Source: Linnemannia hyalina
Lineage: Eukaryota > Mortierellomycota > Mortierellomycetes > Mortierellales > Mortierellaceae
Direction of reading: 5' to 3'
Length of the DNA: 64,000 nucleotides
Assembly: GCA_019671135.1 (NCBI GenBank)
Contig: JAHRHY010000004.1
Span: forward strand, 1,488,001 to 1,552,000
Position 1 is the first letter of the stretch; the number at the start of each line of letters is the position of its first letter. Below the pieces are notes generated by a model, which searched no databases, was not told where the DNA came from, and saw only the letters and a program-made list of their open reading frames with translations. This document shows positions 1 through 64,000 of this stretch, in pieces. Both the position numbers and the translations under genes were made by a program.

Positions 1-1786
1 TGGGGTCCAGTCCAGCAATGTAGGTGACATCGTTCATAGCAAGGAACTCGTCATAGGGACCAGTAACGTGCTTTTCAAGGCGCTTAGGCAAGTACTGGGT
101 CCAGACACCTCCGGCCAAAGCGCTACCAAAGGCACTTCCGAAGGAACCAAGAATCTGGGTCACACCAATGACAACAGCAACGTCCTTGCGGTCAACAGCA
201 CCGGTAACAGCGACCGAGGCAGCAATGTTGGCCATACCACCAGCAGCACCGACAATGGTCTGGGAGAGGACAACAAAGACATCCGCGGAATCGGGAGCAC
301 GGGCGGGGATCATGAGACCGATACCGATGGTGTGGACGACAATACCGACCCAGATGAAAGGGCGGAGGATCTTGAAGCGCTTCATCAACAATCCGGTGAT
401 GGTCTGGAAGACCAAGTAGGCAACCTGGTAGCCACGCTCGAGCATAGTTGCACTTTGGAGAGACAAATCACGAGAGACCATAAGGTAATAGGTGTAGTAC
501 TGCCAGTTCATGGCAGCCATGACGGTCATAAAGAACATGACGACCAAGCCTCCGAAGCAGGTGGGGTTGGTCCAGATACGCATGGGCATAATAGGACGGT
601 TGGTGTATTTGGCTTCCCAGAAGACGAGGAGACCATAGCAGACAATACCGGTGCAGAACATGCCCAAAATCTTGGGGTTCTGCCAGTTACCCTCGAACGA
701 CCTGGCGAGGATCATGGGCAACAACGAAAGTGACATGGCAAGGGTAATCAACACAGCTCCAACGACATCGAATTCGTGCAAAAGCCAGCCGATCGAGCGG
801 CGCTCCATGGTAACACCCTTGCTCTGAGCCTTTCTTTGCAAGTACCAGAGGGGAGTCAGTACAGCGATGGCACCAAATGCCGAGAGGACACTGACGATGA
901 TGTAAACATTGCGCCAGTTTGCACCGGGATAACTGGTTAAAGGATCGGTCAACACACCGGTGACGAAGATATTCATGGCCGACGGGAGATCCCAGAGAGA
1001 AAAGACAATACCACGGTTGAGCAAGGAGGTAGTATCTGTTAAGCGGGAATAAAAGAAAAGGTCATTGCGGGTTAGATTGTGTGCTAATGGTACTAAAGCG
1101 GGCTAGGGTTTTCAAGGGAGCAGGACAATCGAATTGCGCAAAATAAAAATAAAAAGTTACCAGCAATCAAGACCTGGGTAAGGGTAAGCATGCCGGTGGA
1201 GCCGATACCGTAGGAGATCTGTCCGAGAGCAAGCTGGAGGAATGTCTTAGTGGTGCCCTGGATAATATAGCCGACGATGTAGAAGACCATGGCGACGGTC
1301 AAGGGCAGGGCACGCCCAAAGACATCAGACACCTTGGTGTAGAAGGGAACCAGGGCTGCAGACAGAATCTGAAGGATGGTGGGCAAGACGCTGGCAATCG
1401 AAGTAGCTTGGAGCTTGTTGGTAACGTAGGGAAGGCAGTTGTACATCATGTTGACCTCGAACGAGTAGACAAAGGCTTGAACCAAGACACTATTATCATG
1501 TAAAGGAGGATGAAGGGAAGGAGAGTTAGGAATAAAAAGTTTCTCCAGAGATCCATAACAACATAACAGCATCATGACAACGGCTCCACATGTCAGTCAT
1601 GCAGCCCAACAGATTGATTGTTGAACAAACAATCTATTTTTCACATTACCCAACGGTCAGGAACATGTATTCCTTACGGGACCAGCGGGAGGGATCCAAG
1701 ATCCTGGAGATTGGAGCAGAGTTGCGCACCTGGGTAAGGACCTCGGCAGGCGCACCCATGACCTCTGGCTTGTCGATATGGCTCAT
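1..1786 (-). CDS. Siderophore-iron transporter, MFS ARN/SIT family (C-terminus outside window)
   Basis: Major facilitator predicted to import ferric-siderophore chelates by proton symport at the plasma or endosomal membrane. Visible exons are 1650-1786, 1161-1489 and 1-1035, joined in frame through two GT-AG introns; the C-terminus lies beyond base 1. The start at 1786 (MSHIDKPE) follows a CT-rich leader. Multiple hydrophobic helices are visible. Family hallmarks are the helix 2/3 loop KVSDVFGRA, the LTLTQVLIAGDTTSLLNRG segment typical of ARN/Sit1/MirB proteins, and KDVAVVIGVTQILGSFGSAFG in a late helix. ARN-family genes are commonly repressed by GATA-type iron regulators; matching boxes lie 0.76-1.5 kb upstream. 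Substrate specificity cannot be read from sequence. A general drug:H+ antiporter is the alternative but fits the motifs less well. Confidence 0.88.
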
Positions 1787-2544
1787 GGTGGTATATGGGC
1801 GGATGTGTGTGAGAGTGAGCCGTGTAGAGGAAGGAGAGTAAAGAGATGAACGGGAGGAAGGGAAGAGAGGGAGAGAAAGAGACGGAGAAGAGAAGGTGGG
1901 GACTTGTAGCTGCTGGAGGATGGCTGGCTGACGGTGGGTCAAAAAGAAAAAGAAAAAAAAAAAGTGGGCGATTGGTCTTCTTTTTATGCAAAGAGAGAAC
2001 ATTGAAGGATGGACAAGGGATGAGGAAGAACAAATAAGGGTAGATAATCCGGTAACAATGCTGGTTGGATCCCAGCCCGCCGATTGTTCGAAAGGGAATA
2101 GAGAGAATGAATAGATATAAGTCATTCCCTCATGCGGCGTGTATTTTCTTGTACCTTTTCCTGTGCTCCAAGTTCACGCTGAGTTAAGAGGTTTCTGCTC
2201 CACTGGCTTTCATTACAAAAAGAAAAGAAAAAAATGAGACGTCGGGTCTGACCCCTGTTTAACTCCTATGCCCGCCGCACTTTCTGTGGTCTTTTCTTTC
2301 TCAGCCAAAAAGGCGAATTAGTGGAGAGAGAAGGGTGAGAAGAGTGACAGAGACCGGGCGAGGGTCCTGCAGCTGTTCACTGCGTCTACAAACGCCAATG
2401 AGTGAGTTGAATGAGTTGAGGGCAACTTTGTCTCCAACTAGTGCCCAACGGAGAAAAAGAGACGTTCGAGAACAGATGAGCCGCTTATGGTGTGTCAGTG
2501 AAGAAAGGATGGGATTTGTTTAGAGTAAATAAACAACAAAAACC

Positions 2545-2613
2545 ATCTGATAACTTGATAAGTGAAAACAGGAAGATCTGGACCGTATCAGATGGACGGT
2601 TTTTTTATCAGAT
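2545..2613. promoter_or_regulatory. Cluster of iron-type GATA boxes (ATCWGATAA)
   Basis: ATCTGATAA at 2545-2553, a TTGATAAG core at 2557-2561, ATCTGATAC on the minus strand at 2585-2593 and ATCTGATAA on the minus strand at 2605-2613. ATCWGATAA is the extended site reported for fungal iron-responsive GATA repressors (Urbs1, SREA, SRE/Sre1 families). The cluster lies 0.76-0.83 kb upstream of the siderophore transporter start, consistent with repression of iron uptake under iron sufficiency. Binding is inferred, not shown. Confidence 0.6.
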
Positions 2614-3305
2614 GGTAATTTTTTTTGTGGCAGGGGCAATAAAAACTTGACGGAATAGATCATGAACCCTTTTCTTAACTTAACTGTTTGTAAACAAACC
2701 AACAACATCAACAATAACAAAGGAGTATAACCAAAATGGGCACCTGCAAGTTGAGAGTTTGTAAAAAAAAAAAAAAAAAAAAGAAACAGCAATGTTGAGC
2801 CCACTTTTCTTAGTCTTCCCTTTTAGCTGAGTTTCTTCACCCATGTTGAGTTTGTCTCTTTTTACCCTTTTCTCTCTCGTCGTTTCTCTTGCAAGGCATG
2901 ACAGGCCGTGCCGTTTTGAATTGGACAATAAAAAGAGCTTTTTGTCAGGACACAACAAGGACATGGAACAAAGAAAACGAGAGGTCGAAATGTCGAGGTA
3001 CTTTAAGGCGCAATGTGAAAACACAACAGGCTGGCCCAAAGTGGAAAGGTAAAAAGAAAAGTGGGAAGGTTTCCATCTCGTTTTTTTGTGTTGTCAGAGG
3101 CAGTGATTCATCCCACAATGGCTCCTCTCCCGCCCCTTATTTTCCCCTTTTCTTTTCACTGAGAAGCAAAAGGTAAATTGTACGTTGTCTTTTTTTCCTT
3201 CTTTTATGAAATAGCGCGAAAAAAATAATAAAGGGACTCGATCGGCCAAGTTTGAGCAGGAGAACATTACAGTGTAACTGACGTGTCTAAGGTCAACGGC
3301 TGGAG

Positions 3306-3314
3306 TTATCTGAT
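3306..3314 (-). promoter_or_regulatory. Additional ATCAGATAA iron-type GATA box
   Basis: TTATCTGAT on the plus strand is ATCAGATAA on the minus strand. It lies about 1.5 kb upstream of the siderophore transporter and about 2 kb upstream of the PRL phosphatase. It matches the same extended consensus as the cluster at 2545-2613. Confidence 0.4.
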
Positions 3315-4603
3315 TTTATTTTTCGGGCTGAGACCGTTTCTCAACCACGTTGTCTGATCCACATGCTGGGTCCATGTTAACAATAATAAATAAGCCCTTT
3401 TGTTTGTTGTGGACTTCATGGCGTCGGGTGTGATTGAATTCGTCTAGGTCGGACTACTAAAGGGTAGAGTCGAATCCAGAGCTGAGCGGACTAAATTCAT
3501 TCGCCGGGTAGTCTCAATTAGCTACTCTGCCCTAGTTCATTACCCCCCTCCACTCTACCAGATCGGCATGTTGTGCGAGAGGCTGGAGAAAAAAAAAATG
3601 ATCCGCACCAATTTGAAGAGCAGGGATAAACATTGTGATCAGACTACGCCCAGTTATTGTCATCCTCCTTCTCTGTAGATCTCGTTTTACTCCCCCTTGT
3701 ATCTTTAACCATGTAGGCGAAGTTTCGTTAGTATTCAAGTGCCCGTTTTTTTTGAAGTGGAGATAATAGGGTTTATCCCCTTTATGTTTTTTTTTATTCT
3801 GCACCCGATAGTGTGATAATAAGAAAAAGGTCCTGGAAACGATTCTAGGTAAAGGGGGGGCGGACTAGAAAAAACCTCTTCATGGTCTTGCAACGCACGC
3901 GAGTGACTCAAGTCGAGGTAAACTGAGCAGAAAGAAGAGAACGAAAGAAGAATGATCTAAGCGAACGCACGCGCATCAGCATTCTTTTTTCTTTGTTTCC
4001 CCTGTTTTTTCGCTCTTGCGATCAGATAGAAGATAAAACATCTCCACACGCAGGGAAAAACCTATACTAACTCACATGTACGTAACTAACTGGGATGCAG
4101 ATCGGTTTGGAACGCCTAGACTAACATCGTGTTTGTTTTGTACATGCGTGTGTGTCTGTGTATGTTTCGCATGTACTCTTTCGGAGGAGATGGAGTTCAA
4201 GTAAGGTGCATCTATGGCGGCGTGCCTGTGCAACGGAAAACAGGGTATATAGAAAAAGGGTAAAGAAAAGAAAGATGCGGAGAAAGGAGCGCTAGAAATA
4301 ACGAAGAGAAAAAGAAGGAAAGGAAGGAGCAGAATAGCGTGGCATGGAGGTAGGCAATATATATCTAATGTAGGGTGGCGTGCAAGGTACAGTCGCAAAC
4401 AGAGTCGCAAAGAACCTGAGTCGCACACCAGGTTTTGACTGTGATCAATTTCGCGAAAGGCAGGCGAAGGCGTTTGTGGAATTCCACAGTTCTCCAATTC
4501 ACACGATACAGGGCCAGGATAGGGAACAGGAAGGAAAGAAAGGTAAGTAAACAAAGCAATGAGGGAACAGAGGGGACACGAAAAGAAAGTGGATCAAAGG
4601 AAA

Positions 4604-4618
4604 GGGGGGGGGGGGGGG
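4604..4618. repeat. G homopolymer, 15 bases
   Basis: Fifteen consecutive G inside a purine-rich stretch (about 4500-4670). It is potentially G-quadruplex forming and prone to length error; no coding role is seen. Confidence 0.8.
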
Positions 4619-5367
4619 ACAAGAAAGAAGGAGTGAGGATGACAAGAACGAAGAGAGGGGCGTATTAAGAAGACAAAGTAAGGGAGTACGATGTTTTGTA
4701 TGTGAATCAACATCAACCCCTCAGCCTTCATCCAGACCTACACTATGTACGCACGCACACGACATTCTCGCATCCTTTTTAGTCGAGGTGTCTGTCAGTG
4801 TCCAGATGGACCACAGTTCCTCTTTTGGGGTGGGTAGTTTCGCAGGTGCTGTTGAGTGCGAAAGGACTGGAGGTGTCTCTTCAGATAGTAGCTTTGTTTC
4901 TGTTGCAACAGCCGTGGCGGATACCTCTTCGTCTTTTTTTTTTTCATTCAATTGAACGTACTGTATGCTGGCCCTGAAAGAAAATAAACATCTACGCCAG
5001 TTTACATGTCTCCCGGGCGGACTTTTGATTAGAGTGCAGGACAAGATATACGGACGATGTCAAAGACCATGAGAAAAGGCAATGAGGGATAGAGGTGGAT
5101 CACAGTGCGTCCCTTTATCGGCTGTGCTCATCCTCCCTTTCACCTCTCTTGTCCTTGACGTGTTTGCTACGTTTCCTTCTGTCACATTGAATCTACGGAT
5201 GGTCCTTTGTCCTTTTCTTCCCCTCCACACATCCCGAATCTCAATTCTGCCCACCTCTTCTCCGCCCCGCTCTCATTCCTTCAACTCTGCCCGTTCATCA
5301 TCCGTTCATCATCTACACACACCCTCCCATCATCGCCAACAACGACGGCTAACAACAATCGGACGCC

Positions 5368-6347
5368 ATGTCAACACTAACAACAACGACATTAGTCCGT
5401 CCACATCCCGAAGCGCGCCTCCTGAATCGCCCAGCAGTGATTGAATACAAACACATGCGCTTCCTCGTCTCGGATGCCCCTGCCGACAGCAACCTTCCTC
5501 TCTACATTACCGTAAACTATCACCTTTCTCGTAGTCATCGTGCCTTTCGCATCACTGTCATCGCAGAGTGGAAAATTAGTATCGCACTCGTACTTACCAA
5601 AACCTACCACTTTCTCGTTTTGCCTACATCAACTATCAGGAATTCGAAAAACATCGTTCCCGGAACGTGGTCCGCGTGTGCGACCCAACCTATGGAACCA
5701 CGGCCCTAGGCAAATTGGGCATCAAAGTCTTTGTGCGTCCCTCCTCTCGCTCTACCTTCGATCATTAGTTTCACATATGTGTGTATACCATTCACCTTCA
5801 CATGGTGGCGCAAGGTTCAACTTCCTGAATATCATTTTCAAATTGTGAAACTAATCTGGACAATCATATATTTCACTGGCTTGTAAAAACAGGATTGGCC
5901 GTTTGGAGACGGAGAAGGACCACCACCACACATCACCCGCGACTGGCTCCACCTCGTCGATAGCGTCTTTGGCAAGGACGAAGAACACCAACCCACAGAA
6001 TCCATCGCCATCCACTGTGTCGCCGGCCTCGGACGGTAACAAAGCAACTATTTTTTTTTCTTTCACATTTAGACACAATAATGTCATAACTACTTCATAC
6101 CCCAAGTCCCATGTTGACACATGCCATCTTACACCCACGTCTCCCCCCCTTTTTCTTTGATTGTTTCCTACGTAATAGGGCGCCGCTTTTGGTTGCAATT
6201 GCGTTGATCGAGGCAGGATTGACCCCAGAGGAGAGTATCGCTCGCGTGCGAGAGAAGCGGCGAGGCGCACTCAACACTAAGCAAGCCAAATTCATCATGG
6301 ACTACAGGCACAAAAAATCGCTCAAGTCAAAGTGCACCATCCTCTAA
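5368..6347 (+). CDS. PRL/PTP4A-type prenylated protein tyrosine phosphatase
   Basis: Dual-specificity-like phosphatase of the PRL (PTP4A) family, which acts at membranes through a C-terminal prenyl group. Exons 5368-5511, 5640-5732, 5893-6035 and 6179-6347 splice cleanly to 182 residues; family members are about 160-175. Visible features: the N-terminal IEYKHMRFLVSDAP block, RVCDPTY, the general-acid segment DWPFGDG (80-86), and the P-loop HCVAGLGR with catalytic Cys121 and Arg127. The Ala after the Cys+1 residue is the PRL signature. KRRGALNTKQ follows. The protein ends KSKCTIL, a CAAX box whose final Leu favours geranylgeranylation. The polybasic stretch before the CAAX (RHKKSLKSK) supports membrane targeting. 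In animals PRLs bind CNNM magnesium transporters; whether this one does is unknown. Confidence 0.92.
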
Positions 6348-6841
6348 AAACTAGTTTTAATTTGAAGCCAAACAGCACATGCCTCTCACAAACACAAACA
6401 CACTCCATACTCAGCACACGAATCTTGTTTAAGAAAAGAGACAGCATATAGTTTAAAAGCGATAGACGACATTCACCCCGTTCAGTTCATACCATACTAC
6501 ATGTAGCAACGCAACAAAATATCTATCTTTCTTATCAAAGCAAGCCAGCAAAACACATATTTATTAAGTATTTGTTTGGGCGGAAGGAAGGAAGAAAAAA
6601 AAAAACAGAAAAGAAGAGGGAGGCGAAAGAGAGAGAGGTGATATGAAAAACATGGGTTTGGAGATTCCTCTCAACAATTCTATGAAACATGAAAAGAAAA
6701 CTAGCTGTACAGCAACAGAAAAAACATAACAAGAGACATGAGGAAAGAAAAGAGAGAAAAAAGAGAGAAAAAAAGAATAAGAAGCAAAGAAGTGACATGA
6801 TAGAAAGACATAAGAATATAAAGAAAAACCCAAAAAGAGGC
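6348..6841. other. Convergent 3' region
   Basis: AT-rich spacer between the ends of the PRL phosphatase and the F-box/WD40 gene. The plus strand is purine-rich (about 6580-6860), i.e. CT-rich on the F-box gene strand. No gene is seen. Confidence 0.6.
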
Positions 6842-9800
6842 TCAAAGATCGAGAGGCAAGAAGGAAATGACATAGACATCATTGCCGGAACTGACAACAG
6901 CGCAGTGCTCGTTGCACTCCATGGTCGTGTAAAATCGATTCCGATGGGCGCTGCTCAGAACAGCTTCGACTGCAGGTCCATGAATTTGCTTGACCCGCTT
7001 GGTCGCTCGTGTGTACACCGAGATCTCGTCTAAACGTGTACAGTGGTTTGGCAAAAACACCCCATACGAGTTGAGGGCAGAGGTCGTTCCATGATCAAGC
7101 GAGCGATAGGTCCTTGGCAGACAGTAGAGACTCGCGAGACGCGGGAATCGTGTGGGTATAATCGATCGCTCCATATCAAACGCTTTCTCCGTCGTGCCAA
7201 CGCGCTGTCGTATCTGCGAGAGGAGGCTATTGGATGTTTTCCAAACCCGGCCCGATGTCGATCCTGAACGTAACGAGTTTGGCTGTGGTGGCTGAAGATG
7301 TCTGTGTGAGATTGAACTGTTGAAGGGTCGGTTTGCCGTTGGGCGACTTCCTGAGCTAGACATGGCGTGGTTAGACCATATTGGCTGGCTTGCAGTGCTC
7401 AGCATCATATTGCTGGCAGAGGAGCCAAATGTAGGCTCCCGCTTTGCTCCTGAGGTGAGATAGTCGAGCTGAAGTTCGTATTCGTAGACTGCATCCCGAG
7501 TCGAGAACATGACCTTGTCGCCGTGAATGGTGGGTGTGAACTGTATCGCTTGAGTTGCATGAGGCAACAGAATGCGTTCAACAATACACGAGCGTGCAAG
7601 GGAATACACCAGTGTCTCGCCGTTGGTACTCGCGCTGACAACATATTTGTGGTCCAGAATGCTGATGTGGATGACCTAAAAAAGAGTGAAAAAAATAGCA
7701 ATATTAACACATGTGTCTGGACGTGTCACCCCTGCTGCTTGGAAATTTGATCCCTGATACTGTCGCTCAACGTGAAAAAAAGACGGTTGAACAACTTACA
7801 TCGCCTTCATGTGCTTGATATGTCCCAACGACCTCCAATCCGGTTCTCGAACTCCAATCAAAGACAGTGACAACGCCGTCGCACTGGCCATATCCGATAT
7901 AACGCTCGTCCATGTAGATAAAGCTGGCAATCTGGGGCATAGCTTCGTCGTCCTGAAATATCATCTCGCCCGTCGTCGTGTCCCAAATACACAGCGCGCT
8001 ACAATTGAAACATCAATGTTAGCAACAAAGAATGCCATTGATAACTATTACGTAATGGTAGGTATGCGAGGATGTTGTGATGATTACTCACCCAAACGAG
8101 GTCCTTGCGCAGACGGCGCGCGCCTTCTCGGACTGGGAGACACAAGTCAGGGATTGTGTGGACCGAAGCACCTGCTTGCACTCCAAGGTTCGCAGGTCCC
8201 AGACGCGAAGGGTCGAGTCAATTGATGCCGTGACGAGTGACCAGATGGACATCTCCAGGCTTGAAACGAGTCCGGTATGACCCTCGAGCACATGGACTGA
8301 TTGTGGGACGGCATCGGCCCAGTTTTGTTTGACACGCAAGCTGTTTCTGTGCAAGTATTGGTAGTAAGCGAGCCATGGGATAGGTTCTTGTCGTCCTTGG
8401 AGATGAGCAGGGGAATAAAGCGAATGCTGTGTGCTCTTGACTCTCCAGATGGCATTATCGGTCGAGATCCTGTAATAAAACTTTCCAAGCTATAGTTTTT
8501 TTTTTTTTTTTTTTTTTTTGGTTCAATTGATTTGAGTAGGAAGAGAGATGGTGTAGGTTTTGGGGGAGCAAGGGTAGGATTACAAAGATAGCCAGAGAGT
8601 GAGAGAAATGAGGGGAGAGGAGGGAGAGCAGGGAAACCTGTGTTACTAAAGAGCGGGAGGTCGGTGCATGCATGTTCTTGCTCACTGTTGGCCACCTGAT
8701 GTGTGCGGTTTGCTTACCTGGGCCACACGGGAGAGGTCCAGTGCGTCGAGATGGCTAGAATGTCGCAGCAAGACAACATCGACAACAACAGTAAAACAGC
8801 AGCGAATGAAAATGTAAAAGGGAGGCGGTAAGCCGGGACGTCCAATAAAGTACGCTGGTCAGTTGATGGGAAACAAACAAGTAAAATGAACTACGCAAGC
8901 CAAGAGAAACATCCACCAGCAACGGGAAACAGAGAGACAAAGCTTGCCATACTAAAAGAGACAAACCCCCTTGAAAAAAAAAACGTACCAAAGGATGTGA
9001 AAAAGGAGCTCCGAGGGAAGGCTGGATAGACGATCCATCCCGGCTGTCGATTGGCTGTTGGAGCTCGCATGCTTGAGGGTAAAGGCACATGACGATGGCT
9101 CGGGCGGATACAATGCTGGAGCCAGAACAAAGTGGGGCTCTGAGGGATAGTGAAGAGTCGGAGCTGGGGCGGATGGTGAGTTGATGAAGACCTTGGTTGC
9201 GTCCGACAAACGGGTAATCTCATCGGAACGAGTCCGAGCGGGGTCCCGAGTTGGATGGCCTTGTCTGGTGGATGCCGATGTTGTTTGGGTGGTCCTGTTG
9301 TTACTGTTGGCGGAGGCGAGAGTATTAGTGTTATAAACATGACTTTTCCAGTTGAGGTCTACTTCGGGTGTAGGTGTGGATGAGACGTCCTCCATCGGAG
9401 TTGTTTCTGCATGTGCTTCTACTTTTGTTTGTTGTTGTTCTTGTTGGTGCTGCTGCTGCTGCTGCTGCTGTTGCTGTTGTGGAAGAGCTCGTTCTGATGA
9501 TGAGCAGATATCCATGTAGACCTCGGTGGTGGCAACGAGTGGTTGCAAGGATGTTGCTGCCAGGATGTTTCCATCATTGCCGATAGCATTATGAGGAGAA
9601 GGAGTGGTTGGTTCACAGGTAGTTGTGGAAGTGGGTGGAATGATTGTAGCCGTAGTTGTGGTTGCAGCAGCAGTCGGAACAGTAGCAGCAGCAGCAGCAG
9701 TGGTTACTGTTGCTGTTGCTGTTGCAATAAGAGGAGACTTTGCAATGGGAGGCGTATGAGACTTGAAGTAGGGACGTGGCTTTTTGAGGTTTGCGATGGT

Positions 9801-9920
9801 GAGGTGGTGGAGGGGCGAGTCCTTGGGAGGGGAGCAAGAAGGCGAGGTGGATGAGGAAGAGGATGAGCCACCGCCAATTCCGCTGTGGACGAATTGATCC
9901 CGCTCAGCCTGGAGTTGCAT
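6842..9920 (-). CDS. F-box/WD40-repeat protein, putative SCF substrate receptor
   Basis: Predicted substrate adaptor of an SCF ubiquitin ligase: the F-box would bind Skp1 and the WD propeller the target. Exons 8989-9920, 8717-8753 (37 nt), 8092-8489, 7800-7998 and 6842-7675 join in phase to 799 residues. Residues 1-290 are low complexity: Ser, Thr and Ala runs and a Gln-rich tract of about ten Gln. The F-box starts at Leu-Pro 301-302 (RLSSLPSELLFHILC) and continues through the microexon (HLDALDLSRVAQLGKFYYR). WD repeats follow (LEGHTGLVSS, DSTLRVWDLRT, GALCIWDTTTGE, GVVTVFDW). The C-terminal about 250 residues are Ser/Arg-rich and end in a weak beta pattern. The start at 9920 is the first Met after an uninterrupted CT-rich leader; a longer N-terminus is possible. 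The ortholog is not recognised. Confidence 0.82.
9447..9475. repeat. Trinucleotide repeat coding for poly-Gln
   Basis: A run of TGC triplets (CAG on the minus strand) with interruptions. It encodes the Gln-rich tract in the N-terminal arm of the F-box/WD40 protein and is probably length-variable between strains. Confidence 0.75.
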
Positions 9921-10554
9921 CGCAGCAGCAGCACCGTCGAGAAGGAACAGGAGAACGAAGAGAAGCTGGTTTGAGAAGGAAGATAAAGAGATAAAAGTAG
10001 GGATAGGGATATGATGGGAAGGGTAAGGATAGGGATAGGATGGAGTGGGAGAGTTTAAGGAGGAGAGATGGGGCGAGGAAGGAAGGAAAGGGAAGGAAAG
10101 GAAGGAAGGAAGGGAAGGAAGAAAGGGGAAGGAAGGGGATGATGGAAGGAAGGAAAGAGAGAAAGAAAAGTCTGTTGTGGGGAGAAGGATTATTATGAAT
10201 GCGAATGTGTGAGAGACAAGGATGCTGTTGTTGTGGGTAATGGGGGAGAAAAGAAGGAAAAGCAGGTGCAGGGTAAAGGGGACGAAGAGAGAGGGAAGAG
10301 TGGTAGAGGGAGGATAGAAAAGAAAGGCACAAGACACACACATAGAGCATATACACACAAGAGGTTCACTTCGCTTATTATTATTTTTTTCTGAGCGCCA
10401 CGGGTGCGCTGATTTCGAGTATTGTTTTTTTCACAAGAAGCACTCCAAGGATGGGCATCATCCCGTCCACACATCCACGCATATCCATACAGTTCAGCAA
10501 CAAACAACGCTTTGCAATTCTATTCATTCAACAACAACCACCCACTGTTGTCCC

Positions 10555-10821
10555 ATGAACCGACGCGGCCGATTCCGATGCCTTCAAGCAATGTCTCTTA
10601 ACAACAGCAAACGACCGGCTTACAAAGACAAGAAGACCTCACACAACCCCAACTTCGGCCGAATGGGCTCCTCGTCATGGCTGGCAGGGTCCTGCGGGAC
10701 AGCTAGCACCGTTAATGGTCTGTATCCAACTCTCACTCACTCTTTTCTTTGTCTTTGCTCTCAAAAAAAGGCACAAAAAAGGCATGAAAACGATTGGCCG
10801 ATTGACTGCATCGTTCATTAG
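10555..10821 (+). CDS. Uncertain small open frame (88 residues or spliced)
   Basis: The frame starts in a CAA-rich leader context typical of plus-strand starts in this window. The first about 60 codons (MNRRGRFRCLQ onward, ending near TASTVN) look more like coding sequence than the rest. The tail overlaps a poly-A run and may be intron. No domain, signal peptide or homolog was recognised. It could be a genuine short gene, a first exon of an unspliced model, or chance. Confidence 0.2.
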   Translation: MNRRGRFRCLQAMSLNNSKRPAYKDKKTSHNPNFGRMGSSSWLAGSCGTASTVNGLYPTLTHSFLCLCSQKKAQKRHENDWPIDCIVH

Positions 10822-11867
10822 ATCTTTAGCCTTCACCTCTGCCCTGCTTGCATACTCAAAAAAAGAACTCCTCCCGTTCCCATCCTTCTTTCCCATCCTT
10901 CCTTCCACTCCCCCCCCCCCCTTTTGTATCATTTTCCCTTCGATGACCGTGGGAGTGTCGTTCCTTCAATCATCTCCTTCCGTTCTCTCTCACTCCAAAC
11001 CATTGGCCAGAACAATCTATTCTTTTTCAGCCTCGAGTTCCAGGCCTAACAAGCCATACATGCAGTTTTATCTCGATGGACATTGAATACGCCATGCATC
11101 CAAAATAGCCGAGGGATGTACGCTTTTTGATATCCTTTTCCCAAAGAGCAACCATACCTTGCTTTTGTATTTGATATGCCTGACCTGGGGGTTTTTTTCA
11201 TTCGTCCATTTCCCCTACTTTCCTCCACTTAAAATACGAGAGTAACCGATGTTTGTTCTATTGCAGCTCCTAACATGTTGGCCTATTTTATATATCTCAT
11301 ACGGCCAATTAGTTCGCGTTCTTGGTCACTGAAGATACGCGTTACGACATAACAACACTCTAGGCTTGACTTCGTATCGAAATAAAAAAAAAAGAGGAGG
11401 TGTGGTACCATAAATTGACATGGGCGCAAGACAAACCACATCTACATGGTATCAATAACCTACCTTCACTTCCACTTATTCAAAAGCTGAGCCTTATTCA
11501 GATCGAAGAATTGCCCTCTGCTTCATCCCCCCGCATTATCTTTTCTTCTACGCTTGCTTGTCGTGTGCCTGTGTTCAAGAAGGACAGAATTTTGACATGC
11601 TATTCATTTCTGACCCGTTGTTTGATTGGCTGGTTCAGTTGACCCCACGTGCCCCCTAGAACAAGAACCGTTGGAAGCGACAACCACCATGGATATCTTT
11701 TCAGAGAGCCAAACACCAGTGGATAGATGGACACCTCTTTTCTTTTTTGAGAACTTCTCTTCTTTTTCCTCTTTTTTTTCTTTCTTTCTTTCTCTTTTCC
11801 CTTCCTCTTCACTCTTTCCACCTCATCCCTAACCTCCAGCCTTCCAAGTCCCAAGCAAGACCTCCGC

Positions 11868-11893
11868 TCGCCCGTCCGTCCGTCCGTCCGTCC
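11868..11893. repeat. CCGT tetranucleotide repeat
   Basis: About six tandem CCGT units in the probable promoter/leader of the small membrane protein gene at 12064. Confidence 0.75.
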
Positions 11894-12063
11894 TTCACTT
11901 CGTTCAACTCTCAAGCATAAAACCTAGGAACATACCTCTCACCGTCTTCACATATTCAAGGACCCTACCTTCATCCTTCGACAACAAAACAGAGTCAATC
12001 AGGAAAACGCAAAACATCTTACAAGCAACCCAACAACAAGCAGCCCGGCACCCAATTCATACA

Positions 12064-12276
12064 ATGGACTCTACAACGCAACAGCACATCGTTGCCCCAG
12101 AGAACGAGATCCCTGTCGTCAAGATCCTGGCCGTCATGGGTCTTTGCTTCTCTCTGATCGCCGCAATGCTCTACCTCGGCGTCCAGTGGATCATCCGTGT
12201 CGGCAAAGCCGAACATGCCTCCAAACAGCTCCCTCACCAACAGCAACAGCAGAGCATCAAGAAAAAGGAGGATTAA
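12064..12276 (+). CDS. Small single-pass membrane protein, function unknown
   Basis: Uninterrupted 70-residue frame preceded by a CAA-rich leader, the same start context as well-supported genes here. About 18 polar residues are followed by one hydrophobic helix (about 20-44, VVKILAVMGLCFSLIAAMLY and continuing) and a short hydrophilic tail with His/Gln runs (HQQQQQ) ending in KKKED. The terminal Lys cluster is not at the -3/-4 positions of a classical KKXX signal. I do not recognise a family. The 3' end converges on the histidine kinase gene. It could be an organelle or ER micro-protein; expression data would settle whether it is real. Confidence 0.5.
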   Translation: MDSTTQQHIVAPENEIPVVKILAVMGLCFSLIAAMLYLGVQWIIRVGKAEHASKQLPHQQQQQSIKKKED

Positions 12277-12867
12277 AGAAACTCGGGGTGGTTGGTAGAC
12301 TGGCGACAATGAGAGGGGACGGACGACGTGAGTTTTTTCGACACTACCTTGCTTTGTCGGCTTTTTCCCCCCCCCCCCCTCGGATTGATTCGGTTTTGCT
12401 CCATGTCGTTACTCCTGTAGTACTTCTCTGTCCTACCTACTCTTCCGCACCTTTACCTCCGCCCCCTCTCCCCCATTTTCACATTCATAATCTGCAAAAA
12501 AAAAAAAATTCTATCCAACCCTGGGCTGGACGATACCCCCCCTCTCTTCTTTTTCCCTCCAACAGCAACATAATAAACAACTCCTGTTCGAAAAGCAATG
12601 TGTTTCTGTCAAGACAGCAAAAGCAGGAAAACGATGATTAAGATAACAAACGGAAAATGTTTTTACTATTGTACAAGTGAAAATGGGTGGTTGGGATGGG
12701 GTCATAAATGAAAATATAAAATAAATCAAAAAAAAAAAAAAATGCGATGATGATGGCAATGCTTGCTTGCTTGTATCTTGTTCGTTCCTTCGTTCGCTTG
12801 TTCGCTCGCTCACTGTTCGGGGCTGTGTGTCGTCGATCAAAGCACAAAGTGTATGTGCTTTTTTTTT
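12277..12867. other. Convergent 3' region
   Basis: Spacer between the small membrane protein and the histidine kinase stop codon. It holds C, A and T homopolymers (about 12367, 12497, 12730 and 12860) and no supported gene. Confidence 0.6.
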
Positions 12868-15800
12868 TTACAACAAGTGGTTCTTGAAGGAGTGCATGCG
12901 ACCCATGCGGGCAATAGGGTTGTTCTTATTGGTCACAACACTGACCATATTCAGTCCACCACCTCCGCCTCCGCGGCAACCCAAAGCTTCATCCTCGCTG
13001 TCGTCGCTCATCACATGAGCCCCTCCTGGCCCCACTCCGCCTGGTCCTCGCTGATGAGACTTCTTGCGCCGGCGAGAATGCTTGCTCGATCGAGACGATC
13101 CCATCCGACAGGGACCTCCTCGAGACCCGGTCGACCTCATGCGGATCGGCATATCGTACTCTTCCTCGCCATCGCCATCACCGTCGTGGTCGTTATTGTC
13201 CGTCGTATCGTCCTGTGCAATCCCTTCATCTTCTTCCTCCTCCTCTTCTTCTTCCTCGTCGTCTTCTTCCTCATCCTTCAAATGGCGGACAGAGCCAGTA
13301 GTACCATCAGATGACGGCAAGGGAACAGACGGAGAATCCGGGCCGTCTCCACTCGCACCAGAACCACCAGCACCTTTGAGAACAGCCATGCTCCGACGCT
13401 GCAAGAGCTCCCGCTTCTTCTTCTGAAGCACCTTGCGCTCATGACTCTCCTTCTTCTCCTGCTCAAGATCCGCCCGGGCATCCAACCAGTTCTCGAGGAT
13501 CGAGCACAGCTCCTCCTTCTTGATCGGCTTGGATAGATAGGCGTTCATTCCGCTGGCAAGACACTTCTCACGATCGCCTGGCATCACACAGGCTGTCATT
13601 GCGACAATAAACGGCTCCGTGCCCGTGATGCCATCCACAGACTTGCGGATCTCCTCCGTCGCCTTCAGACCATCCTTGACGGGCATCCAGACATCCATAA
13701 AGATCAGATCGTATTGCTTCGCCTCCACATCTGATCCCGAGCCCGATCCAGATCCATCAACAACATCACCGGTACCTCCAGAAGCGTCAGGCAAAGACGA
13801 CTCTTTCTTGGCCTTGGCTACAGCCTCGGCGCGAGCAGAGCACTTGTCGATGGCTTCCTGACCATTGTTGGCCAGGTCAGGCGTGATACCCATCCGTCCA
13901 AGCATCCTCGAGATCACCTTCTGGTTCACAGGGTTGTCGTCCACCAGCAGACACTCGAGCGTCTCGAGCTGACGCTTTCGCTCGTGCTCTCGGTTGTTCA
14001 GATCCGCGGCCGGTTGTGGAGCCATCGGCCAGGATCCAGTCATCAAACCATGGAACATCCTGAACAGCTTGGCCTGTTTGACGGGCTTACTGAGGTACCC
14101 AACCGAGGGGTCAGCGCCCCAAGCTCCAAAGTCCTGTCCACTGCCACCAGAGTTGGGCGGCGAGATGGGAGACGGAAGACTGCCCGAGAAACTGTTGGAC
14201 CGGTCATGAGGAGTGCCTCTGGGTGGAACCGCCAACATGTTACTGTTGATAATGTTGAGGTTGCAGGTCCCAGTCGACGCGTAGGGGCGAGACTGAAGGA
14301 CCTCCTTGTCCTTGACGGCCGACGAATGAGAGTGCGTACTCTTGCTGTCCGTCAGACTCTCTAGACTGCTTTGGCCACGGATGGATCGGGTATGGGTTTC
14401 TGAGGCACTGCCTGCAGAGTCAACAGCTTCAGGCGCCAATGGAACAGCAACACCGCTGGCTCCGCCAGGGAAGGCGGGCTGGGCGTGGCGGTGGTACGAG
14501 ATAAGGACACAGGGAACAGGACTCGTCCTCTTCTGGCGGATCACTTCACCGCTTTCGGGTTCAAGGTAGTCCTCGTTGGGGATCATGCGGACTTGGTGGA
14601 GGACGGCCAGGCCTGGATGGATCCTGGACTGGGGCTTGTCGACATCAATCATGATCACATCGACTTGGTTAGGGTTCTGCTGGAGGTAATCAAGACCCTT
14701 AGGGACACTCAGGACCAACACTCGTTGGAAACCCCAGGTCGACGACTGGTACCGCCAGGATGTTCTGCTGACCCGGCGGTCATCCAGGATTAGCAGGGTC
14801 TTTTCCTTGAAGAACTCCAAGTTTAGCTGCTGAGCGACCGTGGGGCTGGCCTTGGGCGACTCGAGAAGAGTCGTGAAGTAGAATGTCGAACCGACACCTT
14901 CCTCTGACTCTGCCCACATCTCACCATCCATGACCTCGACCAGCTTCTTGGAGATGGCGAGACCCAATCCAGTACCACCAAAGTTGCGGGTGACAGACTC
15001 GTCGGCCTGGGAGAAGCTCTTAAACAGTCGGTCCATGCGCTCAGCGGGGATACCACATCCTTGATCGGCCACTGACCAAAGGAGATCCACATGAGTCTCG
15101 TTTTGAGCGCGAGCCTTGGCCTCTTGCGCTAACGAGCCCAGGGTTTGCATCTGGTTCTTGCTTCCGGGTCTCGACGTCGTGGCGCGGCTGTGGATCCGGT
15201 CCAGGTCAGACTCGGTCGAGCCTTGGTCGCTATGGAGCAAGAGGCCAGAGGACTCTTTGACATTCTCCTCCAAGTTGTCCTCTTCATAGATCCGAGCTCC
15301 GGTTCCAAAGGCCAGCTTAGGTTTCGGCTCTAGTTTTACGACAATGTTGCCCTTCTCCGTAAACTTGATGGCGTTACTCAAGAGGTTGAGAAGGACCTGC
15401 CGGATCCGGACCAAGTCTCCGAGGGCTTGCATGGGGGTATCGGGGTGAACCACAAATGCCAGGCCGAGGCCCTTGGTGCCAGATTGCATCGAGACCAGGT
15501 TACAGACAGATTCCAGGAGCCAGGGCAGGTCTAGAAGCTCAGGGGCGAGCTTGAGCTTACCCGATTCGATCTTGCTGTAGTCCAGAATGTCGTCAATGAC
15601 AGCCATCAATTGGTTTCCGCTCGACTCGATCGTCTCGGCGCAATCCATCAGATCTGGCGAAAGGTCCGACTCTAGCATGATACGCGACATACCAATGACC
15701 GCGTTCATGGGCGTTCTATTGTCATATGGGGTGGAAGAAAAGATGCATAGCTGTCAATGACCCATAGCATACTGCCAATGGACACATCAAAAAGGATTAA

Positions 15801-18800
15801 ATTCAGAGCGACAAGTTTTTCTTTACCTGATCTCGTGGGACATGTTGGCCAAAAAGTTGGACTTTGCGCGGGCGGCTTCCTCGGCGTGGTTCTTGGCTTG
15901 GTTAAGATCGATCAAGAGGGCCTCGGTGCGAAGACGCTCCTCCTCTAACTCAGCCGTGCGGGTTTGCAAGTGCATCGTTCGCGTCCTAACCAACTCTTCC
16001 ATATCGTTCGCATACTTCTCTAGCAACGCCGCCATGCCGCCAATCATGTCACCATCGGGGCTAATCAATCGCAGACGGTGAATGATGGTCGCAAAGGATG
16101 GTCGCAGGCACGGGTCAGGCTGCAAACAATTACGAATCAAATGGTTGACGGCTCCAATGCTCTCATCCGAGGCATCGTCAAGCAAGAAATCAGGCCGCAA
16201 GTTCTCGTTCTTGATCTGATCCAGCAGTATCGAAGGTCCTTCAACCGGGTCCAAAAGCGCCAGCTGGCGCACATAGGGTGTCTTGCGCGTCATGATCTCG
16301 TTGAAGATGATACCAGCACTGAACACATCACCACCCTTACTGGCAGTCTTGTGGAAGACAGAGCCACGGTGGATCATGTTCTCGGGGGCAACCCATCGAC
16401 CATCCTGAATTTCTCGAAGCGTCCTGGCGACACGGTACTCTTCCATCTCCGTGGGGTCCTCCGGCAGGTTGTTGGTGTGGAAGGGAAGTGAGTGGGCTGA
16501 TCCGTTACCGAAAAGACTCTCACCACTAATACGCAACGAGTTCCTATGAACAGTACCGCCTTGGCTCAGCTCGCTCGATCCTGTGCTTATGCGACCTACT
16601 CGTCCATATCCTGGCTGTTGAGTCGCCGTCAGCTCCCTCAATCCATATCCTCCGACCTTGACCTCCCAGCGACTGGTGATAAGACAGTTGGCCGATTTCA
16701 AATCACCGTGGAACTGGATCTTGGACTGGTGCAGAAACTCCATCGCGCGGGAAATGTCGCTCATGAACGACAGCTTGAAGAGCCAGTTGAAGTTGAGGTC
16801 CGGGTTCGCCAGAACTTCCGTCAAGGTGCCCTTGGAACAGTGCTCGGTCACCACACAAACATCTGGTGGCTGAAGACACACACCAACCAGCTCCACCAGC
16901 TTGGGATGTCGCAACTCCATCACGTCCATAATTTCGATCCGGAGTTTGCGCGTCAGGTGCACCTTGGCTCCACCAATACGCCGGACAAAGACAGGCAGGT
17001 TGCGGTAGACGCCAATCGCCTTTCCAGTACCATCCATTGGCTCAATTCCCGAGTTGCCTCCGACGAATGTTGAGTGGCTCCGTTGAAACATCCCGGTGGG
17101 TCGACCGCTCGCTCTACGACCTCCATCTCCGCCTCCGCCACCTTCTATATCTGATCTGTAGGACATATGTTTGTGCTCGATCATCGATCCAGAGTCCTGA
17201 GAGCCAAGCCCGCTGTCGGAATCATGATAAAGCCCCATGATTCTCTTGTAGTCCAGCATCCATGAGTCGTCTGCAAGTCGGGAGCGTTTACGGCGATTGC
17301 GGAGGGCATGGACCGCCAGCGTGCCGACGATCGCCGCGAACAGGAACAGGCCCAGAGGCAGGAAAATGGCCAGGGTAATGTTGTTGTTCTTTTGTTTCTT
17401 GTAGAAGTATTCCTGGCAGGATCGCGTCGTCTGACCAAAGTCCTCGCAGCTCATGCAGCTACTGGACCCTGTTACGTTGGTGAAGGTGCCGAGTGGACAT
17501 GCGGTGCAATTGAGACTGTTGTACATGTCACTGTAATAGTCGGTCGGACAGGGCTGACAGTAAGGGTTGCCGACATGGTATCCTTCCTCAGTCTGACAAT
17601 AGAGCGTGGTCCGGTTGCGATCCTTGTTGAAGAATTGACCCTTATCGCAGACGTAGTCAATCATCGTGGGTCCAGTGGCGATGAAATTCCAGGTCTTGTC
17701 CTGAAGAACGGTCGAAAACGCGAGCTCGACAACGGACATGAATCCATTGAGATAGGATTGTTGAGACCAGACCTTCCAGACTTTTCCTGCGACATAATCC
17801 TCCAAAGCCGTCGATGACCGTCCTGTGGTGGTGACCAGAACCTTGTCACTCACATCTCCCTTCGAGACCAGGTACTTGATGTTCTCGAAAAGCATTGTCG
17901 ACGTGGTGTGGATGCTGTCGTACTTGTATCCAGCTCCAACCTCGGTGACCTTTCTCGATGCGCCAGAGAGATCACCAGGAAGGAGTCGAACGCAGTAGGT
18001 GTCGAAGGGTGGGAGGAAGGAGGATCCATAGAGCCCTGTTATCCTGTCATAAAGACCCCGACACATCAGCATCTGTTGCTCGGGCTCATCGTTCTGGACA
18101 ATGCAAATCGGCTGGGCTTTCCCACCGGCTAGAATGGCGTTCGCGTATTCTAGGCCAGCCTCGTATCCGTTCTCGCCGACCCAGGATAAACTCTGATGAG
18201 GAGACCAATTATATGTCGATCCGATGCCGACAATTGGTAAAGGGAGCACTTGTTCCAGCGTATGGTTCCAGGGAGGTTGAACACTGCATTGGTTCGCCAG
18301 GGTAGGCTTCAAGTCGTCACACAGTCCCTGCAGAGTCTTGTTGGCGCGCAAATTACGTTCAGGGACCTGCTTGATTGTCTGGTTGAGAGCATATTGGATG
18401 TAGGTATCGCGGGAGTTGCTCATGAGCAGTCCTTGCGTGTTCGTGTCGTTCAGCGCCAAGTCGATGCTATACTCGACCACGTCCTGTCGGATGGGTTGGT
18501 CGTATCGATATTCTGTCATCGTCCAGTTGAGAAGGCGTGCCGCGTCGCGTGCGCCTGTCGACAAGGCATCCCAATGCTCATTGATTGGCGAGCTATTATC
18601 AGAGTAACGAAAAGGCATTATTGAGGTTAACATCAAGAGTCAAAAGCGCGTGTTGGTAATTTCAACAAAGACATTGCAGCGTGCGATTGTGCTACTTGCC
18701 TTCCGGTAATCACGCTGAAACCCTTCGAGTAATCCAAAAAGTTGCCTAGGGTCCACTCTTCTTGCGCCAGCATGTCTTTAGCATTGGAAGGCGTCACCAG

Positions 18801-20562
18801 CTTGGGACCGGTGATGATCTTGTCCTGGCTAATCGTCTCGCCCACACTCAGCTATACCAATAATGTTGAGCGTGAGGTTAGGTATACCATTTCTTAACGT
18901 GAGCGCAAGTAGGTGCTTTCATTAACTCATTAGCACATATCGTTTCTTTACCTGGATATAAATCAGCATGAAAGCCATGATGGTCTGAATATACATCAAA
19001 CTTGAGACAGAGTAATGCAGGTTTCCCTTGTCCATACTTTTCATCATGTATCGGTTAAAGTCAAACGTGGCAATCTTGAAAGACCGAGTGCCATTGAGGC
19101 TTGTGACCAACGCTTCGTTGAGCTCCATGAAGGTCGTCGCGGTTAGGAATACAATACCGGTGACAGAACGGCGATTGCGGATGTTGTCGGGTACTGACTG
19201 GGCATAGGCAGGACCGGTGCCGTTTCGATTTCCCTTGTCAAGGTAGATGGTGTGCTCTGTCACGTTGGATGAGGCACCGGTGTCAGCCTGAAGAAAGGCG
19301 CTTAGAACACCGTTGCAACGCTCAAGCAAGGCTGGGATGCGGTTGACGCCGTTGATGCAAACAAAGTCCTTGACACCTGTGTGCAAAGAAATGACAGTGA
19401 GGATGAAAAGCGAGGATAAGTAACGAGATCAACGGATGAAGTTCGGGGTCCAATATGAGTTTAGGATCATGCAATATGCTAATGTAATGATATACTTGCC
19501 ATCGTCAACCATCTCTTGGCCGATAAGTCGCCCCGCTTCATACTAGTAAAGGAAGAGGAAGACATAATGATGTGGATTTTAGAGAAGCTCTTTCAATGCG
19601 TGTCAACGAGTGGTTTTCAGTTGCGGCGTTCATGCTCAAGCTGCTGATGCTGTAGCTTACATCGTCTGACATGATGGCGGGAATGCCAAGTTCTTTGGCT
19701 GCCTGCAGCCCGGTATAAATGGCAATGACGGGAATATTCTTTTCACGGGCTGCACGGATAGGTTCCCTCAGGATATCTGGATCTGGGATCGAGACAACAA
19801 GGGCATCGACCGGGTATTGGATCGCATTGTAGATAGCCGCACTCATCCGATTGGCGTCATACTCCATTCCTGACATATCGTCTGTGAGGGACATAGGCAC
19901 AGTCAGCTTTGCGTCAAGCTTTGGGTTTTCTCCCGTCAAAGCCAAGGCTATAACAATAGATCATAAAGAAAGTACATCAACGTGAATATCAAGGGTATCA
20001 ATGGAGTAGGGGATGTCCGGGTCGTAACGGCATCAAGGGCAAGCTGGATTCATAGTCCAATTGGCAGGGGCTGGTTACCATGGGTGATAAGCGATACACG
20101 AGGAGTGTGGACGGCATTTATGCAATTGGGGGATGATGAGGGATAGTCCTTGAAGGTAGTGATGCCCTGGTGGGTGGTTGGTGGGTTGAAAGGAGTGGGT
20201 TGTGCTAGGATGGATGGAGTGGGGATGACGATTTCTGTCGAGGTGATAGGAGGCGCGATAGCAGTTACTGTCGCCTGTGCATCGACAATGAAGGTCGGAC
20301 CAAAGCATGATAGATTGAAGATAGTGAGGATGAGGGCGAGGAACAGAAATTGGGAGGTGAAGGAGGGTTGATGTTGTCGAAGAGAACGGGTGGAGGGGAG
20401 GGAGGAGGACAATGGACGATAAGAGGCGGTAGGGGAGGTTGCAGTGGCAGTCGGGTGGAAGAGGTCCTCCTCGTCCCTGAAGTCGGTGGTGGCAGTCGGG
20501 GGGATGATGACGGTGACCCTGGGGGACAAGGAAGGTGCCGCTGCAGCGCAAGAGCGCCTCAT
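12868..20562 (-). CDS. Transmembrane hybrid histidine kinase with tandem periplasmic-binding domains and receptor-cyclase-like kinase homology domain
   Basis: Predicted membrane receptor signalling by His-Asp phosphorelay. Exons 20079-20562, 19661-19947, 19500-19542, 18952-19376, 18700-18851, 15827-18592 and 12868-15715 give 2334 residues; introns 3 and 5 use GC donors. Order: cytosolic Ser-rich arm and hydrophobic signal/anchor (about 85-115); two tandem sugar/autoinducer-type periplasmic-binding domains (about 155-455 and 460-790), each ending in a TGP motif; Cys-rich Ephrin/GCC2-like module (796-859); transmembrane helix (868-892); kinase-homology domain (979-1309) with HGDLKSAN and GYG where active kinases have HRD and DFG; coiled signalling helix (1315-1374); HisKA with phospho-His1383 (NMSHEIRTP); HATPase with N-box (1495-1504) and GTGLGLAIS; receiver 1 (1691-1948, long insert); receiver 2 with Asp2060 and Lys2115; acidic Ser-rich tail. 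The ligand is unknown. Confidence 0.9.
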
Positions 20563-21991
20563 ATCCAAAGTGACGGCAAGACGGGAAGAGTCTGTGGGGA
20601 TCGGCAAGGTATTGTGTGCCTTGTCAGCTGTAATTGGTTGGAGGTGTGGCGTGAGGAAGGAAGGAGAAGAAGGAATCGAGCAGTTGGTTGCAATCGATAT
20701 CTCGAGCAATTGGAATGGTTGTATCTGTTGTTGTTAACACAGCACACTAGTGGCTAGTTCAGAGTGTTTGTTGTTGTTGTTGTTGTGGTTGTTGATGTCG
20801 AGTATGTCGGTGAGATCCAGAATGAATGAATGGGTGAGTGGATTGGGCGTTGAGCAAGGGTGCAGTGTGGGTTTGAAAAAGGAGAAAATCGTTGCAATGT
20901 GTTTGTATGTGTTGGCGCAAAGGTGGGAAGGAGTGTGGAGAGTGAGGTGGGAAGGAGGGATGAGTGGAGTGTGGAGAGAGAGTGAGTGTGTGCAATAGTG
21001 ATGAGAATTAAGGTGAAATGAATGTGTAAAGGAATGGACAATCGACTGAATGCGATGCAGGGTGTGGGAGGAGGAGGAGTGGGGGGGGGGAGGGTGGGAT
21101 GAAGGAAAGGGGTGATTGCGAAGAGAGACCACTGACACACACACAAGACACAGGACGCAGGGGACAGCTGAGTGCGAGTCAATTTAAAACCCGTTTTGCT
21201 GGGCCATCAAATGTGAAATGCACTGCATTCTGGTTGCGAACTTGGGAGGCAGAAAGGCCTCTATATCGAGAAAAAAAAATCGAAATCGTGTAGTGGGTGT
21301 GAGCAATGAGAAGAGTGAGGATGAAAAAGTGGGAGCCCTGCTGCAATTGTGTACTCTTCTGCTGTCTGCAGGACAGTCCTGCTTACTCAGTCAGCCCAAA
21401 TTCACAAGAAGACAGACGAAGGGGAAACGAAAAAGAAGAAAAGAAAAAGTCCGGCTTGATGCCAGCCGACATTAGTGCGAATTGCAAACCTATTTTCAGG
21501 CTGGTTTTTCTTTGTCTGAGACACAAGAGTAGGGCAAGAATGAAGAACTGGCGGAGGGCGTGGGCGTGGAATCCTTTTTGCCTGACACCTTCTCACCCAC
21601 TTTCCCAGACGAAAAAATGTACATTCGACCAGAAAAATGGGTCACGCCTATCCTACCAACCGACCGCCTCGATCACTTCTCTTCCTTTCCCCCTCTTTTT
21701 TCTTCCTCTTCCTTCTCTCCAACAATTTGTCAACAATATCAACAAAGCAACAAAGCAACAACAGCTGCAGCTCGTAGTCAAGAGTCCGACGGTTGTTCCT
21801 TGCCAGCAGTAAAGGGAATCATCAACCTTAATTTTTCATTTGCCATTTTGGGGGTTGAGCAATCATCGTCATCATCGAACATATCATGACCAAGAAGCAA
21901 GTCCCCCTCATTCTTTTTTCTATATATTAAATAGCAATTTTCATAGAGCGATTGTGAAAAGGTGAAACTATGTAAAACAACGAATGGTTAT
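20563..21991. other. Intergenic: histidine kinase promoter and palmitoyltransferase 3' end
   Basis: Both flanking genes are on the minus strand. The part up to about 21200 is purine/GT-rich on the plus strand (CT/CA-rich on the gene strand), typical of leaders here. It holds a TTG repeat near 20765 and a G run near 21080. No additional gene was found. Confidence 0.55.
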
Positions 21992-23751
21992 CTAAACCAT
22001 CTCCACCAGTTCATCAACACGCGATTGCCGCACCTCCGTCGGACCAAACCAGCGCTTTGACATCGGAGACCGCGAAGACGACGACGACGACGACGACAAG
22101 GGTAATCCTCCTCCTGCTGCATGTGCGGCTACCGATGTGTCATTGAGCGACAACGGCGATGTTGACAACAACGACACTGGCAATTCAAATTCAGAATCAT
22201 CTCGATCTCCTATGTCACTCCTCATCTTGAACTGAATGCCATCCCCAAGCATTGGTTGAGGCCACAACCACAGCAAAGGATTCTGGCCAAGGATCTCTTG
22301 AAAGTTTGTCAACACACCCAGATGGTAGGGGCACTTAACCTGTTTTTAGTGATTTAAGGAATGAGGTGTTAAATGATGAAATCAAATTAAAAAAAAGCAA
22401 CCAATTCTCTTTACAAAAAAAAAAAAAAGGTGAAATAAAGCCCCAGACAGGACTAACCTCATGAATCTTGCCTCGGCGGATGATGGTCAAAACTCGGTCC
22501 TTCTCCCAACTCTCAATGGTGGTGGTATTGCAGGAGATGCACCAAAAATGGTATGTGGTCAAAACACTTATCCCAAACAAGACAGAGCCGTCCAAGCACA
22601 GGTTCACCACTATCATGATCATCTGTTCCTGAGTTGGCGCATTCTGCAGATTCTATAAGCACATGACAAGTATGGCACATTACATTGGATTCAAATAGTA
22701 AGCAGCAAGAGAGGAGGGAGGGGACAATGTGCCTGCATGCGCGCATCTTGCAGCGTGTACAACCTATAGCAACTGTGCAAAATTCACAACTTACGAGTCC
22801 GAGCTTTTCATTCTCGTAGGCCTCAATGCACCGGAGGATGAGTAGGACTGCACAGTAGAAGGTCGAGATGGTTGTCCAGGTAATGAAGCGTACAAAGTGG
22901 GCATAGTTGTAGAAACCAATGCAGTTCCGGACCCATGGACAATGATGGTCCATCTTGAGGACGCATTTTTTGCATGTTCGACAGTGGTGTGTCCGAGGTG
23001 GTTTGTAAGCGTCGCAGGTGCGGCAGTAGCGAGGAGTGTGCGTTGTGGTTTTGTACTCCATGCTAGCTCCGTCAATTGGGGGGCACTATGAAATAGTTAT
23101 GCACAATGGTGAGCATCATTAATAAACGCAGGCATCGGAGACCATTCCTGAGATAAACGAGGCGGCGAGCCAAGAGAGGACGGGCACAAAGTGGCGACGA
23201 CGACGTTGGATGAGAGGAGGGAAAGGTGTGTGCAACCAAGCAAAGGCCATCCTCCAACCGTCTTTCTCTCCCTCTCTTTCGATTTTTCATTGTTTCGGTG
23301 TAGAATCCAACGAACCACAGAGTCCGATAGGGCATCGTTGGATGACACTTACCCAGTCAAGCGGAGGTGATCCCGGGTTGGTCGTCATGGTCAGATAGTA
23401 ATTCCAACACAGCATGACGAGTGAGCAGTTGAACGGAACCAGGTACAACAGCGCCCGTACATTCAAATTGGCCCACATCACCGACAGATATCCAAACGTC
23501 GGTCCATTGCTGCTCTCGCCAATACTACCATCCTCGACTCCTCCTAGCAGCTGCATCCCTAGACCGTTCTCAAGCGGATCCAGTGCTTCGACAGGATTCA
23601 TTGGCACAAAGGCGGTGTGGCGTGAGGCGGAGGAGGTTGTCCAGGAACCAAAGAGCCATGGCCAGAAGACAAAGACCTGGGATGAGATGGCGATGAAGGA
23701 GAAGAGGGTCCAGGCCAGGAGGGCAATCCATTTGTCGTTGCCGCCGCCCAT
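21992..23751 (-). CDS. DHHC protein S-palmitoyltransferase, Pfa4-like
   Basis: Integral membrane acyltransferase that attaches palmitate to Cys of target proteins; Pfa4-type enzymes act at the ER. Exons 23353-23751, 22795-23085, 22458-22652 and 21992-22339 join in phase to 410 residues. Two N-terminal hydrophobic segments are followed by the Cys-rich domain (about 150-200) with RYCRTCDAYKPPRTHHC and the catalytic DHHC at 179-182 (MDHHCPWVRNCIGFYNY). Two more membrane segments and the TTxE-type motif (NTTTIESWEKDR) come next. The tail has CPYHLGVLTNFQEILG and PLLWLWPQ, the pattern I associate with Pfa4/ZDHHC6-type enzymes. The C-terminus is acidic and Ser-rich. The start at 23751 (MGGGNDKW) is the only Met before the first helix. 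In yeast, Pfa4 palmitoylates chitin synthase Chs3; that substrate is inferred by family only. Confidence 0.88.
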
Positions 23752-24785
23752 CGCGTTTATTTGTGTGTGTTGTGTTTTTTCTCTCCTGGCTATGTCCTTG
23801 CTTCTGTATTCTGAGCAAAGTCGTCTTTCTGAGTTGAGTTGTTGTGCGAGTGTGAATGGTGAACTCTCCCTGTGTGTGTGGTTTTGGCAGAGGTGAGGGT
23901 CAGGGAGTTTCTCTGAATTACAAAAGCCGAGCGAAATCACGGGACTTCACGCCCTTAAGCAGGTTCTTATCAGATTGAAAAAGAATGAGCCAAACGCAGA
24001 GCTTACCACCTTTATCAGATTTTTTTTTTTTTTTTTTTTTTTTCGTGGTCATTTTGCTTCTTTGCTCCTCTCTCCTCCCTTTCCCCTATTCCTCTCATTT
24101 TTTGTTGTGTCTGACCTGCAACTGACCCCTCTCCCCTCCACCCCCCTTTGTTTTCTTTCTTTTCTAAGTCTGTTACTAGTAAGTTGTACGCCCATGGCAA
24201 GGATGAGTAAAAGTGATTGTGAACGCAAACTCATCTCCATCGTAAACGTGTTCATTTTTTGAATCACGAAACCGAAACAACAGAGACAAAAAATACCCCA
24301 ACGACTCCAACGCTGAAATAAAGAGACGGTGGCATTCACTGAAGAAGAAAAGGTGAGGGAGGAAGGAGGAAGGGGTTACTCATCCTTTGGATGAGTATGA
24401 TTGATGTATTGTGACAAATAAGCATAACGCTGGATTCAACAAAGAAGAAAAAAGAAAGGAGGGATGGAGAAAGTGTCGGAGGGAATTGATGCAGAGGAGG
24501 GGAATGTACATCGAAAGAGGTGGAGTGAATGTGGGAAAGTGTCGGATCCGACTGTTGGATATCTCTATTCTATTGTCTGTGATGCCATGCTACATAAACC
24601 ACGCTGAATTTGAATTTCTTTCCTCTTGTTTTTTCTGTGCGCCCAATTGTTCTTTCAGAACCCCTCAAGCAGCACCGATTTGTGAGCACACCTACAGACA
24701 CTCTCAGAGTAGACACTTCCAGTTATTTATTACCACTCAACAAGAAGGACTTCCGCTCTAAAAAAGGTGCGATCTCAGCCACAAA
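23752..24785. other. Divergent promoter: palmitoyltransferase / cytochrome b561
   Basis: One-kilobase divergent region. It carries two exact iron-type GATA boxes (listed separately) next to an 18-base T run at about 24021. The remainder is CT-rich (24050-24160) and purine-rich (24350-24550). No additional gene is supported. Confidence 0.6.
23967..24020 (-). promoter_or_regulatory. Pair of iron-type GATA boxes
   Basis: Two copies of TTATCAGAT (ATCTGATAA on the minus strand) at 23967-23975 and 24012-24020, 45 bp apart in the same orientation. They lie 216-270 bp upstream of the palmitoyltransferase start and about 0.77-0.82 kb upstream of the cytochrome b561 start. The latter distance is close to that seen at the siderophore transporter. 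Binding and target gene are inferred. Confidence 0.55.
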
Positions 24786-26059
24786 ATGCACCATCATTCC
24801 TCCCCCTCGAGCATGCAACCCTCCGGAGCCGAAAACGAGAGCAGTCCTCTCTTTATCCCTTCCGCCAACTCCTCCGCCGCCAACCCCTCGTCCTCACAAC
24901 GGTCCTCCTCTCCTTCAAGCCCCCAATACCAGTCCGTCAGCAGGTCCCCCTCTCCGAAAAAGAAGCGAACAAGCCCTCGTCCTGACGACATCCATCGCGA
25001 AGACACCGAATACTCTCTCCCTGGCTCCGGCTCCGGATCTTCTGCTTCCTCAACATCCTCTTCCTCAGAAGGAGAAGACGATCATATCACTACCACTGAT
25101 GAAACTCGGCTCCAAAGGCCCAACCACCCACATCGTCACCATAATCACCAACATCGACACACCCGAATCCAGAGAATGCTTGCCGTCGTTGCTCAGCTCG
25201 GACTTATCATTTACTTTGGGGCCTTGATCGGAGTCCTGACCAAGGCTCCTTGGGTCTACCCCTATTCATGGCATCCCATTTGTATGGGACTCTATGGATT
25301 TGTTGCGACTGAAGGTACGTTTCTCCTCGATTATCTTATGATTGAACAGGCGATGACAACAACAACAACAACACCGGCGACCCCTTACAACCCTGACGAC
25401 GAGGATGAAATGCATTCTACCCACCCCCTCTCTTCAGAGAGGGAATTGTGTTCCTGAAAAAAAATATTGTTCGTTTGCTGTCACTTTACAAACACTGACT
25501 GACAAATATCTTTTCATTTCCTCCCTGTCCCATTCTTCATTCTGGACCACCCACCACGACTCTTGTTCAATTAGGTATCCTCCTTTTGCAACCAAATGTA
25601 AAGGGAAAACAGAGGGCGCTGTCAAGGACAGTTCACGGATCGCTCTTGTCGTTGGCGCTTGTGAGTGCCGTCATTGGATTTTGGGCCGTCTATGAAAACA
25701 AGGACAGACTGGGCAAGGTACATTTTCACACCAACCACGCGTACCTCGGATGCGCTGCTGTCTTTGTCTTTGCGCTCCAAGTCCTCTTTGGACTTTCGGT
25801 CGCATATGCACCCAAGGCGCTTTACAGGAAGATCGGCCAAGCCAGGATCACGCGTATTCATCGTGTCGCTGGATACATCTCGATCTTGTTGGTCTGGGGT
25901 ACACTCTGGCTGGCGGTTGTCACCAATTGGGTCAACAGGAACTTTAACCAGGAGTGGATTTTCTACTTGGGATTGGGTATGGTCGCAGTTGGTTTGGTTG
26001 GCCAGGTCAATCCTTCACGCCTCTACTTGACACGAAAAAGCAGCTCTGTCACCCCTTGA
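24786..26059 (+). CDS. Cytochrome b561 domain protein, putative transmembrane ferric reductase
   Basis: Transmembrane di-heme electron carrier; characterised b561 proteins pass electrons across a membrane to monodehydroascorbate or ferric iron. Exons 24786-25314 and 25575-26059 encode 337 residues. About 130 N-terminal residues are Ser/Pro- and His-rich and probably cytosolic. Then comes a six-helix b561 core with the conserved His pattern: SWHPICMG, a second His in SRTVHGSLLSLA, HTNHAYLG, and RIHRVAGY near helix 5. The intron falls inside helix 2 (TEG/ILLLQ). There is no DOMON or flavin domain, so this is a stand-alone b561 of CYB561 type. Two ATCTGATAA boxes in its upstream region suggest iron control. 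Ascorbate versus another donor cannot be decided from sequence; fungi use erythroascorbate. Confidence 0.85.
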
Positions 26060-26221
26060 ACATCACCTTTTTCGCACCCTTTACTTTATTCACTTTTTGA
26101 ACCACGTCAATATATTACATGCCATAATAAATAACCCACACCCCTCCATGCCAGTGTGCGCATATCAATCATTCGAGGCTCAAATGTGCATGAAAAAAGT
26201 ACAGGAGGAAGCAAGAAAGGA

Positions 26222-27340
26222 TCATGAGCCAACAACGTTCATGACTTGTTTGCGTCTTCTTATTACCCCAGGAATCTCACCTAGACTCAACTCTTGAGCA
26301 ACTGCTTTGAGTAACAACGAACTATTCTCGTCGTACCTTAGATTAGCGAGGGCATCTCCCCGGGATTGGCCGAGATTGATCATGGCAATGGGAATGCCAG
26401 TGTCCTTGGCAAGCTGGACCAGACGGAAGGCTGAGAAGGTGGCCAAGGAGGATCCGATGACGAGGAGGCCATTGGACTCGAGAATCGCTCGACTTGAAAA
26501 TTCTTTTGTTGCTGATGGAATGTTCTCGCCAAAGAACACGACGTTGGGCTTGTACTGGCCAGTACCGCAACAGGAACATGTGGGATATTGGAAAGTGCGA
26601 TAGTCCAATTCTTTGTCCTTGCCCGAATGTTGATGTTGTTGATCGTGTTGTTGTTGTTCGGGAGTCTTGAGTTCGACATCTCCGTCGGCGTTCATTCTAG
26701 TGTAGAGACGGCTGGTGCTCTGGCTCTGGAGGAGGTCATTCCACTCTGGGTTGAGATCGGCCAGGACCTGTTGAAAGTCAGATCGGTCCTCCTCGGAGCC
26801 GCATGCCATACATTTGACACTGTGCAGGGTCCCATGCAGCTCAACGACGTTCCTGGCGCCCGCCTTTTGGTGCAATCCGTCGACGTTTTGGGTGATAAAG
26901 TTCCTGATGTAGCCTGACTTTAACGACTCCTGGTTGCCCTTGTTGTTCGGATCAAGACTGGGTCCTTGTACGACATCAGGCGACTGGAGGGCTGCGAGGG
27001 CGTAGTGGGTGGGGTTGGGTTCTGTGGTCATGACGGGAGGAAATCCCAGAAAGGAGCGGGCCCAGTAGCGGTGTCTGGCCTCGTCGGAGGCGACAAAGGC
27101 CTGGTAGAAGACGGGTTTGTAGTCTGGGTTGAGTGTATAGGTTCCGTTTTCACCACGATAGTCAGGGATAGCAGAGTCGGTCGAGACACCGGCGCCGGTG
27201 AGGACTGTGATGTTGGATCGTCCGTCACGGAGGAAGGAGGCCAGTTCCTTGGAGGCTGTTGTGAGAGGGATCCTTGCTGTGGAGTCTGAGGTGCTTGATA
27301 GGGCCTTTGAGACCGACCGGAGAGATATCCTGAGTTTCAT
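26222..27340 (-). CDS. Sirtuin, class II SIRT4-like, probably mitochondrial
   Basis: NAD-dependent protein deacylase family. Intronless, 372 residues from Met27340; upstream in-frame codons are CT-rich leader. The N-terminus MKLRISLRSVSKALSS has no acidic residues and several Arg/Lys, fitting a mitochondrial presequence. Visible motifs: NAD-binding TGAGVSTDSAIPDYR (about 48-62), RRYWAR-like RHRYWARSFLGFP (class II hallmark), NFITQNVDGLHQKAG, the catalytic His in ELHGTLHSVKC, two zinc Cys pairs (CMAC and CSCCG), and GSSLATFSAFRL plus INLGQSRGDALA for nucleotide binding. An inserted low-complexity stretch (about 240-270, EQQQHDQQHQHS) sits between the zinc Cys pairs. Vertebrate SIRT4 acts as ADP-ribosyltransferase, lipoamidase and deacylase; the activity here is not known. 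It is divergent to CLASP. Confidence 0.9.
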   Translation of the reverse strand: MKLRISLRSVSKALSSTSDSTARIPLTTASKELASFLRDGRSNITVLTGAGVSTDSAIPDYRGENGTYTLNPDYKPVFYQAFVASDEARHRYWARSFLGFPPVMTTEPNPTHYALAALQSPDVVQGPSLDPNNKGNQESLKSGYIRNFITQNVDGLHQKAGARNVVELHGTLHSVKCMACGSEEDRSDFQQVLADLNPEWNDLLQSQSTSRLYTRMNADGDVELKTPEQQQHDQQHQHSGKDKELDYRTFQYPTCSCCGTGQYKPNVVFFGENIPSATKEFSSRAILESNGLLVIGSSLATFSAFRLVQLAKDTGIPIAMINLGQSRGDALANLRYDENSSLLLKAVAQELSLGEIPGVIRRRKQVMNVVGS

Positions 27341-27861
27341 TTTTATTGATGTTGTTCCTGGGAGGAATGGGGGGTGTGAATGAGTAAGTTGAAAGGACAG
27401 GTGTGAGGATCGGTGCAGGCGGTCGTACAGGACAGGCACAGACGGAAGAAGGGGGAGAGAGGGAGAGAAAGAAGGAGAGTAAGAATTAATAAGAGAGGAA
27501 GAGAGGGAGTGCGAAGAGGGAAGCTCTGGAGCAGAAGAATGGTGAGGAAGAGCCCACATCGAGAGATGGATTGTGGAAAGCCACAACATCTTTCTCTTTT
27601 GTGTTTGCAGCACCTTCACACGAGACTTTGCTTACTTTCCTTTGTTTTTAAACTCTTTCCTTTGTTTTTTTCACTCTTGACTTTCCTTTCCTTGTTTCCC
27701 CCCTTCCTCACATATTCACAGCCATGACCGGCGCCCAATAACACTTACTTCACACCCTCCTTTCCCTCTCTCTCAGTTCTCCCACTCACTCGCTCACCCG
27801 CTCACCCGCTCATCCTCACTCCCCGCTTCCGTCTCGCTGTTGTGATCTCTCTCTCTCGCTC

Positions 27862-27899
<38 letters not shown>

Positions 27900-28016
27900 C
27901 CCTTCCTATCGTCAATCCTACCTCTCCACCTTCATTGCCTGACTGACTTGCACAAGTCAACCCACACGCTTCCCACCATTCTCCCCTCACCCCCTTCCCA
28001 ACCCCCCTCCGCCATC
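27341..28016. other. Divergent promoter: sirtuin / CLASP
   Basis: 676-bp bidirectional region. The sirtuin side is purine-rich on the plus strand (27420-27560). The CLASP side is CT- and CCCT-rich with a CT dinucleotide run near 27866-27897 and a final CCCCTTCC leader before the start codon. No other gene was seen. Confidence 0.6.
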
Positions 28017-29107
28017 ATGCTCTCCTCCGGTGCGGCCGCCTCGGCCATCCTCAACTACCATGACCTCGACAACATCCTCTCCCAGCCAGAGACAGAGCAC
28101 AACTGGGCTCAAAAGGAGACTGCCATCAAAACCATCGGTGCCGCCTGCCATATCTCCATCGGACACAACCAGGAGTATGTCGCTTTCATCAAGAGCCACC
28201 GCAAAGCCTTCTCCGAGTCTGTAAGTTCCATCTATGTTTTTTTTTTTCCAAATAAACACGAACAACGAACGAATAGCGAGCAACTCGTAACAACCTGGAG
28301 CTCACTTCACAAGTATGTGGCTCACTGGCACTCACCACTAGATTCTATTTCGGTTTTATGCAAAACATACTCATACATATATAGCTCCTCACCGAACGAA
28401 CTCGTCTTTCAGGAGCGGCATGTGAGCTCGTTGAGAAACTGGCAACGTCGATGGGCCGCGACTTTAGCCTGCACTTCCCTGACCTCTTCACGCCCGCCCT
28501 TCTCAAGGTGTGTGCCAGGACAAACAAGGTCATGGTCACACGTGCTGTCAAGGCACTCCAGAGTATGATCAATGCCGGCTGCCTCTCAACACTCCCCAAG
28601 GCTTGTCAGGCGTTTGCAACAAACAACAAGACGCTCAGGATTGCCTGTATTGGCTTGATTGCCACCTGTATTGCTCAGTTTACGAGCCAGGAGCTTGAAG
28701 CCTACCTTGGCTCGTTTGAGCCCGTGCTGAAGGAGGGTGTATCCGACGCTGCACCCGAAGTGAGAGATACCAGCCGCAGGTCTTTCAAGGTTTATGCACA
28801 AAAGTTTCCTGAGAGGTCATCTGCGTAAGTAGCATTCATACGTTGCGCCATTATTTTTTATATGCGTTTTGCGTTATTTCTCTGCTGCAGTTGCAGAAAT
28901 GCAGGTAGTCTCTTACACCAAACCACCAGATGCGACCTGCAAGTGTTGCATCATTCAGAAGCTCCATCAAACTGGTGTTGAGGCAATGATTCTCGAGTTG
29001 ATCCTGCTCCTGGCACTCTCTGGGAGGGGCGTTTTTTTTGCTTGAAAGTACTTGATCCTGGTCTACTATCCCTCGTTTTTTTCTTTTCTGTTGTTACCCC
29101 CTCCTCC

Positions 29108-29168
<61 letters not shown>

Positions 29169-30923
29169 CTCCGTTGATCTCCCCTCCTCTCCTTCTTCTT
29201 TCCTTCTCTCCTTGCTTTCCTTTTCTCTTTCGTGTCCACATATTCCATGTGTTCATGTCCTGTCAGCCAGTCACTCCACTAACCTCGTCCTGATATGAAC
29301 TGCTTTCCACTCCCTCAATCGAAATCTAGGTTGACTGCAATACTACCTGGAAACGTGCTCAAATACCTCTTGCCCGACACAAGGTCATCAGCATCCCTGG
29401 TCAGACCAGTAACTGGCCGCATTACCCCTACCTCGGGCCGTGCAGAAGGACCAGGAGAGTTGAGCCGCCACCAGTCGAGTCGGGAGGGATTGAGTAGAAC
29501 AGTACCTAGCAGGATTGGACCTGTCAGAGCACGAACCACCATAGCTGCCGAACAAATTTCGACTTCGTTCAAGTCCACAACCAGCAGCACCCCTCCTGCT
29601 ACTCCCCCCAGTCAGCTTTACGGATACAGTTCTAGCCAGAATGGGCCAGCTCAGTCTTCGTCTCCTCATTTGGGACGGAATCATGGACTACCCAGCAGGA
29701 CCGGATCTTTGGCAGACACCTCCGACCACTCTGGACACTCCGGTATTCGCATGGGAGCACAACGCAGTCGTGCATTGAGCAGCAACAGCTTGACTTCTAC
29801 CTCCATGTACCAGCGGACGCCCTCCATCAACCTTGCAACTCACGGAGGACCTCAGCGAATGGTTCCCTCGAGCAACTCTTACAGCTCTGATTCCGCAAAG
29901 CCTGTTCGACCCAGCACCCTTTCCACCCGCCCCTCCAAGGTTGAACCTCCCTCAAAAGGGAGTAGGCTATCAACCATATCCACCAACGGCCCACCCACGG
30001 AAAGGGAACCGATGAGCGCGAGTGAGCGGGCCAAGGCGTATTCAGCCAGCTTGAAGAATGAGATGGCCAGCCGTCGTGCTGGTGACATGGGGACGAGGAC
30101 CAGCATGGGCTCAAGGAGAGTTGTCACAGACCCCCCAGGATATGGCGTTTACGGACCACCTACTACCATCTCGACCCCCGCTAGTTCGACAACCAGCACT
30201 GCCCCTGTTTCGGCTGCAACCTCCATCACCTCTGTCTCACCTGTGTCGTCCTCGTCCACTTCGCCTACGACTGCTCACTCGCCTCACCACGATCATCTGT
30301 TCTCGTCTTTCAGAGCGCCTGCCAGCCCTCATGCCTCATCCTCACCCCCAGAGTCATGCGCTTCCCCTGACTATAGACACTCTACACCACCTTCGTCCCA
30401 GCACTCCGATGAAAACGTTCATGCGGCGCCTCTCTCTCCAACCAGGATGGCTCAAGTTTCTCTTGAAGGCTCCATAGAGCCTCAGGCACTTGGTTCCTCA
30501 GGGTCACCCTTCCACTCGCGTGAGTCCTCTCAGGAGCCTCATTTGGGACACCACAACTCTGGGCACTCTAGCCACCATGGATCACCTCAGTTGCATGATG
30601 TGGTCCATGCAGAGAACGGGGACCTTGAATTTTCAGAGCCCGGTATAGATGCAGACAAGGACCACGATATGACGATCCCGGATCATGAGAGTCTGTTTGG
30701 CAACACAGCCAACTACCTCCAGACGGAGCAGGAGATCTCTGCGCTGCAGCAACAGACAGGCGACAAGAGTATTTTTATGGAGGAAGACATCCAATTAATA
30801 GACCACGACCAACTGGCTGTGAAGGCGTATGCGGATGATTACGAAGCCTCGCTTGCCGCTGCATCTTGCTCGTCGACCTCGCTATCTTCGAGTATTGAAG
30901 GCGAGAAATCGTATGCTGAATGA
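28017..30923 (+). CDS. CLASP/Stu1-family microtubule-associated protein, short form
   Basis: CLASPs bind tubulin through TOG (HEAT-repeat) domains and stabilise microtubules, spindle and kinetochore fibres. Exons 28017-28220, 28385-28824 and 29330-30923 join in phase to 745 residues. Residues 1-220 form one CLASP_N-type TOG region (LLTERTRLSGAACELVEKLA, KVMVTRAVKALQSM, and RDTSRRSFKVYAQKFPER at its end). About 230-640 is basic Ser/Thr/Pro-rich sequence with many SP/TP and SR dipeptides, the type of linker that binds microtubule lattice. The last about 100 residues are acidic. No second or third TOG and no C-terminal CLIP-binding helix bundle can be seen; yeast and animal CLASPs are about 1300-1500 residues. 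The exon 2 acceptor was chosen to preserve the HEAT register. Rrp6 starts only 167 bp downstream. Confidence 0.82.
29110..29166. repeat. CT dinucleotide microsatellite inside CLASP intron 2
   Basis: About 28 tandem TC units in the 505-bp second intron of the CLASP gene (28825-29329), far longer than other introns here. Length is likely to vary between strains. Confidence 0.9.
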
Positions 30924-31090
30924 ATGAATACACACCGATAAATAAACGAATTATGTAGCTAAGCCACCTGAGCTTTCTTTTTTTTTTTTTTTTTTTTCTA
31001 ACTGTGGTGCAACAGTAAAATAAGACTGTCACTGCTGCGAGTGTTTGTACTTTGTCTCCTCAAAACACACACTACCCCCGAAACGATCAC

Positions 31091-34000
31091 ATGGCGACAA
31101 CAAAGGACATCATCGCCGACTTTGAGGCATGGCAGACCAAGCTCTTCCAGACACTCGTCAAGGCAACCAAGGCAGCCAATGCCATCCCTGCAGGCGATGT
31201 CTCCTTCTACAAGACACTCGATCGTGACTTTGCCAACAACATGAAGGAGGCCTCCGCCTCGACCCTCGACATGTGCAACGGTATCCTGCGTCAGGCTGGT
31301 GGACAGAGCGTCGAGGAGCTCAAGGACGGCGACGATATGAAGGACCGTTTTGATATTATTGTTGATGTTGTCGATAACATGCTGGAGAAAGTGGTACGCC
31401 TTGGAAGGAAGAATTTTGGTTTCTTTTGTTTCTTTTGTTTGATAAAGTTGATACTTTTCAGGAATGAAGGCGTTACATACTCACCAAAAGGACTACACCT
31501 CTCTCTCTCTCTATGTATGTGATAGGATGTTGTTATGGATGAAATGAAGGCACCAAGAAAGAAGGGTGGTGCAGCCATTGCCCAGAGTGCACCCGTCGTC
31601 GCCCTCGCCAAGGTAAGAACTGGAAACGGCAACATGATGATTAATTGACCTGGTCAAACAAGGAACACGAACACCGGACTCACCTTCGTTACCATACCAA
31701 TAATAGAGCAACAAGCTGGAATACAAGTTGATCCACGCTCAGAACATTGCTCGCCCCCAGCTCCGATTCCCAGACCCTGTCGACAACTCCTCAACACCCT
31801 TTGCTCGAAAGATCAACTATAAGCCTAACGCCAAGGTTGATCTCAATTACGGCATGGACCTCAACAGCGACACACCTTCAGAGTTGATTGAGCAGCCCCA
31901 CCCATACGAATACGAGATCAAGCATTTGGAATACCCCGAACACATGTTTGAGCAGCGCCCCGAACAACTCTACCACCCCTTCGACACCACTTCGGCGATC
32001 TGGGTCGAGACTGAGGAGGAACTCAAAGAAATGTGCAAGTCATTGGAGGTGCAGCGGGAGATTGCTATCGATTTGGAGCATCACGATTACCGGTCATTCC
32101 AGGGCTTTGTCTGTTTGATGCAGATTTCCACACGCGATCAGGATTATATTATTGATACATTGGAGCTTAGGGGTTCGTTGCACCTTTTGAACCAGTCGTT
32201 TACGGATCCCAAGATCGTCAAGATTTTCCATGGTGCCGATCACGATATCATTTGGTTGCAGCGGGACTTTGGAGTTTATATCGTCAATCTTTTTGATACC
32301 TATCACGCCAGCAAGCTTCTCGGTAATTATTTCCGCTTGCCCTTTAGCTTTGTGCGTTCTGCAGCCATCAATTTCATTTACGATTACTTGCGCATCCACG
32401 CTAACTGCCAGTCTTTTCGTTTGAATATACATAGAATTCGGCGCACATTCGTTGGCGCATTTGCTCAAACTGTATGCGGACTATGATGCGGACAAGAGAT
32501 ACCAGCTTGCAGACTGGCGTATTCGGTAAGTTCATTTCAGGGTATGCTTGTTTTTTTTTCCTGTGGCATGAACACTGTTTGAAAAGGCATGTAGCAATTC
32601 AAACTAACATAAAAAAAAACTATCATCTCAAATAATTATGATAGGCCATTGCCAAAGGAGATGCTCAACTATGCACGATCGGATACCCACTTTTTGTTGT
32701 ACGTGTACGATCGGATGAGGAACGCCCTTCTGGACAAGTCCAACCCCGTCACACACAACCTCCTCCACGCAACACTTCAACGCTCAGCTGAAACCTCTCT
32801 CAAACGACACACCAAGGAGATCTACGATGCCGAAGGAGGCGATGGACCTGGCGGATGGAGGAACTTGTACTCCAAGTGGAACCGTGCCCTTAACGGACAG
32901 CAGTTTGCGGTCTTCAAGGCTGTCCATGCTTGGCGTGATCAGATGGCTCGTGAGGAAGATGAGAGTATTCGGTATGTGCTGCCCAACCATATGATGTTCA
33001 CACTGGCGGAAAAGATGCCTGAAGAGTCTGCGGCTGTCTTGGCGTGCTGTAACCCTGTCCCACCACCTGTCAGGATGCATGCCACCGACTTGGCGCTCTT
33101 GATTGCCCAGACAAAGTCGCGTGTGACCTCTTTGGTGGCCAGTCAGAAGATTGTTGAGATTCAAGTTCCTGTTCATGTGCGGTTCGACCCCAAGACTGGG
33201 CTTCAGGGAACTGATGAGGCAAAGTCTTCAACAGATGCTCATGCTTCTTCTACTACTTCTGCCCTTGCCGCGAAGGCCGCTACATCTTCGAGCCAGAGTG
33301 GCAAGTCCTTGGTCGCTTCGTCGTCGTCCATGTTCCAGTCGACAGTGGGACCCATCGCCAACAGACCCGTGGTCGACCCTACGCCATTCATAGCCAAGCG
33401 CTCAGGAATGTTTGGCGACATGTCTACATCCAATGCTTCGAAGGAGGCGCAGGTGGCTGAGGAGAGGGCTTCAAGAATCATGTACGAGCTCTCTATCCAG
33501 CGCGAGTCTGCAGCCGCCGTCTTCAAGGAGATCGACAGTGTTGTACAGGTTCAGCCTGAGCCTGAGAAGGAGGTTGTACCAGCAGCGGAGGAGGAAGTTG
33601 TGTTTGTCCCTCAAGAGGAGCGTGCTACCAAGAAGCGTACAGATGTTTTGTTGTTGAACACAATGTCCAAGAAGCGCTCAAGAGCCTTGGATGAGGATCG
33701 TGCCGAGTTGAGGCAGGAGGAGCAGGAGACCGAGGGTGAGACTGGATCGGGAGTGTCGAGCGCAGTAGAGGGTGGCGAGAACGACGATGTGGTCGCTATC
33801 AAGAAGAAAAAGTCCAAGAAGGAGAAGAAGGAGAAGACTTCTGCTTCAACTTCGCTATCCGCAACACCTGCCTCGTCGGCTCCTGGAACAGACAATGAGG
33901 AGGAAGGGTTCCAGCCCTTTGATTACAGCACGGCTCAGTCGGTCGTCGATGGAACAATCGATGATGCGATCAACAAGAAGAAGAAGAAGCAAAGAAAGCA

Positions 34001-34246
34001 GGCCCCCGCCCCCAATGCACCTCCCGCACGTAAGTTTACAACCTTCTCCTTTCTATTTGTGTATTTCATGCTTTTATTCTTGAATTTGCAGTAATTAACC
34101 TTTTTCTGTTTTGTTTCTTCCTTTCAATGATAGCGTTCGATCCCTACAACAAGTTGGAGGAAAAGAAGGAGCTCCAGAAAAAGGACGCCTCCTTCTCTCG
34201 TGCTCCCAAGTCTGGCTCGCGCAGCATGAGTTATGCTCGCAAGTAG
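31091..34246 (+). CDS. RRP6: Exosome-associated 3'-5' exoribonuclease Rrp6 (EXOSC10)
   Basis: Nuclear exosome catalytic subunit that trims rRNA, snRNA and snoRNA 3' ends and degrades aberrant RNA. Exons 31091-31393, 31526-31612, 31707-32322, 32435-32525, 32645-34029 and 34134-34246 give 864 residues. PMC2NT cofactor-binding domain at about 10-105. DEDD-Y nuclease from about 240: [12 protein letters not shown] with Asp262/Glu264, FHGADHDI, and [17 protein letters not shown] carrying the final Tyr and Asp. HRDC domain follows ([20 protein letters not shown]). The tail is Lys-rich ([12 protein letters not shown]) and ends [10 protein letters not shown]...[11 protein letters not shown], the conserved C-terminal lasso-like block of EXOSC10. 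It is transcribed in tandem 167 bp after CLASP and converges on COP1 with 183 bp between stop codons. Confidence 0.95.
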
Positions 34247-34429
34247 ACCCTTCTTCCATAAAAGAGTTCTTTTTTTTCTTCATCCTGCGAGATTAATTTT
34301 ATTCGTATTTTTGCGAGAGAAAAAAAAGAAAAAATGGGGGAAAAAAAAAAGAAGCAAAAGCTAAAAAAAAAAAAAAGAAAGAAAAAATAAAGCATTGCAT
34401 TGGCATATTTCGAAACGAAAACTTCGAGC

Positions 34430-37400
34430 TTAAACAAGCTCCAGGACTTTAATGACACCTGTACTGTTGGCTGCCAGAAGAATGTTGTTCGACATGTTCT
34501 TCTTCCAGCAGACAGAGCTCACAAACTGCGACGGGTCTTCATCCGCCGTGTCTTCGCCCTATATCGATTAAAACCAGGTCAAAGTCAGTCGCTTGTGTCA
34601 TATATAACATTCGAATCTGAAGAATTAGCAAGAAGTAAAAAAGATAGTTGGAACTTACGGTGACGGGGTTCGAGTTGCCGAACTTGACGGTGATGACAGG
34701 GTCGCGGAGCTCCTTGTAGTAGGTGTAAACGGCATTATTCTCACTTCCACACGAGATCCAGTCGCCCGACGCACTCAGCCCAACAAAGTTCTTCTCGTTC
34801 ACATGGCCCACAAAAGTCCTTGCACAGTTCATCCTCTGGGTACTCCACAGCTTGAGTGTGCTGTCTGTCGACGCCGAGACGAGCTCATCCCTGCTTAAGA
34901 ACTTGACATACGAGACCGCCTTTCGATGACCCTTGAACACAAACAGCGGTTCACTGGCCTTGCGCAGGTCGTAGTAATGAATGTGATGGTCCGCGCTTCC
35001 AAATGCAATGTGGTTGCTGCTCTCTGGGTTGAACTTGACGCAGCAGATGTTCGCCTTGCTCACAATCGTGCATACAGATGCCTTGTGATTGGTCGACCAG
35101 ATCTTGACCTTGGTGTCGTCACTACCGCTCGCCAAACGCGTTGGGTCCGTCCGTGAGAAATCGACACTCCATGCTCGCTTTTCGTGCTCGTCGTAGTTGA
35201 GCGTGTTGACTCCTGTCTGTGCATCCCACAACGACACAATGCCCTCGTAGTCCGAGCTAGCAATCTGCGACTTGATGTACGAGTTCCACGACAAGCAGCT
35301 ATAATATGCCATTTAGAGAACGAAAAATTCGTCAGCGTACTGAATTATGAGATTCCCTCCTTTGCTTGAAGCGTATCGATAGTTGACGTCAAATAATAGC
35401 TTACCTGATCTTGCTCCTGCACATCATCTCTCGTACAGGGTAATGAAGTACCGATGTGATTGGCTTCTTGTTGGAGCTATACCGAGATGGGCGCGACAAC
35501 GAACCGCCAGCCTCATACGTCTCTGTCGGATCGTCATCTCGAAGACTGGTTCCTGCAAGTCCCGACTTTTCAATACATCCATACTCAAAGATTTTTATCT
35601 TCTTAGTCACGCCCGCGGTTGCAAAGTACTCATCGTCCCGATCAAACTCCATAGAAGAAACGATCGAAGATGTGTTGTAGATATCGCCATAGCGCAGCGT
35701 GTTGACGTGCTCAAAGTGGGAGAACTTTGTAAACCTGGAGATCGTCGAGCAAAAACTCGAAAGTCCAGACTCTCGCCTCGTATCAGCTAGAATTAATAAT
35801 ACCAAAATATTGCGGAGCAAATTAGTAAGTGTAGAGAGTAGACGCGTCATCTAAAAATGAAGTCTGAGTACCACCACAACGTTCTACTTGACTTACAGGC
35901 GAGAGAAAAGTCGAAGTAGCATCGCTGCAAATCTTCAAAGTGCTCAGCTACACGCTTCTTATTGAAGTTCACTTGTTTTGAGATCTTGAGCATCTGCATG
36001 TTGGCTTCCGGTGTAACTCTTCCTGCGATCTTTTCGTCGCCACTTGTCTCGCGCTCCAGTTGCTATGTTGTAGAAAACGAATATGAACGGTTACAAATCA
36101 GCAAACAGAGTCGTGAGTGTTTCATGCAAACAAGTCCGGCTAATTGAAATCCGAGAGGGCGTTGCTTACAGAATGACTCCTCTTGGAACCAGTCTGAGGA
36201 GGCACGGCCTCATCTTCTTCCTCTGACACCTCGTTGGGAACCTGGACACCTCCCAAGACACCTGCACCGTCAAGTAATTCTTCTTCCTCGTCTTCAATGC
36301 TCCTGGTGACTGCTTGATAGCCGCAGTACTGCTTCAAGACGTCCAGCTTCTTTTCAGCCTTCCTGACATCCTCGTCCAGACATTCGATCTGTGCCTCGAG
36401 TCGTCGCTTAGCCTCCTGCTTCTCTGCCCTAGTGTTCCTCAAGAAGTACAGAAGAACTTCAAGCTCAACTTGCTTGCTGTCGGCCTCCAGTTTCCGCTTT
36501 TTCGCCTTCAATGTCGACAGCATGTTGTCAAGTTCTAGAATGCGAATACAAAATGTTCGACAAGTTTAGTTCAATCGGTGCCATGCCGCGCTATGGTGCC
36601 GGATAGCTACAAAATCGAATCCTGAAGCAAAGGTATCGACTGACATACCTTCGGGAGTGTAGTCGTTTTGATTCAGGATATCATGCCGCGACTTGGATCT
36701 CGGCTCAGCCACATCGGCATTGTCCAAAAGTTCAGCGGAGCGTTCAAATATGTTGTTTACTAATCCAATGTGGAAAAATTTGATTAATAAAATATTCGTA
36801 TCCTTCGCAGCAATGGCCATATCTGTTTGACCTTGTTCCATGTTTTTTGATCTCTCTTCTTGTCCTTTTGGTAGTTAGTGTATGGCGAGAGGAGAAACAG
36901 ATCTTTGAGACTGATCAGCTGTGTCTTTTCTATGGGTTGGATTGTCACTTACGTGAAAAGTTGGGGAAGATCTGATCCCGTGTCAGTGCTCCTCGGCAGA
37001 CAGGACAGTCTTGCTTGTCGCGAAGATGCTGCACAATGCAGGAGTAACTATAAAACCATGATCAATTTCAAAAAACATCGCATGTGTGAGTGCATTGGGG
37101 GGTGACGAATGCGGTTTGAGAGGTGGCTGTTTCGGCATTCTTTTTGTCTTTTTGTAATCGTTTGTTGTCGACTTACCAGAACGAGTGGCCACAGCGTGTC
37201 ATGAATACTTCCTTGATGAGACTCAAGCAAATAGGGCTAAATGTGAAATGATGATATATAACGACATACAACCATGTTAGCAAATCGAACGAGTGATGAC
37301 CGAGAATTGAAACTAACCAAAGACAATCAAGAGAGCTAAATGATTGCTTTGTGAACAGAGCCATGATGCTGTGAACGTACCAATGAAAGTCGCTTGACAA

Positions 37401-37790
37401 GCTTGATATCCGGTCGGCCAAGAGTGGGCCTAGAGTTGATCGCTTTTCGACAGTACCACCAGAAGTGGACGACATTAAGCTATTGCTGCCAGCAGGATAT
37501 CCATCAAGAGCACTGATTACTCTGGACGATGTTAAGCGTTGGCGCTTGCGCACAACAGACCTTGGACTGCTGCTGGCGCTATTGTTGGCGCTACTTGTGG
37601 TACTTAAACCAGGGGTATCTGAAGCCAAGAGACTGCTGTTGTTGTTGTTGTCGTTGGTTGAGGTGATTATAAGTGAGGGGTCAGCATCTTGACTGGGATG
37701 GCTGTTGTTGATGTTGTTGGTATTAGTGCTGTTGTTGCTGTTGTTGTTTGTAAGGTCCTGAGAACCAGCATTGCTGTCTGTTGAAGACAT
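34430..37790 (-). CDS. COP1: COP1-type E3 ubiquitin ligase (RING, coiled coil, WD40)
   Basis: Constitutive photomorphogenic 1 ortholog: a RING ligase whose WD40 propeller recruits Val-Pro-containing substrates, acting with CUL4-DDB1 in plants and animals. Ten exons (37381-37790, 37318-37335, 37177-37236, 36953-37047, 36649-36759, 36170-36534, 35897-36062, 35405-35786, 34659-35298, 34430-34558) join in phase to 791 residues. RING C3HC4 at 143-180: C143/C146, C158, H160, C163/C166, C177/C180; the first pair is assembled across an 18-nt microexon. Coiled coil about 232-310 ([16 protein letters not shown]). The pre-WD block with [12 protein letters not shown] matches COP1 families. Seven-blade WD40 about 425-791, including [30 protein letters not shown], and the C-terminus [10 protein letters not shown]...[17 protein letters not shown]. 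The N-terminal 135 residues are Asn/Ser-rich. Most Dikarya lack COP1. Confidence 0.93.
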
Positions 37791-38664
37791 GTTGTAATGG
37801 TTGTGTAATGTGGGTGATTTCTGTTGTCTTTTGATGTAGTTGAAGGAAGAGGTGAATTATTATTGTTTAGTTGTGTTTTTCTTAGGTGATGGGAAGGGGT
37901 GAGACCAGTTTAAGACCCTTGGGATATGCGGAGTGACCTCAAGGAAACGATATGTATGATCCCTATGGAGGTCTGCGCAGAGGGAGTGAGTGACCGAGGA
38001 GAGGAGTTGGTTGAGTGAGAGGGATGGTGCGAGGAGGAGGAAGAGGAATAAGTATGTGAAGGTTAGAGAGTATCAGTCTTTTGCAGTGAATGAAAAGCAG
38101 GAGTAAGGATGGAGAGTGAAGAAGGAACGATGGACGAGACAAGAAAGAAAAAAGAAAAGAAAAAAGACCCAGTAAGAATAGCCGAAATGGTGGCAAATAA
38201 TTAACCTACCACATTATTGCATCTCGGGTCAGTCAGCCTCGCCTTACTGGGTCCATGTGGACACGGACATCAAACAGCCATTACCCCCATACACTCTCCT
38301 GTTTGACCCCTTGAAGGCGCCTTTACCCATGAAACCATGATCGGCAAGTGCCTTCACTTGGACGCACCGGCTCTTTTCTCCACCCACCGAAGCCCGAGTC
38401 CCAACCTTGGCATGTGCACGTGACTCTGACCAATCGGTCAAAGGCAAATCAAAAGTCAACCCAACACACCACACCCACGGCCCGGAGGAGGTGACAAAGT
38501 GAACACACTGCTCTGCTCCCCGCCTTGGCCCTTCCTTCTTTACCCTTCTTTTCCTGTTTCTCCTTTTTTTACTTTCTTTTCACCTTCTTCTTCTCCCCAT
38601 CACCTTTCCCTTTCTCCCCCACTCTTCCCTTTCACCTCTTACCCTACTCACACCTACATCTATA
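37791..38664. other. Divergent promoter: COP1 / PEX5
   Basis: 874-bp bidirectional region. The COP1 side is purine-rich on the plus strand (37970-38170); the PEX5 side is strongly CT-rich (38520-38640). The middle (38200-38500) is GC-richer without an open gene. Confidence 0.6.
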
Positions 38665-41101
38665 ATGGCATTCCAAGGCATGGTCTCGGGAGCTGAATGC
38701 TCCACAAGCGGAAACGCCATGCGTCAGTTCACAAAGCACTTCAACCAGGACACTTCCTTGCAGAGGGTAAAGTAACAAAGGACAGCCTCCCGTCGGGACA
38801 GTACACGCCATAGTAAACTTGGTCATGCACCCCTATCTGCTCTTCCTTGTCTCGTTTTCGGCCGTCGTTCACCACCTGTGTATACCCATCTCCCAAGAAA
38901 AAGTACCACAAACTAACATTTTCTCGCACTTTTTTCTTCATTACAACTTTTCCGCCCTATCAGGAACGCTTCGGAAACGCCCCACAAGCCTCGGGTCCAT
39001 CTATGCGCACAGCACGCCCTGTCATGGGCGGCGACGATCAACAGGTAAGGATCCTTGGCAGGATACCCAAAAGAGCAGATGGATGACAGTCGCTGCTCCT
39101 CATCAGATTTTGTTCTCCACAGACCAATCGATCGCCCTGAACATGTGACGGAGAACCTATCCTAACTTCAACCGACCCGCTGTAACTACTTTTTAGCTTT
39201 TGGACGAGTTTTTCCAACAGGAGAATCAACAGGGAGACCCTGGCTCGTTCAGATTCAACGACATGCACCAAGAACTGTCTGCTATGCACCACGATCCTGG
39301 CTTTGCAGGTATAGTGTCACTGAGAGGCACAACACCGATCACCGTGGACAACACTATTAGTATTTTTCTCACAGTACTCCTTACTTGTATGCACGCTGTA
39401 CTTTTCAATTGAACAACAATGTAGGCGCTGACTGGTCGCAGGAGTTTCAAGGACATCAACAGGGAGCTCGCCTTTTCGAGCTGAACCCAGAAGAAGAAGC
39501 TGCGTTCTCAGCCGCTTTCCAACAACACCAACCTCCTCCTCATGGTATGTGCAGTTACTTTTTTTTTTTTTTTTTTTTTTTAGTTGCTAAAAACCTCATC
39601 CGCTTTGAAGCAAAGCAAGCCTATTCATAGGTGTTTACACATTATTCTGACCAGATCTCGTTTCCGTACGTTTTCACATTCGACAAAATAGAATGGCAGG
39701 AAGAGTTCATGCAGCGTGAGCACGTTGTAGGCGATATGCCAGCAGAATTCGAGGCCGCGTTCCAAAAGAATTTTGATTGGGCTAACGAGTTTGCTCTGGT
39801 GGAGGGCAAGGGCAAGGGACGGGCAGTCGATGCTAACCAGGCTTCATGGGAGGCTCAGTTCGAGGCCGCACAGCTCGGCGGTGAGGCAGCCACTGCTAAC
39901 CCTATCAACTTTGACGAGCATGAACAGCTCGAGGATCTCTGGAACACACTCAAGGACAATTTGACCGACTCTGAGGATGTGCAGAATATCTTGGACGATC
40001 CCTCTAGTTGGGAGAGCGAGTTCAATGCTGTTGTCGCTCCTCAGCTGGGACCTTACCAATTCGAGCCCAACAACCACTACTTGACCCACCCCGATCCCAT
40101 GGCCGAGGGTATTCGTCTGACAGAGGAAGGTGGTAGTCTTTCGGAGGCTGCCTTGGCATTTGAGGCCGCTGTGCAGCAGGATGATTCCAACAGCCGCGCA
40201 TGGATGATGCTCGGCAATGTCCAGGCCCAGAACGAGAAGGAGGAGCCTGCTATCCGCGCCCTCGAGAGAGCCGTTCAAGTCGACGCCAGCAACTTGGATG
40301 CTTACATGGTAAGACGCAGCATTCATTTTTTTATTATTGTCACATGTGTTGTGTGTGTGCCGTTCAGTTTGACGCTCCTTGCACTGATTTATTTGCTAAC
40401 GCTTTTTTTTCTTATGCAATTTGTTTCCACATTAGAACCTCGCTGTTAGTTACACGAACGAAGGATACGATCATCAGGCTTACTTGACATTGGAGAAGTG
40501 GCTCGCGACCAAGTACCCCGACGTTATTGCCGCCAATGGAACTTCTGCTCCGTCCGTCAGCTCCTGGGAGACCCATGGACGTGTCACAGACCTATACCTG
40601 CAGGCCGTTCGCAATGGCGCCAATGGTGCCGATATGGACGCAGATCTCCAGGTCGGACTTGGTGTGTTGTTCTATGGTAGCGGCGAATACGAGAAGGCAG
40701 TCGACTGCTTCGTGGCCGGTCTCAAGGTCCGTCCTAGCGACTACTTGTTGTGGAACCGTCTGGGAGCTACTCTGGCCAACAGCGGGCGGAGTGAGGATGC
40801 GATCGAGGCGTACCACAAAGCTCTTGAGATCAAGCCGTCGTTTGTCCGTGCCCGTTACAATTTGGGAGTGTCGTGTATCAACATTGGATGCCACAAGGAG
40901 GCGGCAGAGCATCTGTTGGGCGCATTGAGCATGCACCAGGCCGATGGCGAGGGTGGTGGAGGAGATGGATCGGTCAATGTCAGTGTCAACCTGTGGGAGA
41001 CCCTTCGCCGAACTTTTATGATGATGAACCGTAGCGATCTCTCGGAGCGTGCTCTTGTTGGGGCAGACATTAACCAATTCCGTAACGAGTTTGAGTTTTA
41101 G
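38665..41101 (+). CDS. PEX5: PEX5, peroxisomal targeting signal 1 receptor
   Basis: Cycling receptor that binds C-terminal SKL-type signals and carries matrix proteins into peroxisomes. Exons 38665-38766, 38964-39044, 39197-39308, 39425-39544, 39692-40308 and 40436-41101 give 565 residues, a usual length. Visible: conserved Cys12 (SGAECSTSG), the monoubiquitination/redox site used for receptor recycling; five W-x3-F docking motifs for Pex14/Pex13 at W102, W140, W168, W191 and W245; and TPR domain from about 290 with SRAWMMLGNVQAQNEKE, LNLAVSYTNEGYDHQA-type repeat, LQVGLGVLFYGSGEYEKA, LWNRLGATLANSGRSEDAI and ARYNLGVSCINIG, followed by the C-terminal helical bundle (LWETLRRTF). The PTS2-adaptor long form is not evident. 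An SKL-terminated enzyme, a predicted cargo, lies at 57011-58624. Confidence 0.95.
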
Positions 41102-42393
41102 AGTTTGACCATCCAAGGAAAAGGTTGAGATGAGAAGAGAAAAAAAAACGGGTGCAATTTTGTACTTTTGCCCGTGTAATAGAAACCCTAGGCTAAACTA
41201 GCCATGTAAACTACTGTGATAGCTTCAATAATATAAGAGCTAAAAAAAAAAAAAAAAAAATACCAAAGAGTTCTTGGGCCGAATGGTCGACATTCTCTTT
41301 TTTTCAGGGTGAGATCTCTGAAAAGGGTATGACAGATTGTCGCTGATGCCAGATAAATGCCGCTTTAGGATAGAGAGGAAGATGATTCGCGACACATGTG
41401 AAGTCGAATTTCGAATTTGAGTGACAAAGCAAGGAGGAGGAGGGGACGGCGTGTAAAGAAGGGGGAGGGGAAGGAGATGAAGAACGCGAAGAAACAAAAA
41501 AAAAAAAAAAAGGAAAAGATAAAAGGTGAAAAAAAACAAGGAGTAGAAAGAAGGCTAGAAGCAAGAAACGACAGGGGTATTGATATGTTTTTCTCAATTG
41601 GAAAATTTGGCCGAGTTAGAGCACAGAGAGGTGAGAAAAGGAATTAAGGCTTGCAACACGCACAAAAAAAAAAAAAAAAAAATTCTCACAATAATCCAGT
41701 TGTCCATCTCGCACATTTTTTTCGACCCTGAAAAGCCTCAGAAAAGAAAACAATTGTGAGCCAGGCCCTTCTCCCTTCATCTGAACAGAGGGAACAGCCG
41801 AAAGGGCCGAACAAACCGGAATCTTGGAAGGGTATCATCCCACTTTGTCCAAGTGAGGGGCTGCGGTACAATGGGTGTTGTTGTGTTGCTTTGTGTGTTT
41901 TGGGCTATTGGGCTGGACTTCCCATGTCAAAAATAGATGTTGGTCTACAAAATTGCAGAGAGACTTGTCCGCACTTTTGTCTGTCACCCATCGGCTGGCT
42001 GGTTCTCCCGCTTCTCCTTTCTTTTTTTTTTCGTCCGCCTTCAGTCATTTTAGTCCGCGCGTCCCCTTCTTCGACTTCCTCCCTTCCGTCCTTGGCTTTT
42101 ATCATTGTGAGTGTTCATAGGATGGTTTCAAAAGCAACTTATTAATGAGGGTATCGGCTGTATTGTTTATTGTTGCAAAGTGATAAGAAAAAAAAAAGAG
42201 AATAAAGAAAATGACAGATGTTGTTGTTGTTGCTGATTGAAATGGTGCCGGGGATAGTCAATCCATCCTGTTTTGTTTGGTATCGCCTGTTTCCCCCTAT
42301 CGGTTCGCCCCATTCCTGTTGCTATGACTGTTGTTGTGGTTGTTGGTGGGTGTGGATTACTCCCGCTGAGATCTCGATGAGTTTTTGGTGTAT
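41102..42393. other. Convergent 3' region
   Basis: 1.3 kb between PEX5 and the desaturase. A/T homopolymers (about 41240, 41500, 41665) and purine-rich stretches dominate. An open frame at 41756-42145 has no recognisable domain. No supported gene. Confidence 0.55.
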
Positions 42394-43851
42394 CTACAAA
42401 TCCTTCTTGATCTCAGGAAGGACAATCTTTTGAGCATCGACATACTCCTTGGCCTCATGCTTGGCGACCTCGACAAAGAAGCCGACCTGATCGGCGACAT
42501 CCTTGAGGGCAGAGTAGACGATACTGTTACCCTTGGCAAATCCATGGATATGGTAGGTCAGACCGACCTCGTCACAGAACTCTCTGACAAAAGGCTGGGC
42601 GCTACGGAGGTTGTGGCGGGGCATGCGTGGGAACAAATGGTGGATGGCTTGGAACTGGAGACCGCCGTGGTACCAGTCCAGCCAGGTTGGGCAGTCGACA
42701 TCCATGGTGGTGCGGAGCATCTTTGCGGCAAAGGACTCGGAGTCGCCCAACTCCTCGGTCGACATGCCAAAATGCGAGAGCGTAATCTGGATGTGGAGCA
42801 TGAAGGTGAACATGTGCGAGATAAAGACGTAGGCGATGATCATGTTCCAGGTGGGGAGCTGCTTGATAAAGTAAATGTACCAGGTCCAGTAGACGCAGAG
42901 ACCGAATATCTCCTGCTTGCGGTAAGGGTAGACGGGTTCTGTGGCCAAGAAGATCATCGACTGGACGTAGAGGTTGAAGCGAGCGAGCATCATGACGGGG
43001 TAGTAAAGGTTGTGCTGGTACGAGACAAAGAACTGGGACGCCCTGTCAAAGACCATTTCCTTTTGATGGTAGGATGAGAAGAAGCCCTTGAAGATGCGAG
43101 TCGTCACGGCAAAGAAGGGCAAGTGCTGGATATCGGGGTCGTGGACCGGGTGGTTGGTGACAATATGGTGGACGTAGTGCGACTTTTTCCACCATCCAAT
43201 CGAGAGGCCGCCGAGGAAGTCTGCCAAGAAGATACCGATTCCGTTGTCGATCTTGAGACTGTGGGTGATCGAGTTGTGACCGGCGTCGTGGGCAAAGAAA
43301 GAGACTTGGTGCCAGAACATGGCCATGCAGAGAGCAGATGCTATGTAGTGCATCGTGCAGGTTCCGTAGAGGTTGAGGACAATTGCCATTGTGAAAAGCG
43401 TCAGATAGCGCGAGAACTCCCAGGCATAGTTGATGTAGTTGGTTTCGAACAGCTGCTGGTCCCTGAGACGGGTCTCGAGTTGGCGGTAGGCCTTGGAGTA
43501 GATGGCCTCCTGGGCGGCAAAGATCTCCTCCTTGGACCGCGAAGCGAGGATGGGTGCAAACTCTGGGTCGGAATCCCTGGGGAGATAGTCGGCAATCTCA
43601 AAGTACTTGATTTTCTTTTCGAGCACATAGTTTGGGTGGAGCGCCTTGACCTCGTCCGTACAGTCGCGACCGATGCAGTGGCGAATAGCGAGTTGTCCAC
43701 CGGGGTGATGCTTGATCCACTTGTCGAGCTTGTAGACCTTTTGGTTGACGACGATGAGGATCTCACCGGCCTTGCATCTCGCCTCGAGTTGCGACTTTGA
43801 GATGACGTTCTTCTTGGTCTGGGGCTCGACGTAGGTCGACTCTGGTGGCAT
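42394..43851 (-). CDS. Sphingolipid delta-8 desaturase with N-terminal cytochrome b5 domain
   Basis: ER membrane front-end desaturase that introduces the delta-8 double bond into the sphingoid base of fungal glucosylceramides. Intronless, 485 residues. Cytochrome b5 domain at about 15-95 with heme motif HPGG (49-52). Desaturase domain has three His boxes: HDAGH (188-192), HYVHH...TNH (225-234) and QAIHH (401-405). Gln replacing the first His of box 3 is the front-end class hallmark. The segment SIGWWKKSHYVHHIVTN...HDPDIQHLP is what I associate with fungal delta-8 sphingolipid enzymes rather than delta-6 or delta-5 fatty-acid desaturases, which have QxEHH-type boxes. Four or more hydrophobic helices. 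A long CT-rich leader precedes the start codon. A delta-6 acyl desaturase is the alternative, judged less likely. Confidence 0.88.
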   Translation of the reverse strand: MPPESTYVEPQTKKNVISKSQLEARCKAGEILIVVNQKVYKLDKWIKHHPGGQLAIRHCIGRDCTDEVKALHPNYVLEKKIKYFEIADYLPRDSDPEFAPILASRSKEEIFAAQEAIYSKAYRQLETRLRDQQLFETNYINYAWEFSRYLTLFTMAIVLNLYGTCTMHYIASALCMAMFWHQVSFFAHDAGHNSITHSLKIDNGIGIFLADFLGGLSIGWWKKSHYVHHIVTNHPVHDPDIQHLPFFAVTTRIFKGFFSSYHQKEMVFDRASQFFVSYQHNLYYPVMMLARFNLYVQSMIFLATEPVYPYRKQEIFGLCVYWTWYIYFIKQLPTWNMIIAYVFISHMFTFMLHIQITLSHFGMSTEELGDSESFAAKMLRTTMDVDCPTWLDWYHGGLQFQAIHHLFPRMPRHNLRSAQPFVREFCDEVGLTYHIHGFAKGNSIVYSALKDVADQVGFFVEVAKHEAKEYVDAQKIVLPEIKKDL

Positions 43852-43871
43852 GATGGAAGATGATGAAGGGA

Positions 43872-44096
43872 TGACCTAGGGAGGGGGGAGAGAACGAATC
43901 GAAGCACAAGGAGGAAGGAAGGGGGGGGGGGGGGGAAGGGGGAGAAGGACGGGGAGGAAGAAGAGAAGGAAGAGAAACGGAGAGGAGGGAAAGGAGGGGG
44001 AGGAGGGGGAGATAAGGAAGAGAAGGAAGAGGGTGAAGAAGAAGAAGAAGAAGAAGGAGAAGAGAAAGAGAAAAGAAAAAGGGAAGAGTGAAAAAG
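43872..44096. repeat. Long purine/pyrimidine-asymmetric tract with G run
   Basis: Roughly 225 bases that are nearly all A/G on the plus strand, including about 15 consecutive G near 43921 and a GAA repeat near 44036-44056. On the desaturase strand it is a CT-rich leader immediately before the start codon. Mirror-symmetric purine tracts of this kind can form triplex DNA. Confidence 0.75.
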
Positions 44097-45437
44097 GGCG
44101 AGGGTATTTCGAAAAATAAAAAGGCTCTAGAAGCGGAGGAAGAGTCCAGGGCAAGAGAAAAAAAGAAAAGAAAAGGAAAAGAAACAAGATTACAGCCAAC
44201 CGTATCATCCAACCAACCAGAGACAACCTAATCCCGCCAAGAGCGCCAAACAAACAAACAAACAAAGACGCACCTCCAACAATTCACACACAGGGACAAG
44301 TGGGTCGAGTACTGTAGAGTAAGAGAGATCGTTCCTGGTTGCTGCTTTGTTTGAAAAAGTAGTTTATTCAAAATAGAATTGACTCGCTCCAATTCGCTGC
44401 TGCTCACTTCCGCCAATTCAGGAAGACGAATCTGATATGTATTCCTTTCCTCTCCTCTCTCTCATCCAACCTATCCCTCAATGCCTGCCTCGCCCCTTTT
44501 GCATCCATGTCTTCATTTCTCCGGCCTGGTTCCCATTCTTCCATTTTCTACCTGCCCCGTAGCCCATTATTCCTTCATTCCTCACCCTCGTCTATCCCAG
44601 TCGCCATCTCCTAATCCCTGTTCTCCCTCGTCTCTCTCTCTCTCTCTTTCTCTCCCTCTCTCCCTCTCTCTCTTGCCTGTTGTATTCTTGGCAAGAGATA
44701 ATAAATGAAAAATATCCACCAAAGCCGTCATCGCCTGTAATCCCTCGTTTTCAATTGCCCACACGCCTTGCTCACTTTTGACTTGTGTCTAAAACAAGCC
44801 TGCATATCGTTCGTTGGTCGCACCTGTCCTGCACTTCTCCTCTTCCTGCTTGCTGGCTTTTTTTCTGCAGTTGCCCCTACCTGGGCTGTGGATAGTCATC
44901 TCGGCAATCCGAAATAAAATCAGCCATGAACTCTTCATTTCTCTCCGCCTGTCTGTCTGTCTGCCCAACAGTCAGTAGACCCGTGAAAAAATAACAACAA
45001 AAAGACTCCAGTAATGGTTTCACCCTTTCATCGTCTTTCCCACCGTCAGCAACACCAACACCTCCCGCCTTTTACCTCCGCTCTCAACGCCGTCGCCATC
45101 ACCCCATCGCCGCCTGGTACAACAAAGTACTTTTATGCCTGCAAGCTGCAACGTACAATATGTACGACAAAAGTCAATGGACCAACCTTTTTGGGTGCCA
45201 CCTCCGAGGTTTATGTCAACTTTTTGTCTTACAGTGATTTTTTTTTTTTTTTAAATCCATCCTTGTCGACCTTGCATACTTCCCTGAACATCATACGTTT
45301 TTTTTCCTCATCCTAGGAATAGCTTTACCTCGAGATCCCTTACTTCTTTTCTAATCATGCCCCCCCCCCCTCCCTTTCTTCCCCTTTATTTTTATATCTT
45401 ACTCTTGCCCGTCCTTTTTTTTTTATTGCCAAAGTTT

Positions 45438-45553
45438 GAGTGACCTGGCTGACTGACCGGCCTTCTGATAGACCCGACCAACCGACCGGCCGGGTGACCG
45501 GCCATCCTGACTGACTACCTTACTAACCTGAATGACTGACCTGAATGACTAGC
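45438..45553. repeat. Imperfect GACC/GGCC/TGACTGAC repeat cluster
   Basis: Repeated GACCGGCC, CCGACC and CTGACTGAC units, with a near-palindromic ACCGGCCGGGT core near 45495. No open frame or known site assigned. Confidence 0.55.
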
Positions 45554-46735
45554 AGATGGGCCCTGAAACAGAATTCTAAAGGACGGTATTGGGGTATAGC
45601 AAACTGCCTAACTGGCCAAACTATCCCCCCGTGCCTGTGGTACCTCATCTCCTTCGTCGGACAACGAGGAACAATCCACAATTCCTATCCACCTTTTCCG
45701 TCATCCGCTTGATGCGCTCCCCAATCAGCAACTCTCAAAAAACAAAATTAATAAAGATAACTGAAAAAGGACGCCTTTTTTTTTGAGTTGGGGATTATAC
45801 TGGTTTTCGGACAATCGGACAAAGAGGCAAAATCGATCAAGACAAAGGATGACATCCACTCTCCCACCTCTCAACCCCATCCACAGAGGTATATGGGGCA
45901 ATGGTACCACCATCGGCTCATAAAATTCATAAACATGGATAAATGGATGAAAAATGACAAAAGAAGGTTGTTATTTTGCCACCTTTTTGTGTGTCTGTGT
46001 GTGTGTATTTTTTTCTCGTCTGTTGTGCCACCATAATCTCGACCAATAAGAATCCATACTTTTTCCGCCCAAAAAGCAGCTGGTTTTTTCTCTTCTCTCT
46101 CCCTGTTCCTGGAATTCGTAACATAAACAAAAAAGCAATCGAATTCCTCTCCTCCATTGGGTCCTCATCACACAAACATTCAAAAGCATAACACGAGTAA
46201 AAGAAGGGATGAGAGGGCGTGCCGTGGCTATGACCTCTTCGAGCTGATGATTATGCATCTCGCTTCTCTCTCTTCCCTCCCATCGACAGTTTATGAAGAA
46301 AAAGGGGGAAGGTAGGCATGGATTTTCACGTTTTTGTGGAATTTTGAGTGCAACATGTGGGCTTGAAGTGGGCTGGTTTGCTTTGCTGTTTGCTGTTGGG
46401 AGAACAAGCTGGGTTTCTATTCTTTCAATTCGGTCTTTCGAAGTATACATGTATATAATGTGTGTGTCCGCAACTTAAATAACCACGGGAATCATTCGCC
46501 GACACCTGGAAATGAACACAAGGGTGTTTCATACAACCGTGTTGGTTCAACCTTTGAAACACTATCCATTCTCATCAACATCACCATCTGAAATAACAAT
46601 GGCAACAATGTCAACATAACATAGAAACGATATTAACAAACGCCGGTGGAGGACAAGGGGTGTTGTTTTGCGATCATACCAATCGTTATTCTCTTCTTTG
46701 TTTGCTTGTTGTTGTTACGTTGTGTTTCTTTGCGC

Positions 46736-48596
46736 TCACTTGCTAGGGTTGATTTCGCCAAGGAACATTGTCTTGTCTGTGCTGCAGGATACCACTACAT
46801 AAACACAGTTGTGAGAACAGATCATAAAAACGTGTTAGTCAAGCGTGGAGACCTTCCATTAATTATTGGTAAAAGGCTCAAAGAAACCCTGACAAACCAA
46901 ATTTTTCAAGCAAAGTCTCCAAGAATCGCTTGAACAGCACATAGACTTACCGATAGGCTCCTTGGGGTGAAAGTCGACCTCGTTGACACATCCCTTGTGT
47001 CCAGGCAACTTGTACAAAATCTTGCGCGTCAAGGTGTCCCAGATGACCATCGTCCGGTCACCTGCTCCAACTCCAACCATGGCACCATCCTTGGACCAGG
47101 CAGGGCGGATCAAGTTCTTTTCAAATCCATGAGGTGCTCCCTCAAACACTTTGAGCATCCGGTTTCCAGTCGCCGAAAACGGCTTGACATCCCACATCCT
47201 GACTGTGTTGTCCATTGCATTCGACAGCAGCTGGTTTCCGTCGGGTGATAAACTGAGACCCGAGATAGTGTCCATGTGCCCTGTCAGCGAGTACGCTACA
47301 CTCTTCTTGCGCATATCCCAGGCTGCAATGTTGTTGTCGATACCTCCTGCAAACACCAGATCGCCTGCATCCGAGAACGAGACTGATGTAATCTGATACT
47401 GTGAATCAAAGCTCTCCACCGCATTTTTTGCACGCAGATCCCAGATCTATATGTAACATGATCATGAACGCCATGGTTAGCTACACGCCGTAGATTTCTT
47501 AGAAGCATCTTCTTGCAAACCCAGGTCCGGATAAAAAGAGCTCCACAATTGGCATACCTTGACAGAGCCATCGTCTGATCCACTGGCAAGCAATTCTGGT
47601 CCACGTCTGGCTGGCGAGCAGCTGTTAACGAAGGATGTGTGACCCTTGAACCGCTTGATTCTCTCTCCTGTCTGAACATCAAAAACGCCACAAGACTTGT
47701 CTGTGCTTGCTGTAAAGATCATGCTATCGTTTTTGTCCATGAAATGGGAAGTCGCCGTTTAAAAAAGCGTTAGTGTTACTCATGATACGTTGGTCGGATG
47801 CATTGCTTCCGATGGTGTTTTTTTCCCAGTTCATTTGTGATGTTGACGTTCTTGGTTTTTGACTATACCTTCCGTCTCTTGACCAATGCAACTCCAGAAT
47901 AGCTCCAGTATGTCCTTTGATGATTCCAAAGTTGGTGCAGTCTCCATATGTGTTCCAAAGATCTAATCCCCCAATGTGCAACAAAAAAGATCTATGATGT
48001 TAGCGCCGAGTCTGGTTCTAATCTTTTGTTGTATACAGTGTGTGCGTGAGTGTAACATGTTGTGTTTCCTGACAAAAAAAACGTACAGATGCTCTTCTCA
48101 GCGCCAGCTGATGCGATATGCTCTCCTGAAGGACTGAACTTGCAAGTATAAAGTTCTGCTGACTGGCCCTGCAACAACATAATGGGAGCCTTCAACGCCG
48201 ACGTCCTCTTGACCTATATATCAACCATAAAAATTCAAACGCGCCAAAAAGCCCCCGAAAAAAACAAAAAAAAAAAAAAAAAAGAGATCAGTAACTTGAT
48301 TCAGAACGGTCATGGTGTCCACATGGTCGCCCTCCATGATCTGGGACAAGGGTATATTATGTCAACGCTTCAGAAGCGAACACTGTAGGTCCAAAGAGCT
48401 CGAGTGAGCTTCCTTTCTCTGCCTTTTACATGGTTGCCCTTCGTGTTTTGGTGGAGAAGGTCATTACCGTTTGGATAAGGGCGCCGCTGGAACCCTTTGT
48501 TTGGATGGTGACGGCATTGGATGGTGTGTTGTCGTCTGGCTTCTGACGCTTGATGAGCACGCCCTCTGATGTTGGTGGTTCCTTGCGTTTATCCAT
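46736..48596 (-). CDS. SNRNP40: U5 snRNP 40 kDa WD40 protein (SNRNP40/Spf38)
   Basis: Spliceosomal WD40 protein of the U5 snRNP. Six exons (48468-48596, 48087-48213, 47869-47962, 47558-47723, 46951-47446, 46736-46794) join in phase to 356 residues; human SNRNP40 is about the same size. The N-terminus is short and basic (LIKRQKPD), then SALKAPIMLLQGQSAELYTCKF opens the propeller. Seven repeats include IYLWNTYGDC, GIIKGHTGAILELHWSRDG, MIFTASTDKSCGVFD, FKGHTSFVNS, LLASGSDDGSVKIWDLR, IAAWDMRK, VRMWDVKPF and VIWDTLTRKILYKLPGHKGCVNEVDFHP. The last exon is only 59 nt and supplies the final strand (VVSCSTDKTMFLGEI). An upstream in-frame Met at 48650 exists, but Met48596 fits the family. The upstream MATE gene on the same strand ends 207 bp away. 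Confidence 0.93.
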
Positions 48597-48803
48597 GCTG
48601 TCTGTGTTGATGTGATGTGTAGAGGCGCTTTGATGTAGGTCAAGAGGCAAAGGCGTAGTAGCATCATTTAACAGATCCTCAATCCGTTTGAGGCGAGTGT
48701 GACGTCACATCAGCCATTGAGCGCCACCAACTTTGATAATAGGTTTTTTTATGCAAGTAAAATGGACAATGCTAGAGGTATTTTGTTGTGTTACGAAAGT
48801 ATG

Positions 48804-50737
48804 TTAAGCAGAGTGGGAATGTCCTGCCTCAGGGAACTCAGCGTCAATCTCAGCCTGGAGAGAAGCCCGCCGCCTGGCCAACAAATCATTGCGGGCCTTG
48901 CACTTCTCCACCTCTTTGGGCCAATTCGTCTTGACAATCACCCAGAACTCTCCAGCAGAAACCATCCACAGAGCAAGACACAACGCATACCAGAGACCCC
49001 TCAATCCATAGTCCAACTTGAACGTGAGAATATATCCGATAGGGAAAGCGACGATATAGTAGGCAATCAAGTTGAGGTAGGCACCCAAATGCTGAAGACC
49101 GACACCGCGAAGGACACCTCCGGCAACACCTGCAATACCATCACTGATCTGGAAGAGCGCCACCAGAGGGAGAATCATGGCCACAGTTTTGACGACATCC
49201 ACATCGTCACTGAAGAGACGACCCCAGCTGTCCTTGAGAATCAACAACATGGTCGAGTTGAACATCCCAAAGATGATCGCCAAGACCAGCGAAACTCGAC
49301 TGGCAATCTTGGCCGAACGATGATCACCCTTACCAATCAAATTTCCGACACGGTTCGAGGCGGCGATCGAGACACCAAAGGGGATGGTGTAGAGCAATGA
49401 CGAGGTCTGGACGACAACCGACTGAGCTGCCAAATTGATAGTTCCGAGGTATGAAGCGGCCAGTGAAACGACCTCGAATGCCCACCATTCGGTACACACC
49501 ATCATCACACCAGGGATGGCGAGCTTCAAGAAAGTGGGCCAACCAGTAAAAGCGTCGCGACTCCAACCGCCCCATCCTTGACTTCCGTCGACAAAGCGAA
49601 TGTATAGCAACAACAGGATCAGCATGTTCCAGTAAGAGATCGAGGTGGCGATGGGGGCTCCAATGTATCCGATACCGATGTACTTGTTCCAGACCAAGGT
49701 ATAGTTGAGGATGACGTTGATGGGTGAGGCGATCAGGAGGACGTAGGTGCTGGCGTGCATGTTTCCTTGAGCCTGCAAGTACTTCTTCACGCACTCAAAG
49801 ATCAAGAAGGCTGGTGCTCCGGGCATCAAACCCTTCAAGAAAAGAGCCGCATGGCGAGAAAGCTCTGGTTCCTGACCGAGAAGAGAGAAGATGTGTTCGG
49901 AGGAGAGCCAGACGCCTGAGATGGGGATGAAGAGGAGCATGAGAACGAGGATGGCGCGCTGGAGGTGAATGCCGAGCATGTGGGGGTGGTGGCTGGTGAA
50001 GGATTGGGAGCAGAGAGTGTCGAGCGCCGTGGCTGTACCCAAGGAGACCGACCAGCAGGTAACTGCAGCGAACATCGAGGCAAGCGACGATGCCGCCAAT
50101 TCTAATTGGATCCGATACAAATAAAAAAAAAAGTGGGTTAGCCCTGTTGTGTTGTGCGAAAAGATTTTTTTTTCCACAACGTTGATGCAAACAACTGACA
50201 CATGACATGCATGTAACGTTATCTTCTGCCATCCTCACCAATGGAACCTAAATGTCCAAGAGAGATCAAACTGGCCATCTGCATCGAGTTCTGGAGGACA
50301 TATGTAAGCACAACGGGGCCAGAGTACTTGAGCAAGATCTTGAACTCTCGAGCTGTCAGTTCCCGAGCTGTCACAAAGGCAGAGTTGCTGCGAATCGACA
50401 CACTATCGCCATAACGCCCTTGCAGTTGCTGTTGAGGATAAAGATGGTCACCACGGCCGTTGTTCAATTCATGCTCCAGCAGGGCATCAGTTTCAGCAAG
50501 AGTGTTTGACTTTGCAGTGACATAGGATGTAGAAGAGTCGTTCGAGGTATAAGAGTTGCCTGGATGGAGAGTATCCCTGCTGATGTTTGCGTTCGATGAG
50601 GATCCTGCTGTGAGGGGGGCCTTGGAGATTAAAGGAGATCTTTCGGAGATGGTGGCGAGGGCTGCAGGTTGAACAGGGCTAGGAGGAAAGGCATGGTCGT
50701 AAGCCTGTTCGAAGGAATGTTTAGGGAAGGACGACAT
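48804..50737 (-). CDS. MATE-family multidrug/toxin extrusion transporter
   Basis: Cation-coupled antiporter exporting organic compounds at the plasma or vacuolar membrane. Exons 50239-50737 and 48804-50101 encode 598 residues. A Ser-rich cytosolic arm of about 125 residues (ELTAREFKILLKYSGPVVLTY opens helix 1) precedes twelve predicted helices arranged as two MatE repeats. Typical elements: ALDTLCSQSFTSHH after helix 2, ATSISYWNMLILLLLY, the second-half entry FLKLAIPGVMMVCTEWWAFE, and ASNRVGNLIGKGDHRSAK. The single intron follows helix 1 (GHLGSI/ELAASSLA). The C-terminus is short and acidic. The closest known relatives by pattern are fungal/plant DTX/ERC1-like transporters; the substrate is unknown. 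Confidence 0.92.
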
Positions 50738-51560
50738 AATAGAGAGTGGACAGTGTTGAATGTCCTATATTTCCTTGTGTTTGGTATGCAATAATAGATG
50801 CTCTGCAAAGAGCGAGATGGAGTGAGGAGTGGGGAAAAGCGTTGAGTCTGATCAAAAAGGAAAGAGGGAGAGTGGAGGAAGAGGAAGGGATGTGTTGTGC
50901 AACTTGTCGAAGGAGGGAGAGGGAAGAGTGAAGGTCGATTATGGAAAGAAACGAAATGAAGAAAGAAAAAAAAGGGGACGAAAAAAGTGGAAAAAAAGAA
51001 CGGGCAAAAGAAAGTTCTCCACCAACAAATAACAACGAAAAAAAAAAAAAAAAAAAAAAAGAAAAGGCATCGCACAATGAACGGCAGCAGCGGATTTCGG
51101 TTTGAGTTTCAGATGGCCGGTTTTGTCTTGTCTCTCCCCTCTCCCTCTCCCTATCCACTTTCACCTCCCGGGAAAACAAAAAGGAACCTAAGTATGGCAG
51201 CATCGATTCATTCTGCGCCACCAAAAACTGACACCATCCCATCTGATGCAAGTCCCCCCCCCCCCCAAATCAATCAGCGCCCGCGCAGATCGGAGCTACG
51301 AGCATGTGGGAGAAAAGAGAAAGTGCGGAGTGCACCTGTGGAGATCAAGATGGATGGACAGAAGAAAAGATTACAAAGGATACGGATGGGAACAAAGATC
51401 GGGCTCAAGTTTTCACAACAAGCGATGCGGCAAACAGACAGGTGCAGGAAACAAAACCACTTTTGCCAAAAACTGTCCAAGCTACGTTGGTTTGCAAGCA
51501 CACATTGACTCAAACCCCAAACGGAGTCTCTATTCTTTTATTATTCCAGTGGGTATTTCC
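50738..51560. other. Intergenic: MATE promoter and 3' end of EI24/RRT8-like gene
   Basis: Both flanking genes are on the minus strand. 50820-51065 is purine-rich on the plus strand (CT-rich on the gene strand), with an A run of about 20 near 51041-51060. No gene supported. Confidence 0.6.
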
Positions 51561-53262
51561 TTAATACTCAAGGCCAGTTTGCTTCTTGTCCTTGGGGGGT
51601 ATCCTGACTGACCCTTGTTGAGAATAAGGACTTCCAGCTGGTGGACCCTGAGGTGGGTAGGACTGCTGCTTCATGGGATATTGTTGCTGGTTTTGCTGAA
51701 ACTGCTGAGGTGGGTATTGGGTGCCGGGCTGGTAGGGGGCGGGTAGTGGGGTGCCTGTTTGGCTGTCAGGTCCAATGAGGCTATGCGATGGCTGTTCGCT
51801 TTGAAGACATGACTCGTCTCTCTCAATCTCGTCCGCAACCCAAAGAGCGCAGCCGACAATGTTAGTCCATGCAAACAATAGGTTGGCGAGGGGGATCATC
51901 TGCAAGCCAAATGCTGTTGATCCAAACCTATAGAAACACATATGAAGAAGGAGTGGTCAGGCCACTTTGCCATGTTCCATTGCAATCACCGACATTTCTA
52001 CCTTTGCAAATCAAGAGGTAAATAAGCGGAAGGTCACTTACTGACTGTATTCACTTCTTCTTGCCCATGCCTCGCGTCGGGATTGCAGAACGGTGATGTT
52101 GCGAATCTCGGCATCGTAATGGAAACGGTAGCCAAAAGTTAATACCCAGCCATTGATGGCGATAAAGATAACCTGTCCAAGGATTGGGATGAGGTTGATT
52201 GGGAAAGTGAGAACAAGGACCAAGATCTATTTCATGGAGTTGCAAGGCGGGAGAACGAGTTAGCAACGCATGCCTGTTGGTTTATTGTTGGGATTCCCGC
52301 TGTTCAGCCACACGCGGTTCCCGAAATATGTGTCTTCTGCTTTTTCTGTGTCACTTTGTTAGAAAATAACACAAGCCAACATCCAACACATGCGGAAGAA
52401 CCAACCGCCATGAAGGAAGGAAAAGAGAGCATTGGTCAAGCGGGAATGTAATATACAAAAAGGAAACGTTCTGGACTCGAAACGAAACGAGGCTGAGTGA
52501 GAACACACACACACATATATATATACAAACAAAGAGGACGACTCACTCACCTGGAAGAGAAGAATCCACAACCCTCCTCCAACGCCCCGCATACACTTTG
52601 CCATATCATTGCCCTCGTTTGCCTTCAAAACGTGGCGCAACCCACGCAGCTTCAAAGTGCGGTCGAACAAGCTGTCCTCATAGATGGGAAGAATGATAAG
52701 GTAGAAGAGAAGTGAGAGGACAGCCACCTCAAGCAAAACAAAGATGATGCACACGATCCTATTTTTGGGGAAGGGAGGGCGTTGAATTCGAAATGAGCGT
52801 TAGCATTTGACTAATGTTGTGGTGTGTGTTTGTCGGTGTACTGGTGTTGAATGAGTAACGCCCTATTCTGCTCTTCCTTGTTCCATGCACAGACAGTGAA
52901 AACAAGAACAGCCCTTTTTTTTTTTTTTTTTTTTTTTACCATGCAACTGCTGCGGGACAGTTGACGCTGATCAATGCGTGAGCCTGGAGTTTGAGGAGGT
53001 ATGCGAATCCAAAGATGAAGACTGCGATTCCCCAGAGGATGGTTACGAAGATGGGGCAAATGAGGTTCTTGAAGAGTGAGGGGTGTGCAAACATGTAAAA
53101 GATTCCCTGCACTGTTGAAAGGTGGAAGAACAGAAGGGAAAAATGGAGAGGTTAGTCGGTCGCTGTCTGTCGAGGTGATGTTCCTTTTGCTGGTGTTGCG
53201 AGGGTTGTTTGCTGCTGAAGTGAGAAAGTACCCGGGTAACTGGATGGCACTATCAAAACCAT
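51561..53262 (-). CDS. EI24/RRT8-like integral membrane protein
   Basis: Multi-pass membrane protein resembling the fungal RRT8/LDS family (EI24 fold), some of which sit on lipid droplets and function in spore-wall formation. Exons 53232-53262 (31 nt), 52940-53111, 52551-52758, 52042-52226 and 51561-51927 splice in phase to 320 residues. The first exon (MVLIVPSSYP) was chosen because it is in phase and places YPVQGIFYMFAHPSLF at the N-terminus as in the family. Four to five hydrophobic segments: FVTILWGIAVFIFGFAYLL, IIFVLLEVAVLSLLFYLIIL, LVLVLTFPINLIPILGQVIF and PLANLLFAWTNIVGCALWVAD. The C-terminal about 90 residues are Pro/Gln-rich and hydrophilic. The exact cellular role here is unknown; the first exon is the least certain part. 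Confidence 0.75.
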
Positions 53263-53596
53263 GGTCGAGTGTGAAGTAGGGAGTGAGGAGTGTTGGATTG
53301 TGGCTGTGTCCGCGGGAGGAATGGGAGAAGTGGAGTTGGTGAAGGGTTGAAAGAAAGAAAGAAGAGAAAAAGAGAGAAGTGAGACCGTAGCGCATTTTCA
53401 GGAACAACGGAAAAAAAGAAATTTCGCCACCAAAATGTCCCATGCGACGTCATTTTATGAGCATACACGCTTTCCCATCCTCAGCATTCTCGAGACTTCT
53501 ACTTGAGTGGTTGCAGTATGGTGTGTATTATCATGAAGAAGGCAACAGCTATTATTGATACGATGTGCTCTAAGGTTGCCGACTGGTTGCGCCTCT
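53263..53596. other. Short tandem spacer
   Basis: 334 bp between the EI24/RRT8-like start and the GPI2 stop, both on the minus strand. It should hold the promoter of the former and the 3' UTR of the latter. Nothing else seen. Confidence 0.6.
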
Positions 53597-55197
53597 TTAA
53601 TTGTAGTCAAACGACCGGCCATGAAGAATCTTGGGTCTCGCCTCGTCCCAGGGACCATGAATCTCACTAGGAACGAATGAAAAAAGGTGGTTAGAATATT
53701 AGTAGGTACTCAAAATCAGAATCTTTTTCCTCTGATAGCTCATTCCCAAGCAACACTCTCAAACGTACTTTTTGTAGCGCTGGATCCAAATGAGCCAGGA
53801 TGGGCAGACAAAGGTCAAGAATATCATGCCTAGAATGTAGATGACGACAATGGCCGGTGAAATCTGACTGAACAATGTCGTCGCCGTCAAGAATAGGACT
53901 ATCGTCAGCGCCAAGTTTCCTCTGCTGGATATACTCTGTAAGTGCAAAAAGAAAAGGAAAACGATATTAGAGATTTGCTTCTTTTCGCGACATCATTTTC
54001 AGTGCGTCAAGGCTGCCAAAAAGACACGTACCCGGATTTGCCGCCGAAGCATTGGAAAGAGAGCGAACCACTCAACAGCAAAGGACATGAGTCCAAAGAC
54101 ATGCAGGTTGGTCTTGAAGCGTGATGCCAGGACCACAGACGCAAAAATGGCTGCATTGGTCGAGAGGGATCCTGGGTATTTGATGTTGCGTCGGTTCCCG
54201 CTCCCATAGTCGTGAAAGGCCAAGTTGGCTAGAAATAGGATCACTGTCAACGCCCAGATGGTATCCTCTGATGTCTTTTCTGTCAATGTCTTGAGAATCG
54301 GAGTAAGTCCCAGAAGTGTCAAGAAGAAGAGTGCTGCTCCTTTGAATATCTTCCTTCCTATAGCCCAAATAATGCACATACACGAATGGAAAGGAGATGC
54401 ACACTTGTTAGCGCCGATCCTTGAATTTGCTCCGCAGTGTTCACTGAGGGTATCTGGTATCTTACTTTGGAAGTTGGAGTCGGGGGTCAGCATAGTGTTG
54501 CTCCAATCCCAGAAGCCATAACCAATTGCCGATCCAGCGGTTCCAATGGTGATTAGGGCGTGTGAGCTGAGCATTCCCAGGTAGAGATAGATGAAGATGG
54601 CGACAAAGATGACGATCGACGAGATATGTTGACCGATGATGGTGGACTCTAGTACGACCGACCAGTACTCGTAGTGCCGTACATTGGCTAGCAGTGGCGG
54701 GGTTGAGAGTGGAGAGTCGTATTAGATCTATGATGTATTGTAAGCACAATGGTTTTCGGGCCGGCACACTTCATACCATTCTTTTGCAGCTCCTCCAGGA
54801 ATGTATCGTCGACGTAGTTATCGGGGTAGTCCTGCTTGACATATAAAAGTTTCCGCCATGGTTTTCTGGGAGGCAGAGGTATTCCAGGGCGAGTGCTCGG
54901 GCCCTATGTTCCATTGATGGATGGTCGCCTATGTTAGCATGCGGCTCAATTCGACACCCGTAGTCACCAATGTTGTGCGTCCAGTGTCCAGCATACCTGT
55001 TCTATTGTTCTATGAAATATTTCGATACGAGAAACTATATCTGTTAGATAGTGCTCGATGGAGGCAATTAGTCCGTCGTAGCGAAAGGTAACGAGAAACT
55101 TCCTGTACCTTTGAAAATCACAGAGCGGACAAATCTGCTCGTCTTCTCTGAATGGGCGACCATCCCGCGGACAGTAGTTGTACATTGTATGCATCAT
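53597..55197 (-). CDS. GPI2: GPI2/PIG-C subunit of GPI-GlcNAc transferase (5' end uncertain)
   Basis: Subunit of the ER complex that adds GlcNAc to phosphatidylinositol, the first step of GPI-anchor synthesis. Well-supported exons, read from 5' to 3': up to 54903 or 54865 and ending at 54777, then 54466-54687, 54032-54357, 53769-53935 and 53597-53666. Signature segments: [86 protein letters not shown] and the terminal [10 protein letters not shown]. About eight hydrophobic helices. The first exon is unclear. One phase-compatible model starts at 55197 (exon 55109-55197, donor GTACAG) and joins at 54865, giving 320 residues, but its Cys-containing N-terminus (CPRDG...CPLC) is not a known PIG-C feature. 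An alternative acceptor at 54903 needs a different first exon. Confidence 0.85.
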
Positions 55198-55534
55198 CTT
55201 CCTCGTCCTGTGAATTATCTCCTGCTTGGCTTGGGTCCTGCTTGAGTCCTGCGTTGGTGCTACTTGTAGCTGCAATGAAGGAAAGAAAAAGAGAGCGATG
55301 TCCAGGTGTGATCACTTTTACTTGGAGATGAGAGAGTGAGAGAGAGAAGGCGGACTGCTTTCGTGTGCAAATGGCGATGGGTGGTGGCGCGTACGCCGTC
55401 AAAAGTCAGTTTCGTCGCGCAGTATTCGTTCGTGCTTTTTCCTTCTCTTCCCCTCCCTCTTTCTCCAACGACACCACCACCACCTCACAACATCGGACAA
55501 AGGACAACAACGACACCAACAACACACACACAGG
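55198..55534. other. Compact divergent promoter: GPI2 / CSN8
   Basis: About 340 bp between the candidate GPI2 start and the CSN8 start. It contains a CT/CA-rich CSN8 leader (55440-55530) and, on the minus strand, a possible 5' UTR intron (donor near 55320, acceptor near 55270). Confidence 0.5.
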
Positions 55535-56777
55535 ATGTCAACCGCACAGAGACTCATCGAGCAGGCTGACGTCTGCATCAAGACTGGACGCTACCAGGAC
55601 CTCATTCCTCTTTACGAGCTACTTGAATTCCAGGTAAACCATTCGCTTCGACCCCCCAGTCTGCAGCCTGTGACCAACGCAGAACAAGGACTTACACATG
55701 TGCTTTATTTTGATAATGGCGCGAGTATAGGTTTCTGCCATCGAGATCGAGGCTGTTCCCATGAACACAATTTACGAGCCACTGTTGGCCTCATACCTGG
55801 TGGCGTATGACCTGTAAGTTCCCAGGCGACAAGCAAAGTGCCAGTGGGACTGTTTCCAGAACCATGATTCGATCGCCTTAGCATGGATACTTTGAACGAC
55901 GTCGTTACTCAGGACAATAATATTGCATTCAAGGCTTGCTACCAATTGGTACGGAGACTCACTTACCTGGCTTTGCTATTGTCATCAACTTTACTACCAT
56001 AGGTACTCTGCACGAAGCCTTGTGTCTCGCATCCCCGAGGTCACAAAGTCAGAGTCTTCCCAGTTGGCGGTATTGATTCAGGTCTTGGAGTTGTTGCGAC
56101 AGTGGGAGCGACAGAACGGAAACTTGAAGGATATCTACAAACTCTTACACCAGTCTCGCTGGAACTCAACTTTGGCACCATTAATTGCTATTCTTCAAGG
56201 TACAACGAGGCTTGTGTTGTCAGAAACCTTGGACTTTGATGAATACCCCTGGAGATATTAACATAACGCCAATGTGCTTTTACTTTTGTCAACTGTAGAT
56301 TCGATTCAGAACAGGGAGTTGGACCTCTTGGCGAAGGCGTACACGTCTCTCCCCGTCCAGTTGGCAGCATCGCGCATCTGGCTCAATGAGGATACTGCGG
56401 CAGAACGTAAGCTTTTTTTAAGCAAAAACGGTCCAAATTTTCGCTGGAGTTCCGTGCAAGAACAACCCTCTTATTCTTTTCTTGTACTTTCATTCCTTTA
56501 GAACTGGTCGCCACCCGAGGATGGAGATACGATGCATCAACGGGACTGCTGTACCCCAAGGCACCTGGTAAGCACTTGCCCCTTTTGTGAACACGAATTG
56601 GCGCAGAGTGGACAATAGGGCTGTGCCGCATTTCCGCTGGTATCATACTAACTTGTCCCCCCTGTTTTCGCGTTGTCATTTTTAGAAGTAACCACCAACC
56701 GCCCCATTGGACTCCAGGAGTTTGGTCACTTGGCCGACGTGGTAGCTCATTTGGAAGTCAAGCAGGAGTCGTCCTAA
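55535..56777 (+). CDS. CSN8: COP9 signalosome subunit 8 (CSN8)
   Basis: Small PCI-family subunit of the COP9 signalosome, which removes NEDD8 from cullins and so controls cullin-RING ligases. Supported exons: 55535-55633, 55731-55813, 56003-56199, 56299-56406, 56502-56567 and 56686-56777. One more short exon must lie between 55814 and 56002 to keep frame; 55913-55948 and 55934-55948 both fit, giving about 226 or 219 residues (human CSN8 is 209). Family features: LIPLYELLEFQ then YEPLLASYLVAYDL, ARSLVSRIPEVTKS (human pattern AR-L-RIP), KDIYKLLHQSRWNSTLAPL, the PCI stretch RELDLLAKAYTSLPVQLAA, ATRGWRYDASTGLLYPKAP and a terminal helix GHLADVVAHLEV. No other PCI family fits as well. COP1 lies about 18 kb away. 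Confidence 0.85.
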
Positions 56778-57010
56778 ATCGCTTCATCGGACATTGCAGA
56801 ACAAAAAAAATCGATCTACGCTCGTACGGACAACATTTATCATTTTCCGACTGAAATTGCAACAAAAAAATAAAAACTTGCGAACAAACAGAGCTCTTGT
56901 TACTGAAGGCGTTTCAACTTTTTTTTTTACTCAGCATCGTAATCTATAAACAGGGTTCTTATGGGATACATCCCATGGAGAAGGTAGAAAATAGGCATAT
57001 GTCGCCTTTT

Positions 57011-58624
<1,614 letters not shown>

Positions 58625-59748
58625 TTCAGTTATCGTTTGTTGGTGGTTGTGGAGTGGCGTTGCATGCAGGTTGCATGTGAAGTGTCAAGTTGCACAGAAT
58701 GGCAATCGCGACACTGGCTGTGTGGTACCTGACATGGTTGTTTGGTGCTGATGGTCTAGGGTGTGAGTGAAGTATTGAAAGGGAATGAAGAGTGGAGTGG
58801 AAAGTTGCGGGGTGTAATGAGAGAGGGTGAGAGTGAGAGAGTGAGAGAGTGAAGAAAGAGGTAAAAAAGGATCCGAAGTTGTCCAAGAGTGTTTGTATAT
58901 GTGTGTGTTACTTTGCCTCGGCTGCCACTCGCCCCCACTTTGTTCACTTTGTGCGGCATCAAAAATGGGCAGCGGCAGAGAGACAGAGTCAAGCAACACA
59001 TGCACGCGCTCCGATTTATTTGAGACCGGCTATTCGACGTGGAGGAGGGCGTAGCTCACGCAAACACAGGGAATAGCCCAGCTGGTTATTTCAGCACATC
59101 TACGAAAGAAAGCTACGCGCTTTTTACTACGGCAATCGGGGCAATGCACCTTTTTATTGGTAAAATGTCTGGCATGGTCCATCGATGTGTGCCACTGATA
59201 TGGACTATCCGTGTCACACCCCCGACTGGAACCATCAGCGGCGAGCACTGATGGTGCCTGATTTTTAGTGGCAATTCGAGCTCGGCGGGAAGATGGGATA
59301 CACCGATAGAGAGCATGGGAAGAATACCATGGGAAGCGACAGACACCTAGCTATCACACGGTTGAAAATCAAGGCGACTGGGAAACAAAAAGGTGTTGAC
59401 GAGAGCAAGTGGAGGAAGGGGCAGTGGGAGTCAAAAGAGGGACTCATCCACGCATATACACCACCACCACCACCACCACCATTGCGACCAACGTCGAGAG
59501 AACCCAAAAAAAAAAAGATCCCCTTTCTCCCCCCTCTCTCTATTTTCGCCTTATTATTTCCTCAGTTGCACAGTTCCAACTTGGTCTCTTCCCTTTTGGC
59601 TTCTTATTCCCCCTTTTCACTGGCAAGCTTTCCTCTAGTCCACGCAGCATCTCCGCTCTTTGTTCATCCTCTCTTGCCCTCTTCTTTCTCCCTTGCTCTT
59701 CATAATCCCATCCTCATCCTCACACCCTCGGCCTTTTCTCCATTCACC
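58625..59748. other. Divergent promoter: PECR-like SDR / IQ protein
   Basis: 1.1 kb. The SDR side has GT/GA-rich sequence (58620-58860). The IQ-protein side has a CACCAC repeat near 59461-59480 and a CT-rich leader (59520-59748). A continuous frame 59293-59748 in front of the IQ protein start is low-complexity leader translation, not counted as coding. Confidence 0.55.
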
Positions 59749-62700
59749 ATGAGCTCCCGTATCAAAGGACTCTTCTCGAGCAAGAAGAAAAAGGATGAAC
59801 GCCCACCGACTTCGAGTAGCACCACCACTACTACCGCCGCCACAAACAGCAATCGACCGCACCCCAAAGAGATCTTTACGACGACCTCTTCTCGCACCTC
59901 ATCATCATCCTTTGTCCAGACACAACGCGCACAGTCAATCGCGTCCCTTGCCAGTTCAACCTCTGCGTTCGAGGTACCTCGGGACGGGTCTTCGTCCAAT
60001 GGCCAGGTAAATGCAGAATAAGGAGTGTTGCAAAAAAAAGAAACCACATGGTACTGGTGCAGCAACATGCAGTACAAAAGGAGGGCATAAACAAAAGAGA
60101 AAAACAAAACAACAACAATGCACACTTGGGCTCAGGGAGTAACAATAGTGAGCAACAGTATACAGTAGCAGTAGCAACCGTAACCAGCAGAAAGCCCTTG
60201 TGATGAATCTGTGCATCCATCAAACCACCGCTCTTTTTGCCCTGGCCACTCACCCTTTTACCCTACCCTTTGATCTCTTTTTTTTTTTTTTTTTTTTTGT
60301 TATCCCTTTTTTTGTTCATTCAACTCCCTTCTTCAGTCGTCTGTCAACCTCACCCTTACACCATCGTCGACTGCTCCTACCGTGGATATACTGAGCAAAC
60401 AACTCCAACAAGCAGCCACGGAATCCAACATTTCAAAAACCTCCTTCTCATCCTCCGCCACCAACGACAGAGGACCCATGACAACTGATTCAGCTATCGA
60501 GTCGCTGGATACTTTCAGCAAGGATGCTACCAAACCAACTACGGTCTCCTCGGCGAGCCTGGCGCCGTTAGCAGCCAACAGCTCCTTGCCCAGCAGCACA
60601 GGTGAGCGAGAAAGGCGACTCTCAGGTTGTTGCGGCTCAAAAGACTCAACCTTTTTGCCTGCGTCTGTTCTTTTTCATTGCTTTTTATCCGGTTGCTTGC
60701 CCGTTCGTCTCCTTGACCTACCGAAGACGGTTTTACGAACTCTTTCAACTTTATAAATCATGAAAATAATCAATAATTAGAAAAGGAGGAGACGATATCC
60801 GCATCAAACACTTCTCGATTGCTTGGACACCCTGAAGGTATTAACGGGGCTCCTTTGCTGGTCATTCATGGACAGTAATATTAACCTTTTATGACATGGA
60901 AATACGCTGGGTTGGTATTCCTTCTCAGTAGAACATTGGTGTTTTATTGCTCGTCTGATCATGGAGCAATTGTCCTTCTTGCCATTGACCTACTCAACAA
61001 TAGATATCCGCTCTCTCAATCAAAGTCAACTGTCAGTCAATGCCGAAGACTTGACTACACAAGTAAGTGAGACGAGACCCGCATAACTTCAGCTGCTTCC
61101 AGCAAGGTCTATTTGTTTTTTGCATATCGACTCACCAACAGCACGTTCTTCGTAATTTAGGCCAACGGTAGCATGGCCAGAGATCCAGTCATTTTTTATG
61201 AGCAGAGCGAACGAGATACCAGTCAACTGTCGCACAAGCAGGATCGGTCGTATGTGGAGCAGAGGTCGCACATGTCGGCGTCACAGATGGAACAGGAGCA
61301 CAACTTGAACGAAGTGGTGTATCTCAACTCTACCACAGAGTTTTTTCCCATTGATGATCAAGATGAACAAGTGTACCTTGAACAATACTCCGAAGGTATT
61401 GACCGGCACTTTGACTTGCTTTGGATGAGATTAAATTGCATGTTAGCAGTTATCTAACCTTATGTGAGCCATCATTTTTCGCATAGGTGAGGATGATTTC
61501 CCAGTGCTGCAGTTGAAGGTGTCAAAGTTGCAGAAGCAAGTCCGAGAGATGCGCAAGTTCATGAGGGGGCTGGTACAATTGCAGGTGGAACAATATGAAC
61601 CAGCAACCATTTTGATTCAGGCGTGGTGGAGAGGATGTTTGGTACGTTCATTTCCATGGAGCCGATTTATGTAGGATGGCTAGCATCATGCAATATGCCA
61701 AAAGTCACGCATCATTGACATATTTGTTTCGCTCTTTTCAATTGATTTTGGATATAGGTCCGTCGGGAGCTCAAGAAGCAGCAGGTGTTTTCATGGCACA
61801 AGAACCCAAAGAGACAAGTCAAAAAGATGAAGTATCTGACAAGGGCAGACCTTCACCAGAGCTGCGAGAGGATCAGTACACCAAAGGCATCGCTTTTGGT
61901 CACAGCGGAACTCGGAGGTAAGACAAAAGCATGTGGACTACATTGAAAGTTGATGTATACAACTGTACGTCTATGAAGCCATGAACTAATGCTAGATAAC
62001 AACACTACACTGATCCTCCGATATCTAGCCGAGAAGGATACAATCGCAGCCGTCAAGCTTCAGGCTGTCTTCAGAAGTCAGCTCGTTCGGAAGAGAGTTC
62101 GTGCATACCGGGAGGGCATGCGAGCAGCTACAATCATCCAAGCCCGATGGTAGGTTTCTCTGCCCAATTCCCCTACCTTCATGTTCGCATGATGTACTTT
62201 GTCAAATCAACAATTAAATAACCGACTTGCATTCTCTTTAGGCGAGGATACCGTACAAGGACCCTCGATACGCGTTTGGGTGTGGAACAGCTTCGATTCA
62301 GGAATCTCAAAATCCAGAAAGCTTTTGGTCGCGTTTCCATCAAGCTGCAATATCTTCAGGGGCGCATCCTTGCTTTGGAGGAGAACAGCTTGCCCCTGCA
62401 TGAGGCTCAAGAGATTATTCACAAAGAGATTGAAGATATGGCCGACCAAATCGACAGTCTGAAGTTGGATGTGGACCAAGGATTGAAGCAGCTGGATGAG
62501 CAGGTCTCGGAGGAGAGGGAGCAGACTACCATCGAGCTTCGCGGACTGACGGACCGAATTCAAAAGCTGGAGGAGGAGATCAAGACTATGCGCAATGCCA
62601 ACTCCAGGTAACAAACTGAGATTAACCCGCAAAAAAAAGGCTACATCTGCATGATTCTTAACTTTGCATGAAAAATAACCCCCCAGTTCTGACGATTTCA

Positions 62701-63549
62701 TCCCCTCTCTTGCTTGATATCGTGGGCGTGTGTCTGTTTAGCATTGAAAAGCAAGTCAGGACACTGACGCTTGAACTGCCTAGTGATTCTCGCGGGGATG
62801 CAGACAAGAGCGAGCAGGAAGATGATGAGGACGACGACTACGAAGTTCAGTACGACGAGGATGGCAACAGGATCGAGCGGCCACCCAAAAAGATTATCAA
62901 GCGGACAAGCGTACATCACGAACAGCCCGCTGGGCCAGGATCGCGACGAACCAGCAATGCCCATCCTGTCATGGATACGACTGCGAATGGCAGTCCTACA
63001 CAAATGGTGGATTCTCCTATCTTTATGCATCAGCAGCAGGCGCAGCACCGAGGAAGCATCGGCAGCATCCACAGTCAAGGACATACTAGGACGCTGTCGT
63101 TGACATCGCAACCCCCTCCTTCGCCCAGCCAAGCGTTCCCCAGGGCATTCCCTGCGTCGTATTCGCCTACGATGAGCAACGCCGCTGCCGCACCGGAGGG
63201 TGGGGCATTCTCTAACGGAGTACGACCTCATTCGATCCAGTACCCTGGAGCCAACAACAGCAACGCCAACAGCCATGGCGCGCCACGACCCGCTACGATG
63301 GATCCTAATCAACTTTTCCGCTTCCACCCAAGCGCGAACCAGTATATACCAGTCTCTCCATCGTCGGCGGCGTTCGGAGGAGCGCCCGCAGCGATTGACC
63401 CCAAGAAATATGTCTCAGTTGATGATTTCGAGTACATGCAAGCCGAGGTTGACACGCTCCGCCTGAACAATGACCGCCTAGAGGGTACGGTCCGAGAGCT
63501 GACCATGCGACTAAACAGCCTCACATCCCATATCGGATTTCCTGGATAA
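59749..63549 (+). CDS. Multi-IQ-motif coiled-coil protein, function unknown
   Basis: Predicted calmodulin-binding scaffold. Ten exons (59749-60006, 60337-60601, 60781-60837, 61004-61062, 61161-61395, 61487-61641, 61758-61917, 62029-62149, 62242-62607, 62742-63549) join in phase to 827 residues. The N-terminus is basic then Ser/Thr-rich (MSSRIKGLFSSKKKK). IQ-type motifs lie in the central third: ATILIQAWWRGCLVRREL, AVKLQAVFRSQLVRKRV, ATIIQARWRGYRTRTL and a degenerate LKIQKAFGRVSIK. A coiled coil of about 110 residues follows (LQGRILALEENS to EEEIKTMRNANS). The C-terminal third has an acidic patch (EQEDDEDDDYEVQYDEDG), a Pro/Ser/His-rich linker and a final short coil (DDFEYMQAEVDTLRLNNDRLEG). 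No motor, kinase or RasGAP domain is present. The small exons 3-4 are the least certain. Confidence 0.7.
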
Positions 63550-64000
63550 ATAGTAAGCAGCCACTCTCATTGGCAAAATACCGAATACATACTGGAACAC
63601 TTGACTTTTTTTGTCCCTGTTGTTGAAGTTGCTCGCGTTGCCAACCGGTTAATGCTCCCTTGTAAAAGGATGGAAACCAACAGCTCCGCCGCCAGCTTTC
63701 ATTCCCCTGCCCCATTCTACTCCCTCGGATCCGGTTCATGATTGAGATTGATTTGAAGCGTTGTTGGAGTGTTGAATGGGTGGACTAGTGAAGAAGTGTT
63801 CATTTTGTGAGCTGAAGGGGGTGCCTCGTCCGCCACACTCACTCGCCTTCCCTTCCTGTCGTCTCCCTCAATTTCTCCCCCGTCCTGACCCCCTAAATGG
63901 GATAAAGTCTAATAGGACGTACTTTGTCCTTGCAGCCAGGAACACTTTTCGTGTTTCACAATTGTGTTTTGTGAGCACAAAAGAGCGGGACTTGATTGGG
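63550..64000. other. Terminal intergenic sequence
   Basis: 3' side of the IQ protein to the end of the window. CT-rich near 63840-63880; nothing else recognised. Confidence 0.5.

Follow-up and report, generated by a model that had tools for sequence, protein, structure and literature searches.

Animal membrane guanylyl cyclases, among them the ANP receptor (GC-A), GC-C, Gyc76C and the speract receptor, have an ectodomain of the periplasmic-binding (PBP) type fold, one membrane helix, and a kinase-homology domain (KHD) with a signalling helix immediately after it. The role of their catalytically silent kinase domain is an open question. Among histidine kinases, the plant cytokinin receptors (AHK4/CRE1) carry a degenerate receiver ahead of a working one, together with a CHASE ectodomain and without a KHD. 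Fungal histidine kinases with kinase domains exist, and the hallmark of group X (Chk1/Mak) is a GAF domain, with no membrane ectodomain. As set out in the available part of one paper, fungal hybrid histidine kinases fall into 19 groups, I to XIX (PMC8510515). The accessible portion of a 2006 paper describes a signalling helix before HisKA in Sln1-type membrane histidine kinases, which lack a KHD, and places the helix behind a kinase-like domain only in animal receptor cyclases (PMC1592074).

We analyzed a gene of Linnemannia hyalina in a 64,000-nucleotide stretch of DNA (the window). By sequence comparison, its product is a member of a hybrid histidine kinase family that shares the KHD-helix transmission unit and is not a receptor cyclase. 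It has the HisKA-HATPase-receiver output of fungal hybrid histidine kinases, in a genome with HPt genes, and adds to it a PBP ectodomain, a KHD and a cyclase-type helix. A signalling helix before HisKA is common to it and the Sln1-type kinases; the KHD is not. Like AHK4/CRE1, it has, by our reading, a degenerate and then an intact receiver, although its PBP domains and KHD set it apart from those receptors. Splicing of seven exons on the minus strand (20562-12868) gave one protein of 2,334 residues with zero internal stops, exactly as in a preliminary description of this DNA, and all of the motifs quoted there were found in the spliced protein. We refined that description by recognizing two PBP domains, a Cys-rich stretch and a degenerate receiver ahead of the intact one, so that the order is signal-like segment, two PBP domains, Cys-rich stretch, transmembrane helix, KHD, signalling helix, HisKA-HATPase, degenerate receiver and intact receiver, as follows.

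12868..20562, minus strand: whole coding region, 7 exons, 2,334 residues plus stop (splice model; homologs with an equal domain set)
20562-20079, 19947-19661, 19542-19500 and 19376-18952, minus strand: exons 1 to 4 (splice model)
18851-18700, 18592-15827 and 15715-12868, minus strand: exons 5 to 7 (splice model)
20278..20361, minus strand: signal-like hydrophobic segment, residues 68-95 (hydropathy 1.99)
18771..20121, minus strand: first periplasmic-binding domain, residues 148-440, across exons 1 to 5 (Pfam Peripla_BP_4; PDB 4ru1)
17599..18770, minus strand: second, diverged periplasmic-binding domain, residues 441-795 (profile match to the first)
17404..17598, minus strand: Cys-rich juxtamembrane stretch, residues 796-860, 8 Cys (Ephrin_rec_like)
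17299..17385, minus strand: transmembrane helix, residues 867-895, then a basic stretch (hydropathy 2.49)
16051..17016, minus strand: kinase-homology domain, residues 990-1311, with an insert at 1125-1192 (PDB search, profiles, trees)
15910..16038, minus strand: signalling helix, residues 1316-1358, LLEKYANDMEELVRTRT...EALL (cyclase-only profile; spacing)
15559..15867, minus strand: HisKA, residues 1373-1438, phospho-acceptor His1383 at 15835-15837 (Pfam; interrupted by intron 6)
14869..15435, minus strand: HATPase_c, residues about 1480-1668, N box (Asn1500) and G boxes (Pfam)
14038..14805, minus strand: degenerate receiver-like stretch, residues about 1690-1945 (sequence reading only)
13489..13956, minus strand: intact receiver, residues about 1973-2128, with a low-complexity insert (Pfam)
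12868..13488, minus strand: low-complexity C-terminal tail, acidic and basic, and stop (sequence)

A Pfam scan placed Peripla_BP_4 at 190-415, Ephrin_rec_like at 806-846, PK_Tyr_Ser-Thr (best stretch, 1011-1119), HisKA at 1373-1438, HATPase_c (best stretch, 1594-1668) and Response_reg (best stretch, 2049-2126). Hydropathy identified a single strong transmembrane helix (867-895); the first PBP domain contains a weaker stretch at 394-416 (no higher than 1.73).

That first PBP domain matched a CUT2 monosaccharide-binding protein (PDB 4ru1; E 4.7e-18) and, on this similarity, is of the bacterial sugar-binding, CUT2-like type. The second gave no match in a PDB sequence search; it aligned to the first by profile (probability, 98.95%) and, on that alignment, is a diverged copy of it. 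The ectodomain has the PBP type in common with the animal cyclases in broad outline, as a fold, but its first domain is of the CUT2 sugar type and not ANF_receptor, Pfam giving Peripla_BP_4 instead. When the PBP domains were compared with 85 cyclase-search ectodomains by hhalign, the probabilities were only 3.7% and 0.9%. Kinship of this ectodomain with those of animal cyclases was thus sought and not found, and the protein is not a receptor cyclase. The preliminary description had assigned it the layout of animal membrane cyclases, which stands for the one membrane helix, the KHD and the signalling helix, whereas ectodomain kinship is unsupported and the cyclase domain is absent.

The best PDB relatives of the KHD, which belongs to the same clade as those of the animal cyclases, were ANP receptor 1 (135 bits, E 2.4e-38) and GC-C (91 bits), with MLK4 next (65 bits), and hhalign aligned fungal with cyclase KHDs over 298 columns (probability, 100%; E 1.4e-87). 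A cyclase KHD profile gave the window protein 239 bits; among the tested loci of its own genome, no non-chassis frame exceeded 98 bits; two kinases outside the family, P0134 and P0110, reached 157 and 124 bits. With a Trichoplax cyclase KHD plus helix as the query against the whole genome, the top two places went to the window gene and its C44 paralog, and kinase locus C49 (60 bits) outranked the C3 paralog, whose exons were matched one by one (52 and 50 bits). By such comparisons, likeness in the KHD is graded and does not by itself settle the matter; the tree and the helix do. In a tree from which the signalling helix was excluded, 26 fungal and 22 cyclase KHDs lay on one side of a 100/100 branch and 23 other kinases (18 from the same genome and 5 others) on the other, the kinase panel of the KHD trees including no group X sequence. 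Thus, the trees and profiles uphold a KHD of the receptor-cyclase kind, apart from the ordinary kinases of the panel, and led us to reject an ordinary kinase of the kinds compared.

The cyclase-like helix proposed to follow the KHD was borne out by its profile and its spacing. A profile built from 105 cyclase helices and zero fungal rows scored 126 of 127 family proteins (median, 24.3 bits; window protein, 23.0 bits). In the L. hyalina genome, the three chassis loci (the window gene and the C44 and C3 paralogs) scored 26.9 to 38.8 bits and all other frames tested 4.9 bits or less. These comparisons with the helix profile covered family proteins and own-genome frames. From the helix Tyr to the phospho-His, the distance was 59 residues in 118 of the 120 relatives measured, and the fungal helix is longer than the cyclase helix by exactly one heptad. 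Our first spacing pattern missed 67/127 fungal and 16/120 cyclase-search rows, and the fungal count was redone with a wider pattern.

Downstream of the helix, a histidine kinase and receivers take the place of the cyclase, as had been proposed. PF00211 was absent from the Pfam scan of the window protein and from the precomputed Pfam lists of 110 search proteins, and a cyclase pattern occurred in 0/127 family rows versus 98/120 cyclase-search rows. Two PF00211 loci elsewhere in the genome, considered as possible receptor cyclases, were rejected as LRR-PP2C-cyclase genes, the LRR and PP2C labels being our reading of the frames. The other histidine kinase loci of the genome, paralogs aside, matched the kinase core at 25 to 31% over more than 200 residues, with higher values for shorter pieces. 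The intact receiver has Asp1978/1979, Asp2060, Thr2093 and Lys2115, and a strict receiver pattern was found in 63 of 109 relatives, some of them partial proteins. In the degenerate stretch, which received no Pfam call in the window protein, we read LLILDD...IMIDVDKP...LSKPVKQ. The genome has two HPt loci.

One search returned 109 family members, the named ones from Mortierella-like and Mucor-like fungi, and some carry automatic names such as "RGC protein kinase" or "guanylate cyclase". Soil and mucoralean fungi have in it a large set of membrane sensors, some of them under misleading database names. The family suggested in the preliminary description is real; its proteins are already in databases, and "undescribed" holds for the literature searched, in which we found no description of it. 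The available part of a 2017 survey that includes Mortierella elongata mentions "unprecedented" membrane hybrid kinases (PMC5285503).

The anatomy, the kinship of KHD and helix with membrane cyclases, the histidine kinase and receiver residues, the spread of the family and the HPt genes are direct observations, and to them we would add a ligand, a dimer, a direction of switching and downstream genes by inference. We think it likely that the protein is a ligand-gated membrane hybrid histidine kinase with a KHD-helix relay. The tandem PBP domains outside the cell would have a small molecule, probably sugar or polyol, as their ligand; by analogy with receptor cyclases, its binding would alter the packing of a receptor dimer. 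The movement would pass through one transmembrane helix to the probably catalytically dead KHD, which, given its lost residues, would relay the signal under tuning by nucleotide or phosphorylation instead of working as an enzyme. The twist or register of the fixed-length helix would then set the HisKA-HATPase pair to kinase or phosphatase. By analogy with known phosphorelays, phosphate from His1383 would reach Asp2060 in the last receiver, then an HPt protein and finally response regulators.

Since a KHD and helix of one kind sit on a different enzyme, features conserved between both should be those that transmit the signal, the candidates being the KHD surface, the helix and the whole-heptad spacing. 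That relay parts closely related to those of animal hormone receptors are joined, in a soil fungus, to a bacterial-type histidine kinase suggests reuse of an old relay with differing outputs. Tentatively, and at not quite an even chance, we propose that KHD plus helix is a portable cassette predating the animal-fungal split, combined with unrelated PBP ectodomains and with cyclase or histidine kinase output. Animal receptor cyclases would be one surviving use, and in the fungal receptors the effector would have been exchanged naturally, in whole-heptad steps. The old portable transmission unit raised in the preliminary description is thus compatible with our trees, short of proof, and it gives animal receptor cyclases an origin that can be tested. 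Horizontal transfer, in which a fungal ancestor acquired the KHD-helix from a membrane cyclase of an animal or stem animal and fused it to a histidine kinase of its own, could account for the restriction of named proteins in fungal-query searches to Mortierella-like and Mucor-like fungi. Moreover, in both trees a fish protein named guanylate cyclase 2G (P0232) was separated from a group uniting the fungal KHDs with the other cyclase KHDs (98/88 and 97/82), so the fungal KHDs may nest inside animals. We nevertheless regard transfer as unlikely: the fungal clade lies alongside 39 of the 40 cyclase KHDs (90/79), adjoining no single animal group, a single cyclase clade was not rejected by the AU test (p 0.394), and divergence within the fungal clade is deep.

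Whichever its origin, the KHD of the window protein, judged from its residues (VFVR, HGDL and GYG), is probably a catalytically dead pseudokinase. The DFG Asp is absent from 103 of 120 family KHDs (kept in 17), and the HRD Arg is Gly in 117. Because the HRD Asp is retained in 51/120, including the window KHD (Asp1094), and Lys or Arg occupies the Lys position in 118/120, the domain may keep nucleotide binding or residual activity. The HRD Asp of the window KHD, the Pfam name PK_Tyr_Ser-Thr and the precedent of kinase-bearing fungal histidine kinases would fit an active ordinary Ser/Thr or Tyr kinase as in Chk1/Mak, with a chance likeness to cyclases. Such a dual kinase is improbable in the face of the 100/100 branch, the lost DFG Asp and HRD Arg, the cyclase-type helix immediately after the KHD, and a transmembrane receptor architecture in which the Pfam scan detected no GAF domain. 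Still less probable is a dead or decoy receptor, expressed and not signalling by phosphotransfer: in its favor are a degenerate receiver-like stretch and the loss of catalytic residues from the KHD, but the phospho-His, N, G1 and G2 boxes and the residues of the last receiver are all present and SHEIRTP is conserved in 109/109 relatives.

That two or three adjacent genes were merged in our reading is scarcely credible, for although there are six introns, two of them (introns 3 and 5) with GC-AG sites (GCAAGT) and the other four GT-AG, one exon, the sixth, encodes the membrane helix, KHD and signalling helix and reaches into the second PBP domain on one side and HisKA on the other, many other fungal proteins are listed with the same fused domain set, and the Tyr-His spacing is near constant. 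A gene break between KHD and HisKA was ruled out because exon 6 carries both sides, and a break at 15716-15826 would sever HisKA, since intron 6 (15826-15716) splits a codon three residues past the phospho-histidine.

A kinase-like match (C48) about 8 kb from a HisKA, a candidate Chk1-type gene for a group X contrast, was dropped as a lead; its frames include a GAF-like one, by reading, and reach no more than 17.7 bits against the cyclase KHD profile. Several relatives are annotated with PF24896 (Receiver_CRE1), which matched the window protein weakly (E 0.024), on the last receiver. Two longer helices were noted among the relatives (P0031, P0116), and in P0102 the spacing is 76, which breaks the whole-heptad rule and may come from an unspliced intron in the sequence.

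The preliminary description had given the window protein a chassis like that of animal membrane (receptor) guanylyl cyclases, and for the inner half, the kinase-homology domain (KHD) and signalling helix, this is borne out by KHD trees and profiles and by a cyclase helix profile. Among solved relatives, ranked by sequence, ANP receptor 1 (135 bits) came before GC-C (91 bits) and MLK4 (65 bits), an order repeated with exon 6 of the receptor gene as the query. KHD profiles of the cyclases and of the fungal family, the hybrid histidine kinases with a cyclase-type KHD and signalling helix, aligned over 298 columns (E 1.4e-87).

Our first tree excluded both signalling helix and insert. It took in 26 fungal KHDs, chosen from the 120 that were left of 127 once 7 incomplete ones had been dropped, and 22 cyclase KHDs, chosen from 117 usable ones after span had removed 3 of 120 (organism names are missing for 4 of the 22, and the named ones are animals). 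As other kinases it had CTR1, EGFR, DLK, the database proteins P0134 and P0110 from our searches, and 18 from the genome of the window, drawn from 30 fetched loci out of 154 matches. Fungal and cyclase KHDs fell on one side of a branch (100/100) and the fungal KHDs on a branch of their own (100/99). The bootstrap of this tree had not fully settled, and its other kinases include long branches that come together. In a second tree (14 fungal, 40 cyclase, 5 of these without organism name, and 4 outgroup rows), 39 of the 40 cyclase KHDs stood beside the fungal clade (90/79); the sole outsider, P0232, a fish guanylate cyclase 2G, lay outside in both trees. A single clade of cyclases was not rejected by an AU test on the first tree (p = 0.394). 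Taken together, the two trees and the AU test place the fungal KHD next to the animal cyclases, possibly but not demonstrably nested within them.

Of the 120 aligned fungal KHDs, 17 keep the DFG Asp and 51, the window protein among them, keep the HRD Asp; 117 have Gly in place of the HRD Arg, and at the Lys position 56 have Lys and 62 have Arg. The KHD of the window protein is probably a pseudokinase. The pattern HGxLxSxxC (H and G or R at the first two positions, S or T allowed) was found in 108 of 109 relatives, and the cyclase rows of the first-tree alignment resemble this fungal motif.

Residues 1316-1358 of the window protein read LLEKYANDMEELVRTRT...EERLRTEALL; a cyclase of Trichoplax has LLEKYANHLEDLVEERT...EEKKKTDDLL at the corresponding place. 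We built a helix profile from 105 of 117 cyclases, selected by motif, with zero fungal rows. In this genome it gave 26.9 to 38.8 bits for reading frames at the family's three loci and no more than 4.9 bits for any other frame tested, among them those of 12 further HisKA loci and 30 kinase loci (with ~1.5 kb of flank on each side); the spliced window protein scored 23.0 bits. The Tyr-to-LL distance was 25 in all 104 cyclases measured out of 120 and, among the 109 of 127 family rows measured, 32 in 107 and 46 in two, P0031 and P0116, which makes the differences, 7 and 21, whole heptads. Since one chance difference in seven would also be divisible by seven, this point is suggestive, and the constancy of the spacing is the stronger fact. 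From the same Tyr to the phospho-histidine, 118 of the 120 family rows measured (out of 127) have a distance of 59; P0031, at 73, is longer by two heptads, and P0102, at 76, breaks the heptad rule, possibly because its database entry contains an unspliced intron. The helices of P0031 and P0116 carry 14 extra residues in near-identical heptads (LQARTAD). These insertions read as helix growth by whole heptads. According to Anantharaman and others (PMC1592074), a helix behind a kinase-like domain is confined to animal receptor cyclases and the fungal signalling-helix cases known in 2006 are all of Sln1 type; the fungal family departs from both statements.

The outer half of the proposed chassis did not hold up, since the ectodomain belongs to another periplasmic-binding (PBP) family. 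Its first unit is Peripla_BP_4 (Pfam) and matched solved sugar-binding proteins in the PDB, the best being 4ru1, a CUT2 monosaccharide-binding protein (E 4.7e-18) that we take to bind a polyol; the second PBP domain had no PDB match up to E 1. The two domains match each other by profile (98.95%, E 9.6e-18), and the ectodomain therefore looks like a tandem duplication. Compared with an ectodomain profile from 85 proteins of the cyclase search, neither showed a resemblance (3.7% and 0.9%; KHD profile as control, 0.4%). An eight-cysteine stretch follows the second domain.

In the output half, the window protein has the HisKA His1383, the HATPase boxes and the residues of the last receiver (Asp1978/1979, Asp2060, Thr2093 and Lys2115), and by our own reading a degenerate receiver-like stretch may lie between the HATPase and that receiver; the genome has two HPt loci. 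The protein belongs with the hybrid histidine kinases and not with the receptor cyclases: it shares KHD and helix with the latter, whereas its ectodomain does not come from their PBP family. In function, it should resemble a membrane cyclase whose output is a histidine kinase. Among the literature matches listed, no title or abstract opening describes cyclase-type KHDs in histidine kinases. A survey that took in Mortierella elongata (PMC5285503) mentions "unprecedented" membrane hybrid kinases for its Fig. 2, where, to judge from that mention, proteins of the fungal family may already be drawn.

A search with the KHD region gave 110 proteins: 109 family members, whose named genera are all Mortierella-like or Mucor-like, and one kinase from outside the family, P0110. 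SHEIRTP occurs in all 109 family members; 108 have the helix pattern, 105 the G2 box pattern and 63 a strict receiver pattern; all five patterns, with HGxLxSxxC, occur together in 61, some of the proteins being partial. A cyclase pattern was present in 0 of 127 family rows versus 98 of 120 cyclase-search rows, and a few family members bear source names such as "RGC/RGC protein kinase", "guanylate cyclase" and "Receptor-type guanylate cyclase gcy-13". The exon 6 search, which scored the 7999 candidates with most words in common, gave 31 proteins, the nearest non-fungal named one being a Trichoplax cyclase (E 7.2e-33); with that cyclase as query, the named proteins among the best 120 of 2447 were all animal. 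Because candidates must share exact words with the query, absence of the family from other lineages is weak evidence. The genome (51.5 Mb, 50 contigs) has three members, on C33 (the window), C44 and C3.

Paralogs of the window protein in the same genome
L023, G000:C44, about 1250971-1255212: kinase core 62% identical to the window protein; PBP, kinase, helix and HisKA segments match
L022, C3, about 328533-333626: kinase core 46% identical; PBP, kinase, helix and HisKA segments match

A class III cyclase search of the genome found two loci, L024 (C15) and L025 (C8), apparently a duplicated pair. Both read as LRR-PP2C-cyclase genes, an architecture we take to be the fungal adenylyl cyclase type, and therefore this search found no receptor cyclase beside the fungal family. 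A hybrid-histidine-kinase locus on C48 (L058) has a GAF-like frame, and no cyclase-type KHD was found in it.

Our splice model, made from the sequence, joins seven minus-strand exons into an open frame of 2334 residues that ends at 12868. The introns at window 19499-19377 and 18699-18593, two of six, are GC-AG with the donor GCAAGT; GT donors near both give, as we read them, the wrong frame. It is implausible that receptor and kinase are separate genes, because exon 6 by itself codes for the second PBP domain through the start of HisKA and intron 6 falls within HisKA. Near the gene, a minus-strand open frame (22513-23061) has a motif that is presumably of the DHHC palmitoyltransferase type. 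Downstream of the receptor gene, a short plus-strand frame (12061-12276) encodes a small protein with one hydrophobic stretch. A minus-strand frame (8952-10358) would encode a long low-complexity sequence followed by a terminal F-box-like stretch.
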